Part shown: piece by piece, positions 1-51,221 of the stretch
Numbering within the stretch: the first letter of the stretch is position 1
How the letters are laid out: each line of letters opens with the position of its first letter
Source: an uncultured bacterium
GTDB taxonomy: Bacteria; UBP6; UBA1177
Assembly: GCA_905233945.1 (NCBI GenBank)
Contig: CAJOFY010000007.1
Coordinates: forward strand, 1-51,221
Length of the DNA stretch: 51,221 nucleotides
Direction of reading: 5' to 3'
Notes under the pieces: model-generated
Seen by the model: the letters and a program-made list of their open reading frames with translations, nothing else
Database searches by the model: none
What the model was told of the DNA's origin: nothing
Made by a program: the position numbers and the translations under genes

Positions 1-846
1 GAAGAAAAAATTAAAAAATATCCTGTAGATCTGGCGTTGTTCAGTGCAGGTGCAGGTGTAGCGCTTGATTTTGCGAAACATTTCGTAAATGCAGGCGCGA
101 TTGTTGTTGACAACAGTGCAGCTTTCAGAATGGATGACGATATTCCGCTTGTCGTGCCGGAAGTCAACGGAGAAATTCTCAAAACCACAAAGTCGAAAAT
201 AATCGCCAACCCGAACTGCTCGACAATCCAGCTTGTCCCGTTTCTGAAAATCGTCGAAGAGCTTTTCGGAATAAAAAAAGTGATAGTAAGCACATATCAG
301 AGTGTGAGCGGCGCAGGCAAAAAAGGAATCGAGGAACTCCGCTCGCAGGTTTCGGCACTTTTTTCTTTCCACGAAGTCAAACCCGAGGTTTTTTTGCAGA
401 GAATCGCGTTCAACCTGATTCCGCAGATCGGTCCGTTTTATGAAGACGGCTACTGCGAGGAAGAGGTCAAAATGATAAACGAGTCGCGGAAAATCCTTTC
501 GATGCCGGCTCTGGACATTGATGTCACGACCGTCCGAGTTCCGACTTTCTATTCCCACGCCGAAACAGTATGGTTCGAGCTGAAAAACGAGTGCAGCATC
601 AACGAACTTCAGAGAAAGATCAAGGAAAACAAGGAGATGGTGCTCATGGACGATACCGAACAGATGCTCTACCCCACCCTCGTTGACTCTTCTGGCAGGG
701 ACGAAGTCTTCATCGGCAGGCTCCGCAAAGGGCGTGAACACAAAAATTACCTTTCGGCCTGGGTAGTTGCCGATAATGTCAGAAAGGGTGCGGCATACAA
801 CGCAGTCCGGATTGCAGAAACAATATTCGAGGATAAAAATGATTAA
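1..846 (+). CDS. asd: Aspartate-semialdehyde dehydrogenase (5' end cut by window)
   Basis: The reading frame is open from the first base, so the N-terminal Rossmann part lies outside the window. The enzyme reduces aspartyl phosphate to aspartate semialdehyde with NADPH, feeding lysine/diaminopimelate, threonine and methionine synthesis. Visible family motifs are FSAG followed by DNSAAFRMDDDIPLVVPEVN, the active-site cysteine in ANPNCSTIQLVP, the SGAGKKGIEEL stretch, and the C-terminal GRLRKG and NVRKGAAYNAVRIAE segments. The diaminopimelate branch fits the DAP-type MurE in this window. The stop overlaps the start of the next gene by 8 bases, which suggests a shared transcript. The TTG at 37 is internal and not the start. 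Confidence 0.95.
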   Translation, partial: EEKIKKYPVDLALFSAGAGVALDFAKHFVNAGAIVVDNSAAFRMDDDIPLVVPEVNGEILKTTKSKIIANPNCSTIQLVPFLKIVEELFGIKKVIVSTYQSVSGAGKKGIEELRSQVSALFSFHEVKPEVFLQRIAFNLIPQIGPFYEDGYCEEEVKMINESRKILSMPALDIDVTTVRVPTFYSHAETVWFELKNECSINELQRKIKENKEMVLMDDTEQMLYPTLVDSSGRDEVFIGRLRKGREHKNYLSAWVVADNVRKGAAYNAVRIAETIFEDKND

Positions 847-2734
847 AAGAACTCTATTTTCACTGCTTATCCTTTGCTGCTCGGCGCTGTTTGCCGAGGA
901 CTACATCACCAATGTCGAGACAGAGCCCGGACACGCGAACCTGAATCAAGGCGGTTCGCTCAAATTTTTCTACGATCTGCCGAAACCGGATCTTGTGAAA
1001 AAAGCTTATCTCCAGACAGAAATCGACGGTACAACCTCGACATTCGACACAACCGTTACAGACAGCGGATTTCTGAGTATCGACAACTCTCTCTCCCTTT
1101 CCGGCGAAGAACTCTACAAGGTGATTAAAGAGCATAAATCACTTGAAAGCGACGACGCCGATGCCGCTGACGGAACTTACAGCATCCGCGTCAGAATCGA
1201 GCTTGACACAACCGCCGACAACGATGATGATGAAGACGACGATGAAGATGACGATGATGACAATGACAGCGGCAGTTCAACGGTAATTCCTGAATATGCA
1301 GAAAAAACAGTCAAGGTCACTTTTGACAACAAAGCTCCGAAAGCGCCAGCGGCAATAGAAGTCGAAGGCGGCAACAAGCAGATGATCATCAAAGTTACGC
1401 CGCCCAGTACCGAAGACGGCAAAGAAAAGGAAAAAATCGGGAAATACCACACAAAAGTTACCGGAATCTTCAAAAGCGGCGATGCCGAGACACAGACAAC
1501 GCTTGAATACGATTCCCTTGTAGATTCCGACAGTTACAGCAAAGACTGGAAATTCACCGTTAAAGGAAAGAACGGATATGAGTTCATAAACAACGACGAA
1601 GGATCGAGCAGCAGAGCCTATACGGTAGAAGTCACGGCTTTTGATCTCGCCGGAAACAGCGACGATACCGCTTCAATTTCAGTCGAGGCTTCGTCTGTCA
1701 CGACTTACGGCTTCTGGAGCAACTACAAATCGCACGGCGGAAAGGACGACGGCGGCTTCTGCTTTGTCGCAACAGCAGGTTTCGGAAGCTATTTTCACCC
1801 GAGTGTAGCCCTTCTGCGTGACTTCCGCGATTCAGTTCTTTCAAATTTCGGCGCCGGAAAAAAATTCATCGGCGCTTACTACAAATACGGCAGCTATCCT
1901 GCTGAAATAATCAAGGATTCTCCGGTACTCAGAGCGGCATCGCGGACAATGCTTATGCCTCTTGTCGTCGCAGCATGGTTTTTAACAACAGTTTTAGGAC
2001 GTATTCTCATGGTTTCATGGCTGATTTCAATTGCATTTTTATTTTTTAAACCGGGCAGAAAAGCGCTTCTGGCACTTCTTTTCCTCATCATTCTTGCGTC
2101 ACCGGCCTATGACCTCACGGCTAAGACCCGCAACCGCGGAATCCACGGCGAGGCGAGTTTCACCAACCTTCTCTACTACCCGCAGATCGACGGAAACATC
2201 AACGGAACGCCGTTCAAGGATGTGGCTGGATCCGAAGTAAGATGGCTTCCGTCGCTCACTTTCGGTCTTGCGATCCCGACCGATTACATCAGAATCACCT
2301 TCATCGGCGGCATCGGATACACACGCTTTAAAGGGCGCGCAATGCGTTCCGACGGCTCAAGAAGCGGTGACAGAACAACGATGCACTTCATTCCGCTCAA
2401 AGCCGAACTGAAACTGCGCCCGGTTTACGATTTTCCGCTCTATCCGTACATCGCAGGCGGTATAGACTATTATACGTGGTGGGTCCGCGACAGTAAAAAG
2501 ACTACTGAAAACGGCGGAACTTTCGGTCTTCACGGAACAGTGGGACTTATGCTCTCACTCAACTGGATGGATCCCTCGTCTTCCAAAAAAATGAAGGAAA
2601 ACGGTGTCGTCAACACCCATCTGTTCGTAGGCTACAAATTTGAGAAAATCAACGATTTCTGGAGAGAAAAGAGCTTCGACCTCTCCAACAGAATGAAATA
2701 CAATTTCGAATTCGGACTCGTTTTCGAGTTTTAA
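839..2734 (+). CDS. Secreted CFI-box protein with acidic linker, FnIII-like region and C-terminal beta-barrel-like domain
   Basis: I start at ATG 839, which gives 631 residues and a clear signal peptide (about 1-19, ending SALFA). Next come a beta-rich region, an Asp-rich stretch near residues 123-142, and a fibronectin/Ig-like region. A CFI-box follows: CFVATAGFGS from Cys308, then a helical segment with LRDFRDSVL and RAASRTMLMPLV that ends in one or two hydrophobic helices (about 370-420). The last ~200 residues alternate aromatic and polar residues and end in LVFEF, like an outer-membrane beta-barrel. CFI-box segments are known as C-terminal modules of secreted proteins; here the box sits in the middle. 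The ATG lies inside the end of asd. The function is unknown, and the barrel call is inferred from composition. Confidence 0.7.
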   Translation: MIKRTLFSLLILCCSALFAEDYITNVETEPGHANLNQGGSLKFFYDLPKPDLVKKAYLQTEIDGTTSTFDTTVTDSGFLSIDNSLSLSGEELYKVIKEHKSLESDDADAADGTYSIRVRIELDTTADNDDDEDDDEDDDDDNDSGSSTVIPEYAEKTVKVTFDNKAPKAPAAIEVEGGNKQMIIKVTPPSTEDGKEKEKIGKYHTKVTGIFKSGDAETQTTLEYDSLVDSDSYSKDWKFTVKGKNGYEFINNDEGSSSRAYTVEVTAFDLAGNSDDTASISVEASSVTTYGFWSNYKSHGGKDDGGFCFVATAGFGSYFHPSVALLRDFRDSVLSNFGAGKKFIGAYYKYGSYPAEIIKDSPVLRAASRTMLMPLVVAAWFLTTVLGRILMVSWLISIAFLFFKPGRKALLALLFLIILASPAYDLTAKTRNRGIHGEASFTNLLYYPQIDGNINGTPFKDVAGSEVRWLPSLTFGLAIPTDYIRITFIGGIGYTRFKGRAMRSDGSRSGDRTTMHFIPLKAELKLRPVYDFPLYPYIAGGIDYYTWWVRDSKKTTENGGTFGLHGTVGLMLSLNWMDPSSSKKMKENGVVNTHLFVGYKFEKINDFWREKSFDLSNRMKYNFEFGLVFEF

Positions 2735-2746
2735 TCTTTTTTCTTT

Positions 2747-2782
2747 TTATCGTTATTATCGTAATTATCGTTACTATCGATT
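2747..2782. repeat. Four tandem 9-bp units, TTATCGTTA-like
   Basis: Four consecutive 9-base units read TTATCGTTA, TTATCGTAA, TTATCGTTA and CTATCGATT. A related near-palindrome, CTTAATCGATAAG, follows at about 2804-2816. They lie in the 162-base gap between the CFI-box gene and the C25-type protease gene. Evenly spaced iterons upstream of a gene look like a regulator-binding array, but no regulator can be assigned. They do not match the DnaA box consensus TTATNCACA. Confidence 0.7.
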
Positions 2783-2822
2783 CGCGGCGTCGAAAAGAAC
2801 GAACTTAATCGATAAGCGCGCC

Positions 2823-2867
2823 GTCAAGAACAAAAAAAATCGAATTTTTTTTGTTCTTGACTATAAT
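2823..2867 (+). promoter_or_regulatory. Perfect 18-bp inverted repeat abutting a TATAAT box
   Basis: Bases 2823-2840 and 2844-2861 are exact reverse complements separated by CGA. The arms are GTCAAGAAC plus an A/T tract. A consensus -10 hexamer TATAAT follows directly at 2862-2867, 30 bases before the start codon at 2897. The best -35 at 16-base spacing (TCGAAT) is poor. The A/T-rich part is at the tip of the hairpin, not after it, so it is unlike a standard intrinsic terminator. I favour a promoter with a palindromic operator, but a terminator for the upstream gene remains possible. Confidence 0.5.
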
Positions 2868-2896
2868 CTTCCGATTTTTTGTGTTGGAGGATTGCA

Positions 2897-4660
2897 ATGT
2901 TAAAAAATTTGATTTCGGTTTTATGCACTTTTTTGTTCCTTGTTTTTATGGTTTCATGCGGTGAAAACGAAACAAAAGTCACCCAGAACGGCGATGAAAC
3001 AGCCGGTGAGCAGGATGCTGCGTCCGACAATGACGCGTCCGAAGTTCCAGATGACATCGAAACGGACACCGATCCGGCAGAAGAAACTGACGACGGAGAA
3101 ACAGGCGAAGAGCAGGAAAATCCAGATGAAAACAACGAGGAGCCTGTACAGGAAACAACCATAACCGTTGAACCGAGTCCCGATTTTGAGACAAAAACCG
3201 AGGCTCTGATCGTAACGACTGAGGAATTTAAAGAAGTTTTCCAGAAATTTGCAGATTTCCACACAGTTACCGGCATCATCACAAAAGTGGTAACTATCGA
3301 AGATATCTGCGCGCATGCCGTTTGCGACGACAGCAACACGATGAAAGACACGCAGAAAGCGATAAAAGACTATGTCATGTCGGTCGAAGGGCTGAGATAC
3401 CTGGTTCTCGGCGGAGACATCGAAATCGTTCCCTCAAGAGAGGTTTACGATGAATTTGAAATCTCCATGATCGCCGACTACGAAGACCATTTTTACAGCG
3501 ATCTCTACTATGCCGACTTCAGCGAATGGGATTCAAACGGAAACGGAAAATATGCCGAAGACGACGGCGGAATCTTATCGTCCGACAATGACAATCCCGT
3601 TCTTATCGCAAATGTTGCGATCGGCAGGATTTCGGTTTCTACGGTCGATGAAGCCGAACTTTATTTTGAGAAAATTGTAAAACACCACACCGCGTTCAAT
3701 ACTGCACATACAAAGAAATCGCTTCTTCTGGCAAATATCGCGACAGAAATTTCGAGCGTCAAAATAAATGCCGGATACTATTTTGAATCGGCAGGAAAAA
3801 CAGCAAGCCTGATTCCGCAGGATTATGCATTGAAAAAACTCTACACACAGTCGACTCCTTATCCGGGCAACGGAACGGCACAGCCGCTCGACAACGACAG
3901 CGAAAAAGCGGCTATCGAAGAAGGAATGAACCTTATCGTTCACAGCGGTCACGGCGGCCAGCGTTATCTCACATGCGAACAGGCAAACGATGACAACGAC
4001 TTTACCGATACAATGGCATACGAACTCGAAAACGAAACGCTCCCCTTCTTCCTCAGCTGTGCATGCGAAGCGGGTCAGTTTGCCTACAAGTACGGTGATT
4101 CGGCTGGTGAAAAGCTTATGAACGCTCCCAAAGGCGGCGCAATAGTCTATCTCGGCAACACAACGACAGGTCTCGGCATTGCCGGAGGCAGCCAGTTCAT
4201 CGATGAAATGCTCAAAAACATGTTTGCGTTCCCGTATTCAGTTATCGGTGAAAGTTATCTTTACGCCCATGCGACAATGCCGCAGAACGACACTTTCAAT
4301 CCGACTGTCATCAACGTAAATGTTCCTGTTGTCACTCCTGACAGCTGGCAGTGGACAAAGAAGTCGATCGTTATGTTAGGCGACCCGATGACTGTTTTCT
4401 GGCGCGACAGTTTCGAGCCTTTCACGGCAGAAATCGTTCCGGAAGTCGAGGAAAATGAAGACGGCAAAACAGTCTCTTTCAACTTTCCTCCCGCTCTTAA
4501 AGGCGTAATGCTCAGAGTTTATGCAGACGGAAAACTTTACGAAATTCCGTCAGTAATGCATGAAACAGTCAAAATAAATCTCGATTCCGCGGTTGAAACG
4601 ATCACTGTCGGTATCAAGGCCGAAAATTCGCAGTTTTTCTTCAAGGAACTGGAGATTTAG
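2897..4660 (+). CDS. Gingipain-like (peptidase C25 family) cysteine protease, lipoprotein
   Basis: The 587-residue protein starts at ATG 2897, six bases after GGAGG. A lipoprotein signal ends at Cys21 (FMVSC). An acidic Asp/Glu/Thr linker covers about residues 22-95. The rest resembles the gingipain catalytic fold: a core strand YLVLGGDIEIVPSR, then HSGHGG with His352 as the likely general base, and FFLSCACEAGQF with Cys390 (CxxGxF) as the likely nucleophile; Cys388 is an alternative. The stretch GGAIVYLGNTTTGLG then closes the domain, and a C-terminal Ig-like segment (about 500-587) follows. Gingipains are secreted proteases that cleave after Arg or Lys; specificity cannot be read here. It is probably anchored to an outer-leaflet membrane and faces outward. 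It has its own putative promoter. Confidence 0.75.
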   Translation: MLKNLISVLCTFLFLVFMVSCGENETKVTQNGDETAGEQDAASDNDASEVPDDIETDTDPAEETDDGETGEEQENPDENNEEPVQETTITVEPSPDFETKTEALIVTTEEFKEVFQKFADFHTVTGIITKVVTIEDICAHAVCDDSNTMKDTQKAIKDYVMSVEGLRYLVLGGDIEIVPSREVYDEFEISMIADYEDHFYSDLYYADFSEWDSNGNGKYAEDDGGILSSDNDNPVLIANVAIGRISVSTVDEAELYFEKIVKHHTAFNTAHTKKSLLLANIATEISSVKINAGYYFESAGKTASLIPQDYALKKLYTQSTPYPGNGTAQPLDNDSEKAAIEEGMNLIVHSGHGGQRYLTCEQANDDNDFTDTMAYELENETLPFFLSCACEAGQFAYKYGDSAGEKLMNAPKGGAIVYLGNTTTGLGIAGGSQFIDEMLKNMFAFPYSVIGESYLYAHATMPQNDTFNPTVINVNVPVVTPDSWQWTKKSIVMLGDPMTVFWRDSFEPFTAEIVPEVEENEDGKTVSFNFPPALKGVMLRVYADGKLYEIPSVMHETVKINLDSAVETITVGIKAENSQFFFKELEI

Positions 4661-4687
4661 CAGTCAGATCTTGGGAGAGGAAAACAG

Positions 4688-5593
4688 ATGGATTTATCTG
4701 TAAATATCGGAAAACTCAGGCTTCAGAACCCGGTCCTAACCGCTTCCGGCACTTTCGGATACGGGATCGAATTCGAGAAATTCATGGATCTCAACAAAAT
4801 CGGGGGCTTCTGCACAAAAGGTATCTCAATAGAGCCGAGAGCCGGGAATCCTTCTCCCAGAGTGGTTGAGACGGCTTCGGGAATGCTCAATTCGATCGGG
4901 CTTGAGAACTGCGGCTCGAAGTACTTCCTCGAAGAAATCATGCCGAAAATAAGCGCTCTCAAATGCGCGATAATCGTAAACCTCTACGCCTCTTCGGAAG
5001 AGGATTTCGTGCGGCTCACCGGAATACTTTCGAAAAATGAAAGGATCGACGCTTTCGAGATGAACCTCTCCTGCCCAAACGTCAAATCCGGAGGCTCGGC
5101 TTTCGGCGCAAATCCTGAAACAATTCAAAGACTTACTGCAGCAGTAAAAAATGCTACCGATAAACCTGTAATCGTAAAACTTTCGCCCAACGTCACCGAC
5201 ATAACGCAGACCGCGCTTGCAGCCGAAGCAGGCGGAGCTGACGCTGTTTCGCTGATAAACACGTTGATCGGTACTGCAGTAAACCGCGAGAAAAGGACTT
5301 TCATCCTCGGCAACAAAATCGGCGGTCTGAGCGGCCCGGCGATAAAACCTGTCGCGCTCAGAATGGTATGGCAGACAGCGAAAACCGTAAAAATTCCGGT
5401 CATCGGAATCGGCGGAATCTCGTCGTTCGAGGACGTTCTCGACTTTCTCATTGTCGGAGCGAAAGCTGTTCAAATCGGCGCGTACAATTTCGTCAACCCT
5501 GCAATTGCAGGCGAATGTGCCGAAAAACTTGAGGAATACCTCGAAACAAGAAAGGAAAACATCAACCAGCTTATAGGATCGATAAAAGAATGA
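4688..5593 (+). CDS. pyrD: Dihydroorotate dehydrogenase, class 1B catalytic subunit
   Basis: This 301-residue FMN enzyme oxidises dihydroorotate to orotate in pyrimidine synthesis. Motifs seen are LQNPVLTASGTFGYG, the glycine-rich SGMLNSIGLEN, the NLSCPNVKSGG loop carrying the catalytic cysteine of class 1 enzymes, VIVKLSPNV, and the phosphate-binding IGIGGISSFEDVLDFL near the C-terminus. Length and the catalytic Cys place it in class 1B, which normally works with the PyrK iron-sulfur/FAD subunit. No pyrK is adjacent; an NfnA-like relative of PyrK lies far away at 44200-45009. GAGAGGA lies seven bases before the start. The stop overlaps the next start (ATGA), so the two genes are probably co-transcribed. 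Confidence 0.93.
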   Translation: MDLSVNIGKLRLQNPVLTASGTFGYGIEFEKFMDLNKIGGFCTKGISIEPRAGNPSPRVVETASGMLNSIGLENCGSKYFLEEIMPKISALKCAIIVNLYASSEEDFVRLTGILSKNERIDAFEMNLSCPNVKSGGSAFGANPETIQRLTAAVKNATDKPVIVKLSPNVTDITQTALAAEAGGADAVSLINTLIGTAVNREKRTFILGNKIGGLSGPAIKPVALRMVWQTAKTVKIPVIGIGGISSFEDVLDFLIVGAKAVQIGAYNFVNPAIAGECAEKLEEYLETRKENINQLIGSIKE

Positions 5594-6300
5594 AAAAAGT
5601 TTCTGTCATTTTAATTTTTACGGCGCTTTTCTGCCTTTCGTGCGCAACTGACTCTTTCGGTGTCTACCACACGGTCAAAAAAGGCGAAAACATCACTAAA
5701 ATCAGTAAGTTATACAATGTTGACGCAAATGAGCTGCGTCAAGGGAACTCAATTCCGGAAGGTATTGACGAACTCAAGGAAGGTTCCACAATCTTCATTC
5801 CCGGAGCCGATAAGGTTATCGAAACCGAACCTGCAGAGACGCTTCCTGAAAAGTCTCCTGATTCCGAACCCGAACCTGTATCCGGATCTGAAACAACTTC
5901 CGCGCCGGAACCGAAAAATGAAAACGGAAAGATTTTCATCTGGCCGGCACGCGGACAAATCGTCTCGAACTTCAATACCGGCACGCATAATAAAAACAAC
6001 GGAATTGATATCCGGTTTGAACAGAGCACCGAAATCCGCGCCGCTGCGGGGGGAAAAGTCGTTTACAGCGGACATAATACAAATCACGGAAACCTCCTTG
6101 TCATCAGCCACAACGATAGTTTCTACACCGTCTACTCAAATCTGAGCACGATTACCGCAAAAGAGGGTGAAACGCTGAAACAGAGCGACATTCTGGGAAC
6201 TGCCGAAGCCACTGAACAAAATCCGCAGCCGACTTTACATTTCGAAATAAGACAATCCTCAGAGCCGGTGGATCCGATGCTCTATCTTCCTGAAATTTAG
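5590..6300 (+). CDS. NlpD-like lipoprotein: LysM plus degenerate M23/LytM domain
   Basis: This 236-residue lipoprotein has a signal ending in LSC (Cys18). A LysM domain follows (about residues 25-75: YHTVKKGENITKISKLYNV ... LKEGSTIFIPG), then a Glu/Pro/Ser linker and a C-terminal M23 fold (about 115-236). The zinc and catalytic positions are mostly lost. The HxxxD motif is N136-NGI-D140, the YxH histidine is Asn184, and the HxH motif is T215-L-H217. NlpD and EnvC have similar degeneracy and activate cell-wall amidases instead of cutting peptidoglycan. The likely role is therefore activation of septal amidases, not hydrolysis. It overlaps pyrD by four bases. Confidence 0.8.
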   Translation: MKKVSVILIFTALFCLSCATDSFGVYHTVKKGENITKISKLYNVDANELRQGNSIPEGIDELKEGSTIFIPGADKVIETEPAETLPEKSPDSEPEPVSGSETTSAPEPKNENGKIFIWPARGQIVSNFNTGTHNKNNGIDIRFEQSTEIRAAAGGKVVYSGHNTNHGNLLVISHNDSFYTVYSNLSTITAKEGETLKQSDILGTAEATEQNPQPTLHFEIRQSSEPVDPMLYLPEI

Positions 6301-6382
6301 ATTATAATAGAGAATCTGCAGCATTTTTTTTTGTAATTGGATACAAATAAATTAGACTTCCGCGGTTTTTTGTGAGGCTGAA

Positions 6383-7309
6383 ATGGTCGAAAACAAGGAA
6401 AATAAAGAAAACAACATTCAGGAACAACCGAAAAACGAGCGTCCGCAGGGTCTTGACGACAGCAGGGAAATACGCCGTCTGATGACGCATATAATGAACA
6501 ATCAGAACAGTCTTGACGCGGCAATCAAGGAAATCAACCGAAAAATCAATACGAAAGAACAGAACCAGGCAACACGCTATTTTGCCACGTTCGTGATTCT
6601 AGGAATCGTCATCATACTTTCGTTCTTTTTCTATTTCAGGTCGCAGACAGCAAACTACGAGAACCAGAGCCGTATCCGCGAAGAGCATAACAAATACCTC
6701 GAAAAAGAGGTCGACGAGCTCAAAAATAAAATCTTTTCGATGGAAAACAACGATATTCTGGCTTACAACCTCTATCTTGCCCTGAAGGAAGGCGATCCCG
6801 ACAACGCCTTCAAACTTTACAAAGAATTCAATCTGTCGGCACTTTCCAGGCTTGAAAGAACGATCATCGACAACGAGACAAGCATGATCAAACAGAAGGC
6901 CGCTCTTCAGAAATACGATGAAGGCGAGACGCTTTTCAAACGCAAAAGCTACGAAGCGGCTATCGACCGCTTCAAGGAGAGTCTCGACATATCTTCCACA
7001 GGCGACCATATTTCCAATCTTTTCTATCTCACCGCACTCTCCTACTACCGTATGAAAGACTATAACAAAGCTGCCATCGCGTTTGAAAGATTCCTTTTCA
7101 TCTATACCAAAAAAGACCTTCCGAAAGACCGTTCGGAACTTCTGCTCGGCGTCTGCTACGAAAAGATGAACCAGCTTGAGCGCGCTAAAAACTTCTACGA
7201 GCAGTCAATGCGTGAAAACCGTCACAACAGATTCTTCCCGACAATCCGCGACAGAGTCAAAAACATCGAGAAGAAGATGGAAAAGATGAAAGACGCCAAT
7301 GTAGATTAA
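6383..7309 (+). CDS. Single-pass membrane protein with coiled coil and TPR repeats
   Basis: This 308-residue protein starts at ATG 6383 after GTGAGG. The hydrophilic N-terminus (1-62) is followed by one transmembrane helix (about 65-86, FATFVILGIVIILSFFFYF). A charged coiled-coil segment comes next (about 90-120, KYLEKEVDELKNKI). TPR-like helical pairs run from about 125 to 300, for example EAAIDRFKESLDIS and KAAIAFERFLFIY. There is no signal-peptidase site, so it should stay anchored in the inner membrane with the repeats probably on the periplasmic side. TPR proteins scaffold protein complexes; no specific partner is visible. It converges on the nucleoside kinase gene with only four bases between the stops. 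Confidence 0.7.
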   Translation: MVENKENKENNIQEQPKNERPQGLDDSREIRRLMTHIMNNQNSLDAAIKEINRKINTKEQNQATRYFATFVILGIVIILSFFFYFRSQTANYENQSRIREEHNKYLEKEVDELKNKIFSMENNDILAYNLYLALKEGDPDNAFKLYKEFNLSALSRLERTIIDNETSMIKQKAALQKYDEGETLFKRKSYEAAIDRFKESLDISSTGDHISNLFYLTALSYYRMKDYNKAAIAFERFLFIYTKKDLPKDRSELLLGVCYEKMNQLERAKNFYEQSMRENRHNRFFPTIRDRVKNIEKKMEKMKDANVD

Positions 7310-7313
7310 GCAG

Positions 7314-8987
7314 TTACCATCTGAAAATACTGTCGCCTACGAACTCGCGGAGAATCGAGTTGGGCGGAAGTGTCGAATCGTCCATCTCCTCGAAGAAAGA
7401 GAGAAACTTGAGAAGCCTTTTAGCTTCCCGGTATTCGGGAATATCAGTCGGTACCTGACGGAGAAGAGGTTCCGCGTATTTTTTGAGGATACTGAATTCG
7501 CAGACAAACGTAGAATTGAACATCGCATCGGCATTTTCCTGATACGGGAAGATGTTCTTGTCCTCGCCGCTTCTGACCGAAGCCCAGCGTTTCAGAGTGT
7601 CAACCGGCGAATGTCCGCGGTACTGGAAATCGCGCACCATTCTGCGGATAAGCCTGCCGTCCGTCGTCGGGATTCTGTTGTGGTTGTCGATATTGAGAGC
7701 GGTAAGCGCGCTGACATAAATCTTGTAGACGTTGTACTTCGGGACATCGGCGTAAAGATTGGGATTGAGCCCGTGGATTCCCTCGATCACAAGGACTCCG
7801 TTCTCCGGAAGAACTATCGTTTTGCCGTCAGAGCAGCTCTTTCCGGTTTTGAAATCGTATCTCGGAAGAGTCACAGCCTTTCCGGCCATGAGATCGTTCA
7901 GATTTTTGTTGAAAAGTTCGATATTTATCGCCGCAAGCGACTCGAAATCGTGCTCGCCCTTCTCGTCTTTCGGAGTTTTGTCGCGGTCGATGAAGTAGTC
8001 GTCAAGCGAAATCAGGAACGGTCTTATTCCGTTGACGCGGAGCTGGACACAGAGTCTGTTCGCCGTCGTCGTCTTTCCGCTTGAACTCGGCCCGGCAATC
8101 GAAACTATCCGCACCATTCTGCGGCGGCGGTAGATTTCATCGGCGATTTTCGACAGTTTTTTCTCGTGCAGAGCCTCGCACAGAAGGATGATTTTCTGGC
8201 TGAAACCGCGTCTTATCCAGTCGTTGAGCTTCGCGCATGTGTCAAGCTCAAGAATATCGAGCCACTCGCTGTGTTCCTGGATGATGTCAAAATATTTCGG
8301 ACTGTCCTGAAACGCAGGGACCGTGTCGGGATCACTTTGTGTCGGAATAATAAGAACTATTCCGTTCTTGTAGTGCATAAGGTGGAATTTGCTGCAGTAC
8401 GAAGTCGAAGGAAGAAGATATCCTGAAAAATAGCCGACAGTAGAGCCGAGCCAGTAGATATTCGTGCGCGGCTGAGTCCTGATTTTGAAAAGGGAGACTT
8501 TGTCCAGAAGATCCTGCTTTCTGAACTCCTCGATCGCCTGCTCCGTCGTGACATTCTGACGCACAAAAGGGATGTCGGCATCTATTATTTCACGCATTCT
8601 CGCCGAAATACGCTCGACATCACCGGCCTCAAGCCACTCAAGGCCTTCAAACCAGCAGTAGTAGCCGTTTCCTATGCTGTATTCGATGTGGAGGACCGCA
8701 TGGGGAAAGATCTCCTTCGCCGCCTTTATCATCACGAAAAATATACTTCTCAGGTAAAACAGATAGCCGTCCCTGTTTTCCATCGTGAAAAATTCGACTT
8801 TTCCCTCTCCCGGGATCTCTTTGCTCAAATCGCAGAATTCATTGTTGAAAACCGCCCCTATGATGCGGAATTTGTAGTATTCCTGATATTTCGGAGCGAT
8901 GTCGATGAATTTCGTTCCCTTAGCAACAGATTCTGCCTTTTCACCTTCCGGAACTGAAATTTTCAACGAGAACAAGTTGTCAGCCAT
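7314..8987 (-). CDS. Nucleoside (uridine) kinase with ThrRS-like N-terminal region
   Basis: The 557-residue protein has a C-terminal uridine-kinase/phosphoribulokinase domain. Its P-loop is GPSSSGKTT (299-307), followed by LISLDDYFIDRD and LPRYDFKTGKS, and by ENGVLVIEGIHGLNP. The N-terminal half carries a TGS-like start and a segment around HAVLHIEYSIGNGYYCWFEG that resembles the editing-domain neighbourhood of threonyl-tRNA synthetase. This composite architecture is known from Firmicutes, Bacteroidetes and spirochaetes, where it is annotated as a nucleoside kinase. The probable reaction is ATP-dependent phosphorylation of uridine or cytidine for pyrimidine salvage; substrate is inferred. It lies 20 bases downstream of gpmI with SD AGGAGG, as the last gene of the spoIID-gpmI group. 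Confidence 0.82.
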   Translation of the reverse strand: MADNLFSLKISVPEGEKAESVAKGTKFIDIAPKYQEYYKFRIIGAVFNNEFCDLSKEIPGEGKVEFFTMENRDGYLFYLRSIFFVMIKAAKEIFPHAVLHIEYSIGNGYYCWFEGLEWLEAGDVERISARMREIIDADIPFVRQNVTTEQAIEEFRKQDLLDKVSLFKIRTQPRTNIYWLGSTVGYFSGYLLPSTSYCSKFHLMHYKNGIVLIIPTQSDPDTVPAFQDSPKYFDIIQEHSEWLDILELDTCAKLNDWIRRGFSQKIILLCEALHEKKLSKIADEIYRRRRMVRIVSIAGPSSSGKTTTANRLCVQLRVNGIRPFLISLDDYFIDRDKTPKDEKGEHDFESLAAINIELFNKNLNDLMAGKAVTLPRYDFKTGKSCSDGKTIVLPENGVLVIEGIHGLNPNLYADVPKYNVYKIYVSALTALNIDNHNRIPTTDGRLIRRMVRDFQYRGHSPVDTLKRWASVRSGEDKNIFPYQENADAMFNSTFVCEFSILKKYAEPLLRQVPTDIPEYREAKRLLKFLSFFEEMDDSTLPPNSILREFVGDSIFRW

Positions 8988-9007
8988 GATTTCCTCCTGA
9001 AAACTGA

Positions 9008-10531
9008 TTAAAAAAGCTCTTTACCGGTCATTTCCGCAGGCACTTCAAGCCCCATTATTTTGAGGATTGTCGGTGCGATGTCGGCAAGGATTCCGTTATG
9101 AAGTTCGACATTTTTATAGTTGTAAACCGCGAACGGAACGGGGTTTGTAGTGTGCGCGGTATGCGGAGCTTTCGTCGTTTCGTCAAACATCTGCTCGCTG
9201 TTGCCGTGATCTGCCGTGAGGATGAGCACTCTCCCCTCTTCTTCGACTTTCGCCATGATCTTTCCGACGCACTCGTCAATTGCCTCGATCGCCTTGACTG
9301 CCGCTTCCATTACACCGGTGTGACCGACCATATCGGGATTCGCGAAATTGAGAATAACAAGATCAAATTTTTCAATATTTTCAAGAAGTTGATCGGTTAC
9401 TTCGTAAGCGCTCATCTCAGGTTTAAGATCATAGGTCTGAACTTTGGGAGATGGAACAAGAATCCTCTCTTCGCCCTCAAAAACGGTTTCTTTTCCGCCG
9501 TTGAAAAAGAATGTGACGTGGGCGTATTTCTCGGTTTCGGCGATCCTGAGCTGCGTTTTTTTAGCCTTTGAAACGACTTCGCCGAGAATGTTTTTAAGTT
9601 CTTCATGCTCAAAAAGAACCGGGAACGGGAAATCGGCTCTGTACTGCGTCATTGTCGCATACTGGCTGAAAGCGACTCTCTGCTTTCTCATAAAGCCGTT
9701 GAATTCGTCGAAATTGAGCGCCATCGAGATCTCGCGTGCTCTGTCAGCTCTGAAATTGAAGAAAATGACAGCGTCTTCGTCGCGCATTACACCTTTCGGG
9801 AATCCGCAGTCGTTCATGATTATCGTCGGACGGACGAACTCGTCGTATTCGCCTCTCGCGTATGAGTTGAGAATCGCGTCCACCGGTGTTTCGGCGCGCA
9901 GTCCGAGTCCCAGCGTCAGTGCATCGTAAGCCTGCTCCACCCTTTCCCAGCGGTTATCTCTGTCCATCGCGTAGAATCTCCCCATAACTGTCGCGATTTC
10001 GCCGAGATTTTCCTTTTTCATCTTCTCATCGAGCTCTTTCACATAGTTTATCGCGCTCTGAGGCGGTGTGTCGCGGCCGTCAAGGAAGCAGTGGACGACG
10101 ACTTCGAGTTTGTTTCTCTTGCCGAATTCAAGCAGAGCGTAAAGGTGATCCATCGAGCTGTGGACTCCGCCGGGAGAAACCAAGCCCATGAGATGAAGCG
10201 TTCCGCCGTGGATTTTGAGTTCTTTAACAGTCTCCTTTAACACGGGATTTTCAAAAAAACTGCCGTCTTCAATTGCCTTGTCGATTCTGGTGAGATCCTG
10301 ATAAACAACTCTTCCGGCGCCGATATTCGTATGCCCTACCTCGCTGTTTCCCATTTGTCCTTTCGGAAGTCCCACATCAAGTCCGCTCGCGGAAAGCTGA
10401 CACTTGGGAGAAGAAGCCAGAAGCCTGTCTATATTCGGCGTTTTTGCCGTTTTTACCGCGTTGAAATCACTGCTTTCCCTGATTCCGAAACCGTCGAGAA
10501 TCATAAGCATTACTCTTTTGTCATCACTCAT
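9008..10531 (-). CDS. gpmI: 2,3-bisphosphoglycerate-independent phosphoglycerate mutase
   Basis: This 507-residue, two-manganese glycolytic enzyme interconverts 3- and 2-phosphoglycerate in the cytoplasm. The alkaline-phosphatase-superfamily metal and catalytic motifs are all visible: MILDGFGIR at the start, the phosphorylated serine Ser63 in QMGNSEVGHTNIGAGR, HCFLDGRDTPP, and ILTADHGNSEQM with PHTAHT near the C-terminus. Length is typical of the family. The start ATG follows GAGAGGTG and lies 10 bases after the stop of the spoIID-like gene, so the two are probably co-transcribed. Confidence 0.96.
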   Translation of the reverse strand: MSDDKRVMLMILDGFGIRESSDFNAVKTAKTPNIDRLLASSPKCQLSASGLDVGLPKGQMGNSEVGHTNIGAGRVVYQDLTRIDKAIEDGSFFENPVLKETVKELKIHGGTLHLMGLVSPGGVHSSMDHLYALLEFGKRNKLEVVVHCFLDGRDTPPQSAINYVKELDEKMKKENLGEIATVMGRFYAMDRDNRWERVEQAYDALTLGLGLRAETPVDAILNSYARGEYDEFVRPTIIMNDCGFPKGVMRDEDAVIFFNFRADRAREISMALNFDEFNGFMRKQRVAFSQYATMTQYRADFPFPVLFEHEELKNILGEVVSKAKKTQLRIAETEKYAHVTFFFNGGKETVFEGEERILVPSPKVQTYDLKPEMSAYEVTDQLLENIEKFDLVILNFANPDMVGHTGVMEAAVKAIEAIDECVGKIMAKVEEEGRVLILTADHGNSEQMFDETTKAPHTAHTTNPVPFAVYNYKNVELHNGILADIAPTILKIMGLEVPAEMTGKELF

Positions 10532-10541
10532 TTTTCACCTC

Positions 10542-12080
10542 TCAGTAAATCTTTATTATTTCAGTTTTCGGGTAGTATCTTTTGAGAATGAAGCTGAAGT
10601 CTCGCCCTTTTTTCCCGAGTGAAATGGCTCCCATCTGGCTCATTCCGACACCGTGGCCCCAGCCAGCTCCCTCAAAAATCCATGTGCTTTCCTCTTTGTG
10701 AACAAGGAAGGCGGAACTATACAGATTATCCAGTAATTTCCTAATGTTAAGTTCTCCGTAAACAACAAGCGAAGATAGTGTGCCGACGAATTCGGCTTTG
10801 TAGATCCTGCCGGAGACCCCGCGCTTCAGAGCCTTGATTTCCTTGAGTTTTCCTATTTTTTTGCGCGAGTTCAGAAACCCGTCTATTTTTTCCTGCGGAA
10901 ATTCGACTTTCCAGCGGTGGCGTTTGTTCATTTTCAGATTGTCCTCGCCGTAGTCGCTTTCAAGGAATTTTTTGAGGTCGGACTCTTTGGAAAGGTCGAG
11001 ACTAAGCGGCTCGTCGCCGTCCCAGACACCGGTCAGATAAGGTTTTTCGGCAGTAAACCAGACGTTTCTGATGTCTTCCGTCCTGCCGCCTGAACTTGAG
11101 CAGTAAGGAGCTCTCGCGACGTGGGTTCCGTTGAAAAGGAGAACCTGCCCTTCTGTTTCCTTCACCGCCTGAACGAATTTTTTGTCGATTTTTCCGCTCC
11201 AGATCACTTTCTGGCAGTGTACTTCGCTGCAGATGTGCCATATTTCGGAGAGATGCCGCTTGCCGAGCTGCATGAAAATATCGGTCCGTGCCGCTACAGC
11301 CTGCGCTTTGAGCGTTTCGAGGGGCGCTGCAAGGAACATTTCTCCCGGCAGAATCCGCTCAAGAATGTTTTCGACGGAATCCTCGATAACAAGGTCGGCT
11401 TTCGCGCCGCCTGACGGAGTGAGGAAATAGTTTCTGCCGCCGGGATAGGAGTCATCACCCGCCGAAAATCCAGGTTTCGGATGAATCATCAGCAAATTCG
11501 GGCATTTATACTTTTTTCCGTCATCGGTATCAACTTTTATTACTGATTTCGCGCTGCTTTCAAAGACAGGAATCGAAACGATACTGTAATCAGGGAACAT
11601 ATCCCTGAATTTATTGAGTAATTTTTCACTTTTCCCTTTATCGAAAAGCTCTTTGGACACTATAAAATATTCACGGTTGTCAATGGTGGATTTGTTTATC
11701 GAAAAAATAGCGCCGTGGACAAAAATCTCTGTTTCCATTCCTGTTTTCATGCTCCAGAGTTTCGATTTTTCCGCATGTTCACGAAGCTCGCTCTGTGAAA
11801 GTTCCTGAAAGGCGATCCTGTATTTCACGACAGCCGGAGTAAAATTTGTTACTGAAAAAGTCAGCGATTCTGCGTTTATTTCCTTGTTTCCGCACTCAAA
11901 ACTCTTTATATTCCCGATAGTCGTACCGTTTTCGTAACCTTTCACAAGAACGCGGATGTAAGGGATATTGTTCCTGAACGAAAACGACGCGCTGTGAAGG
12001 AAATCGAACTCTTTTGAAATGTCGGCGGACAAAACCGGAACAAAAAGCAGACAAAGAAAAAAGAGAAAATATTTACGCAC
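10542..12080 (-). CDS. SpoIID/LytB domain protein, secreted
   Basis: The 512-residue protein starts at a GTG codon six bases after GAGG and has a signal peptide ending near VLSA (residue 19). The first half is a poorly conserved beta-rich region. The second half is the SpoIID domain: LPGEMFLAAPLETLKAQAVAART, YCSSSGGRTE, and the C-terminal GAGWGHGVGMSQMGA motif. SpoIID of sporulating bacteria is a lytic transglycosylase acting on denuded glycan strands. Homologues occur widely in non-sporulating bacteria, where they are called amidase enhancers or wall-remodelling enzymes. No other sporulation gene is seen here, so a periplasmic wall role is most likely. It leads the run with gpmI and the nucleoside kinase. 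Confidence 0.88.
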   Translation of the reverse strand: MRKYFLFFLCLLFVPVLSADISKEFDFLHSASFSFRNNIPYIRVLVKGYENGTTIGNIKSFECGNKEINAESLTFSVTNFTPAVVKYRIAFQELSQSELREHAEKSKLWSMKTGMETEIFVHGAIFSINKSTIDNREYFIVSKELFDKGKSEKLLNKFRDMFPDYSIVSIPVFESSAKSVIKVDTDDGKKYKCPNLLMIHPKPGFSAGDDSYPGGRNYFLTPSGGAKADLVIEDSVENILERILPGEMFLAAPLETLKAQAVAARTDIFMQLGKRHLSEIWHICSEVHCQKVIWSGKIDKKFVQAVKETEGQVLLFNGTHVARAPYCSSSGGRTEDIRNVWFTAEKPYLTGVWDGDEPLSLDLSKESDLKKFLESDYGEDNLKMNKRHRWKVEFPQEKIDGFLNSRKKIGKLKEIKALKRGVSGRIYKAEFVGTLSSLVVYGELNIRKLLDNLYSSAFLVHKEESTWIFEGAGWGHGVGMSQMGAISLGKKGRDFSFILKRYYPKTEIIKIY

Positions 12081-12118
12081 AGATGCCTCAATTACTCAAA
12101 CACTGCAAAAACCGCGGC

Positions 12119-12147
12119 AAAATAACACAAACTAAGTCAGGTTTCAA
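12119..12147 (-). promoter_or_regulatory. Sigma70-type promoter for the spoIID-like gene
   Basis: On the minus strand TTGAAA (12142-12147) and TATTTT (12119-12124) are separated by 17 bases, 39 bases before the GTG start. The spacing is ideal and both hexamers match consensus at four or more positions. It sits in the 165-base divergent gap with the ABC-F gene. I found no equally good promoter for the ABC-F direction; TTGACT at 12183 has only a poorly spaced -10. Confidence 0.55.
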
Positions 12148-12245
12148 ATGAAAATGAGAAAAAATCACAGACTATGAATAATTTGACTTTTACAATAAAT
12201 ACTACAATTCTCGCGTAGATTGTTTGAAAACGGAGCAGACCTGTC

Positions 12246-14111
12246 ATGGCTAACATAGTTTCGGTTTCGGGCGTTACCTGCATAAAGGCGGAACGCGTCC
12301 TGTTCAAAGATATTTCTTTCGGGGTCGAAAGCGGCGAAAAAGTCGCACTCATCGGCGTGAACGGCTGCGGAAAATCAACTCTGCTCAAAATAATCGCCGG
12401 TCTTGAAGAGCCTGAAAGCGGAACTGTTGCGATAAACAAGTCGGCTGCGGTCGCTTTTTTAAGCCAGATTCCCGAAATAAATCCTGATGAAACGATCGCC
12501 GATCACATTTTCTCGGGCAACGACGAAAAACTAAACCTCATCAAGCGTTACGAGATCGCGTGCAGCGGATTTAGCACTGAAGATGCGGCTGAACTTGCCG
12601 AAAAAATCGACACTCTGAACGTGAGAAGCTACGAATCTGAGATCAAATCCATTCTCACCCGCCTCGGAATAAACGATCTCACCCTCAAAATGGGCGAACT
12701 TTCGGGCGGAATGGTGAAAAAAGTGGCTCTGGCGCAGTGCATCGTCAAGGATTCGGGGCTTTTGCTGCTTGACGAGCCCACAAACCACCTCGATATCGAT
12801 ACGATTGTCTGGCTTGAAGACTATCTCCGCGAGACAAAAAAAGCGGTCATCATGGTTACGCACGACAGATATTTCCTCGATTCCGTGTGCAGCTCGATTT
12901 ACGAAATCGAAGGCTCAGATCTGTTTCACTACAAAGGGTGCTACGACTACTATCTCGAAAAAAAATCTGAATATTTTCACTCACTTGTCGCAAATGAAGA
13001 AAGAGTAAGAACGATTCTAAGGCGCGAGCTTGCATGGCTTGCAAGAGGCCCCAGAGCTAGAGCCACGAAATCGAAAGACCGCATCGAAAACATCCAGAAA
13101 ATGATGCAGCGAGAAAAGCCTGAAGAAGAAAAAAATATCGAACTTTCAATAGTAGGCAAAAGGCTCGGCAAAAAAATCCTCGAAATGAAGGATATCTCCT
13201 TTGACTGGAACGGCGAAACGATAATCAAAGACTTTAATTTCGCCTTCAAAAAGGATACCCGCTTAGGAATCATCGGAAACAACGGCAGCGGAAAAACAAC
13301 TTTTCTCGATATCCTGACCGGCAGACTTCAGCCCAAAAGCGGCGAATACGACCTCGGCATCAACACCGAATTTTCATACTTCGATCAGGTTTCACGCGAA
13401 CTTCCGGCAGATATGCGCCTCATTGATTTCGTAAAATCAAAAGGCGAAAATATAATTCTTGCCGACGGCTCGAAACTTTCGGCGGCGCAGATGCTTGAAA
13501 GATTTCTGTTTGAACCATCGATCCACTACACAAGGATCGAAAAACTTTCAGGCGGCGAAAAACGGCGGCTTTATCTCGTCGCGATACTTATGAATAACCC
13601 GAATTTCATCGTTCTCGACGAGCCGACGAACGATCTCGATATCAAAACACTCTCTGTTCTTGAGGACTTCCTCTCCTCCTTCAACGGCCCGATCGTAGTT
13701 GTAAGCCACGACCGATATTTCCTCGACAGAACAGTTGATACCCTGCTTATTTTCAAGGGAAACGGCATCATCGAAAGCTTTGTCGGAAAGGCTTCAGAAT
13801 GGATCGAAATGAACCGCAGAAACAGGCAGACAGAGCAGAAAAAAGCGGCCAAACCAAAAGACGAACCTTTGAAACCTAGAACTTTGCAGACAGACGCCAC
13901 AAAACTCACCTACTCCCAGCGCATCAGACTTGCCGACCTCGAAAAACTCATCCCAAAAACCGAAGCAGAAATCGCAGAAATCGAAGAAAAAATGGCCAAT
14001 TACGAAGAAAACAAAGGAAACATGGCCGAACTTTCCGCAAAATACAGCGAACTCAAGTCAAAATACGACTCCATGTTTGAGGAATATATCGAGTTGTCGG
14101 AGAAGGAGTAA
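12246..14111 (+). CDS. ABC-F family ATPase (Uup/EttA-type)
   Basis: The 621-residue soluble protein has two ABC domains and no membrane segment. Domain 1 carries Walker [10 protein letters not shown], signature [13 protein letters not shown] and Walker [13 protein letters not shown]. Domain 2 carries [22 protein letters not shown] and [12 protein letters not shown]. An arm/linker of basic residues ([20 protein letters not shown]) lies between them. The C-terminus (about 555-621) is a charged coiled coil, as in Uup. ABC-F proteins act on ribosomes or, for Uup, branched DNA; the subtype is inferred from the coiled-coil tail. The last 54 bp are repeated at 20289-20342, beyond the kinase/VWA/Sel1 genes, so the present 3' end may have been rebuilt by an insertion. 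Confidence 0.9.
14051..14104 (+). repeat. Left copy of ABC-F 3'-end direct repeat
   Basis: This stretch, encoding [19 protein letters not shown] of the ABC-F protein, recurs in the same orientation at 20289-20342 with three mismatches over 54 bases (offsets 7, 22 and 52). The two copies bracket the kinase-VWA-Sel1 gene cassette. A 3'-end gene duplication flanking foreign-looking genes is typical of integration that regenerates the end of the target gene. Confidence 0.9.
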
Positions 14112-14132
14112 ATTTTTACTAAGGATACGGAA

Positions 14133-15467
14133 ATGCTGGAAACAGGTTCGATACTTCAATCTGAGGCAGGCCCAATCACTATTCTCAAATTTCTGAACAA
14201 AGGCTCGCAGGCAGAAGTCTATGAAGTCAAAATAAAAATAAAAGGAAAAGAAGGCCGGTTTGCTCTCAAACGGTTTGCCCTCAAATATTATTTTGAAGAA
14301 CACTGCAAGGATCCGAAATTCAAAGACAATCTGCTTTCTGTAATTGAAAAGAAAAAACCTACCAACCGCTTCATCTGGCCTCTTCACTTTGTAGAAAACG
14401 GGAATCGTTTCGGATACCTTATGAATTTGCTTCCATCGGAATACCAGGCTTTATCCGGCTGCTTTTCAGGCAAACTCAGGATAAACGACAATATAAAATT
14501 CAAATTCTGCATAAATATGTGTGACGCTTTCCATCATCTGCATTATGATGAGGATTGCAGTTACAAAGACATTTCCCCTAAAAATATTTATATAAATCCC
14601 AGCAATGGAAATGTTCTGATAATTGACAACGACAACATTACTCCGAACAGAGACACAGCCGGTATCAGAAAATTTGTTAAAGGCACACCTGGATATATGG
14701 CTCCGGAACTGTTTGAAAATCCGGAAACAATACCTTCTAAGCAAACCGATTTCTATTCTGCCGGCGTATTGATTTTCAAATTATTTATGGGAATCGATCC
14801 CTTTGAACCTCTTGACAGCTCGAATTCTGACAGCAGTTCCCCGGTCATGGACATTTCATCTTTCTATAATCCAAAAAACAACAGATTCATTTTTCAAGAA
14901 ATAATAGAAAACAAAGGTGTCAATGCGGAAAGAGATAAAGCAAAACTTTGGTTTTCATATCCGGAATCCGTAAGAAATTTGTTCAAAAGGCTTTTTACAG
15001 AAGGAATCAACGATCCGTGGAAACGACCGAGCTGCGAAGAATGGAGAGATGAGTTGATCAAATGTCTTGCAGCTGCTTATTCCTGCCCCGACCCCAATTG
15101 TTCCTTTTCATCATTTTTAAATGAAAATGAACTCATGAAAAACAACGGAAAAATTCACTGTCCTCTCTGCAATAAAGATTTCACTCTTCCTATCATGAAA
15201 TCAGGAAAAGACACGCTTGTTGTAATGAATGACAAGGAAGAGATCTATTCCGGCTATTTCGAGGATTTAAGACGAAACGAATCCAGAATGGAAATCGTTA
15301 TGACAGCCGAACTGACGAAAAAAGGACTAAGGCTTTTAAACAAGTCAAATTACAGCATAACTCACCACGGAAAAACAATAAAAAAAGAGGAACACACTGA
15401 TTTTATAAAAGATTTGGATTCATTAACTGTTGACGGCAAAGTATATAAGATTATTCTTCCGGTGTAG
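14133..15467 (+). CDS. Ser/Thr protein kinase with C-terminal zinc ribbon
   Basis: The 444-residue protein has a eukaryotic-type kinase domain at about 13-310. It shows a glycine loop LNKGSQAEVYEV (21-32), ATP-anchoring lysine in FALK (Lys46), a catalytic loop YKDISPKN with Asp146, a metal-binding IDNDN (Asp165/Asp167) in place of DFG, and GTPGYMAPEL in the activation segment. A four-cysteine zinc ribbon follows (C318, C323, C343, C346), then a beta-rich tail of ~95 residues. HRD is changed to YKD, and DFG to DND; both catalytic Asp positions are kept, so activity is plausible. Kinase-VWA pairs are known from the TerY-P triads and E. coli YegI/YegL, but the PP2C phosphatase of those triads is absent here. 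AAGGAT precedes the start by about eight bases. Confidence 0.83.
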   Translation: MLETGSILQSEAGPITILKFLNKGSQAEVYEVKIKIKGKEGRFALKRFALKYYFEEHCKDPKFKDNLLSVIEKKKPTNRFIWPLHFVENGNRFGYLMNLLPSEYQALSGCFSGKLRINDNIKFKFCINMCDAFHHLHYDEDCSYKDISPKNIYINPSNGNVLIIDNDNITPNRDTAGIRKFVKGTPGYMAPELFENPETIPSKQTDFYSAGVLIFKLFMGIDPFEPLDSSNSDSSSPVMDISSFYNPKNNRFIFQEIIENKGVNAERDKAKLWFSYPESVRNLFKRLFTEGINDPWKRPSCEEWRDELIKCLAAAYSCPDPNCSFSSFLNENELMKNNGKIHCPLCNKDFTLPIMKSGKDTLVVMNDKEEIYSGYFEDLRRNESRMEIVMTAELTKKGLRLLNKSNYSITHHGKTIKKEEHTDFIKDLDSLTVDGKVYKIILPV

Positions 15468-15495
15468 AAAGTTCTAAGGAATATCGGAGTTATTC

Positions 15496-16989
15496 ATGAG
15501 TATAAAGAACATCGTTTCCAACTTTGAAATTAAAAGGCATCAGTTTGAAATAATCTATGCGATAGACACTTCCGCATCAATGTGCGGTGAAAAGATAGAA
15601 TCTGTCAACAACGCCATGCACGAACTGGAAAGATTATTAAAAGAGGAAGCCGAGAAAAACAGCGATCAGGTTCAGATTTATATAAGAATCATCACTTTCG
15701 GCGGAGATCAGGCTGTATGGCACCTGGAAGAGCGGACCCGCATTGAAGATTTTTCCTATAAGAATATAAATGTCGTCAGAGGCGGACGAACACCGATGGG
15801 AAGCGCGTTCAATTTACTGAATCAGGCACTTAATGCTTCCTGTCTGCCGAATATTATGTTTAAACCGCTGTTGGTCCTCCTCTCCGACGGATGGCCTACC
15901 GATGAATGGGAAAATGAATTGGATCAGCTGATACAACATTCATGGGGCAGAAAAGCCACAAAAGTCGCTATTGCTATCGGAGAACAGGCAGACAAAGAGA
16001 TCCTGACAAAATTTACAACTAATCCTAAACAGGTTTTCGAAGCAAATGATTCTGCCGCAATCATAAAAACTATTGAATGGACCTCAACAATAATTTCAGC
16101 GACTGTTCTCGGTGAATATACGACTTATCCTGTATCATATATGTTGAATGGCAACCAGGATGTATTCTCATCAGAAAAATATTCAACAACCGATAGTAAT
16201 GCACAAATCATCGTTGACAAAGCAAACAGGGTTCTTGAACTCTACTTTGAAAACAAAAAACATGACTCATTGATTGAAAGCAAATCCTTTTTCGATGAAA
16301 TGAATATTTTCTTATTCGGAAAATCGGATTTTTCCCATATTCCTTCCACTCACGAAGATGAACTAAAAGATTCATTCATGGAAAAATTCAATAAGGATTC
16401 GGTGAAAATAGTAAAATATACAGAATTTACTCTTGCATATAGAAGGGTAAAGGAATACTCAAAAGAATGCGACATTCCAGAAATCGGATATGATCACAAC
16501 ATCAATTTTATAGACTGGTTCTTATTTGAGAACAAGATTATAAAAAAACGTAACAAAAAATTGCATGATGCAATAAATGTTTATGCAAACCAAAAAGACC
16601 TTTTTTTTCAAAACGAGGAAAAAAATAAATTTGAACGTAATTCAAGATCTTATAATTTTTTCTCCAGCGCAAACAGAGCCGAGACCCGTTTTATTAAAGA
16701 CAAAGATCTCTCCTCTTCCCTCATTCAAACAAGAAAAGCGGTAGAACAATACATTAAGGCAATGTATGAAAATGAATTCAAACAGGAAGCCCCGGACTCA
16801 CCTGCTCAGTGTCTTAAAGGATTAAAAAAAGTAATAACAAAAACATATTCTCACGAACTCTGGCCTTTGATAAAAAGAGGTAACGCAAATGCCCATGACT
16901 GCTATTCGACATACGATTTTGCAGTCATTCACGGTTTGGAAATGCTGAAAGAATGTGCCGGACAGATAAACAAATGGGGAAATAAATGA
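15496..16989 (+). CDS. TerY/YegL-like VWA protein with HEPN-like C-terminal domain
   Basis: The 497-residue protein begins with a von Willebrand A domain (about 15-215). Its metal-ion-dependent adhesion site is intact: DTSAS (Asp24, Ser26, Ser28), Thr99 in GGRTPMGS and Asp131 in LLSDGWPTDEW. The order and spacing match TerY/YegL proteins. A middle region (about 220-400) has no recognisable family. The last ~90 residues are helical and contain RKAVEQYIKAMYENEF and LIKRGNANAHDC. They resemble DUF4145/HEPN domains, and R461-x5-H467 fits the Rx4-6H motif of HEPN ribonucleases. No signal peptide or membrane helix is seen. The stop overlaps the next start (ATGA), so expression is coupled. The HEPN call is by eye and needs profile comparison. 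Confidence 0.75.
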   Translation: MSIKNIVSNFEIKRHQFEIIYAIDTSASMCGEKIESVNNAMHELERLLKEEAEKNSDQVQIYIRIITFGGDQAVWHLEERTRIEDFSYKNINVVRGGRTPMGSAFNLLNQALNASCLPNIMFKPLLVLLSDGWPTDEWENELDQLIQHSWGRKATKVAIAIGEQADKEILTKFTTNPKQVFEANDSAAIIKTIEWTSTIISATVLGEYTTYPVSYMLNGNQDVFSSEKYSTTDSNAQIIVDKANRVLELYFENKKHDSLIESKSFFDEMNIFLFGKSDFSHIPSTHEDELKDSFMEKFNKDSVKIVKYTEFTLAYRRVKEYSKECDIPEIGYDHNINFIDWFLFENKIIKKRNKKLHDAINVYANQKDLFFQNEEKNKFERNSRSYNFFSSANRAETRFIKDKDLSSSLIQTRKAVEQYIKAMYENEFKQEAPDSPAQCLKGLKKVITKTYSHELWPLIKRGNANAHDCYSTYDFAVIHGLEMLKECAGQINKWGNK

Positions 16990-18806
16990 ACCGGATCAAT
17001 AACGAAAAAGAAAAAATTCAACAAATAGAATGCCAGTATTGCGGTGTTCTTGTAAATGTAAACGAAAAAATCTGCCCTGAATGCAGGAAGCCTCTGCATC
17101 AGAGCAATAACGAGATCCGCGATTTCAAAACTGCAATAGAAATAAACGGTTACAAAAACAATGAAGAAAAGCCGTCAGAACATATACCTGAGAAGAGAAT
17201 AGTGTTTAATATGAAAATATCTCTGTCACGGCACAAGATGATATTTTTACTTGCTTCACTTATTATAATTCTGACAGCAATTTTCACAATCGTGATAATA
17301 AGTAATGATTCTTTAAAAAAGGCAGAAAAACTCTTTCTTAAAGGAGATTTTGATCCGGCTTTTAAAATATTTTCCGAACTTGCGGATAACGGAAACAGCA
17401 GGGCAATGTATTATTTAGGAGAATATTATACTCACGGCATCGGAAGTACTCACATAGATAACGAAAAGGCTTCCGAATGGAGGGAAAAAGGGGCTGAGAC
17501 CGGAGATATTCTGGCTAAACTGAATATAGCGGTATCACTTCCGGAAGATTCGGAATTAAAAAAAGATATCTTGAACAATCTCTTTCCGTCTGTGCTGGAA
17601 ATGGCTGAAAACGGCAATGCTAGGGCTCAAAGCGAACTGGCTGGTTTGTACGAACATGGCTGGGGAATTCAACAAGATTTGGAAAAAGCTCGTATTTGGT
17701 ATGAAAAAGCGATTGAAAAAGGAGATATCATTGCCACTCACAACTTGGGAAGACTCTACTTTAAAGGAAGCAACGAGATAAAAGAAAACAGGGACAAAGC
17801 ATACAATTTAATATTAACATCGTCGGAAAAAGGTTTTCCTGGAGCATGGTTCAACCTCGGTTCATTTTATAAAGACGGATTTAATGTAAAACCGGATCAA
17901 CAAGAAGCCTTTAAATGGTTTTTAAAGGCGGCAGAACAAGGTCATGCCATAGCACAGAACTATGTCGCCTTTTATTCTAAAGACGGAGTCGGAACCAAAC
18001 AGAATAAAATCAAAGCTTTTGAATGGTATAAAAAATCGGCCGAACAAGGGCTACACGCCGCTCAGTATGGTCTTGCCAATGCCTATTTCTACGGTGAAGG
18101 CATTGCCAAAGACAAAAGTGAAGCTTTCAAGTGGTATATGAAATCTGCGCGTCAGGATTTCCACCTCGCACAATACCGCGTCGGGGAATGTTATTATAAC
18201 GGCGACGGTGTGGAAGAAGACAAAACTCTTGCTTTTAACTGGTATAAACAGGCAGCGGAACACAACAATTTAAAGGCGATGATTCGAATCGGCGAATGTT
18301 ATCTCCGCGGAGACTGCACTCAGATGAACGAAAACGAAGCATTCAAATGGTTTATGAAAGCAGCAGAACCAGAGAACCAAAACGGAGATCCTGAAGCTCA
18401 ATATTTAGTCGGAATATCTTATGACAAAGGAATCGGAGTGGCTGCGGATAAACAAAAGGCTTTCGAATGGCTGAAAAAATCGTCAGACCAGGGATATTTG
18501 AAAGCCCAAATCCTGACAGCACTCTGTTACGAAAACGGAATCGGGATCACTGCCGATAAAACGGAAGCCTTCAAATTATGGCTAAATACTGCTATACGAA
18601 AACATAATCCTTTCGCTCAATATAAACTTGCTTGTCGCTTTCATGAGCAAGGAAAACACGAAGAGGCAAAGAAGTGGCTTAGAAACGCGGCAGCTCAGGG
18701 AAACAAAGAGGCTAAGGAAAGCCTTTTCAAATGGTATAAAGAAACAACATGGCGCGATTCCGCTGATGACGAACTTTATCAAATGCACCTTAAACTTTCG
18801 GAATAA
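16986..18806 (+). CDS. Zinc-ribbon, membrane-anchored Sel1-repeat protein
   Basis: The 606-residue protein opens with a small zinc ribbon (C16, C19, C30, C33). A hydrophilic stretch and one transmembrane helix (about 85-106, IFLLASLIIILTAIFTIVII) follow, with basic residues on its N-terminal side, which predicts the ribbon inside and the rest outside the cytoplasm. About a dozen Sel1 repeats fill residues ~115-595, for example AFKWFLKAAEQGHAIAQNYV and AFEWYKKSAEQGLHAAQYGL. Sel1 repeats are TPR-like binding scaffolds that often act as sensors or adaptors. Translation is coupled to the VWA gene by a four-base overlap. It may be the membrane sensor or scaffold for the kinase/VWA pair; that is inference. 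Confidence 0.8.
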   Translation: MNRINNEKEKIQQIECQYCGVLVNVNEKICPECRKPLHQSNNEIRDFKTAIEINGYKNNEEKPSEHIPEKRIVFNMKISLSRHKMIFLLASLIIILTAIFTIVIISNDSLKKAEKLFLKGDFDPAFKIFSELADNGNSRAMYYLGEYYTHGIGSTHIDNEKASEWREKGAETGDILAKLNIAVSLPEDSELKKDILNNLFPSVLEMAENGNARAQSELAGLYEHGWGIQQDLEKARIWYEKAIEKGDIIATHNLGRLYFKGSNEIKENRDKAYNLILTSSEKGFPGAWFNLGSFYKDGFNVKPDQQEAFKWFLKAAEQGHAIAQNYVAFYSKDGVGTKQNKIKAFEWYKKSAEQGLHAAQYGLANAYFYGEGIAKDKSEAFKWYMKSARQDFHLAQYRVGECYYNGDGVEEDKTLAFNWYKQAAEHNNLKAMIRIGECYLRGDCTQMNENEAFKWFMKAAEPENQNGDPEAQYLVGISYDKGIGVAADKQKAFEWLKKSSDQGYLKAQILTALCYENGIGITADKTEAFKLWLNTAIRKHNPFAQYKLACRFHEQGKHEEAKKWLRNAAAQGNKEAKESLFKWYKETTWRDSADDELYQMHLKLSE

Positions 18807-18811
18807 TTATT

Positions 18812-20281
18812 TTGGTCAAGAACAGATTAGCTGATGAAAAAGTTCTAAATTCTGACAATCCCGAAGCACTGCACTGGTCGGCTCTATCCAAATATTGCGG
18901 CGTAGGGACAGCAGAAAATGAGGAAGAAGCGTTTAAATTGTTTGAGATTTCCGCCAAAAATGGATATACCCCAAGCCAAAGAGCCCTCGCCTTTTGTTAC
19001 AAAAACGGTATCGGTGTAAAAAAAGACCTGTTCTCTTCTTTGAGATGGCAGACAATCGCAAAAATACGCAGCATTAACAAAATAAAACTGCTTGTAACTT
19101 CTGTTTTCTTTTTATTTTTCATATTTTGTTTTTATCTAACCTTTTTCACGACATTTGTTGCAGAAAAACTGCTGCTGAAAGGTTATTTCAATGCATCATT
19201 CTATTTATTCAAAATATTGGAAAAAGAGGATAATCCTAAAAGTTATTATTTTTTGGGGTTGCATCATTTGTATGCTTTAGGAAATTTGAATCAAGATGCT
19301 GAAAAAGCTGAAATATTTATGAGAAAAGGTATGAATGCAAAGGATAATCTCGCCACTTTCAGCACTGCATTTTTTCTCACCGAAAAACCAGAAGAAAAAG
19401 AAACTATTATCAGAAATACTTTTAACACGATCCTAAAAATGGCTGAAAACGGGGATCCTTTCGCCCAAAACGAAACAGGAAAAATCTATTATGAAACTGA
19501 AAATTATGACAAAGCTTTTTACTGGTGGTCGGAATCGGCGAAACAGGGATATGTTGCAGCACATAACAATATTGCTTTATGTTATAGCGAAGGCAAAGGA
19601 GTGGCTCAAAACAAAGAAAAGGCTGTCGAAATATATAAAAAACTTGCCGAAAAAAATAATTTCATAACATCACAAAAAAATCTGGCCAACTATTATTACA
19701 ACAAAAATAATAAGAAATTATCACCGGAATCTTGTGAATGGTATGAACAGGCCGCGTTACAAGGGGATACAGATGCTCAAAACAAACTGGGTCTTTGCTA
19801 TAACAAAGGTTATGAAAACTGGAAAGCAAGAAATGAATTTGAAAGCTGCAAATGGTTTGAAAAAGCAGCAGTTAAAGGTCACACCGTAGCTCAGTTTTAT
19901 ATCGGGCAATGCTATTATAAGGGGGTCGGAGTCAATCAAAAAAATACGGAAAAAGGATGTGAATGGTTTGAAAAGGCTGCACTTCAAGGACTCGCAGAAG
20001 CCCAATATAATTTGGCAATTTGCTATAGCAAAGGAGATGGGAAAGAAAAGAATAAAGTCGAAAGCTGTAAATGGTATGAAAAAGCAGCAAACAATGGTGT
20101 TGCGGATGCTCAATACCGTTTGTTCCGTTGTTACTTTGACAAGGACGGTTTAGGGAAAAACGATGAAAAAGCCAAATACTGGCTCAGAAAAGCGGCCCGG
20201 CAAAATCACAGGGAAGCTATAAATATGCTTCGTGGAGCATTCAACGAAAAAGTTGATCCTGAAGAGATCGAATCAAAATAG
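18812..20281 (+). CDS. Second membrane Sel1-repeat protein
   Basis: The 489-residue protein starts at TTG 18812, five bases after the previous stop. No good Shine-Dalgarno is seen; an in-frame stop at 18791 limits alternatives, so the start depends on coupling. At least one Sel1 repeat (about 20-75) precedes a transmembrane helix (about 93-115, LLVTSVFFLFFIFCFYLTFF) with basic residues before it. About eight more repeats follow (WYEQAALQGDTDAQNKLGLC, WFEKAALQGLAEAQYNLAIC). Repeats therefore lie on both sides of the membrane. There is no zinc ribbon, unlike its neighbour, of which it is probably a diverged paralogue. The stop is immediately followed by the ABC-F gene remnant. Confidence 0.75.
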   Translation: MVKNRLADEKVLNSDNPEALHWSALSKYCGVGTAENEEEAFKLFEISAKNGYTPSQRALAFCYKNGIGVKKDLFSSLRWQTIAKIRSINKIKLLVTSVFFLFFIFCFYLTFFTTFVAEKLLLKGYFNASFYLFKILEKEDNPKSYYFLGLHHLYALGNLNQDAEKAEIFMRKGMNAKDNLATFSTAFFLTEKPEEKETIIRNTFNTILKMAENGDPFAQNETGKIYYETENYDKAFYWWSESAKQGYVAAHNNIALCYSEGKGVAQNKEKAVEIYKKLAEKNNFITSQKNLANYYYNKNNKKLSPESCEWYEQAALQGDTDAQNKLGLCYNKGYENWKARNEFESCKWFEKAAVKGHTVAQFYIGQCYYKGVGVNQKNTEKGCEWFEKAALQGLAEAQYNLAICYSKGDGKEKNKVESCKWYEKAANNGVADAQYRLFRCYFDKDGLGKNDEKAKYWLRKAARQNHREAINMLRGAFNEKVDPEEIESK

Positions 20282-20349
20282 CTGAAGCACTCAAATCAAA
20301 ATACGACTCAATGTTTGAGGAATATATCGAGTTGTCGGAAAAAGCCTGA
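20281..20349 (+). pseudogene. Remnant of ABC-F 3' end
   Basis: Read from 20281, 22 codons end in [16 protein letters not shown] and a TGA stop, matching the ABC-F C-terminus except for the final residues (A instead of E). There is no start codon or upstream homology. This is probably the displaced original end of the ABC-F gene, left when the cassette was inserted. Confidence 0.75.
20289..20342 (+). repeat. Right copy of ABC-F 3'-end direct repeat
   Basis: Matches 14051-14104 at 51 of 54 positions in the same orientation. Similarity begins abruptly eight bases after the Sel1 stop codon and ends just before the remnant's own stop codon. Confidence 0.9.
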
Positions 20350-20368
20350 CCGTTATGGTCATTCTTTT
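20347..20368. terminator. Hairpin terminator between convergent genes
   Basis: TGACC (20347-20351) pairs with GGTCA (20357-20361) around GTTAT. A T-rich run follows on the plus strand (TTCTTTT), and the minus strand continues GGCTTTTT, so it could stop transcription from both the cassette and ftsZ. The stem includes the stop of the ABC-F remnant, as expected if it was the original ABC-F terminator. Five pairs make it a modest hairpin. Confidence 0.5.
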
Positions 20369-20373
20369 CAGAA

Positions 20374-21684
20374 TTATTTGAAACAGATTTCAGAAATGGT
20401 TGACTGACGGACTTTCTCCTTATTGGCAGCTTCCTGGCGGATGACAGCAGGAATATTCAGATCGTTCTGATCAACGGTTTTTTCAGGAACAAGAACCACA
20501 TCCTCAAGAGAAATCGGCTTTGCCTCATTTATATTCACGCTCTGAGGCTTGGCGGAAGCACTTGCCGAAGCAGCCGGAGCAGTCCTGCTTTCTTCTTCTT
20601 TGACAAGAGGTTTCTGCACTTCGATGATGACATCCTCGTTCACGTTTCCGCTTGCTTCGTCAAACATGCTTGTCTGATCATCCTTATTCACTTTCTTGAA
20701 CTCTTTCAAAGACTCCGGGAGTTCGGCAGCGTGAGCTTCGGCAATGATGAGAACGGATACATCAGTTTTGTTTTTATCGACAAAAAGACCGAATTTGAAC
20801 TGCGCACTCTTGTCGCGCAGTCCTTCCAGATATACTGCAGCCTCGTTGAATTCCTTGAGTTTGGTGTTTCCGCTGACGTAAACAAGCATCCTTTTCGCCC
20901 CTTTTACCGTGAAGTTTTTCAGAAGCGGATTGTTGAGTGCGTCTTTTACAGCGTTGAGCGGAGCATGTTCGCCGGTCGCGGTCCCGAAACCGATAACGGC
21001 AATACCCATATCCTTCATCGTGTTCTTGACATCGGAGAAATCTATATTGACCGTTCCGGTCTTGATTATAAGTTCCGAAATGCTCCTGACCGCATAAATA
21101 AGGATTTCATTCGGCTTTTTGAACATATCGACGGTATCGTCATCGTCACCGGCCATTTCAAGCAGAGTGTCGTTCGGAACAACGAGGAGGGCATCGACAT
21201 TCTTTTTAAGTTCTTCGATCCCGGCCTCGGCACTTTCCATTTTCTGGCCGCCTTCAAAAGAGAACGGCTTTGTTACGATTCCGACAGTCAGAATATCGTT
21301 CTTTTTGGCAGCGCCGGCAATGACAGGAGCTGCTCCCGTTCCCGTTCCGCCGCCCATACCGGCAGTAATAAAAACCATGTGGTGGCCTTCAAAAGAGGAA
21401 ACGATATTGACCTGGCTCTCTATCGCGGCATCCCTTCCGCATTCAGGATTTCCTCCGGCCCCCTGACCTTTCGTAAGTTTCGGTCCCAGCTGTATCTTCT
21501 CGACATCGTTGATCTGGTCCAGCACCTGTGCATCGGTATTGACCGCAACAACCTTCACATGACTATCTCTAAAAATTGAATTTTCATCCTTGCCCATCTC
21601 CTCGCCCATCATCTTCACCGCATTGCATCCGCAGCCTCCGACACCGAGAACTGCAATTTTAACGACCTTGTTCTCACCACTCAT
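20374..21684 (-). CDS. ftsZ: Cell division protein FtsZ
   Basis: The 436-residue tubulin-like GTPase polymerises into the division ring. The GTP-binding signature AGMGGGTGTGAAP, the nucleotide-contact region VNTDAQVL and the T7 synergy loop NIDFSDVKNTM are present. Unusual points are the first glycine loop, which reads GVGGCGCNAV (Cys18 and Cys20 where glycines are usual), and an insertion of about eight residues before VKVVAVNTDAQ. A long variable linker (about 335-405) leads to LNIPAVIRQ, the conserved tail peptide that binds FtsA. About 18 more residues follow, which is longer than usual. It is the last gene of the dcw cluster, nine bases after ftsA with SD AGGAGAG. Confidence 0.96.
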   Translation of the reverse strand: MSGENKVVKIAVLGVGGCGCNAVKMMGEEMGKDENSIFRDSHVKVVAVNTDAQVLDQINDVEKIQLGPKLTKGQGAGGNPECGRDAAIESQVNIVSSFEGHHMVFITAGMGGGTGTGAAPVIAGAAKKNDILTVGIVTKPFSFEGGQKMESAEAGIEELKKNVDALLVVPNDTLLEMAGDDDDTVDMFKKPNEILIYAVRSISELIIKTGTVNIDFSDVKNTMKDMGIAVIGFGTATGEHAPLNAVKDALNNPLLKNFTVKGAKRMLVYVSGNTKLKEFNEAAVYLEGLRDKSAQFKFGLFVDKNKTDVSVLIIAEAHAAELPESLKEFKKVNKDDQTSMFDEASGNVNEDVIIEVQKPLVKEEESRTAPAASASASAKPQSVNINEAKPISLEDVVLVPEKTVDQNDLNIPAVIRQEAANKEKVRQSTISEICFK

Positions 21685-21693
21685 CAGACTCTC

Positions 21694-22917
21694 CTACTCA
21701 AAAAATTTTCTAATAAAATCCGCTATTTTAGCCATCAACCCGTCTTTTTTTGCAATTTCGACCTGCCTGCGGACAGTAAAATGCCTGATTATTCCGACCG
21801 CCGTAGAAAATCTCGGATCGCTCAGAACATCATGAAATCCGCTGTCAGTATCGTCAATCCTTGGAATCCCTATCCTTACCTGCTGCTCAAAAATATCCTC
21901 GGCGACATACTGAATATCCTTCAGAGCCGCTGTTCCGCCTGTAAGGACTATATCCGACTGTATCAGATGATCCTTCTGGCTCTCGGCAAGTTTGTTCTTG
22001 ACAGCCTCAAGAATCTCCCCGATCCTCGGAGTGACGACTTTCGCAAGCTGTTTCGCCTTTTTTGTCGTCGGTGCGTTCGTGCCGATAACAACCGTTTCAA
22101 AGACTTCCGTTTCCGAAACATAGTCCGGACGCGCACTTCCGTATTTGCATTTTATTTTCTCTGCTTCCGCAGGCGGAATTTTCATAACTTTGCTTATATC
22201 GTCTGTTATGAAGCGTCCGCCCATGGGAATTACCGCAACATACACAGGGTCTCCGTTGTGGTAAATCGCAATATCGGCCACGCCGTCGCCTATATCCACC
22301 ATCGCAACGCCCAAATTTCTCTCGTCATCCTCAAGAACGGCCCAGCTTGAAGCTATGCTGCTTACAACTCTGCCGGCGACGATGAGACCCGAATCCTCTA
22401 CAGCTTTGTAGATATTCCTGCACATGGTTTTCGGCATCGTAACTATCAGAACGTCAACTTCGAGCTTTTTGCACGCCATTCCGAGCGGATTTCTGATTCC
22501 TCCCCTGCCGTCAACCGTATATTCACCTATTTCGACATTGATAATGTCGCTGTCATCAGGCATATTGATAATTTTTGCCTGTTCAATGACTTTGTTTATA
22601 TCGCTTTTGGCTACTTCCTGTCCTCTGACCTGAAAAACGCCGTGATTGTTTATCGAGCGGATCCCCTCGCCGGAAACACCTACATAGACAGATTTAATCC
22701 GCTTTGAAGAAATTTTTTCGGCCTCAGCGACCGATTCCGCTATCGCCGCCGTAGTGGCCTGGACATCCACCACTTCACCTGCGATAAGCCCTTTATTGGC
22801 TTCGGAAACGCCCTTCCCGATAAAGGAAAAAGAACCGTCACCGTTTACCTGCGCGACAAGAGCCGTGACTTTGTTTGTGCCGATGTCAAGAGCCGCAACA
22901 ATGTTGTTTTTAGCCAT
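21694..22917 (-). CDS. ftsA: Cell division protein FtsA
   Basis: The 407-residue actin-like ATPase tethers FtsZ to the membrane. The phosphate-1 motif ALDIGTNKV, phosphate-2 region AMVDIGDGVADIAIY, and the adenosine motif VLTGGTAAL are visible. The 1C insertion typical of FtsA lies between them. The last 13 residues (MAKIADFIRKFFE) form the expected amphipathic membrane-binding helix. It overlaps the end of ftsQ by one base (TGATG) and precedes ftsZ, so the three division genes are translationally linked. Confidence 0.96.
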   Translation of the reverse strand: MAKNNIVAALDIGTNKVTALVAQVNGDGSFSFIGKGVSEANKGLIAGEVVDVQATTAAIAESVAEAEKISSKRIKSVYVGVSGEGIRSINNHGVFQVRGQEVAKSDINKVIEQAKIINMPDDSDIINVEIGEYTVDGRGGIRNPLGMACKKLEVDVLIVTMPKTMCRNIYKAVEDSGLIVAGRVVSSIASSWAVLEDDERNLGVAMVDIGDGVADIAIYHNGDPVYVAVIPMGGRFITDDISKVMKIPPAEAEKIKCKYGSARPDYVSETEVFETVVIGTNAPTTKKAKQLAKVVTPRIGEILEAVKNKLAESQKDHLIQSDIVLTGGTAALKDIQYVAEDIFEQQVRIGIPRIDDTDSGFHDVLSDPRFSTAVGIIRHFTVRRQVEIAKKDGLMAKIADFIRKFFE

Positions 22918-23783
22918 CAGTTTCCCCCAAAATTTATGTTCTGAACCCGTTTGCCGATTATAGCTTCATATTTTTTTTCACCGAAAACGTTTTCCACCCT
23001 GTCGAACTCAAATTCTCCGGCCCACTGATTCTCAGCAAGCATGGATTTCATCACGCCGGCGGCATTTTTTATCATTTCAAACCATTCCTCACTTGAAAAC
23101 TCATCTTTAAGACGGATCTCGCTCTTGAGACCGTTTTTTATCGTGCACTCAATCGAATAGTAGCCGGAAAAAACTTCGTAACTTATTGATTTGAGCCGGC
23201 ATGGAGATGAAATCTCCCCCCATTTTCCGGTAAGAAAAATAGCGTTTTTTATCCTTTCCGGGCGTTTTTTATCTTCTTCAGGAGTGGAATAATTAAGAAA
23301 AAATATCGGCATATCGTTTTCGACCTCTCCGTGGAGGACTCTTTTGAAGAGAATCCCGTCAGCATCGGAGAACCACATCATGTTAATATCTTTATCGGTA
23401 TCGGGTGATTTCTGCCTGCTGTTCACAACCATTACAGGCTCGAACTCTTCAATCCTTATCTTCACTGAATTCGGGAAAAACTTTTCCACGAAAGCCTTCT
23501 TTACCCAGCCGCAGAGAGTAAGACTCTGAACCATCTTTTTCCTGTCTGCATCAAAAAAACTGATTTGTCTCTCAAGACCGGTTACGAAAAGAATCTCCTC
23601 CTTAGCCATGCGCCTGTTGCCGCTTATTTCGACATTTTCAGGAACGATGAGCATTTTGTCGCTGTTTTTGAATGTATTGAATGCATCCTTTCCGAAGCAG
23701 AACGCCGCGGCAAAAACAGAAACCAAAATGTAGGTGCAGAGAATGTATCCTGCCCAGCTCAATATTCCCGTCAGTCTCTTCAT
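22917..23783 (-). CDS. ftsQ: Cell division protein FtsQ (POTRA domain)
   Basis: The 288-residue protein has a short cytoplasmic start, one transmembrane helix (about 11-31), and a periplasmic POTRA domain beginning near VPENVEISGNRRMAKEEILFVTG. A beta domain continues with WVKKAFVEKFFPNSVKIRIEEFEPV. FtsQ links early Z-ring proteins with FtsL and the septal synthase FtsWI. Sequence conservation outside the POTRA start is low, as usual. It overlaps ddl by ATGA and ftsA by TGATG. Confidence 0.88.
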   Translation of the reverse strand: MKRLTGILSWAGYILCTYILVSVFAAAFCFGKDAFNTFKNSDKMLIVPENVEISGNRRMAKEEILFVTGLERQISFFDADRKKMVQSLTLCGWVKKAFVEKFFPNSVKIRIEEFEPVMVVNSRQKSPDTDKDINMMWFSDADGILFKRVLHGEVENDMPIFFLNYSTPEEDKKRPERIKNAIFLTGKWGEISSPCRLKSISYEVFSGYYSIECTIKNGLKSEIRLKDEFSSEEWFEMIKNAAGVMKSMLAENQWAGEFEFDRVENVFGEKKYEAIIGKRVQNINFGGN

Positions 23784-24688
23784 TTTTCAGCAAGACACTC
23801 CGAAATAAGGGTTTCTATCAGCTCGAGATAGCTTATTCCGCGGTATTTCGCAATCATAGGAACAAGCGAGTGCCCCGTCATTCCGGGAAGCGTGTTGATC
23901 TCAAGCATGATGTAGTCGTCGCCGTTTACAATGAAATCGCTTCTCGAAACGCCTTTACAGCCGAGCGCGACATGCAGTTTCAAAGCGGCGTCGGAGATTT
24001 TTTCCCTGACTGCATCACTGATGTCCGGATGAACGGTGTATATCGTCTTGTCGCTGTTGTATTTTGCGTCGAAATCGTAGAACTCGTTTGCCGGGGTAAT
24101 CTCGACATCGCCCAGAACCTTGTTTTCAAGAACCGCGACATTGACTTCGCGTCCTTTGAAAAAGCGTTCGCAGAGATAGCGTTTTCCCGCTTTAAGCTCT
24201 TTTTTCGCATCTTCCCATTCTTTTTCGTCTTTCACAATATAGACACCGCGGCTCGAACCGTTCACCGGATCTTTTACGACAAACGGGAACTCGTAAGGTT
24301 TTTCCATTCCGTCAGCCGCTTCTATGTGTTTTCCTTCAGCGACATTGATTCCGCAGTCTTTCATAACAGCGCGGCAGATCAGTTTGTCCATTCCGACAGC
24401 GCTTGCCGTGACCCCTGAATTTGTATAGGGAATTTTCATCATTTCGAGAAGTCCCTGCACCGTTCCGTCCTCGCCGTATCTGCCGTGAAGACCGTTCACT
24501 GCGACATCGGGGGCGAATTCCCTGAGCTCCTTGTCGAGATTGAAGCCGACATCAATAAACTTCACATTGGTGTAACCGCCTTCGCAAAGCGTCTTGTAAA
24601 GCATCTGTCCCGTAACAAGGCTGACCTCGCGCTCATCCGACATTCCGCCGGCAAGAACAGCGATTTTCATACTCTTGTCAAGCTGCAT
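23780..24688 (-). CDS. ddl: D-alanine--D-alanine ligase
   Basis: The 302-residue ATP-grasp enzyme joins two D-alanines for the peptidoglycan precursor. Motifs are AVLAGGMSDEREVSLVTG, NGLHGRYGEDGTVQGLLE, PYTNSGVTASAVGMDK, the ATP-binding VVKDPVNGSSRGV, and LEINTLPGMTGHSLVPMIA at the metal site. I start at ATG 24688 (MQLDKSMKI) because GGAGG sits five bases upstream; a TTG four codons earlier has no such site. It lies between murB and ftsQ. Confidence 0.95.
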   Translation of the reverse strand: MQLDKSMKIAVLAGGMSDEREVSLVTGQMLYKTLCEGGYTNVKFIDVGFNLDKELREFAPDVAVNGLHGRYGEDGTVQGLLEMMKIPYTNSGVTASAVGMDKLICRAVMKDCGINVAEGKHIEAADGMEKPYEFPFVVKDPVNGSSRGVYIVKDEKEWEDAKKELKAGKRYLCERFFKGREVNVAVLENKVLGDVEITPANEFYDFDAKYNSDKTIYTVHPDISDAVREKISDAALKLHVALGCKGVSRSDFIVNGDDYIMLEINTLPGMTGHSLVPMIAKYRGISYLELIETLISECLAEK

Positions 24689-24702
24689 AGCATCCTCCAA
24701 AA

Positions 24703-25545
24703 TCAGTCATACCAAAACTGTACTTCGGGTTCCAAAGTGACACCGAATTTATCGCGGACTCTTTCTATCGCAATATCCTTCAGGCGGCAGAAATCGTCAA
24801 AAGTGCCGTCTCCTGTGTTCAAGATTATATTTGCGTGGTTGTCGCTCAGTTTCGCTCCTCCCACAGAAAGGCCTTTCATTCCGCACTGGTCAAGCATATA
24901 TCCGGCCTTTCCCTCCTTCGGATTTTTGAAAAGCGAGCCTGCGCTGTGCCCTTTTATCTTTATCCTTTTTGAAAGGAACTCCAGAATCCTCGCCCGCACG
25001 TTTTCGGAAGTATCTTTCGTCAGAATCAGCTCCGCGCCGTAAATCACGAAGCAGCCTTCCGGCTTGTTGTCGAGCGAGCGGTAGCTGTATTTCGGCAGGA
25101 ACGGAAAAACCTTGCCGTTCTGAATAACATAAATCACGCCGACGACATCGTCCCACGTTGAACCTGCCGGAGCCGCGTTTCCGTAGAGCGCACCGCCCAG
25201 ATTTCCAGGGATTCCTGCCAGGAATTCGACACCGGAAAGACCGTTTTTTATCGAATAGTCGAGAAGCGCCCTGTTGCTCACCCACGAAGGCATGAAGGTT
25301 TTGACTAAAAACTCGTCGACATCGTCTGTATCGCTGGTAGAGATCGCCTTGCCCATGTAAAGAACCGGTTTCCTGACATCTCCGGCAATAATATTGCTTC
25401 CGCCCGAAAGAATCCTGTAATCCTTGAACTCAGAAGTAAAGCGCACCAGATCATCGATAATTTCAGGGAAATAAAGATCGCATACAGCGTCTTTCACCCT
25501 GATTGTGAGGAATTCTCCTATGTTGGCGCGTTTCTTGAACTTCAC
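24703..25545 (-). CDS. murB: UDP-N-acetylenolpyruvoylglucosamine reductase
   Basis: The 280-residue FAD enzyme makes UDP-MurNAc with NADPH. Visible are the FAD-binding RILSGGSNIIAGD, EFLAGIPGNLGGALYGNAA, the substrate loop YSYRS, the catalytic serine in HSAGSLFKNP, and the glutamate in LEPEVQFW at the C-terminus. The N-terminal FAD domain is short compared with many family members. It overlaps murC by four bases. Confidence 0.94.
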   Translation of the reverse strand: MKFKKRANIGEFLTIRVKDAVCDLYFPEIIDDLVRFTSEFKDYRILSGGSNIIAGDVRKPVLYMGKAISTSDTDDVDEFLVKTFMPSWVSNRALLDYSIKNGLSGVEFLAGIPGNLGGALYGNAAPAGSTWDDVVGVIYVIQNGKVFPFLPKYSYRSLDNKPEGCFVIYGAELILTKDTSENVRARILEFLSKRIKIKGHSAGSLFKNPKEGKAGYMLDQCGMKGLSVGGAKLSDNHANIILNTGDGTFDDFCRLKDIAIERVRDKFGVTLEPEVQFWYD

Positions 25546-26903
25546 TGATTTTCCCCGTTCATAAGTTTTGTCAAAACAGTGTTTACATCGCCGGCACCAG
25601 CTGAAACTATCGCCGAAGCATGGAATCTGCTTTCGTTTTCTTTAATAATTTCAACAGTTTTATCGATATTTTCAGCATAACATACAAAGCTGTTCCCGCC
25701 TTTAAGTTCTTCATAGAGTTCTTTCGACGCTCTTCCTTCGAACTTTTCTCCGGCAGAATAGACCGGAAGAATTATCAGAGTTCCGACGTTTTTAAGGACA
25801 TCCCTGAACTTGTCATAAAAAGCGGTGAATCTTGAAATCCTGTGCGGCTGGAAAACAAGGCAGAAATTCCTGAACTCGCTGCGAGCCTGCTCAATGAGCG
25901 CGTTCACTTCGCTCGGATGATGAGCATAATCGTCAATCAGAGTCATTCCGTGCCAGTTTCCGACATTCTGGAAACGCCTGTCGACTTTCGGCACGTTTTT
26001 CCAAAATTCGCTGTTGATTTCAGGCAGAGCACGCCCAATTTTTGTAAGGTATTCCGAAGCGGCAAGAAGCGCGGCACTGCGGTTCTGCAGAACATGCGCC
26101 GGTTCCGTTACATCTCCGACATAAACCTCTCTTTCTCCCGAAATGAAGAAAAGTCCGCCGTTTTTTATGCGGAAATTCCGGCTGTCCGTGTTCACGAAGC
26201 CTTTTCCGCTTCTGATTTCATCACGTGTCGGGAAAGAAAGCGGAGAAAACATCTCGAAAAGTCTGTCACTGAGATCGTAGCCGCGTCCGATTATCAGATT
26301 TGCCGGTCTGTCAGAAACGAGATAGCGCTCAAAGGATCTCAGCATATTTGCCGGAGTTTTATAAAAATCAGCGTGTTCGAATTCAAGGTTTGTTATAACC
26401 AGCGAATCGGGCTTCATCTTGAAAATCGAACCGTCGCTCTCGTCAAGCTCGACAACATAAGGCTCTCCGGCGGAAACACTCGAACGTCCGCCGCTTTTTC
26501 CGCCCGCATAAACCGAAGCATCGACACCGGCCTCTTTAAGAATCGCGTAAATCATCCATGTCGTCGAAGTCTTGCCGTGGCTTCCGCCAACACCGATTTT
26601 GTGCTTTTTTTCAAGCAGAATCGCCAGAAACTCGCCGCGAGTCACGACCTTGATCCCTTTTTTCAAGGCAGCTGCAACTTCAGGGTTGTCAAGCGGAACA
26701 GCACTTGAACGGACGAGAATATCGGCACTGTCGATATGCGAAGCGTCATGTCCTATCATGCAGCCGATCCCCTGTCCGCGGACCATCTTCAAAAAGGAAC
26801 TTTCCTTCAGGTCGCAGCCGCTGACAGTGTATCCCATAGATTTTGCAGCCGTTGCAAGCCCGCTGACGCCGCTGCCGCCTATTCCCATAAAATGGATGTG
26901 CAT
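25542..26903 (-). CDS. murC: UDP-N-acetylmuramate--L-alanine ligase
   Basis: The 453-residue Mur ligase adds L-Ala to UDP-MurNAc. The N-terminal Rossmann motif is FMGIGGSGVSGLA. The ATP loop is GVGGSHGKTSTTW (about 104-116), followed by VELDESDGS and the central-domain NLEFEHADFY. The C-terminal domain has DDYAHHPSEVNALI and FQPHRISR. Length and motif order are standard. The start is one base after the murG stop. Confidence 0.96.
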   Translation of the reverse strand: MHIHFMGIGGSGVSGLATAAKSMGYTVSGCDLKESSFLKMVRGQGIGCMIGHDASHIDSADILVRSSAVPLDNPEVAAALKKGIKVVTRGEFLAILLEKKHKIGVGGSHGKTSTTWMIYAILKEAGVDASVYAGGKSGGRSSVSAGEPYVVELDESDGSIFKMKPDSLVITNLEFEHADFYKTPANMLRSFERYLVSDRPANLIIGRGYDLSDRLFEMFSPLSFPTRDEIRSGKGFVNTDSRNFRIKNGGLFFISGEREVYVGDVTEPAHVLQNRSAALLAASEYLTKIGRALPEINSEFWKNVPKVDRRFQNVGNWHGMTLIDDYAHHPSEVNALIEQARSEFRNFCLVFQPHRISRFTAFYDKFRDVLKNVGTLIILPVYSAGEKFEGRASKELYEELKGGNSFVCYAENIDKTVEIIKENESRFHASAIVSAGAGDVNTVLTKLMNGENQ

Positions 26904-26904
26904 A

Positions 26905-28020
26905 CTATTTTCCGTCTATCAAAAATTTCTCAATATTGTCAGCCAGTTTTGCCGCTGAGTTCTCAAAATCGAGTTCCGCCATATTTCTCTTCATATTCTC
27001 TTCGTTCTTGAGATAAGAATTGAGGAACTGGTAAAGTTTTCTGATTCTGACGCCCGGATTTGCGCTTTTTGCGTCCTCGACAATGTATCCCATCCCTTTT
27101 TTTGCCATAAAAACGGCGTTCTGCTTCTGAAAGTAATCCTTGTTCTTAGGGAGAGGCAGATATATTGCCGGTTTTTTCAACGCGATCATCTCTGAAATGA
27201 TGTCACTGTTGGGTCTTGCAATAACAATATCCGCTACTTTGCAGTATGAACCGCGGTTGTCAAAAAACATCTCGCAGGTACTTTCTATCCTGTTTGTTTC
27301 ATAATATCTCTGAACAGCCGCGATCTCACGGTCTCCTGTTTCTTGAATGATGTAGAAATCTCTTGTAATCTCAGGATATTTTGCTATCAGTTCCCTTATC
27401 GTGGAATTGATATCCTTTGTCTCCTTTTTGCATGTAAGAATAACCAATTTCCGCTTTTTCGTCTGAATCTCGACAGGTTCTGCTTTCAGAACCTCCTTGT
27501 CTACCGGAATTCCGAAAACAAAAGATTTTTTGTAAAACTCGTAATCGATATTTTCCTGCATAGCCTCAAACGGGAAGTATATCCTGTCGGCCTTTTTCAT
27601 AAAGTCTTCGCCGCATTTCGAAATTGCCAAATTGCCTTCAAACAGCATAACTTTTACAGCGTTTATCCTGGAAGCAGCTTCGAGAAAAGGATGAGCCGAG
27701 AATCCGCCGAAACTCAAAACCGCATTTATACCTTTAACTTTCAGAATCTCTGTCGCCTCCTGAATGCATGACTGCATTTTAAAAGCTCTGACAATTTTTG
27801 AAAGCAGACCTTTGGACTGAGGAAAATTCTGAACCGAAACGACCTCGTAACCTTTTTCAGTAAACATTTTGGTAAAAATGGAACCCTGCGAAAGTGCCAG
27901 AATACTCATTATACCGCGCAATCTCAGAGTATTGGCCAGCGAAAGCGCCGCTTTCTGCTGTTCTCTCGTATTGATTCCGGTCATAAGCAGCATAAATTTC
28001 GTTTCGATTGCACTGTTCAT
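26905..28020 (-). CDS. murG: MurG-like glycosyltransferase (divergent)
   Basis: At 371 residues, with position between ftsW and murC, this is the MurG that adds GlcNAc to lipid I to give lipid II at the inner membrane. Conserved features include VLSFGGFSAHPFLEAA, and the C-terminal ARPNSDIISEMIALKKPAIYLPLP plus QNAVFMAKKGMGY, which align with the UDP-GlcNAc-binding part of MurG. The N-terminal glycine loop GGTGGH is replaced by MTGINTREQQKA, and the HEQN segment reads LFEGN. The assignment therefore rests on context and the C-terminal domain. SD GGAGGTG precedes the ATG. Confidence 0.82.
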   Translation of the reverse strand: MNSAIETKFMLLMTGINTREQQKAALSLANTLRLRGIMSILALSQGSIFTKMFTEKGYEVVSVQNFPQSKGLLSKIVRAFKMQSCIQEATEILKVKGINAVLSFGGFSAHPFLEAASRINAVKVMLFEGNLAISKCGEDFMKKADRIYFPFEAMQENIDYEFYKKSFVFGIPVDKEVLKAEPVEIQTKKRKLVILTCKKETKDINSTIRELIAKYPEITRDFYIIQETGDREIAAVQRYYETNRIESTCEMFFDNRGSYCKVADIVIARPNSDIISEMIALKKPAIYLPLPKNKDYFQKQNAVFMAKKGMGYIVEDAKSANPGVRIRKLYQFLNSYLKNEENMKRNMAELDFENSAAKLADNIEKFLIDGK

Positions 28021-28035
28021 TTTTCACCTCCAAAT

Positions 28036-29124
28036 TCAACGGCGGCTCTCACTTGTCACTGCATTAAGAATAAGGCCTACCATAATTGAATAACTGGTAA
28101 GCGCGCTGCCGCCGTAACTTATAAACGGGAGCGGCTCACCCTTGTTGGGCAGAAGCGAAACGACCATCAGCAGATTTATCGCAGCCTGCCCGGCAAGCAT
28201 TAACACAAAACCTGAAACCATATAAAAATTAAAAGTATCATGAAGATTCAAGGCAAAATAACTCCCTATCCCGAACATCGCCAGAAACAGGAAAATCATA
28301 GTCAGAGATCCGACAAAACCGAATTCCTCGCCGATTATCGGGAAAATGAAGTCTGTCTGCGCTTCGGGAAGATTCGTCTTTTTCTTTTCAGTGGAATTTC
28401 CGAAACCTACGCCGGTTGTTCCGCCTATGCTGAACGCGATGCGCGCATGACACTGCTGATAACCGGCCCCCGCCCTGTATTCTTCACCGCACGGATCGAT
28501 AAAAGACTTGACTCTGGTGATTCTGTAATCGCTGCTGAAAAGCAGTGCCAGGACAGCTATTACCGACAAAGGAGCGGCAAGCAGGAAAAGCTGTTTTCTG
28601 TTCACTCCGCCCAAAAGAAGGAGACATACTGAAGTTCCGGCAATAATAACCAGAGCCCCCATATCGTTATACATGAACAGAAGCATCAGTCCGATTACGA
28701 TGCCGATACTGATAAGATCCTGGATAAGCCGTATCCTTTCGCCCTTTTTTGTCATAACCTCGCTGAGATATATGACAGTGACAATTTTCGCGAACTCCGA
28801 GGGCTGGACTCTCATAAAACCAAGATCGATCCAGCGTCTTGCACCGTTTACCTTCGTTCCCACGATCAAAGTTCCGATAAGAACCAGAATCATAAAGAAA
28901 ACAAGGAGTTTCGACGAATTTTTAAGCCACGAGAGATTTATCAGGTACGCAAATGTAAAAGCGACTCCGGCAACAGCGAAATTAAAGATCAGCGATCTCA
29001 TCTGAGGGAAAAGCGCGGCATTTGCCGAAGAAACATTAAACATGTTGATGTTGAAAACCATCACCATCCCGAAAACTACAAGAAGAAAAAATATCGAAAA
29101 ATAAACCTTAGCTGCACTTTCCAT
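28036..29124 (-). CDS. ftsW: SEDS peptidoglycan glycosyltransferase FtsW
   Basis: The 362-residue polytopic protein (about ten membrane helices) polymerises lipid II at the septum together with FtsI. SEDS-family motifs are GARRWIDLGFMRVQPSEFAK, MYNDMGALVII, NLPEAQTDFIFPIIGEEFGF, and the C-terminal PFISYGGSALTSYSIMVGL. Length is typical. It lies between murD (two bases upstream) and murG (15 bases downstream). Confidence 0.95.
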   Translation of the reverse strand: MESAAKVYFSIFFLLVVFGMVMVFNINMFNVSSANAALFPQMRSLIFNFAVAGVAFTFAYLINLSWLKNSSKLLVFFMILVLIGTLIVGTKVNGARRWIDLGFMRVQPSEFAKIVTVIYLSEVMTKKGERIRLIQDLISIGIVIGLMLLFMYNDMGALVIIAGTSVCLLLLGGVNRKQLFLLAAPLSVIAVLALLFSSDYRITRVKSFIDPCGEEYRAGAGYQQCHARIAFSIGGTTGVGFGNSTEKKKTNLPEAQTDFIFPIIGEEFGFVGSLTMIFLFLAMFGIGSYFALNLHDTFNFYMVSGFVLMLAGQAAINLLMVVSLLPNKGEPLPFISYGGSALTSYSIMVGLILNAVTSESRR

Positions 29125-29126
29125 GG

Positions 29127-30413
29127 CTATTCTCCGACTTTGGACTTCAACTCTCTGACTTTGTTCACAAAATCGTCACCGCGCTCTTTATAGTTTTTAT
29201 ACCAGTCGAAACTTGAGCACGCAGGGGAAAAGAGAACGATACCGTCGCCGGCAGCCAGTTTGAACGATTTTTCGACCGCTTCAGCCATCGAATCAGCACT
29301 TTCGACATTTGAAAAACCCTTGAAATAAGGACGGATTATTTCTTTTGAAGCACCGATGAGAACGACGCCTTTGCACTTTTTGTCAGCCAGAACCCTGACA
29401 GGTTCGTAGGAACCGCCCTTGTCGACTCCTCCAAGAATCAGAATGACCTTTCCGTCAGGAAGTCCGGCAAGAGACTTCTCAACAGCACCGACATTTGTAC
29501 CTTTTGAATCATCAATAAATTCAACACCTTGGAATTTATCTACGAATGCGGTTCTGTGAGCCAGCGGATTGAACTCAAGGAGCGATTTTCTCAGGATATC
29601 TGTATCGGAGACCCATTTTTTAACGCCTAAAACAGCAGCCATAATGTTCTCGATATTGTGATGGCCCCTGATTTTCAGATCGTCGACCTTCAGCTTTTTG
29701 TCATCAAAATAAACATAGCTTTCATCGCACCTTATATCGTCTGTCCCTTCGACCGAAAAGAGCTTCAGATCAAAATCAGGATGAGCAAAATTTTCGGCAA
29801 CGATGCCGGTCCCGAGAACCGCCGTTCCGCCTTTTTTCAACAAATTCAGCAAGTTAAGTTTTGTATTCCTGTAATCTTCAAAATCCTTGTATCTGTCAAG
29901 ATGGTCAGGCGTTACATTGAGAACCATAGCTACGTCAGGCTTGAGACTTTTTAAAGTCTCAAGCTGGAAAGAACTCAGCTCGATTACAAAGAAGTCGTAG
30001 CCTCTGCCTATTCCGTTTATGACAGGTTCCCCGATATTTCCGCACAAAAACGACTTGAATCCGGCGTTTTTAAGAAAAGCATGAACAAGCGAAACGGTCG
30101 TCGACTTGCCGTTAGTCCCTGTTACAGCTATGATTTTTTCGTTTCTGACATACCTTCCGGCAAGTTCGAGTTCCCCGATAATTTCCGTGTGCTGCGCACT
30201 CAATTTCTGAATAACTTTGTGAGTTGCAGGAACTCCGGGACTTATTATCGCAAGGTCGTATTTCAGATTTTCGTCATAAACGCTGTATTCCGCCGAATAT
30301 TTTTCAAGCTGCGAAGCATTGTCATCGTAAATAAAAATCTCGTCTCCTTTATTTTTCAAAAAACGGGCTGACGAAACACCCGAAATTCCAAGTCCAACAA
30401 TCAACGCTTTCAT
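29127..30413 (-). CDS. murD: UDP-N-acetylmuramoylalanine--D-glutamate ligase
   Basis: The 428-residue Mur ligase adds D-glutamate to UDP-MurNAc-L-Ala. The N-terminal motif is ALIVGLGISGVSSARFL. The ATP loop is GTNGKSTT (about 99-106), then VIELSSFQLE and NVTPDHLDRYKDFEDY, with FIDDSKGTN and LILGGVDKGGSYEP in the C-terminal domain. It overlaps murF by four bases (ATGA). In standard dcw clusters mraY sits between these two genes; here there is no room for it. Confidence 0.96.
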   Translation of the reverse strand: MKALIVGLGISGVSSARFLKNKGDEIFIYDDNASQLEKYSAEYSVYDENLKYDLAIISPGVPATHKVIQKLSAQHTEIIGELELAGRYVRNEKIIAVTGTNGKSTTVSLVHAFLKNAGFKSFLCGNIGEPVINGIGRGYDFFVIELSSFQLETLKSLKPDVAMVLNVTPDHLDRYKDFEDYRNTKLNLLNLLKKGGTAVLGTGIVAENFAHPDFDLKLFSVEGTDDIRCDESYVYFDDKKLKVDDLKIRGHHNIENIMAAVLGVKKWVSDTDILRKSLLEFNPLAHRTAFVDKFQGVEFIDDSKGTNVGAVEKSLAGLPDGKVILILGGVDKGGSYEPVRVLADKKCKGVVLIGASKEIIRPYFKGFSNVESADSMAEAVEKSFKLAAGDGIVLFSPACSSFDWYKNYKERGDDFVNKVRELKSKVGE

Positions 30414-31696
30414 TTCTGCACCTCCGGCAAGTCAAAAATCCGTTCGAGTCTGTTGCCTCTTGAACCTTTGACAAGAAAAGCTCCTTCTTCCGGCAACAAA
30501 CCGTTGATTTCAGCAATATCACCCAAAAAAACGAGCTTTTCGCAGTTCAAGAAATCAGGCTTTATCTTATCGAACTCGCAACCGACCAAAAAAACCGCCT
30601 TTAATAGTGTAAAATCTTTTAACGAATTTACAAGTTCTCTGTGCATTTTTTCGGAAAATTTTCCAAGTTCGAACATACTGCCGAGAATAAGAACGCACTG
30701 TTTCGATTCTTTGAGGGCATATTTTTTGTAAAAATTTTCTATTGATTTCTGCATTGACTGCGGGTTTGCGTTGTAGCAGTCGGCAACGAAAATGCGTTTC
30801 CCGATTACTTTGACCTCACCTCTCATACCCGGAAGAACACATCTTTCCACAGCTTTTTTAAGATCAGGCATGATTCCCAGAGCAGTCGAAACGACATTTG
30901 CCGCGCAGTTTATGTTTTCAAGCATAAAATCCGGCAGATCTTCAAAATCTTTTGACAGCTCATCCAGGTTTTCATTTGAATAAGTGTGGATTTTTCTTGA
31001 AGTTTTGTATTCTTCGACCCATTTTTTCATGTAAGGGTCGGAAACATTTGCCGAAACTAGCGCATTTGAAAAATTAAAGATTTCCAGCTTTGCAGCCGCC
31101 AGATCCGCGTGGCTTGCAAAATTGCCGATGTGGGCGTTGCCGATATTCGTGATTGTCACAAAATCGGGCTCTGCGATTTCGACCAGTTTTTTGATTTCGC
31201 CGCTGTGGTTCATCCCCATTTCGAGCACGAGAACTTCAGTCAGAAGCGGCATATTGAGAATGACAAGCGGCATCCCAAGGTGATTGTTGAGATTTCCCGT
31301 TGTCGCATAGACGATTTTCCCCGAAACGGCAGCCATCGAAGCAATCAGCTGGCGTGTCGAAGTCTTTCCGCTCGAACCGGTGACAGCTATCACTTTCCCA
31401 TGGAAGAGTTTTCTTCTTTCGTGCGCCAGAATACTCATAAAATCAAGGACATCCGGCACTTTGACGTAATTTTCGTCTTCCGTGATTTCTTCCGAACCGA
31501 CACATATAACCCCTTTTTCAAGAAGCTGCGGAACATAGTTGTGACCGTCGGTTTTCTCGCCTTTGAAGGCAAAAAATAACGAATTTCCGTCACATTCGCG
31601 TGAATCGATGCAACATTTGGAGATTACAGAGTTTTTAAGATTTTTTTTTATTCCGGCCTCGGCCAGAGCTCTTTCGAGAAGAAGAGTCGTGAACAT
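30410..31696 (-). CDS. murF: UDP-MurNAc-tripeptide--D-alanyl-D-alanine ligase
   Basis: The 428-residue Mur ligase attaches D-Ala-D-Ala (made by Ddl) to the tripeptide precursor. Motifs are CCIDSRECDGNSLFFAFKGEKTDGH, the ATP loop GSSGKTSTR (107-115), LEMGMNHSGEI, ITNIGNAHIGNF, and DCYNANPQSM in the C-terminal domain. It directly abuts murE and overlaps murD. Confidence 0.95.
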   Translation of the reverse strand: MFTTLLLERALAEAGIKKNLKNSVISKCCIDSRECDGNSLFFAFKGEKTDGHNYVPQLLEKGVICVGSEEITEDENYVKVPDVLDFMSILAHERRKLFHGKVIAVTGSSGKTSTRQLIASMAAVSGKIVYATTGNLNNHLGMPLVILNMPLLTEVLVLEMGMNHSGEIKKLVEIAEPDFVTITNIGNAHIGNFASHADLAAAKLEIFNFSNALVSANVSDPYMKKWVEEYKTSRKIHTYSNENLDELSKDFEDLPDFMLENINCAANVVSTALGIMPDLKKAVERCVLPGMRGEVKVIGKRIFVADCYNANPQSMQKSIENFYKKYALKESKQCVLILGSMFELGKFSEKMHRELVNSLKDFTLLKAVFLVGCEFDKIKPDFLNCEKLVFLGDIAEINGLLPEEGAFLVKGSRGNRLERIFDLPEVQK

Positions 31697-33145
31697 TTAT
31701 TCCCCCCTTAAAAATTTTTCAGCTTCAGCTTTATCCGAAAAGAATTTTTTGCCGCTTCTGGTTATCTGGTAGTCTTCGGCTCCTTTTCCGGCGATAAGGA
31801 CAGCATCTTTTTCTCCCTTGATTTCAATTGCTTTTTTTATGGCTTCTGATCTGTCGTTTATAACGGCGACATTGGGATTCCCGCCGCATCCGGCAAGAAT
31901 ATCTTTAATAATTTCAGAAGGTTCTTCAGTTCTCGGATTGTCGTCAGTAACGATAACCGTATCGGCAAAACGGCACGCCGTCTCTCCCATTATAGGTCTT
32001 TTTCCGCGGTCTCTGTCGCCGCCTGCACCGAAAACTATTATGATTTTTTCATAAATTCCCATTCCGCGCAGAGTTTTAAGAACATTTTCCATAGCGTCAG
32101 GCGTATGGGCATAGTCGATATAAACCGAATGATTTCCGACCTTTTCAAGTCTTCCCGGAACAGAAACGCTGTTTTCTACCCTTTCAAAGGCCTTTTCAGC
32201 GCCGGTAAAAAAGGAAGCGGCGGCAAAAGCTCCTGCTGTGTTGTAAACGTTGAAGTTGCCGACAAGAGGAATTTTCACCTTTTTCGAGATTCCGCCGATT
32301 GTGAAAACGACTACACTTCCTTGATCAGTCATTTCTTCTATTTTTATAAACAATTCCGCCGAGTTGTCTTTTTCAGAAATTCTTATCTGCCTTACGTTTC
32401 CAAGCTCTGCAGAAAGCCTTTTTCCAGCTTCGTCGTCAATGTTTATGACTGCTGTTCCACCCTCTTTAAGATGTTCGGTGAACAGTTTTTTCTTAGCCTG
32501 GTAGTAGTTTTCAAAAGTTTTGTGAAAATCGAGGTGATCGCGGGTCAGATTCGTAAAAACCGCAACGTCGAACATCGTCTTTTCGATTCTGTTTTCGGCC
32601 AGCGCGTGGCTGCTGACCTCGGAAATTACGGCATCCACACCGTTTTTCTGCATATCGTCGAGCAGAGAATACCACTTCCAGTTGAGCGGAGTCGTATTCT
32701 GGGCGGGAATTGTTTTTCCGGCGTATTTGTAGCTCAAAGTGCCGACAACTCCGCAGCTCATATCCTCCTTGAGAAGATTTTCAAGAATAAAGGTTGTCGA
32801 AGTTTTTCCGTTCGTTCCTGTTACGCCGAACATCTTCATTTTTCTGTCGGGATAACCGTAAAAAACAGGAAGAACAGCTGTCAGAACCTCTTTCACGGAC
32901 CTGACACGAATATAATTTTCGTTTTTCAGTTCCTTCTCTCCGACAACAAGGGAGGCCCCTTTCGCAAAAGCCTGCTCAATAAAATCATGACCGTCGCTGT
33001 TGACACCTCTGATACAGAAAAACACTGTGCCGGGCGCCGCTTCGCGTGAATCGGCTGTAATTTTTTCAAGTTCTGTCTCCCCGACCGAAACAGCGGTTTC
33101 AAGAATAAGAGGTGAAATAATATCAATAAAATCAGTTATTTTCAT
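31697..33145 (-). CDS. murE: UDP-MurNAc-tripeptide synthetase (meso-DAP type)
   Basis: The protein has 482 residues from the chosen ATG 33145 (MKITDFIDI), which is preceded by AAGGTG; a TTG five codons earlier lacks a spaced Shine-Dalgarno. It adds the third amino acid to UDP-MurNAc-L-Ala-D-Glu. Seen are TADSREAAPGTVFFCIRG, the ATP loop GTNGKTSTT (110-118), EVSSHALAENRI, FTNLTRDHLDFH, and YAHTPDAMENVL. The substrate loop reads DNPRTEEP, and DNPR is the signature for meso-diaminopimelate over lysine. The gene overlaps ftsI by 14 bases. Confidence 0.96.
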   Translation of the reverse strand: MKITDFIDIISPLILETAVSVGETELEKITADSREAAPGTVFFCIRGVNSDGHDFIEQAFAKGASLVVGEKELKNENYIRVRSVKEVLTAVLPVFYGYPDRKMKMFGVTGTNGKTSTTFILENLLKEDMSCGVVGTLSYKYAGKTIPAQNTTPLNWKWYSLLDDMQKNGVDAVISEVSSHALAENRIEKTMFDVAVFTNLTRDHLDFHKTFENYYQAKKKLFTEHLKEGGTAVINIDDEAGKRLSAELGNVRQIRISEKDNSAELFIKIEEMTDQGSVVVFTIGGISKKVKIPLVGNFNVYNTAGAFAAASFFTGAEKAFERVENSVSVPGRLEKVGNHSVYIDYAHTPDAMENVLKTLRGMGIYEKIIIVFGAGGDRDRGKRPIMGETACRFADTVIVTDDNPRTEEPSEIIKDILAGCGGNPNVAVINDRSEAIKKAIEIKGEKDAVLIAGKGAEDYQITRSGKKFFSDKAEAEKFLRGE

Positions 33146-35276
33146 TTTCACCTTCCTCAATATAGAGAGTTACACCTGTTCCGGCAAGCACTGTTTCCCC
33201 GGATTTAGGAGACTGGCCGATTATGTTTTTTCCGTTTGACGGATTTCCTACAAAAACAACATCCAGATTTCTGCCGTGGGCTATTCTGATAGCGTCCGAC
33301 GGCATCATTTTCACAAAATCGGGAACCTTGACATAATCACTTTCTCCCGACGATGCGACTTCCGATTCTGAAAAATCAATAACACTGCCTGTCATATCTG
33401 TTGCGACATATTCCGGAACTTTATCTTTGTCCTTGTCGTTCCTGTCAACAAACACATCGAATTTTGGAAGTATTCTTGACGCAATCTCTCTGAAAACCGG
33501 CGCCGCAACCGTTCCGCCGAATTCCCTCCCCTTAGGTTCGTTGATGACAACTATCATCACGAATTTAGGGTTGTTGTTGGGAACCGCCCCAGCAAAAGAA
33601 CAGACTGACTTGCTGGATGAATATTTTTTGAGATTCTTGTCATATATCTGCGATGTTCCTGTCTTTCCGCCGACAGCGACACCTTTTATCCTTGCCTTTT
33701 TCGCCGTTCCATGCTCGTCCGATACGACACCCTCGAGCATATCTATTATCTGTTTGTCGGATTTGTATTTGAAATTTATGCGTTTAGGCTCCGGACTGAA
33801 AATCTGCTCGTCATTTTTTCCCACTATTTTGTCGACCAGAACAGGTTTCCAGAGAACACCGCCGTTATAAATCGCAGAGTAAGCTCTCGCCATCTGCACC
33901 ATGTTGACTGAAAGACCCTGGCCGAAAGAAAGGTTGCCCTTGTCGATAGGATACCATGTTGTATAGTTTTTCAGTTTGCCCTTTGCCTCTCCCGGAATGT
34001 TTATACCGCTTTTCTGACCGAAACCGAACATGGTAAAATAATTGTAAAGCTGCTCGCTGGAAAGCCTGTCTGCGAACTTTATCGTACCGATATTGCTGGA
34101 GTTTACAACAACATCCCTGATCGTCATCAGGCCGCACGGATGCGAATCGTGGACGATCCTTTTTCCGAAACGGTAAGCGCCGTTCTCACCGGAAACCTGC
34201 TCTCCCGGTTTCGCAAGATTTTCATTAAGCACAGCCAGAATAGAAAAAGACTTGAACGTCGAACCCGGCTCAAAAAGATCGTTTACCGCGTGGTTTCTCT
34301 TGTCTTCAGCCGGATATTTCCAATACTGCTCAGGCTCGTAACCCGGATAGTTGGCCATTGCGAGAATATGCCCCGAAGCAGGATCCATAATGACGACTCC
34401 GCCCCATTTCGCCTGGACTTTGTCGACCATTTTCGCAAGCTCTTCCTCGGCTATGAACTGGATTTCGGAATCTATCGTAAGGTAAACGTCGCTGCCTTTT
34501 ATTGAATCGCCGATCTCGCTTTCGACATCGATCTCATCATCGTAAACCCTTCTTTTAGTCAGCCTGCTGGTCTTGACCTGTTTTTTCTGTCCTGCCAGCT
34601 GGTCATCATACATCAGCTCTATTCCTTCAAGCCCTTCCGGCCCGTCCTCGTCCGGAGCCTTGTTCTTCTGGATAAATCCGAGAACATTCGAAAGCATCCT
34701 GCCCTGTGGATAAACGCGCTTAAAACCTTCCTTGTAGGTTATCTGCGCAAGGTCATTAACCCTCTGCTCTGCTTTTTTCTTTTCTTCCGAGCTGCTGTCC
34801 TTTATACTTTTGGATTTTTTGAATTCCCTGTCCCTTGCTTCCTGCACGGCATTTTTAAGAGCAGCGACATCTTCGTACGGTGCATCAGCTTTAAGGACTT
34901 CAAAATGCTTGGGAACTATTTTTCCGTCTTTTTTTCTTTTAATTGTATCATTTCTAAGGATTTCCAAAGTTTTGCTGCGGTCCGTGCCGATTGTTTTTGA
35001 AATCAGTTCCGCTATAAAAACCTTGTCAACTACACCTTTGGGATCAACCGCTATGTCTATTTTCGGCTGGCTTATTGCAAGCGGAGTCTTGTTTTTATCG
35101 TAGATTGTTCCCCTTCTCCCTCTGACTGTGGTAAATTCAAACGAATTTTCAATCTGTTTCATACGTTCTTCATGCAGAAGAATCTGCAGATAATAGAGTC
35201 TCACAATCAGAATAAGGAATATAACGGAAATAATAGGAACTAAAAAAAAGAGATAAACTTTGCGTCCAGACTCCAT
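33132..35276 (-). CDS. ftsI: Septal transpeptidase FtsI (PBP2B/3) with PASTA domain
   Basis: The 714-residue class B penicillin-binding protein cross-links septal peptidoglycan as partner of FtsW. One transmembrane helix (about 7-27) is followed by the pedestal domain (RGRRGTIYDKNKTPLA). An unusual Lys/Glu-rich insert (about 145-170) lies within the pedestal. The transpeptidase motifs are STFK (Ser339-Lys342), SSN in VVNSSNIGT, and KTG in VGGKTGTSQIY. The C-terminal ~70 residues form one PASTA domain (VPDFVKMMPSDAIRIA ... GQSPKSGETV). GTGAGGGG precedes the start. PASTA tails are best known from Gram-positive FtsI homologues but also occur in some diderms. Confidence 0.95.
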   Translation of the reverse strand: MESGRKVYLFFLVPIISVIFLILIVRLYYLQILLHEERMKQIENSFEFTTVRGRRGTIYDKNKTPLAISQPKIDIAVDPKGVVDKVFIAELISKTIGTDRSKTLEILRNDTIKRKKDGKIVPKHFEVLKADAPYEDVAALKNAVQEARDREFKKSKSIKDSSSEEKKKAEQRVNDLAQITYKEGFKRVYPQGRMLSNVLGFIQKNKAPDEDGPEGLEGIELMYDDQLAGQKKQVKTSRLTKRRVYDDEIDVESEIGDSIKGSDVYLTIDSEIQFIAEEELAKMVDKVQAKWGGVVIMDPASGHILAMANYPGYEPEQYWKYPAEDKRNHAVNDLFEPGSTFKSFSILAVLNENLAKPGEQVSGENGAYRFGKRIVHDSHPCGLMTIRDVVVNSSNIGTIKFADRLSSEQLYNYFTMFGFGQKSGINIPGEAKGKLKNYTTWYPIDKGNLSFGQGLSVNMVQMARAYSAIYNGGVLWKPVLVDKIVGKNDEQIFSPEPKRINFKYKSDKQIIDMLEGVVSDEHGTAKKARIKGVAVGGKTGTSQIYDKNLKKYSSSKSVCSFAGAVPNNNPKFVMIVVINEPKGREFGGTVAAPVFREIASRILPKFDVFVDRNDKDKDKVPEYVATDMTGSVIDFSESEVASSGESDYVKVPDFVKMMPSDAIRIAHGRNLDVVFVGNPSNGKNIIGQSPKSGETVLAGTGVTLYIEEGENENN

Positions 35277-35300
35277 CAGCCCCTCACATGTCGCGGATCC

Positions 35301-35663
35301 TTAATCAAATTTTACGAATTTATCGGAAGTTATGACTGTCAGCTTCATTTCCTGGGCTTTTTTCATAAGTTCGCCTGAAGCCGTCATTTTAAGATAGTCG
35401 CGCTCGATTGTTCCTCTCTGCCACTCGATATTCTTGGTATGTTCGATCATCCTTATCATTTCGCGGTTGAGATTTCTCTTGTACGCTTTGTAGTAACTGT
35501 CGGTAAGCATCAGGGCTGCCGCCGCCAGAATCATGCAGAAACAGACAATCAGTTCCCCCGAAAAGAGCGTCTGGATTTTTGTCGTGATCATCCTTGAATT
35601 GTTGAAAAGTCTGACTCGTTCTTTTTTTGTGTTTTTAGAATCAGCATGAACATAAGCCGGCAT
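35301..35663 (-). CDS. ftsL: FtsL-like cell division protein
   Basis: The 120-residue protein starts at ATG 35663 (MPAYVHAD), after GGAGGGG; a longer frame upstream would run into rsmH. A short basic cytoplasmic part is followed by one transmembrane helix (about 38-56, LIVCFCMILAAAALMLT) and a periplasmic coiled-coil-like helix (KRNLNREMIRMIEHTKNIEWQRG). Sequence identity in FtsL is always low, so the call rests on size, topology and position between rsmH and ftsI. FtsL forms a complex with FtsQ and FtsB to activate FtsWI; no ftsB is seen. Confidence 0.78.
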   Translation of the reverse strand: MPAYVHADSKNTKKERVRLFNNSRMITTKIQTLFSGELIVCFCMILAAAALMLTDSYYKAYKRNLNREMIRMIEHTKNIEWQRGTIERDYLKMTASGELMKKAQEMKLTVITSDKFVKFD

Positions 35664-35689
35664 AGTTCCCCTCCTTTGGTTATAAAAAA

Positions 35690-36601
35690 TCAGCCTTTTT
35701 TCAATATTCTTAGTTTCGCGCTTCTCGCCCTCGGATTTCCGGTGCACTCTTCATCTGTCGGAGTTATCATCTCCGTAGAAAGCGGGAAATCCGAAGAAAC
35801 CGGACACAGATCCCTGCCGTCGGCATAGAACGGCACTTTGTTTCTGCGGTCGCGGAAAAAGTTCTTCACGATCCTGTCCTCTGTCGAATGGAACGTGATA
35901 ATCCCCATAATTCCTTTGTCGGAAAGAAGCGGAAACGCCTTTTTAAGAGCAGTTTCGAGCTCTCCGAGTTCATCGTTCACCGCCATGCGCAGCGCCATAA
36001 ACACCTGTGTAGCCGGATCGATCCCTTTTTTCGCGTATCTTTTGGCTTTTCTTATCTCGTCCGCAAACTGAAGCGTGGTAGTCATACCTTCGTCTGCACA
36101 TCTTTTCAGCGTTCTCGCGACAGTTCCTGCCTCGCGCTCCTGAGCATAGACGCTGAGAATGTTCCTGAGCTCGCCCTCGGTCGAGTTTTTGATGAAATCA
36201 AGAGCCGTAACCGGAGAAGATTTATCCATTCTCATATCCATCGGACCCTCTTTCTGCATCGAAAAGCCCCTGTGCGGCGTATCAAACTGGAAACTGCTCA
36301 CACCAAGATCGGCAAAAATCACATCCGCCTCAGGAATCTGCAATAAAAACAGAACCTTATCTATATCGCTGAACGGCGCGTGAACAACAGTGACATTCGG
36401 AAAATCCGCAAATTTCTCCTTCAGATGAGCAACTGCATCTGCATCACGGTCAATGAGAACGGCTCTTGTATCCGGATACTTCTTCAGGATTTCAGCATCG
36501 TGACCTCCGCCGCCCGAAGTAAGGTCGACATAGACTCGCGGCTCGTTGTCAAAAGATGCCAGTACCTCCTGAAGCATTACGGGAACATGAACAAAATTCA
36601 T
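35690..36601 (-). CDS. rsmH: 16S rRNA (cytosine1402-N4)-methyltransferase
   Basis: This 303-residue SAM-dependent enzyme, formerly MraW, methylates the ribosomal P-site cytosine. It starts HVPVMLQEVL and carries the SAM loop VDLTSGGGGHDAEIL, ADLGVSSFQFDTPHRGFS, GIITFHSTEDRIVK, and the conserved end NPRARSAKLRILKK. The start is two bases after the mraZ stop, the usual second position of dcw clusters. Confidence 0.96.
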   Translation of the reverse strand: MNFVHVPVMLQEVLASFDNEPRVYVDLTSGGGGHDAEILKKYPDTRAVLIDRDADAVAHLKEKFADFPNVTVVHAPFSDIDKVLFLLQIPEADVIFADLGVSSFQFDTPHRGFSMQKEGPMDMRMDKSSPVTALDFIKNSTEGELRNILSVYAQEREAGTVARTLKRCADEGMTTTLQFADEIRKAKRYAKKGIDPATQVFMALRMAVNDELGELETALKKAFPLLSDKGIMGIITFHSTEDRIVKNFFRDRRNKVPFYADGRDLCPVSSDFPLSTEMITPTDEECTGNPRARSAKLRILKKG

Positions 36602-36603
36602 CG

Positions 36604-37086
36604 TTACCTGTCCTCTTCTTCGTCCGGCATAAACATATTTGCCTTGTTAAGGGCTGCATCTATGAGCTCGTCGCTGACCTGCAGTGAATTTTCAGCAGTT
36701 TCAAGAGTTTCCTTAGCCCAGATTTTGAGCTTGTCGATCGCTCCGGCAAAAACAACATCCTTGTCGATATTGGCGAAATCCATCATGTATTTCGGAATCC
36801 TTATTCTGTTCTGCGTATCAAGTCCGATCTCTTCGGCTTTGCTGATGTAATTGAGTTCGAGATACTTTCTGACAGGCCCCTCATCCATTTTGCTGATCCT
36901 CTTAACTTCCCTGTTCCAATACTCTTCGGAAAAGACCAGAAGACACTTCTCTGACTTGTAGGGGCTGCAAGTTATGATAATTGTTGATGTTTCTGTGAGA
37001 TTCAACTTGGAGTAGTATTCCTGAGAAAGCAAAATTCTTCCTTTCGGATCTATCCGGTATTCCTTTCTGCCGAAAAACGGTCTCAT
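36604..37086 (-). CDS. mraZ: Transcriptional regulator MraZ
   Basis: MraZ is an AbrB-fold DNA-binding protein that controls its own dcw operon. I choose ATG 37086, giving 160 residues starting MRPFFGRKEYRIDPKGRILL, which matches the usual distance from the start to the DxKGR motif. A GTG at 37104 would add six residues. Its Shine-Dalgarno (GGAGG) is 14 bases away, while the ATG has GGAG only two bases away, so neither is ideal. The second copy of the MraZ half-motif is LDTQNRIRIPKYMM. It is the first gene of the dcw cluster. Confidence 0.92.
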   Translation of the reverse strand: MRPFFGRKEYRIDPKGRILLSQEYYSKLNLTETSTIIITCSPYKSEKCLLVFSEEYWNREVKRISKMDEGPVRKYLELNYISKAEEIGLDTQNRIRIPKYMMDFANIDKDVVFAGAIDKLKIWAKETLETAENSLQVSDELIDAALNKANMFMPDEEEDR

Positions 37087-37088
37087 CT

Positions 37089-37134
37089 CTCCACTTTTCC
37101 CCACTTAAACAAACAAAACCTCCACATTTTACCA
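37089..37134 (-). promoter_or_regulatory. Candidate MraZ operator: paired TGGNN repeats
   Basis: On the minus strand two pairs of repeats with 10-base period occur: TGGTA/TGGAG (37130-37134 and 37120-37124) and TGGGG/TGGAG (37099-37103 and 37089-37093). MraZ in characterised bacteria binds TGGGN repeats spaced 10 bases in front of mraZ. The first pair overlaps the -10 box and the second lies just before the start codon, so binding could block transcription. Confidence 0.6.
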
Positions 37135-37154
37135 CCAGTTTTTTAAGAAATCAA
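37126..37154 (-). promoter_or_regulatory. dcw operon promoter
   Basis: On the minus strand TTGATT (37149-37154) and TAAAAT (37126-37131) are separated by exactly 17 bases, 39 bases before the mraZ ATG. It is one of the two best sigma70-like promoters seen in the window and would drive the whole mraZ-ftsZ cluster. Confidence 0.75.
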
Positions 37155-37328
37155 GGGGCAGAATTATTTTTTTTTATTTTTTTTCTTATATGGCCGCAGA
37201 CAGCTGATAAACAGCGGGCGTGAGAGACAAAAAAATTTTTGCCCAGAGATTCAGCCCGATTTTCGCAGGCCCGGTATCTGAGAAATTATCTGTCAGGATT
37301 CAACGGTATTTTCGTTCACACTGGCGTT

Positions 37329-39311
<1,983 letters not shown>

Positions 39312-39333
39312 TCACCTTTAAATGCTGATATTT

Positions 39334-40041
39334 TCAGAATTCTGCACCGGCGTCGCGGAGAAGGAGTTCAATCGACTCTCTGTCGCTTCCACCTATGAAT
39401 TTATACACTTTGGTCCCGTTTTTTGTCTCGGCGTTCACGTCGGCGCCTTTTTTCACAAGTTCGCGCGAAATATCAATGTTTCCTTTGCCGACAGCCCGCA
39501 TGAGAGGCGTCACACCGAACGAATCCCTGGCGTTCACGTCGGCTCCAGCCTGAATCAGAAGCCATGCCGCGCCGTTGTTTTCGTTTTCTATCGCATTCAT
39601 CAGCGGAGTTATGCCGTCGAAGCCCTTTATGTTGATGCCGGCACCCGATTTTATAATGAGCGAAATCATCTCGGGAGTCCCCTTTTCGGCAGCTTTCATA
39701 AGAACCGAAATTCCTTCGACCGAAGCATGCATGTCAGCCTTTGAATGAATAAGAACCTGAAAACTCAGATCGTCCCCGCTCTCGATTGCATAAAAAATTA
39801 CAGGAACCTGATGCTTCCCGACTTTGAAAGTTGTATCGGGGCTCATTCCGGCATCAATAAAAAGTTTAACGATATCGGATCTTTTATCCTTTATTGCCTT
39901 GACAAAATCCTCTTCCGTGAATTCGTATCCCAAAGCCGCAAGAGCGTCTCTCGACTTATAGACCGAAACGGCTGTCCGCTCTTTGCTGCCGCACGAAACA
40001 CAAAAAAGAAAAAGTAAAAACAAAAGAAAAATCCGCTTCAT
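39334..40041 (-). CDS. Ankyrin-repeat lipoprotein
   Basis: The 235-residue protein has a lipoprotein signal ending FCVSC (Cys17). Five or so ankyrin repeats fill the rest, for example VKLFIDAGMSPD, GITPLMNAIENENNGAAWLL, and GVTPLMRAVGKGNIDISREL. Ankyrin repeats bind other proteins. It is therefore likely a membrane-anchored, periplasm-facing adaptor with no catalytic role. GAGAGG precedes the start, and the gene lies 25 bases upstream of ligA. Confidence 0.85.
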   Translation of the reverse strand: MKRIFLLFLLFLFCVSCGSKERTAVSVYKSRDALAALGYEFTEEDFVKAIKDKRSDIVKLFIDAGMSPDTTFKVGKHQVPVIFYAIESGDDLSFQVLIHSKADMHASVEGISVLMKAAEKGTPEMISLIIKSGAGINIKGFDGITPLMNAIENENNGAAWLLIQAGADVNARDSFGVTPLMRAVGKGNIDISRELVKKGADVNAETKNGTKVYKFIGGSDRESIELLLRDAGAEF

Positions 40042-40148
40042 CTCAACCTCTCACAAAAAAGCGGGATATTATACTCATAAGCAGCCTTTTTACACTTTTA
40101 TACGAAGTACCAAATTTCTTTCAATAAAATCAGCATGTTGCCGTTTTA

Positions 40149-40535
40149 TCACTGTTTTTGGCCACCCGGCTTTGACCTTGTTTTTCCGAAAAGTTTCCTC
40201 TTGACAGCCCGGAAAAAACGGTATGTTCTCGACTTTGCCTTTTTGACCGGAATATCCTTAACAACTCCGACTATCTCGAAAACACTTACAGGCTCGGAGT
40301 CAAATTTACGCACATTGTCTCCCGCAGTCACAGCGACAAAACCTCTCAGCGAGACTATTCTGTGAACAGTATATCTTGAATTTTTGAGATAGACCACGAC
40401 CTGGCCTTCCTTCAGGTCACCGGTTTCAACAGGTGATGCAGTTATTTTGTCACCGATTCTGAGCAGCGGCTCCATACTTGAGGAAACGACCGTAAAATAC
40501 TGAGGAAAGCCTTCTGTCTTGCCGCCGGAAGTCAT
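40149..40535 (-). CDS. S24/S26-family peptidase, SipW-like, without membrane helix
   Basis: The 128-residue protein contains the signal-peptidase motif SSSMEPLLRIGD (Ser20), TVHRI (His58) and AGDN (Asp73), the Ser-His-Asp layout of ER/SipW-type signal peptidases, not the Ser-Lys dyad of bacterial LepB. No hydrophobic helix is visible at either end; the C-terminus is strongly basic. It may be a soluble or partner-anchored processing enzyme with unknown substrate. Its ATG overlaps the glycosyltransferase stop by four bases, implying a functional link. Confidence 0.68.
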   Translation of the reverse strand: MTSGGKTEGFPQYFTVVSSSMEPLLRIGDKITASPVETGDLKEGQVVVYLKNSRYTVHRIVSLRGFVAVTAGDNVRKFDSEPVSVFEIVGVVKDIPVKKAKSRTYRFFRAVKRKLFGKTRSKPGGQKQ

Positions 40536-41347
40536 TTCAAAAACCCCTCTGCCCAGGCAGCTTCATCAAAATTCCCGTGCTTTTTCGCCCCTTCGGAATA
40601 AATCTTCACTTTTTTTGCGAGAACTTCAGAAAGCGCCTTTTTCTGAGCGCAGTCCAGACCGGAATTTCTGCGCAGCATATTGGAAATACTGATTATTCTG
40701 TATTTATCCAGGCCTACTGAGCCGGAAAGCTGGTCTGCCTCTCCGCCGTATTTTATTATAAGAGGTTCATCGATCAGACCGAATCTCTCCTTTGGCGCCA
40801 TTCTGAGCCATAAATCGTAATCCTCGCAGACCGGAAACGACTCGTCGAAGCCGCCGTACTCGAAAAAAAGCTCCTTTTCCATCATCACGCTGCTCGGGGT
40901 TACGGCGCACACTGCGAGGCAGTTGTAAAAAATATCACCGCTCGGACGAATGTATTTCCTTGATTTATTTACGAATTTTCCGTTTCTCACCCAGATTTCG
41001 TCAGTCTGCGAAATTCTGAAACCGCTTTCTTTCATATAGGCGGTCTGTTTTGAAAGTTTCTCCTTTTTCCACTCGTCGTCACTGTCAAGAAAGGCGATGA
41101 AATGACCTGCAGCAATCTCTGCACCCGAATTCCTTGCCGCAGATACTCCTCTGTTTTCAGTTTTAATGACCTTGATTTTATTAAGAAATTCTGCCAGAAC
41201 CAATTCTGTACCGTCTGTCGAGCCGTCATCGACTACAATACACTCAAAATCTGAAAAACTCTGATTAAGAACCGAATCTACGGCGCGTTTTATCACTCCG
41301 GCGCGGTTGAATGTCGGAATAACCACAGAAACAAGAGGTCTGTCCAT
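40532..41347 (-). CDS. Family 2 glycosyltransferase
   Basis: The 271-residue protein starts at ATG 41347 (MDRPLVSVV), five bases after GAGG; a TTG five codons earlier lies on that site. The GT-A fold motifs are VSVVIPTFNRAGVIKRAVDS, VVDDGSTDGTE, and the metal-binding DSDD in FLDSDDEW. ENRGVSAARNSG lies between. CEDYDLWLRMA is the likely acceptor-side motif. These enzymes add sugars to surface polysaccharides; donor and acceptor cannot be read. It is coupled to the S26-like peptidase by ATGA. Confidence 0.88.
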   Translation of the reverse strand: MDRPLVSVVIPTFNRAGVIKRAVDSVLNQSFSDFECIVVDDGSTDGTELVLAEFLNKIKVIKTENRGVSAARNSGAEIAAGHFIAFLDSDDEWKKEKLSKQTAYMKESGFRISQTDEIWVRNGKFVNKSRKYIRPSGDIFYNCLAVCAVTPSSVMMEKELFFEYGGFDESFPVCEDYDLWLRMAPKERFGLIDEPLIIKYGGEADQLSGSVGLDKYRIISISNMLRRNSGLDCAQKKALSEVLAKKVKIYSEGAKKHGNFDEAAWAEGFLK

Positions 41348-41460
41348 AAAATCCTCAGTCAAAAAGACTTGTTATTTTAGTTAAGCACTCTGCATTGGCA
41401 ATTTATTTCACTCAAGCCCACAAAACAGAAAACATTTGAGCGGAAAAATCTCCTAAAAAT

Positions 41461-41488
41461 TTGATTTTCCCCTTAAATTTATTAGAAT
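41461..41488 (+). promoter_or_regulatory. Promoter for the Cys-rich lipoprotein gene
   Basis: TTGATT (41461-41466) and TAGAAT (41483-41488) are separated by 16 bases, 45 bases before ATG 41533. Both hexamers match consensus at four or five positions. Confidence 0.6.
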
Positions 41489-41532
41489 AATGCACTTTTT
41501 GATTTTTAAGCGTCTTTTGAATGGGGTTCTGA

Positions 41533-43188
41533 ATGTCAAAATATACGCAACAAAAGAGAAAAATCTGCTCTTTTCTGATGACTGCGGTTCTTCCGGCAAT
41601 TCTTCTTGTTGCCTGCGACTTATTCGACGACTGCAGCAGCTCCAACTCATACGCGACGCGCTGCAACGGGCTTTCTATTGAACGATGCACATACGACGGC
41701 GGCAGCTACCATTGGGAAGAATACAAAAACTGCATAACAGGCTGCCCGTCAGAAATCGGCTATCCGTCATGCGCCGCTTCGACATGCACCTGCTCGGTTC
41801 AGTCCCAGTATGTCTGCGACACTCCGACAAACTACCGCTGCAAAGGAGACAATATCGAACAGTGCGTCACACTCGACAACTACAACGGCCACGTCTGGGA
41901 AAATATCAGAAACTGTGCTTCTCTCTTCCGCGAAAACGAAATTGTCGAAAGCGGTTCTTGCTATTCGACAAGAGAAATTGAATACTACGAGCCGAAATGC
42001 GTTCCGAGAATCAAAAAGGCTTTCCGCGGGAAATGGCTCCGTCTCGACAGCGGAACAGACTTTTATCTGGGAACAAACGGCATCACGAAAGGTTCCTACA
42101 ACACAGCTTTCGTTCCCGCATCAATCACAAAAATAGACGACAACATGATTGAAATGAGCTATGAAGATGAAACTTTCCGCCTCATCAGAAACAGTATAAC
42201 CGATGCAACTTTAAGACTAAGCGTAAAAAGTGCGGGCACTTACACAAAATCGCCTTCGGGAAGCGGCGTCGGCGGGGTCGATGTCATAATCGAAAACACG
42301 CAGGATCCCGGCGAAACCTACGAAAAGCAGTCGGGAAGCGACGGCAGTACGCAGTTTGACGGCATTGTTTCGGGCGAATATACGATTTCCGTAGGCAGCA
42401 CGACCGTTACGCAGAACATCACAGACCATCTCAACGCAGGAAACTTTTATTTCGGCTCGAAAGGATACATCTACAAAGCCATGCAGGATAAGTCAACCAC
42501 GACATACTACGCTGAAAACAAGGACAACAGTGATAATGGAAACACATACAACATAAGACTTAACATATACAACTTCGGCAATACCGACGCAAAAGCGACG
42601 ACAATTTCGCTGAAAACAGACGACAGTTCGGTAAAAATCAATGCAAAAGACGAAATTCTGGGAACGATCGAGCCTGAAAAACACGTTTCCTACTATTTTG
42701 ACATGGAAACTGTTCCGTTCAGCACTATTCCTGCGCTTAAAGACGCGGTTTACCACGATGTCGAGTTCACGGTTTCGCTGAAAGACATCGACGGCGAAAT
42801 CTGGGAGGATATAATCCCGGTCAGGATTTTCCGGAAAGCTGTGCCGGTTTATCTCTATTCCACGATGTCGAACCCGTTCATTCTCCTTTCGCCGCACCGC
42901 GAAATCATGAGTATGTCAAGCGTTGTCTGGGTGCCATACCGCCCTGATGCCAAATACAAACTTATCGCGCAGAGCTTATCACTCAACACAGAAGGAGTCT
43001 ACTCAATCGGCGTGGGTTCGTGGGACAATGAAAAATGGAATTCCGACCGTGAAAATTTCACCGATGTCTCGAACTATGAGCCGAACAATCAGGAATCTCA
43101 GGCAATAACAATAAAAATGAACTCGCAGACAACATCTTATCTGCACAAAAGCGACATTGACTTCTGGATCATAGACATGGGCAAATAA
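41533..43188 (+). CDS. Cys-rich surface lipoprotein
   Basis: The 551-residue protein has a lipoprotein signal ending LLVAC (Cys28). Residues ~35-160 are Cys-rich and contain two copies of a pattern: RCNGLSIERC ... WEEYKNC and RCKGDNIEQC ... WENIRNC. Similar 'C.G..IE.C...W.....C' repeats are common in myxobacterial-type lipoproteins. A carboxypeptidase-regulatory-like beta segment (about 245-300, VDVIIENTQDPGETYEKQSG) and a further beta-rich region (about 335-435) follow. No catalytic motif is recognised. Its stop overlaps the start of the beta-barrel gene (TAATG), so the two may form a surface complex. Confidence 0.7.
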   Translation: MSKYTQQKRKICSFLMTAVLPAILLVACDLFDDCSSSNSYATRCNGLSIERCTYDGGSYHWEEYKNCITGCPSEIGYPSCAASTCTCSVQSQYVCDTPTNYRCKGDNIEQCVTLDNYNGHVWENIRNCASLFRENEIVESGSCYSTREIEYYEPKCVPRIKKAFRGKWLRLDSGTDFYLGTNGITKGSYNTAFVPASITKIDDNMIEMSYEDETFRLIRNSITDATLRLSVKSAGTYTKSPSGSGVGGVDVIIENTQDPGETYEKQSGSDGSTQFDGIVSGEYTISVGSTTVTQNITDHLNAGNFYFGSKGYIYKAMQDKSTTTYYAENKDNSDNGNTYNIRLNIYNFGNTDAKATTISLKTDDSSVKINAKDEILGTIEPEKHVSYYFDMETVPFSTIPALKDAVYHDVEFTVSLKDIDGEIWEDIIPVRIFRKAVPVYLYSTMSNPFILLSPHREIMSMSSVVWVPYRPDAKYKLIAQSLSLNTEGVYSIGVGSWDNEKWNSDRENFTDVSNYEPNNQESQAITIKMNSQTTSYLHKSDIDFWIIDMGK

Positions 43189-44117
43189 TGAATAAATTTA
43201 AGTACTTAATATTAATTTTTTCGATTTTTTCCGTTTTTTCGCTTTCTGCAAAAGGAACAGAGACTCCGCAGAACAAATTCAACGTCAGCATAAACTACAG
43301 CCAGACTTCGGGCTTCATTCCGGCAGCCGACATTCTGTGGCACTACAACGACACCATTTTTTCATCTCTTTACGCAGAATACTATGTTTCGGCTGAAAAA
43401 AAGACTCTGGCAAAATACGAAAACAGCAAATACGCCGTTTTTTCGAGGAATTTTGTCCTCGGAAGCGAAGTTCTGGGCTTCTACATCACAAAGCAGCCTG
43501 CCCTTTTCGCACTCAGTTTAGGTCTTGAATACAAAAGAATGAAAGACGAGGAATTCGGCTTTTTCGACATCGGATCGGAGAGCGTCACCTTTGACGACAC
43601 TATTCTAAAGGATATGCTTTTTCCTTTTCTGAAACTCAGGATCGATAAATACTCGGAAAGCATTGACAACAGATTTTCTTTAGTATTTTTCCCGACTTAC
43701 TGCCTTCTTCTCGAACAGGAGATCTATTTCAAGCCGCTCACGACTCACGGATTCAGCAGCAGTTCAACAAAGTGGCAGGTTCCGGCAGTTGAGATCTCGG
43801 ACGAGCTTTTTTTCAAGTTTTCAATTTACGGCGGAATACTCCTGAACGGAAACTTCTCGTTCTGGCAGGCAAAGTACGAATCGGCTGTTTTGGAAAAGAA
43901 CAGGGAGACTTACCGCTACGGAAAAGCAGATGTTACACAGCGTTTTATCGAATACAGCGCCGTGATGTCCTACGTCATTCCGTTTGAGATCGCCGGCGCA
44001 GTACGTCCGAAAATAGGTGTCGGCATCCTCGGATCCGCGGAATTCAGGAACAACGACGGCACAAAATCGACAAACAAAGATATAGGCTACCTTTTTTCTT
44101 TCGGATTTTACTACTGA
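43188..44117 (+). CDS. Predicted outer-membrane beta-barrel protein
   Basis: The 309-residue protein has a signal peptide ending near SLSA (about residue 21). The rest is a run of alternating hydrophobic/aromatic strands (FSLVFFPTYCLLL, FIEYSAVMSYVIPF) closing with GYLFSFGFYY, a terminal aromatic typical of BAM-inserted barrels. No family is recognised. Translation is coupled to the preceding lipoprotein gene. Confidence 0.62.
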   Translation: MNKFKYLILIFSIFSVFSLSAKGTETPQNKFNVSINYSQTSGFIPAADILWHYNDTIFSSLYAEYYVSAEKKTLAKYENSKYAVFSRNFVLGSEVLGFYITKQPALFALSLGLEYKRMKDEEFGFFDIGSESVTFDDTILKDMLFPFLKLRIDKYSESIDNRFSLVFFPTYCLLLEQEIYFKPLTTHGFSSSSTKWQVPAVEISDELFFKFSIYGGILLNGNFSFWQAKYESAVLEKNRETYRYGKADVTQRFIEYSAVMSYVIPFEIAGAVRPKIGVGILGSAEFRNNDGTKSTNKDIGYLFSFGFYY

Positions 44118-44199
44118 CGGCTCGGCATGGCGTTAAAAAAACTTTTAAATTTGCCGTTTTCGTGCTATTCAGCAAAGGTTTTTTTATTTTAGAGGAATT

Positions 44200-45009
44200 A
44201 TGGAAAAAATCATTTCAAGCGTCGAGATAGCTCCGAGAATCCACAAAATAGTCATCACGGCTCCGCAGATCGCAAAAATGTGGCAGCCGGGCCAGTTTCT
44301 GATCATTCATTTGAAGGAAGACAGCGAAAGGATCCCGCTCACAATCTGCAAACGCGATATCGAAAAAGGAGAACTGACGCTGATTGTTCAGGCAATCGGC
44401 GAAAGTACGCGCGAAATATGTTCAATGCCGGCGGGCTCGCCTGTCCGCGATGTTCTGGGGCCATTGGGAATGCCGAGCGACATCGATCCAAACTTCAGGA
44501 GCGTCCTCTTTGTTTCGGGCGGAATCGGCATTACGCCGCTTTATCCGCTGATCCAGAGATACCACGAACTCGGAGTTCAGACAACTGTCCTCATGGGCTT
44601 CAGAACGGCGAAAAACCTTATTCTGGAAGACGAGGTCAATGAAGTAGCAACCAATATCATGATCGCTTCCGATGACGGAACGCTCGGTGAACAAGGTCTG
44701 GCACTTGACCTTATCGGCCCGGCAATCGAAAAATGGGGAAAATTCGACCACGTCTATATCGCAGGACCTGTCAGAATGATGCAGTACACTGTTTCGGAAG
44801 CGGCTAAATTCGGAATAAAATCAACCGTCAGCCTTAATCCGCTTATGATTGACGGAACCGGAATGTGCGGCGGATGCAGGGTCAATATCGGCGGACACGT
44901 AAAATTTGCGTGCGTTGACGGGCCGGAATTTGACGGCGAGCTTGTGGACTTTGAAAAATTGGCAAAAAAATTAGGTACTTACAAAGATCATCAGTGCCGG
45001 ATAAGATAG
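44200..45009 (+). CDS. NfnA/PyrK-family FAD/NAD(P)-binding iron-sulfur subunit
   Basis: The 269-residue protein has an FAD-binding barrel (MWQPGQFLIIHL, RIPLTICKRD), an NAD(P)-binding domain (VLFVSGGIGITPLYPLIQ, VYIAGPVRMMQ), and a C-terminal [2Fe-2S] region. That region reads GTGMCGGCRVNIGG, followed by KFACVDGPEFDGELVDF, the pattern of NfnA (ferredoxin-NADP+ reductase alpha subunit), not PyrK. NfnA normally sits beside the NfnB/GltD-like subunit and bifurcates electrons between NADH, NADPH and ferredoxin. No NfnB is adjacent here. AGAGGA precedes the ATG. Whether it serves the class 1B PyrD of this window is open. Confidence 0.85.
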   Translation: MEKIISSVEIAPRIHKIVITAPQIAKMWQPGQFLIIHLKEDSERIPLTICKRDIEKGELTLIVQAIGESTREICSMPAGSPVRDVLGPLGMPSDIDPNFRSVLFVSGGIGITPLYPLIQRYHELGVQTTVLMGFRTAKNLILEDEVNEVATNIMIASDDGTLGEQGLALDLIGPAIEKWGKFDHVYIAGPVRMMQYTVSEAAKFGIKSTVSLNPLMIDGTGMCGGCRVNIGGHVKFACVDGPEFDGELVDFEKLAKKLGTYKDHQCRIR

Positions 45010-45022
45010 ATTTGAGGTAGTT

Positions 45023-45631
45023 ATGGATATTTTCACAATTTTCACAAAGGGCGGAGTTGTCATGTACCCGATCCTCCTCTGCTCTATTGTGAGCGTCGCA
45101 ATCCTTTTGGAGCGTCTTTTCGCCCTCAGAAAAAGCAGGATCATCTCGAACCGCGACCTTCTGACACATCTTGCCGAAAAACATTCGTGGGACGAGCTGA
45201 AAGAAGCGGCTCAGAAAAACGACGACTTTTTCTCGCGCACTGTTTACGCAACTCTCTGCGACCCTGCCTCAGCTGCCGAACCGCAGAAAATCACTGAAAT
45301 GTATGCTAAAAAAGTGACCGAGGAAATCTACAGCCACACTTCGATTCCGGGCGTCATGGCAACGCTTTCTCCACTTCTTGGCCTTTTGGGAACAGTCCTC
45401 GGTATGATAAGGATCTTCAACAAATTCACCGAAGCCGGCGGCAACCCGATGATTCTTGCCGGAGGTATCTGGGAAGCGCTTATCACAACCGCTGCCGGGC
45501 TTACAGTCGCAATTCCAAGTCTGATAATTTACAGGTTTCTGACCTATATCGCAGACAAAAGCGTTGCCGAACTTGAGTTTGAACTTGAAAAATTTATTGT
45601 TTTAAAAACTCAGGACAATGAAGAAAGATAA
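45023..45631 (+). CDS. MotA/TolQ/ExbB-family proton channel protein
   Basis: The 202-residue inner-membrane protein has three transmembrane helices: about 12-30 (VVMYPILLCSIVSVAILLE), about 113-135 (TLSPLLGLLGTVLGMIRIF), and about 150-172 (ALITTAAGLTVAIPSLIIY). The GLLGTV and TTAAGL motifs are those of ExbB/TolQ. Such proteins form a proton channel with ExbD/TolR to energise outer-membrane processes. No ExbD/TolR gene follows; recA is next after an 82-base gap. The partner must be elsewhere or absent. Confidence 0.85.
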   Translation: MDIFTIFTKGGVVMYPILLCSIVSVAILLERLFALRKSRIISNRDLLTHLAEKHSWDELKEAAQKNDDFFSRTVYATLCDPASAAEPQKITEMYAKKVTEEIYSHTSIPGVMATLSPLLGLLGTVLGMIRIFNKFTEAGGNPMILAGGIWEALITTAAGLTVAIPSLIIYRFLTYIADKSVAELEFELEKFIVLKTQDNEER

Positions 45632-45713
45632 GTTTGATTTTTTTATTAAAAAACTTGATTTTAAATAATTTTTAATGCAAAATTTCATGTAATATTTGTT
45701 AAAGGAGTAAAAA

Positions 45714-46796
45714 ATGGCAGAAAACAGAAGAGAAATGATTGAAAGCGTTGTCAAAAACATTGAAAAACAGTACGGAAAAGGCTCGATTATGATTCTCGGC
45801 GACGAGACGAATGTTGACATTCCGGTCATTCCGTCAGGCTCGATGAGTCTTGACATCGCAATGGGTATCGGCGGTTATCCCAGAGGCAGAATCATCGAAA
45901 TCTACGGTCCTGAATCTTCAGGAAAAACGACTCTCGCCCTCCACGCGATCGCCGAAGCGCAGAAAAAAGGAGGCGCGGCTGCATTTATCGACGCGGAACA
46001 TGCTTTTGACCTCAACTATGCAAAAAAACTCGGCATTCAGGTCGATTCACTCGTCGTTTCACAGCCCGATTATGCTGAACAGGCACTTGAAATCGCGGAA
46101 ACTCTTGTCCGGAGCAACGCAATAGACATTCTCGTTGTCGATTCAGTTGCAGCTCTCGTTCCGAGAAGCGAAATCGAAGGCGAAATGGGCGAAAGCCAGA
46201 TGGGTGTTCAGGCAAGACTTATGTCGCAGGCAATGAGAAAACTCACGGCTGCTGTCAGCAAATCGAAAACCTGCCTCATCTTCATCAACCAGCTCAGAAG
46301 CAAAATCGGCGTAATGTTCGGCAACCCCGAGACGACGACAGGCGGCAACGCCCTTAAATTCTACGCTTCGATAAGAATCGACATCAGAAAAATCGCAAGC
46401 ATCAAGGAAAAAGAGGTCGTTATCGGCAACCAGGTCAAGGTAAAAATTCAGAAAAACAAGATGTTCCCTCCTTTCAGAGAAGCTGTTTTCGATATCATCT
46501 ACGGCAAAGGCATCGACCGTCTCACAGATATGATCAACGTTGCCGAAACTGACGGAATCATCGTAAAAAGCGGCAGCTGGTATGCCTACAACGACGAAAA
46601 ACTCGGCCAGGGAATTTCGAACGCTGCGAAAACTCTGAAGGAAAATCCTGAACTTATGAAGGAAATCGTCTATAAAATCAAAGAAAAGCACAATATGCTC
46701 AAAGAGGGCGACGAACCTTTGAAGGAAACTGCTCAGCCGAAAACTGAAGAAACCGAAGAAGATAAAAAACAGAAAAAATCCGGGGGCAAACAATGA
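45714..46796 (+). CDS. recA: Recombinase RecA
   Basis: The 360-residue ATPase pairs homologous DNA strands and triggers LexA cleavage. Walker A is GPESSGKTT (65-73), Walker B is [12 protein letters not shown], and L1/L2 regions ([10 protein letters not shown] and [17 protein letters not shown]) are present. The C-terminal tail is acidic/Lys-rich. AAAGGAG precedes the ATG by about five bases. I saw no E. coli- or Bacillus-type LexA box in the 82-base upstream gap. It overlaps pilT by four bases. Confidence 0.98.
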
Positions 46797-47980
46797 GTGA
46801 CGGCTTTCAGGAATTTATCCAGTATTTAAACGAACTTCTGCACGACGCTGCAAGTATGGGAGCGTCTGACATTCACCTTAAAACCTACAGCGCACCGGTA
46901 TTCAGAATCAACGGCGTCCTTAACAAAATGGACAAATACGGCGTTCTCAGACCTGAAAAACTCAATCCGATGATTGCCGGGATCCTCAACGACGAACAGC
47001 GCCGCGCGCTCAAGGAAAATGCCGAAATCGACCTTTCCCACAGCGTTTCTGGCGTCGGCAGATTCAGGGTCAACGTTTTCAAGCAGAGAAGCTCGCTCGG
47101 AGCTGTTTTCAGAACAATTCCCTTCTCGGTAAAATCGATTGACGAACTTGTTCTGCCGCCGGCAATCAAAAAAATCGCAGACAACAGACGCGGACTCATT
47201 CTTGTCACAGGAACGACCGGAAGCGGTAAATCAACGACAATGGCTTCGATAGTCGACTACATCAATTCGACAAGGCCATGCAACATCATAACGATCGAAG
47301 ACCCGATAGAGTTTCTTATCCGCGATAAAAAAAGTATTGTCAGCCAGCGTGAAATCGGTATCGACACCAAGTCTTTCTCGACGGCCCTCAGAGCATCTCT
47401 TCGTGAGGACCCGGACGTTATCATGGTCGGCGAAATGCGTGACCTTGAAACAATAGAGATCGCCCTCACAGCGGCGGAAACGGGACACTTGGTCATCAGT
47501 ACGCTTCACACTCTGAACGCAGCTGAAACGATCAACCGAATCATCGCAGTTTTCCCGCCCAACAGCCAGGGACAGATCCGTCAGCAGCTCGGCAGCGTCC
47601 TCATGGCGGCAATAAGCCAGCGTCTTATCAAGAAAAAAGACGGCAAAGCGCGTGTTCCGGCAGTTGAAATCCTTGTCGCTTCACAGCTTGTCAAAGATAT
47701 AATCCTTGACGGAACAAGATTCCAGGAACTTCACGACGTAATCGAAAAAGGACATCAGAACTACGGAATGCAGACTTTCGACCAGTCGATCTTCCAGCTT
47801 TACCAGGACGGCCACATCTCCGAGAAAGAGGCTCTTGAGAACGCGACAAGCCCGGATGACCTTGTTCTCAGAATGAAAGGTGTCAGCATGTCCGGCGGCG
47901 GCGACTGGGGCGCATTCGACAGCAGCGCGGAAGGAATGACTCCGCAGTACGAACCAACAGATTTCGAATTTGACAAATAA
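46793..47980 (+). CDS. pilT: Type IV pilus retraction ATPase PilT
   Basis: The 395-residue hexameric ATPase powers pilus disassembly for twitching motility. The N-terminal domain has [21 protein letters not shown]. The core shows Walker [10 protein letters not shown] (140-148), the Asp box [10 protein letters not shown], Walker [13 protein letters not shown], and the His box [11 protein letters not shown]. The C-terminus is extended by ~40 Gly/Asp-rich residues compared with usual PilT. PilU is an alternative assignment. It overlaps recA (ATGA), an unusual pairing that would link pilus retraction with recombination if co-expressed. Confidence 0.92.
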
Positions 47981-48009
47981 TTCACATAACATTCCTCAAG
48001 GAGTTTCAA

Positions 48010-48795
48010 ATGAAGATCGCAACAGTTCAGAACAGCCCTGTTTTTGGCGAAAAAGAGAAAAATATCAATGACTTGCTTAAAATGATGGATTCTACCGAGG
48101 CTGAACTCTACATTCTTCCCGAAATGTCATATTCGGGTTATCAGCTTGTCTCAAAAGAAGAAGCTGCGGCACTCGCCGACAAGGTCGATTCCGACAACAT
48201 CATGCGTTTTGCCGAATGGTCAAAAGCTCACGGAAGCGCTGTGATTTTAGGCTTTCCTGAAGCGGCTGAAGACGGAAAAATCTACAATTCTTCGGTTTTC
48301 ATAACTCCCGAAGGTGAGAAACATATCTACCGGAAATCACACCTCTTTTACAAAGAGAAAATCTTCTATGCTCCCGGAAACACAGGATTTTTCGTCAAAG
48401 AATGGCACGGTGTAAAAATCGGTCAGGCGATATGCTTCGACTGGTATTTTTCCGAAAGTTTCAGAACTCTGGCGCTTCTCGGAGCCGATCTCATCGCGCA
48501 CTGCACGAATATCGTAATGCCATACTTCCAGCGCGCGGCATTCGCGAGAGCAATTGAGAACAAAGTCTATATCGCAACTTCCAACCGCATCGGAACAGAG
48601 GAACGCGACGGTGAAAAACTTGTTTACACGGGCGAAAGCGTCATCGTCGATCCGCTCGGCAACTACCTTGTCGACGCTCCGAGCGACCAAACAGGCGTTT
48701 TCACGGCTGAAATCGACACAAAGCTTTCAAGGAACAAAAAGCTCAACGATTTCAATGATGTGATCGGAGACAGACGGACGATTTTTTACAAATAA
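48010..48795 (+). CDS. Carbon-nitrogen hydrolase (nitrilase superfamily)
   Basis: The 261-residue protein has the complete catalytic triad: Glu38 in LPEMSYSGY, Lys109 in YRKSHLF, and Cys142 in QAICFDWYFSE. These enzymes hydrolyse amides or nitriles; branch specificity cannot be fixed, though size and motifs are near omega-amidase/N-carbamoylputrescine-type members. CAAGGAG precedes the ATG. It lies 29 bases after pilT and 8 before cca. Confidence 0.87.
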   Translation: MKIATVQNSPVFGEKEKNINDLLKMMDSTEAELYILPEMSYSGYQLVSKEEAAALADKVDSDNIMRFAEWSKAHGSAVILGFPEAAEDGKIYNSSVFITPEGEKHIYRKSHLFYKEKIFYAPGNTGFFVKEWHGVKIGQAICFDWYFSESFRTLALLGADLIAHCTNIVMPYFQRAAFARAIENKVYIATSNRIGTEERDGEKLVYTGESVIVDPLGNYLVDAPSDQTGVFTAEIDTKLSRNKKLNDFNDVIGDRRTIFYK

Positions 48796-48803
48796 AATCT
48801 GAA

Positions 48804-49994
48804 ATGAAAATTTATCAGGTTGGCGGCTCTGTCCGCGATGAAATTCTTGGAATCGAGGCAAACGACAGGGATTTTGTCGTTGTCGGAGCGACCGAAGCCG
48901 AGTTTCTGGCAAAATTTCCGAAAGCTGAAAAAGTCGGAAAATCGTTCCCCGTTTTTCTTGTGAACGGCTGCGAATACGCATTCGCGAGAAAAGAGCGCAA
49001 AAACGGCCGCGGTTACACCGGATTTGATGTCGAGTTTTCTCCTGACATCACTTTGGAAGAAGACTTGAAGCGGCGCGACATCACGATAAACGCGATTGCA
49101 AAAGATCCCAGTTTTCCTGACAAATTCATTGATCCTTTCGGCGGGATCGAAGACATAAAAAACAAAAGGATAGTCCACGTTTCCGAGGCTTTTGCGGAAG
49201 ACCCTCTCCGTGTTTACAGAGTCGCGCGTTTTGCGGCGAAATTTCCCGATTTTTCAGTCGATGCTCAGACGATAAAGCTCATGAACTCTATCGGCGAAGA
49301 ACTTCTGGCGCTTTCGACCGAACGAGTCTGGAACGAACTTGAAAAAGCGCTCTCCTACCCTCGCCCGAGCCGTTTTTTCACGGTTTTGAAAGAGGCAGAT
49401 TTATTGAAATTCCACTTTCCGGAAGTCGCGGATCTTGCCGGCGTTCCGGCAGGCCCGTTGCAATATCACCCCGAAGGAGATGCCTTCATCCACACGATCG
49501 AAACAATGGACAGACTTAAAGATTCAGGCAATAGCGACCCGGTTGCCATGTTCGCAGCACTCTGCCACGACTGGGGAAAGGCAGCATCTTCGCCTGACAA
49601 CTACCCGCACCACTACGGCCACGACAAAGCTGGAGTTCCTCTGATCGAAAACTTCTGCCGCAGAATAAAAAACGTGCCGCAAAGATACAGTTTCGCGGCA
49701 AAAACAGTGGCGAAATACCACATGATTGTCCGTGAAATCGACAAAATAACGCCGAAAAAAGCGATCACAATAATCCAGAACATCCTCAAATGCTCGTGCG
49801 GACTCGACGGCTTTATGGACGCCGTCAGAGCCGACAACGGCCGCCAGAACGACGAAGCACGCGCTTTCATCAGAAAAATGCTTCCCGTCCTTGACGTAAA
49901 ACTCCCGGAAAAATACTGGAACGCAGGGAAAAAAAGCTCCGAAATCCTCACTCAGCTCAGGGTCTTGAAATACAAAGAGCTGGCGGAAAGATAG
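48804..49994 (+). CDS. cca: CCA tRNA nucleotidyltransferase (with HD domain)
   Basis: The 396-residue class II enzyme adds or repairs the CCA end of tRNAs. Seen are YQVGGSVRDEILG, the metal-binding NDRDFVVVG, RKERKNGRGYTGF, RRDITINAIA, DPLRVYRVARFAAKF, and an HD domain (ALCHDWGKA, YHMI). The motif set matches the E. coli-type multifunctional enzyme, in which the HD domain has phosphohydrolase activity. Length is slightly shorter than E. coli Cca. It ends the recA-pilT-hydrolase run; the 260-base gap after it holds a repeat and a promoter. Confidence 0.93.
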   Translation: MKIYQVGGSVRDEILGIEANDRDFVVVGATEAEFLAKFPKAEKVGKSFPVFLVNGCEYAFARKERKNGRGYTGFDVEFSPDITLEEDLKRRDITINAIAKDPSFPDKFIDPFGGIEDIKNKRIVHVSEAFAEDPLRVYRVARFAAKFPDFSVDAQTIKLMNSIGEELLALSTERVWNELEKALSYPRPSRFFTVLKEADLLKFHFPEVADLAGVPAGPLQYHPEGDAFIHTIETMDRLKDSGNSDPVAMFAALCHDWGKAASSPDNYPHHYGHDKAGVPLIENFCRRIKNVPQRYSFAAKTVAKYHMIVREIDKITPKKAITIIQNILKCSCGLDGFMDAVRADNGRQNDEARAFIRKMLPVLDVKLPEKYWNAGKKSSEILTQLRVLKYKELAER

Positions 49995-50129
49995 CCGAAA
50001 ACTTGTTTTCCTCCGACTACGTTATTTTCAAGTTAAGCCGTAAACTTTTCACAAAATTGCAAAAGTTACCACCTTAAACGCCAAATAACGCGATTTGGAT
50101 TTTTCACAAATAACAGAAAAATCGGTGAA

Positions 50130-50173
50130 CTTCGGTTGCTGAGCTGGTCTTCGGTTGCTGAGCGGAGTCGAAG
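50130..50173. repeat. REP-like repeat: two copies of CTTCGGTTGCTGAGC
   Basis: CTTCGGTTGCTGAGC occurs at 50130-50144 and 50149-50163; the second copy continues GGAGTCGAAG, so its ends CTTCG and CGAAG can pair. The GAGCGGAGTCGAAG core resembles interspersed palindromic elements common in several bacterial phyla. It lies after cca in a gene-free gap. Confidence 0.7.
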
Positions 50174-50182
50174 CACAAAAAC

Positions 50183-50210
50183 TTGCCATCACTCTAAAAA
50201 CACCTAAAAT
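50183..50210 (+). promoter_or_regulatory. Promoter for the VWA lipoprotein gene
   Basis: TTGCCA (50183-50188) and TAAAAT (50205-50210) are separated by 16 bases, 45 bases before ATG 50255. Each hexamer matches consensus at five of six positions. Confidence 0.68.
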
Positions 50211-50254
50211 ACTGCGTTTTTTGTTTAAAAACCCGATTGTTTCAGGGAGGAAAA

Positions 50255-51221
50255 ATGAAGAAATTCAGCTTTGTTTTCGCACTTTTCATACTGTTTTTCG
50301 CAGTTTCCTGCGATTCTGGTGTAAAATTCAATAACCCGAACGACATAAATTCTGATGCTTATCAGGGCGACAGCGACCAGGATACGCCCGATGACGACAG
50401 CGGTGATACAGTAGATTCCGACACGGACACTTCGAATACCGGCATAACGGATGTCGATAATGACGATTCCGATACGACACCGGAACAGCCTGATGACGGC
50501 GATACCGCAGCAGACACCGGCGATAACGGTGATTCGGAACCGGACAACGATGTTGACACAGATTCCGGCGATACAGTTCCGGATCAGGATGCTGATACAG
50601 ATTCCGACGATACACTTCCGGATCAGGATGCTGACGCAGATACGGACACAGCTGTTCCGTCGATGGTAGAGGGCATTTATCTCGGCATTATCGGATTCAA
50701 CGACGATCTTACCAAAATGCCTATCAAGCGTCTGACTGACTCCAACAAGTCGGAATTCAAGAGTTTTATAAGCTCTCTTCCGCAGTTGAACTACACCGCA
50801 CTTTACTGGGCTGATTACAGTGCGCTTGAGATGATGGAGAGTTTTGCGATTTCTCCTGATTTGCAGCTTAAAAAAGTTGCACTTGTCACCTTCACGGACG
50901 GTCTCGACAACCAGTCGCTTTCGTCTGACGATTTCAATCCCGGCCCGTACGACAGTCATGCCGATTATCTTGATGCCATTCACAGCATGATTATGGATGA
51001 AGACGGAATCCACGGACAGCCGGTTACAGCTTATTCGATCGGTCTGAAAGGTGCGGACGTTACCGACGAAGCTAAATTTGAAAACACGCTGGAAATGCTG
51101 GCAACCGAGGAAAGCGGAGATAAGAAATATTTCTTCCGGGTCAGCGACATGAATGAGGTCGGCCAGCTGTTTGCAGATATTGCCGCAAGCCTTTACTCGG
51201 TTTCGACCACGATCAACGTCG
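50255..51221 (+). CDS. Acidic-linker lipoprotein with VWA-like domain (3' end cut by window)
   Basis: The frame is open from ATG 50255 (five bases after GGGAGG) to the window edge, 322 codons. A lipoprotein signal ends FFAVSC (Cys19). Residues ~20-131 are an extreme Asp/Ser/Thr/Pro linker, including two 13-residue units (SGDTVPDQDADTD and SDDTLPDQDADAD). From about residue 135 a VWA-like fold begins: VEGIYLGIIGFND, then KVALVTFTDGLDNQSLSS and GQPVTAYSIGLKG. The first strand lacks the DxSxS metal motif, so metal binding is doubtful. It is probably a surface-exposed binding protein. Confidence 0.78.
   Translation, partial: MKKFSFVFALFILFFAVSCDSGVKFNNPNDINSDAYQGDSDQDTPDDDSGDTVDSDTDTSNTGITDVDNDDSDTTPEQPDDGDTAADTGDNGDSEPDNDVDTDSGDTVPDQDADTDSDDTLPDQDADADTDTAVPSMVEGIYLGIIGFNDDLTKMPIKRLTDSNKSEFKSFISSLPQLNYTALYWADYSALEMMESFAISPDLQLKKVALVTFTDGLDNQSLSSDDFNPGPYDSHADYLDAIHSMIMDEDGIHGQPVTAYSIGLKGADVTDEAKFENTLEMLATEESGDKKYFFRVSDMNEVGQLFADIAASLYSVSTTINV
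50577..50634 (+). repeat. In-gene tandem repeat in acidic linker
   Basis: TTCCGGATCAGGATGCTGA occurs at 50577-50595 and again at 50616-50634, exactly 39 bases (13 codons) apart, within the linker of the VWA lipoprotein. Such in-frame units can expand or contract by slippage without disturbing the frame. Confidence 0.8.

Follow-up and report, generated by a model that had tools for sequence, protein, structure and literature searches.

Four intact open reading frames on the + strand occupy positions 14133-20281 of the window (the whole 51,221-nt stretch of DNA that was analysed) and encode, in order, a Ser/Thr protein kinase, a VWA protein and two membrane Sel1 proteins, designated A and B (Table 1). 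Because the gaps between them are only 28, -4 and 5 bp the genes are considered coupled: the ORF listing, Pfam matches and spacing reproduce exactly the four-gene unit that a first-pass annotation of this DNA had described. The cassette has as neighbours spoIID, an ABC-F gene and an ftsZ/ftsA/mur cluster. No defence gene is found among the immediate neighbours, and these flanks do not support a defence island.

Table 1. Positions of the cassette genes, their domains and the flanking features in the window.
Feature	Position	Strand	Remarks
ABC-F gene	12246-14111	+	cassette starts just behind its stop
Left copy of 54-nt direct repeat (ABC-F 3' end)	14051..14104	+	now upstream of cassette
TerY-P-type Ser/Thr protein kinase	14133..15467	+	444 aa; Pfam Pkinase; zinc ribbon; catalytic motifs
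VWA protein, whole ORF	15496-16989	+	497 aa
TerY-like VWA domain (residues 1-230)	15496..16185	+	Pfam VWA; intact MIDAS
Helical C-terminal tail of VWA protein (residues 231-497)	16186..16986	+	predicted structure
Membrane Sel1 protein A	16986..18806	+	606 aa; Pfam Sel1; hydrophobic segment
Membrane Sel1 protein B	18812..20281	+	489 aa, TTG start; Pfam Sel1; hydrophobic segment
Right copy of 54-nt direct repeat (displaced ABC-F 3' end)	20289..20342	+	own in-frame stop 20347-20349
Terminator-like hairpin (TGACCGTTATGGTCA + T-rich)	20347..20361	+	consensus match only; at displaced ABC-F stop

The kinase matches Pfam Pkinase (E = 6e-17) and has the catalytic motifs ALK (44-46), YKD (144-146), DND (165-167) and APE (190-192), its catalytic residues being invariant when set against independent relatives. 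It shares a C-terminal domain with TerY-P kinases and has a C-terminal zinc ribbon whose four cysteines (C318, C323, C343, C346) are invariant in an alignment with those kinases; the earlier description of a Ser/Thr kinase with zinc ribbon thus holds on profile, motifs and cysteines alike. The TerY-P family HMM recognises the protein with E = 1e-148 (the window sequence being among the HMM seeds). The sequence is divergent: it occupies a long branch, and its placement in a kinase tree, built by a quick method, is not confident. Matches to the PADLOC models mad6 and PD-T4-6 were dismissed as noise, being confined to the kinase domain and triggered by ordinary TerY-P kinases as well.

The VWA protein is likewise a divergent member of the TerY-P family. 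It is matched by Pfam VWA (E = 1e-8) and by the family HMM (E = 2e-88, with the window sequence again among the seeds), and its MIDAS is complete (D24-x-S26-x-S28, T99, D131) and invariant across 26 sequences. A model of the VWA region has pLDDT > 90 and finds VWA structures as its best PDB matches. MIDAS, fold and the TerY-P relatives described below all agree with the TerY-like identity first proposed.

Behind this domain the protein continues as a helical tail of ~270 aa, for which a HEPN-like fold had been suggested. The final ~100 aa are predicted to form four helices (pLDDT 69.6, pTM 0.60), the last of which opens with R461-GNANA-H467 (R-x5-H). The residue before N in this motif is G, not the canonical R of RNxxxH – G is also found in many DUF4145 members – and because G replaces the usual R, catalysis by the tail is uncertain. 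Against a home-made DUF4145 profile (from 13 proteins) the VWA protein ranks first among 6,843 ORFs; the tail itself scores 12 bits (E = 0.1), above all 500 shuffles (best shuffle 5.1 bits). The hhalign probability for a HEPN match is 10%, and among 300 control segments one did better. No Pfam HEPN or DUF4145 match is present in the tail, and Foldseek searches with its model (of modest quality) gave nothing below E 0.7 in the PDB and nothing significant among viral models. What stands of the suggestion is the C-terminal helical region, the DUF4145-like motif and the profile rank. On this evidence a HEPN domain of DUF4145-like type is a plausible identity for the tail. Homologues were found in none of the plasmids, viral contigs, PDB sequences or 385 other genomes searched, the window itself giving the only match; a hit in one genome (G022, E = 0.006) was rejected as chance, since its flanks contain no VWA or kinase gene.

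The last two genes fit the earlier description of a membrane Sel1 pair, each product combining Sel1 repeats with a single strong hydrophobic segment. Sel1-A (Pfam Sel1 E = 2e-84, 11 repeats) has an N-terminal CxxC...CxxC zinc ribbon and one TM segment at about residues 87-107 (Kyte-Doolittle mean 3.05 at residue 87). Sel1-B (E = 3.5e-57) has Sel1 repeats at its N-terminus, one TM segment at about residues 93-115 (mean 2.46 at residue 93) and a C-terminal Sel1 array. The two are paralogues (33% identity over 363 aa, E = 1e-48); positive-inside charge is clear in Sel1-B only (5 vs 2), Sel1-A being balanced (5 vs 5). The window's genus has many Sel1 proteins, some of them with a TM segment or zinc ribbon, that have no kinase nearby, and its own genome is rich in Sel1 proteins as well. 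A further zinc-ribbon/Sel1 protein of this genome (L204:9050-10129) has a hydrophobic C-terminal segment, and several proteins beside it share its N-terminal motif QIAADGTIFEVLDDGTIKRIGK.

The TerY-P triad comprises a TerY VWA protein, a PP2C phosphatase and a Ser/Thr kinase that bears a zinc ribbon (Anantharaman et al. 2012, cited after PMC11090510 and PMC4978471). It is described as a switch working by phosphorylation, with ties to restriction and HEPN systems (PMC11090510). As a single-sequence query of genome contigs the VWA protein found nothing; an alignment was needed, and with it 374 TerY-like relatives were recovered from 84,980 species genomes. The best 80 loci were scored with HMMs built from the kinase, VWA and PP2C families. 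A TerY-P PP2C is present at all of these best 80 of 374 loci and a kinase at nearly all, the few with no kinase match lying mostly on contigs that end nearby. Given this company, the window kinase and VWA protein are TerY-P parts: family HMMs, invariant residues and relatives' loci all endorse TerY-P as the nearest known context, as the first-pass annotation had it. It was also right about the missing phosphatase – HMM searches found no PP2C in the 51-kb window – and the only two PP2Cs elsewhere in the genome are of the stand-alone housekeeping type. Complete TerY-P sets occur within the genus, in G013 (TerD, kinase, two VWA, PP2C, with the TerD gene preceding the kinase), G012 (two clusters) and G009; among the four cassette genes Pfam detected no TerD, TerB or TerC partner. 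A phage collection yielded one match, to VWA alone. The best reading is that the cassette would be an offshoot of TerY-P from which the phosphatase has gone and to which two membrane-anchored Sel1 proteins and a helical tail have been added.

Two arrangements in related genomes may be recorded here. One cluster of G012 (L024:685-18869, GC 0.362) contains two kinases, a PP2C, three VWA proteins, Hsp70-like and coiled-coil proteins, an Lcl_C/Sel1 protein with a TM segment, and trypsin-like proteases that are likewise TM proteins. At two further loci in the same phylum and genus (L023:535-6086 and L025:11282-16917) a large helicase and a HEPN-motif protein adjoin VWA, PP2C and kinase genes, an arrangement that resembles CoCoNuT CnuH/CnuE with TerY-P.

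TerY-P genes accompanied by Sel1 are found in other phyla, which had been overlooked. At 4 of the best 80 loci, and on a Methylomonas plasmid (L028), a Sel1 gene directly follows the PP2C gene and starts within 10 bp of its end. Three of these kinase-VWA-PP2C-Sel1 loci belong to Clostridia (L056, L075 and L059; Cellulosilyticum, Sporanaerobium and an uncultured Clostridia bacterium) and one to Methylococcaceae (L110). The quick kinase tree places these five loci on two distinct branches, so Sel1 coupling arose or moved more than once. These sets resemble the cassette in placing a Sel1 gene after a TerY-P kinase and VWA gene in the same operon; they differ in that PP2C is present, the VWA protein is untailed and there is a single Sel1 protein, with no TM segment and with an N-terminal helical domain. 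None of the best 80 TerY loci has this exact order of four genes, a tailed VWA protein or a pair of TM Sel1 proteins, and these data do not support conservation of the order elsewhere; as the order was seen once, co-selection of exactly these parts is no more than a possibility. No paper that treats TerY-P and Sel1 jointly turned up in a literature search. The three clostridial sets lie directly upstream of a hisZ-hisG-hisD operon, outside any defence context.

The GC content of the cassette is 0.379 vs 0.463; just five 1-kb bins in the whole window fall below 0.41, and every one of them lies inside the cassette; TerY-P cassettes of the same genus are also GC-poor (0.394 and 0.354 vs 0.470 and 0.441 in their flanks). 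On either side stands a copy of the ABC-F 3' end; the right one comes immediately after the fourth gene, a short distance ahead of position 20374, where the convergent ftsZ gene ends. The copies are identical at 51 of 54 positions, the three differences all being third-position and synonymous, and the next-best match within the window reaches 31/54. A direct repeat at a gene 3' end flanking a foreign-like insert is a mark of integrase-borne genomic islands. The ABC-F end of a sister species matches the right copy at 52/54 positions and the left at 49/54; from this closeness, on few sites, the right copy would appear to be the old resident end, and the left copy to have come with the cassette. 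No integrase, transposase or recombinase lies between the repeats, where only the four ORFs have recognisable domains. In no sister genome examined (one per species) are ABC-F and ftsZ neighbours, so the empty-site comparison is not decisive. The notion that the ABC-F 3' end is a shared insertion hotspot was discarded, since none of nine sisters has the sequence a second time behind its ABC-F gene. The cassette is best read as a horizontally acquired insertion, a possibility that the first-pass annotation had missed. Between 12000 and 20700 the only + strand terminator-like site listed is the consensus match in Table 1; with none between ABC-F and that site, read-through is likely and the cassette is probably transcribed from the ABC-F promoter.

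Three smaller features of this region deserve mention. A 10-bp sequence, AATCAAAATA, is shared by the end of Sel1-B (about 20270-20280) and the interior of the repeat, a possible microhomology. The ABC-F protein is 97-98% identical to those of two sister species (L162, L163) whose FtsZ is only about 68-70% identical. Furthermore, ABC-F neighbours vary among most sister genomes compared, pointing to possible exchange of ABC-F within the genus.

Comparison with known systems places the cassette close to TerY-P. Shared with the triad are a kinase with C-terminal zinc ribbon, a TerY-like VWA protein with MIDAS and adjacent, co-oriented genes; the differences are the absence of PP2C, the ~270-aa VWA tail and two added TM Sel1 genes. 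The kinase and VWA logic is also that of stand-alone antiphage TerY-P (Gao et al. 2020, as described in PMC7699616 and PMC11090510), in which the kinase is reportedly fused to an OB fold, PP2C is present and, in those accounts, Sel1 is not; there defence was measured, whereas the cassette is known from sequence. Type II and III-A CoCoNuT systems share TerY-P components and the theme of a HEPN effector, but no McrB GTPase, McrC, CnuH or CnuE is found among the four genes and the flanking ABC-F, spoIID, gpmI, ftsZ, ftsA and ftsQ. DUF4145 HEPN domains are known fused to Sel1, zinc ribbon or TM segments and in operons with TerD (PMC3710099); the cassette holds the same ingredients (Sel1, zinc ribbon, TM, DUF4145-like motif) on separate proteins, and its tail has no Pfam match.

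TerY-P switches are widespread and some are antiphage; their activators and targets are unclear. The membrane Sel1 proteins and the effector-like VWA tail suggest how a signal could pass physically from the membrane to the kinase and on to the VWA protein within one four-gene unit, the Sel1 neighbours in two other lineages point to Sel1 as a recurring partner of TerY-P, and the cassette suggests that modules derived from TerY travel in small units inserting behind a housekeeping gene. We give an even chance to the hypothesis that the cassette arrived by horizontal transfer and is a phosphorylation module derived from TerY-P, without its former PP2C and now tied to the membrane. If so, the Sel1 pair would serve as membrane receptor or scaffold, with the long Sel1 arrays on one side and, opposite them, the zinc ribbon of A or the short Sel1 stretch of B; kinase and VWA protein would come together under stress or when the envelope is perturbed; and the VWA protein, phosphorylated or switched in a metal-dependent manner, would release its tail as a helical adaptor or HEPN-type effector. 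Having no phosphatase of its own, such a switch would work in one direction or else be reset by housekeeping PP2Cs. The relay of a membrane signal via phosphorylation is probable, and a defence or RNase output is possible.

One rival reading, along the lines of the first-pass annotation, is a dedicated anti-phage abortive-infection system, in which Sel1 membrane sensors would activate the kinase and thereby an RNA-cutting HEPN tail. Protection against T7-like phages is on record for TerY-P modules (PMC7699616), which also occur alongside CoCoNuT systems that bear HEPN (PMC11090510); genomes of the phylum have VWA-PP2C-kinase genes beside HEPN-motif and large helicase proteins; the cassette has the look of a horizontal acquisition; and the tail both opens its last helix with R-x5-H and takes the top DUF4145 rank. 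The same tail, however, has G for the canonical R and neither Pfam nor PDB fold match, and its hhalign probability is exceeded by a control; no defence gene adjoins the cassette, and the closest TerY-P relatives with Sel1, those of Clostridia, adjoin a his operon and not a defence island. We regard this reading as unlikely. The fuller version – a mobile, phosphatase-free TerY-P derivative whose membrane Sel1 sensors, kinase and VWA-HEPN fusion would make a complete four-gene membrane-to-RNA kill relay – is quite improbable; such a relay would be analogous to eukaryotic Ire1/RNase L in logic, not by homology. Envelope or stress signalling with no nuclease, the Sel1 pair sensing envelope state, the tail acting as helical adaptor and the output being phosphorylated cellular targets, is a doubtful though reasonable alternative: in iSTAND systems, Sel1 domains that associate with peptidoglycan are linked to TM segments (PMC7159879), in G012 a TM protein with TPR/Sel1 and Lcl_C adjoins VWA, PP2C, kinase, Hsp70-like and trypsin-like TM genes, and the clostridial kinase-VWA-PP2C-Sel1 context is conserved and non-defence. 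Yet the cassette is a GC-poor insertion in one species, unlike stable housekeeping modules, and its insertion site implies no envelope role.

The unit itself may also be questioned. The four genes might have come together by chance or be in decay, as a TerY-P remnant that lost PP2C and landed next to two ordinary Sel1 genes; both the genus and the genome abound in Sel1 proteins, the kinase branch is long, the gene order was seen once, and in H. pylori deletion has left TerY-P clusters incomplete (PMC4978471). This is improbable in view of four intact ORFs with complete kinase and MIDAS motifs, a 4-bp overlap and a 5-bp gap, and the link of Sel1 to TerY-P in two other lineages; moreover, all four genes are GC-low and lie between the same repeats, which argues that they arrived or stayed together. 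An assembly artefact, the cassette coming from another genome and being joined at the shared ABC-F 3' end, might be suspected in a draft of 56 contigs with a GC shift exactly at the repeat, but the assembly would have to be wrong at two junctions, there are three differences between the repeat copies, and same-genus genomes have GC-poor TerY-P cassettes too: we consider it very improbable.

Two other TerY loci have unusual architectures. In Arthrospira (L132:15602-16960) a VWA domain is nested inside another TerY-like VWA domain. On the Methylomonas plasmid (L028:9465-14001) a ~100-aa N-terminal domain (MLD.HPR.QLCF...) recurs in at least five adjacent genes behind the TerY-P triad, where its fusion partners are Sel1, ClpA-N-like or other domains, and looks like an effector-associated adaptor.

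What the first reader, a model, noticed from the sequence alone, without database searches (positions are those of the whole stretch)
16710..16989. HEPN-like domain with Rx5H motif fused to a VWA domain
The last ~90 residues of the VWA protein form a helical block with R461-GNANA-H467, matching both the HEPN ribonuclease pattern Rx4-6H and the 'GN.aaH' pattern of DUF4145. HEPN RNases are typical effectors of toxin-antitoxin and abortive-infection systems.
Basis: partly seen in the sequence, partly recalled or inferred. Interest (0 to 1): 0.68.

Follow-up and report, generated by a model that had tools for sequence, protein, structure and literature searches.

The report
Kinase-linked VWA protein with HEPN-like domain
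A bacterial signalling protein of a type that normally works with a protein kinase and a phosphatase has here an extra tail that looks like a distant relative of HEPN RNA-cutting domains, which would make it an unusual, still untested, stress or anti-virus switch.

Summary
In detail: the 497-aa VWA protein (15496-16989) ends in a helical block with R461-x5-H467. The motif alone means little (Rx4-6H in 21% of shuffles), and Pfam's DUF4145 model does not report it. A 34-member DUF4145 profile built here does: it aligns residues 387-491 with GN and H in register, above 400 shuffles and 900 real chunks, and ranks this ORF first among all window frames. A larger, phage-heavy profile gave weaker support. 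An alignment-guided AlphaFold model resembles HEPN structures most, weakly. A divergent HEPN/DUF4145-like domain is likely. RNase activity is uncertain: R461 lies at H-6, DUF4145 members carry Arg at H-8 or H-5, and no orthologue was found. The gene belongs to a known kinase-VWA-PP2C (TerY-P-like) module often near defence genes. None of 68 VWA relatives shows such a domain; here the PP2C gene and the relatives' C-terminal Trp are missing, and two membrane Sel1 genes follow. Best reading: a kinase-controlled VWA carrying its own HEPN effector. New variant of a known kind.

The parts
14133..15467 (+). Protein kinase (444 aa) with a C-terminal Cys4 (zinc-ribbon-like) stretch and a further C-terminal tail; the conserved K51, D146, N151, D165 are kept
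   Evidence: PF00069 E 6.4e-17; invariant residues and four Cys in alignment A1 with two relatives
15496..16989 (+). VWA - unknown middle - HEPN-like protein, 497 aa
   Evidence: continuous frame
15550..16062 (+). VWA domain, residues 19-189, with DTSAS (24-28), Thr and Asp of a MIDAS-like motif visible in the sequence
   Evidence: PF00092 E 1.2e-8; residues read directly
16093..16653 (+). Middle region, residues 200-386, no family found
   Evidence: no Pfam, NCBIfam or PADLOC hit there; PHROGs weak only (E 0.35); no relative in 28 phylum genomes apart from one chance-level match
16654..16968 (+). HEPN/DUF4145-like domain, residues 387-491
   Evidence: hhalign 29.0, P 4.4e-5 against a 34-member DUF4145 profile, with controls; hmmsearch of all window frames ranks this ORF first, E 2.8e-4; models
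16744..16758 (+). E417-x3-K421, fitting the Ex3[KR] acidic motif that many HEPN families have
   Evidence: sequence; motif as defined in PMC3710099 section 6
16876..16896 (+). R461-G-N-A-N-A-H467
   Evidence: N463 and H467 invariant in alignment A3 with 13 DUF4145 members
16986..18806 (+). Zinc-ribbon-like N-terminus, transmembrane stretch near residues 84-104, then Sel1 repeats (606 aa); start overlaps the VWA stop codon (ATGA)
   Evidence: PF08238 E 2.2e-84, 11 stretches; weak zinc-ribbon hits below cut-off; hydropathy; coordinates
18812..20281 (+). Second Sel1-repeat protein with a transmembrane stretch near residues 91-118 (489 aa, TTG start)
   Evidence: PF08238 E 3.5e-57, 9 stretches; hydropathy

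Best explanation
Residues 387-491 form a divergent HEPN domain of the DUF4145 type, fused to the VWA adaptor of a kinase-VWA-PP2C (TerY-P-like) signalling module. Shown here: the gene order kinase / VWA-HEPN-like / ZnR-TM-Sel1 / TM-Sel1; homology of kinase and VWA to the triad; absence of a PP2C gene from the operon; profile similarity of the tail to DUF4145. Inferred: the membrane Sel1 proteins sense or scaffold a signal, the kinase phosphorylates the VWA protein or its partners, and this releases or dimerises the HEPN domain, which cuts or binds RNA and slows translation as a stress or anti-phage response. The fused effector would take the output position that partner genes fill in relatives.
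For: DUF4145 profile matches the tail with GN..H in register: 21.7 with 14 members (0 of 500 shuffles, 0 of 202 real chunks) and 29.0, P 4.4e-5, with 34 members (0 of 400 shuffles, best 19.4; 0 of 900 chunks, best 20.1; the full 497-aa query picks the same segment). 24 other family profiles score at most 21.6 and the reversed query 12.9. A hmmsearch of the window's six frames, not aimed at this ORF, ranks it first, E 2.8e-4, next 0.24. The alignment-guided model's nearest solved structures are mostly HEPN: 12 of the first 17 VIA rows, Z 5.0-6.2, 82-103 residues aligned, and 10 of the first 20 Foldseek rows. E417-x3-K421 fits Ex3[KR]. Module: kinase cluster in 73 of 80 loci, PP2C 58 of 80, all three clusters 51 of 80; BrxL 15 of 80 and PglZ 6 of 80. 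Triads of the same phylum sit beside MkoA-like SF1 helicases (L036, L038). The HEPN survey lists DUF4145 fused to Sel1, zinc ribbon and TM.
Against: Pfam's own DUF4145 model does not report it: nothing at E<=5 for the protein, no match in the own genome. The score (29.0) is below every true member in leave-one-out (35.6 to 133.5). With 131 members, mostly phage-contig sequences, it falls to 23.4 and 1 of 500 chunks scores higher (25.4). The single-sequence model (pLDDT 68) finds no HEPN among the 50 listed rows of each of three searches. The second model (pLDDT 67) borrows its fold from eight DUF4145 rows that I aligned to it, and no fold match has E below 0.6. R461 is out of register with the Arg of DUF4145. 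No orthologue shows selection on the domain. No direct evidence of defence, RNase activity or phosphorylation.
Confidence: 0.5

Rival explanations
1. The domain is HEPN/DUF4145-like but not catalytic: a nucleic-acid-binding or dimerising module that positions the VWA protein, with no RNase output.
For: R461 is at H-6, where 0 of 30 DUF4145 members have Arg; the usual positions hold I459 (H-8) and G462 (H-5). The residue after R is Gly, not N, D or H. The HEPN survey describes non-catalytic HEPN domains that bind RNA (PMC3710099, passages).
Against: N463, H467, the formal Rx5H spacing and E417-x3-K421 are all kept. The survey accepts spacers of 4-6 and notes that other basic residues may stand in for R.
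Confidence: 0.3
2. The tail is an unrelated helical bundle; the DUF4145 similarity is a coincidence of amphipathic helices and a GNxxAH-like string.
For: Single-sequence model has no HEPN match among listed rows; Pfam DUF4145 silent; larger profile weaker, one real chunk above it; Rx4-6H by chance 21%.
Against: Domain-long, in-register match far above shuffles, real chunks and 24 other profiles; first of all window frames in a search not aimed at it.
Confidence: 0.2

Closest known systems
DUF4145 (PF13643), HEPN superfamily
   Same: Helix pattern, Arg in the first long helix, GN-x3-H at the start of the last helix; the survey reports DUF4145 fused to Sel1, zinc ribbon and TM and near TerD systems
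   Different: Below Pfam's reporting level; the motif Arg is at H-6, not H-8 or H-5; fused to a VWA domain
TerY-P triad / kinase-PP2C-vWA cassette (PMC11090510 passages; PMC7159879 section 29)
   Same: Kinase with C-terminal zinc-ribbon-like stretch next to a TerY-like VWA
   Different: No PP2C gene in the operon; VWA protein is 497 aa against a median of 245; lacks the C-terminal Trp of relatives
Type II / III-A CoCoNuTs (PMC11090510, passages)
   Same: TerY-P proteins encoded together with HEPN-containing proteins
   Different: There the HEPN domain is in CnuE, a separate protein with a CnuH partner; no such genes in this operon
RNase L / Ire1 KEN (HEPN) domains (PMC3710099 table passage)
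   Same: A HEPN RNase next to a kinase
   Different: There kinase and HEPN are one chain; here the kinase is a separate protein and the HEPN-like domain is on the VWA
MoxR-vWA systems with effectors fused to the vWA (PMC12839542 passage)
   Same: vWA carrying an effector as an architectural principle
   Different: Effectors named in that passage are peptidases, with a MoxR ATPase; neither is here

Membership tests
HEPN superfamily | Rx4-6H motif | tested here: met
   R461-x5-H467; 21% chance level in shuffles; Arg out of register with DUF4145
HEPN superfamily | Polar residue (N, D or H) right after the Arg, typical | tested here: not met
   Gly462 follows R461; criterion from PMC3710099 section 6, stated there as typical, not obligatory
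HEPN superfamily | Ex3[KR] acidic motif in many families | tested here: met
   E417-Q-Y-I-K421; short motif, weak alone
HEPN superfamily | Four-helix HEPN fold | tested here: inconclusive
   Single-sequence model: no HEPN among listed rows; alignment-guided model: HEPN entries lead, Z 5.0-6.2, no E below 0.6
HEPN superfamily | R and H conserved in orthologues | not testable with these tools
   No orthologue of the tail found; own plus one weak match in 28 genomes; own plus 3 weak matches in 386 genomes, all three judged chance
HEPN superfamily | RNase activity | not testable with these tools
   needs protein
DUF4145 (PF13643) | Match to the Pfam model above its cut-off | tested here: not met
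   not reported at E<=5; no match in own genome
DUF4145 (PF13643) | GN-x3-H in register and domain-long profile similarity | tested here: met
   weaker with the 131-member profile
TerY-P / kinase-VWA-PP2C triad | Kinase with C-terminal zinc-ribbon-like stretch next to a TerY-like VWA | tested here: met
TerY-P / kinase-VWA-PP2C triad | PP2C gene in the operon | tested here: not met
   the operon's four genes are kinase, VWA, Sel1, Sel1; the genome's two PP2C_2 matches lie on other contigs

The most novel reading that the evidence does not exclude
The phosphatase arm of a kinase-VWA-PP2C switch has been lost and the VWA protein now carries its own HEPN RNase, so that the kinase directly gates an RNA-cutting effector docked to two membrane Sel1 proteins: a bacterial counterpart, in two chains, of the RNase L / Ire1 kinase-HEPN logic.
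Probability: 0.25. Interest if true: 0.7.

Novelty: new variant of a known kind. Interest (0 to 1): 0.45.

Why it matters
TerY-P-like kinase-VWA modules are widespread near defence genes, but what the VWA protein does downstream of the kinase is not stated in the passages I read. A natural fusion of the VWA to a candidate effector names a testable output: RNA cleavage or binding. The conserved C-terminal Trp of the VWA relatives, missing here together with the PP2C gene, gives a second simple handle on the mechanism.

Tried and rejected
Orthologue hunt: P0001 in genome contigs and viral contigs, the tail in viral contigs, plasmids, phages (two Erwinia phage records at E 3, chance) and 386 genomes (three weak matches. 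L021 lies in a long ORF that I recognise, from memory, as isocitrate-dehydrogenase-like; L022 is antisense to a transposon-like ORF and has stops; L023 overlaps opposite-strand ORFs). In the phylum, one weak match, L019, antisense to two ORFs. No relative of the tail.

Single-sequence fold searched in PDB and viral models: no useful match, no HEPN among the listed rows. Sequence search of PDB with P0001 and with the tail: nothing relevant.

PADLOC SduA hit at residues 397-462 (E 5e-4): followed with one family search; 1 of 146 genomes had SduA, matching only profile positions 157-339, so it did not explain the similarity.

Empty-site test: I fetched stretches downstream of ftsZ in ten relatives; in none is uup or any operon gene found (four of the ten stretches are under 10 kb, one of them 2.9 kb), so no empty site could be defined.

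Alignment A5 (query plus 28 rows of one phage subfamily) misplaced the query's first helix and was not used for folding; I chose eight more diverse rows (alignment A10) whose register agreed with hhalign. That choice favours the HEPN fold and is told as such.

Toxin-antitoxin reading rejected: no antitoxin-like neighbour in the operon.

Full report
What is there. The window gene 15496-16989 encodes 497 residues: a VWA domain at 19-189 (PF00092 E 1.2e-8), a middle region 200-386 without any family hit above noise, and a helical tail. The pattern Rx4-6H alone is weak: 21% of shuffles have one in the last 98 residues.

Operon. Kinase (14133-15467), VWA protein, ZnR-TM-Sel1 protein (16986-18806) and TM-Sel1 protein (18812-20281) lie on one strand; the kinase-VWA gap is 28 bases, VWA and first Sel1 gene overlap by 4, and the last gap is 5 (domains; hydropathy). 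The overlap (ATGA) shows that the tail is read as part of the VWA protein, not as a separate gene. The operon is flanked by an ABC-F-type ATPase gene and by ftsZ/ftsA (names recalled from the sequences).

Is the tail HEPN-like? Standard models say no: no DUF4145 hit at E<=5, HepT-like only at E 0.17. I therefore built DUF4145 profiles from members found by PF13643 in other genomes. hhalign of residues 385-497: 21.7 with 14 members, above 500 shuffles (best 17.7) and 202 real 113-aa chunks (best 18.4). With 34 members: 29.0, P 4.4e-5, 98 columns, residues 387-491; 0 of 400 shuffles (best 19.4) and 0 of 900 chunks (best 20.1) reach it, and the whole 497-aa protein as query picks the same segment. 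24 other family profiles give at most 21.6, the reversed query 12.9; true members left out one at a time score 35.6-133.5, so the tail is more divergent than any of the 34. With 131 members, 97 of them from viral contigs, the score drops to 23.4; 0 of 200 shuffles but 1 of 500 chunks scores higher (25.4). As a search not aimed at this ORF, hmmsearch over all window frames of 50 codons or more ranks it first with both profiles: E 2.8e-4 (next 0.24) and E 0.0038 (next 0.15). I read this as probable, not certain, homology.

Fold. Without an alignment the model has helices 407-429, 436-450, 456-460, 466-495, mean pLDDT 68; its structural matches are assorted helical bundles. With eight diverse DUF4145 rows (A10) the model has helices 386-402, 405-426, 436-450, 456-465, 469-495, mean pLDDT 67, best in residues 425-434 (mean 91). 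Then HEPN entries lead: 10 of the first 20 Foldseek rows (MntA-HepT entries, 5yep, 2q00, 2jpu, 1o3u), though none below E 0.6, and 12 of the first 17 VIA rows, Z 5.0-6.2, 82-103 residues aligned. 2q00, 1o3u and the AbiA C-terminal domain are HEPN by the survey's table; that 5yep is a HEPN-MNT pair is recalled. These Z values are in the range that the tool calls common for helical bundles, and the rows carry their own fold into the model, so this supports but does not prove.

Active site. Of 34 DUF4145 members, 30 have a readable N-x3-H motif: Arg at H-8 in 24, at H-5 in 4, never at H-6; H-5 is Gly in 26 (I left out four members without N-x3-H and three further N-x3-H strings outside the motif). 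The window protein has I459 (H-8), K460, R461 (H-6), G462 (H-5), N463, H467. So N and H agree, Arg does not. The survey allows Rx4-6H, says the next residue is typically N, D or H, and adds an Ex3[KR] acidic motif (PMC3710099 section 6, read in full); E417-x3-K421 fits the latter. RNase activity is therefore open.

Module. The VWA's best relatives on plasmids are VWA and TerY-type proteins, and in five of 99 genomes searched, the own one included, VWA matches were found. Kinase relatives found with alignment A1 (80 best loci kept of 558): clustering gives the kinase cluster in 73 of 80, VWA cluster 56, PP2C cluster 58, all three 51; BrxL cluster 15, PglZ cluster 6 (cluster names rest on one representative each, kinase and VWA clusters on homology to the queries). 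Several loci are short contigs, so these are lower bounds. phmmer finds 68 VWA ORFs in 65 of 80 loci; lengths run from 173 to 455, median 245. I inspected five of the six longest, and the sixth, 404 aa, as the ORF of the same coordinates in L072: none has a HEPN-like tail. Neither the tail itself (residues 201-497, no hit at E 1; residues 385-497, one 76-aa ORF at E 0.028) nor the 34-member DUF4145 profile finds one in the 80 loci; the 131-member profile lists one non-VWA ORF at E 0.01. In the same phylum, L036 and L038 hold kinase, PP2C and VWA genes (the L038 PP2C and kinase by resemblance only) beside SF1 helicases like MkoA of Mokosh (E 3.9e-80 and 1.2e-98).

What the window lacks. No PP2C gene is in the operon; the genome's two PP2C_2 matches are on other contigs. 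63 of 68 VWA relatives end in Trp, mostly VW or IW; of the other five, two are cut by the contig end, two end in Phe and one looks like a different VWA. Two ORFs of a same-genus relative at the places of its VWA matches (L034) also end in Trp. The window protein does not; its tail is the HEPN-like domain. A link between PP2C and the Trp tail is inference.

Mechanism. Most likely a kinase-VWA switch whose VWA carries its own effector, with membrane Sel1 proteins as sensors or scaffold. Shown: gene order, homologies, missing PP2C, profile match. Inferred: phosphorylation control, RNase output, stress or defence role. The papers give the frame: TerY-P triads are hypothesised metal-sensing phosphorylation switches and occur with HEPN-containing CoCoNuTs (PMC11090510, passages); [quoted passage not shown] vWA fused to peptidase effectors in MoxR-vWA systems (PMC12839542, passage); DUF4145 fused to Sel1, zinc ribbon and TM, and in operons with TerD (PMC3710099, passages).

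In print? The HEPN survey's main text has no 'vWA' or 'von Willebrand'. Searches for TerY+HEPN+vWA+kinase, von Willebrand+HEPN, VWA+HEPN+fused and TerY-P+vWA led to no description of a VWA-HEPN fusion in the passages I read; I read passages, not whole texts, and most subscription papers, and the 2012 Ter survey, are not held.

Noticed in passing
L077-L156 (VWA ORFs next to the kinases): 63 of 68 VWA ORFs end in a C-terminal Trp, usually after acidic residues (...DDVW); the others are cut by the contig end (2), end in Phe (2) or are another VWA (1). Possibly a docking tail for the kinase or PP2C.
   Followed up: partly
window 16684-16881 (residues 397-462): PADLOC's Shedu SduA model matches this stretch at positions 83-151 (E 5e-4), before its nuclease part; perhaps a shared helical domain.
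   Followed up: partly
L080, L118 and other loci: The kinase-VWA-PP2C triad lies near BREX genes brxL (15 of 80 loci) and pglZ (6 of 80), with a Schlafen/AlbA2 protein in L080.
   Followed up: partly
L036:2447-4057: An AAA-domain protein on the opposite strand near a TerY-type cluster ends in a stretch with RNKYQH, an Rx4H string.
   Followed up: no
L072:6399-7613 (same coordinates in L129) and L150:7558-8925: VWA genes with large inserts inside the VWA region (404 and 455 aa), the second looking like one VWA inserted in another.
   Followed up: no
window 16093-16653: Middle region of the VWA protein (residues 200-386) matches no family and has no relative found.
   Followed up: partly
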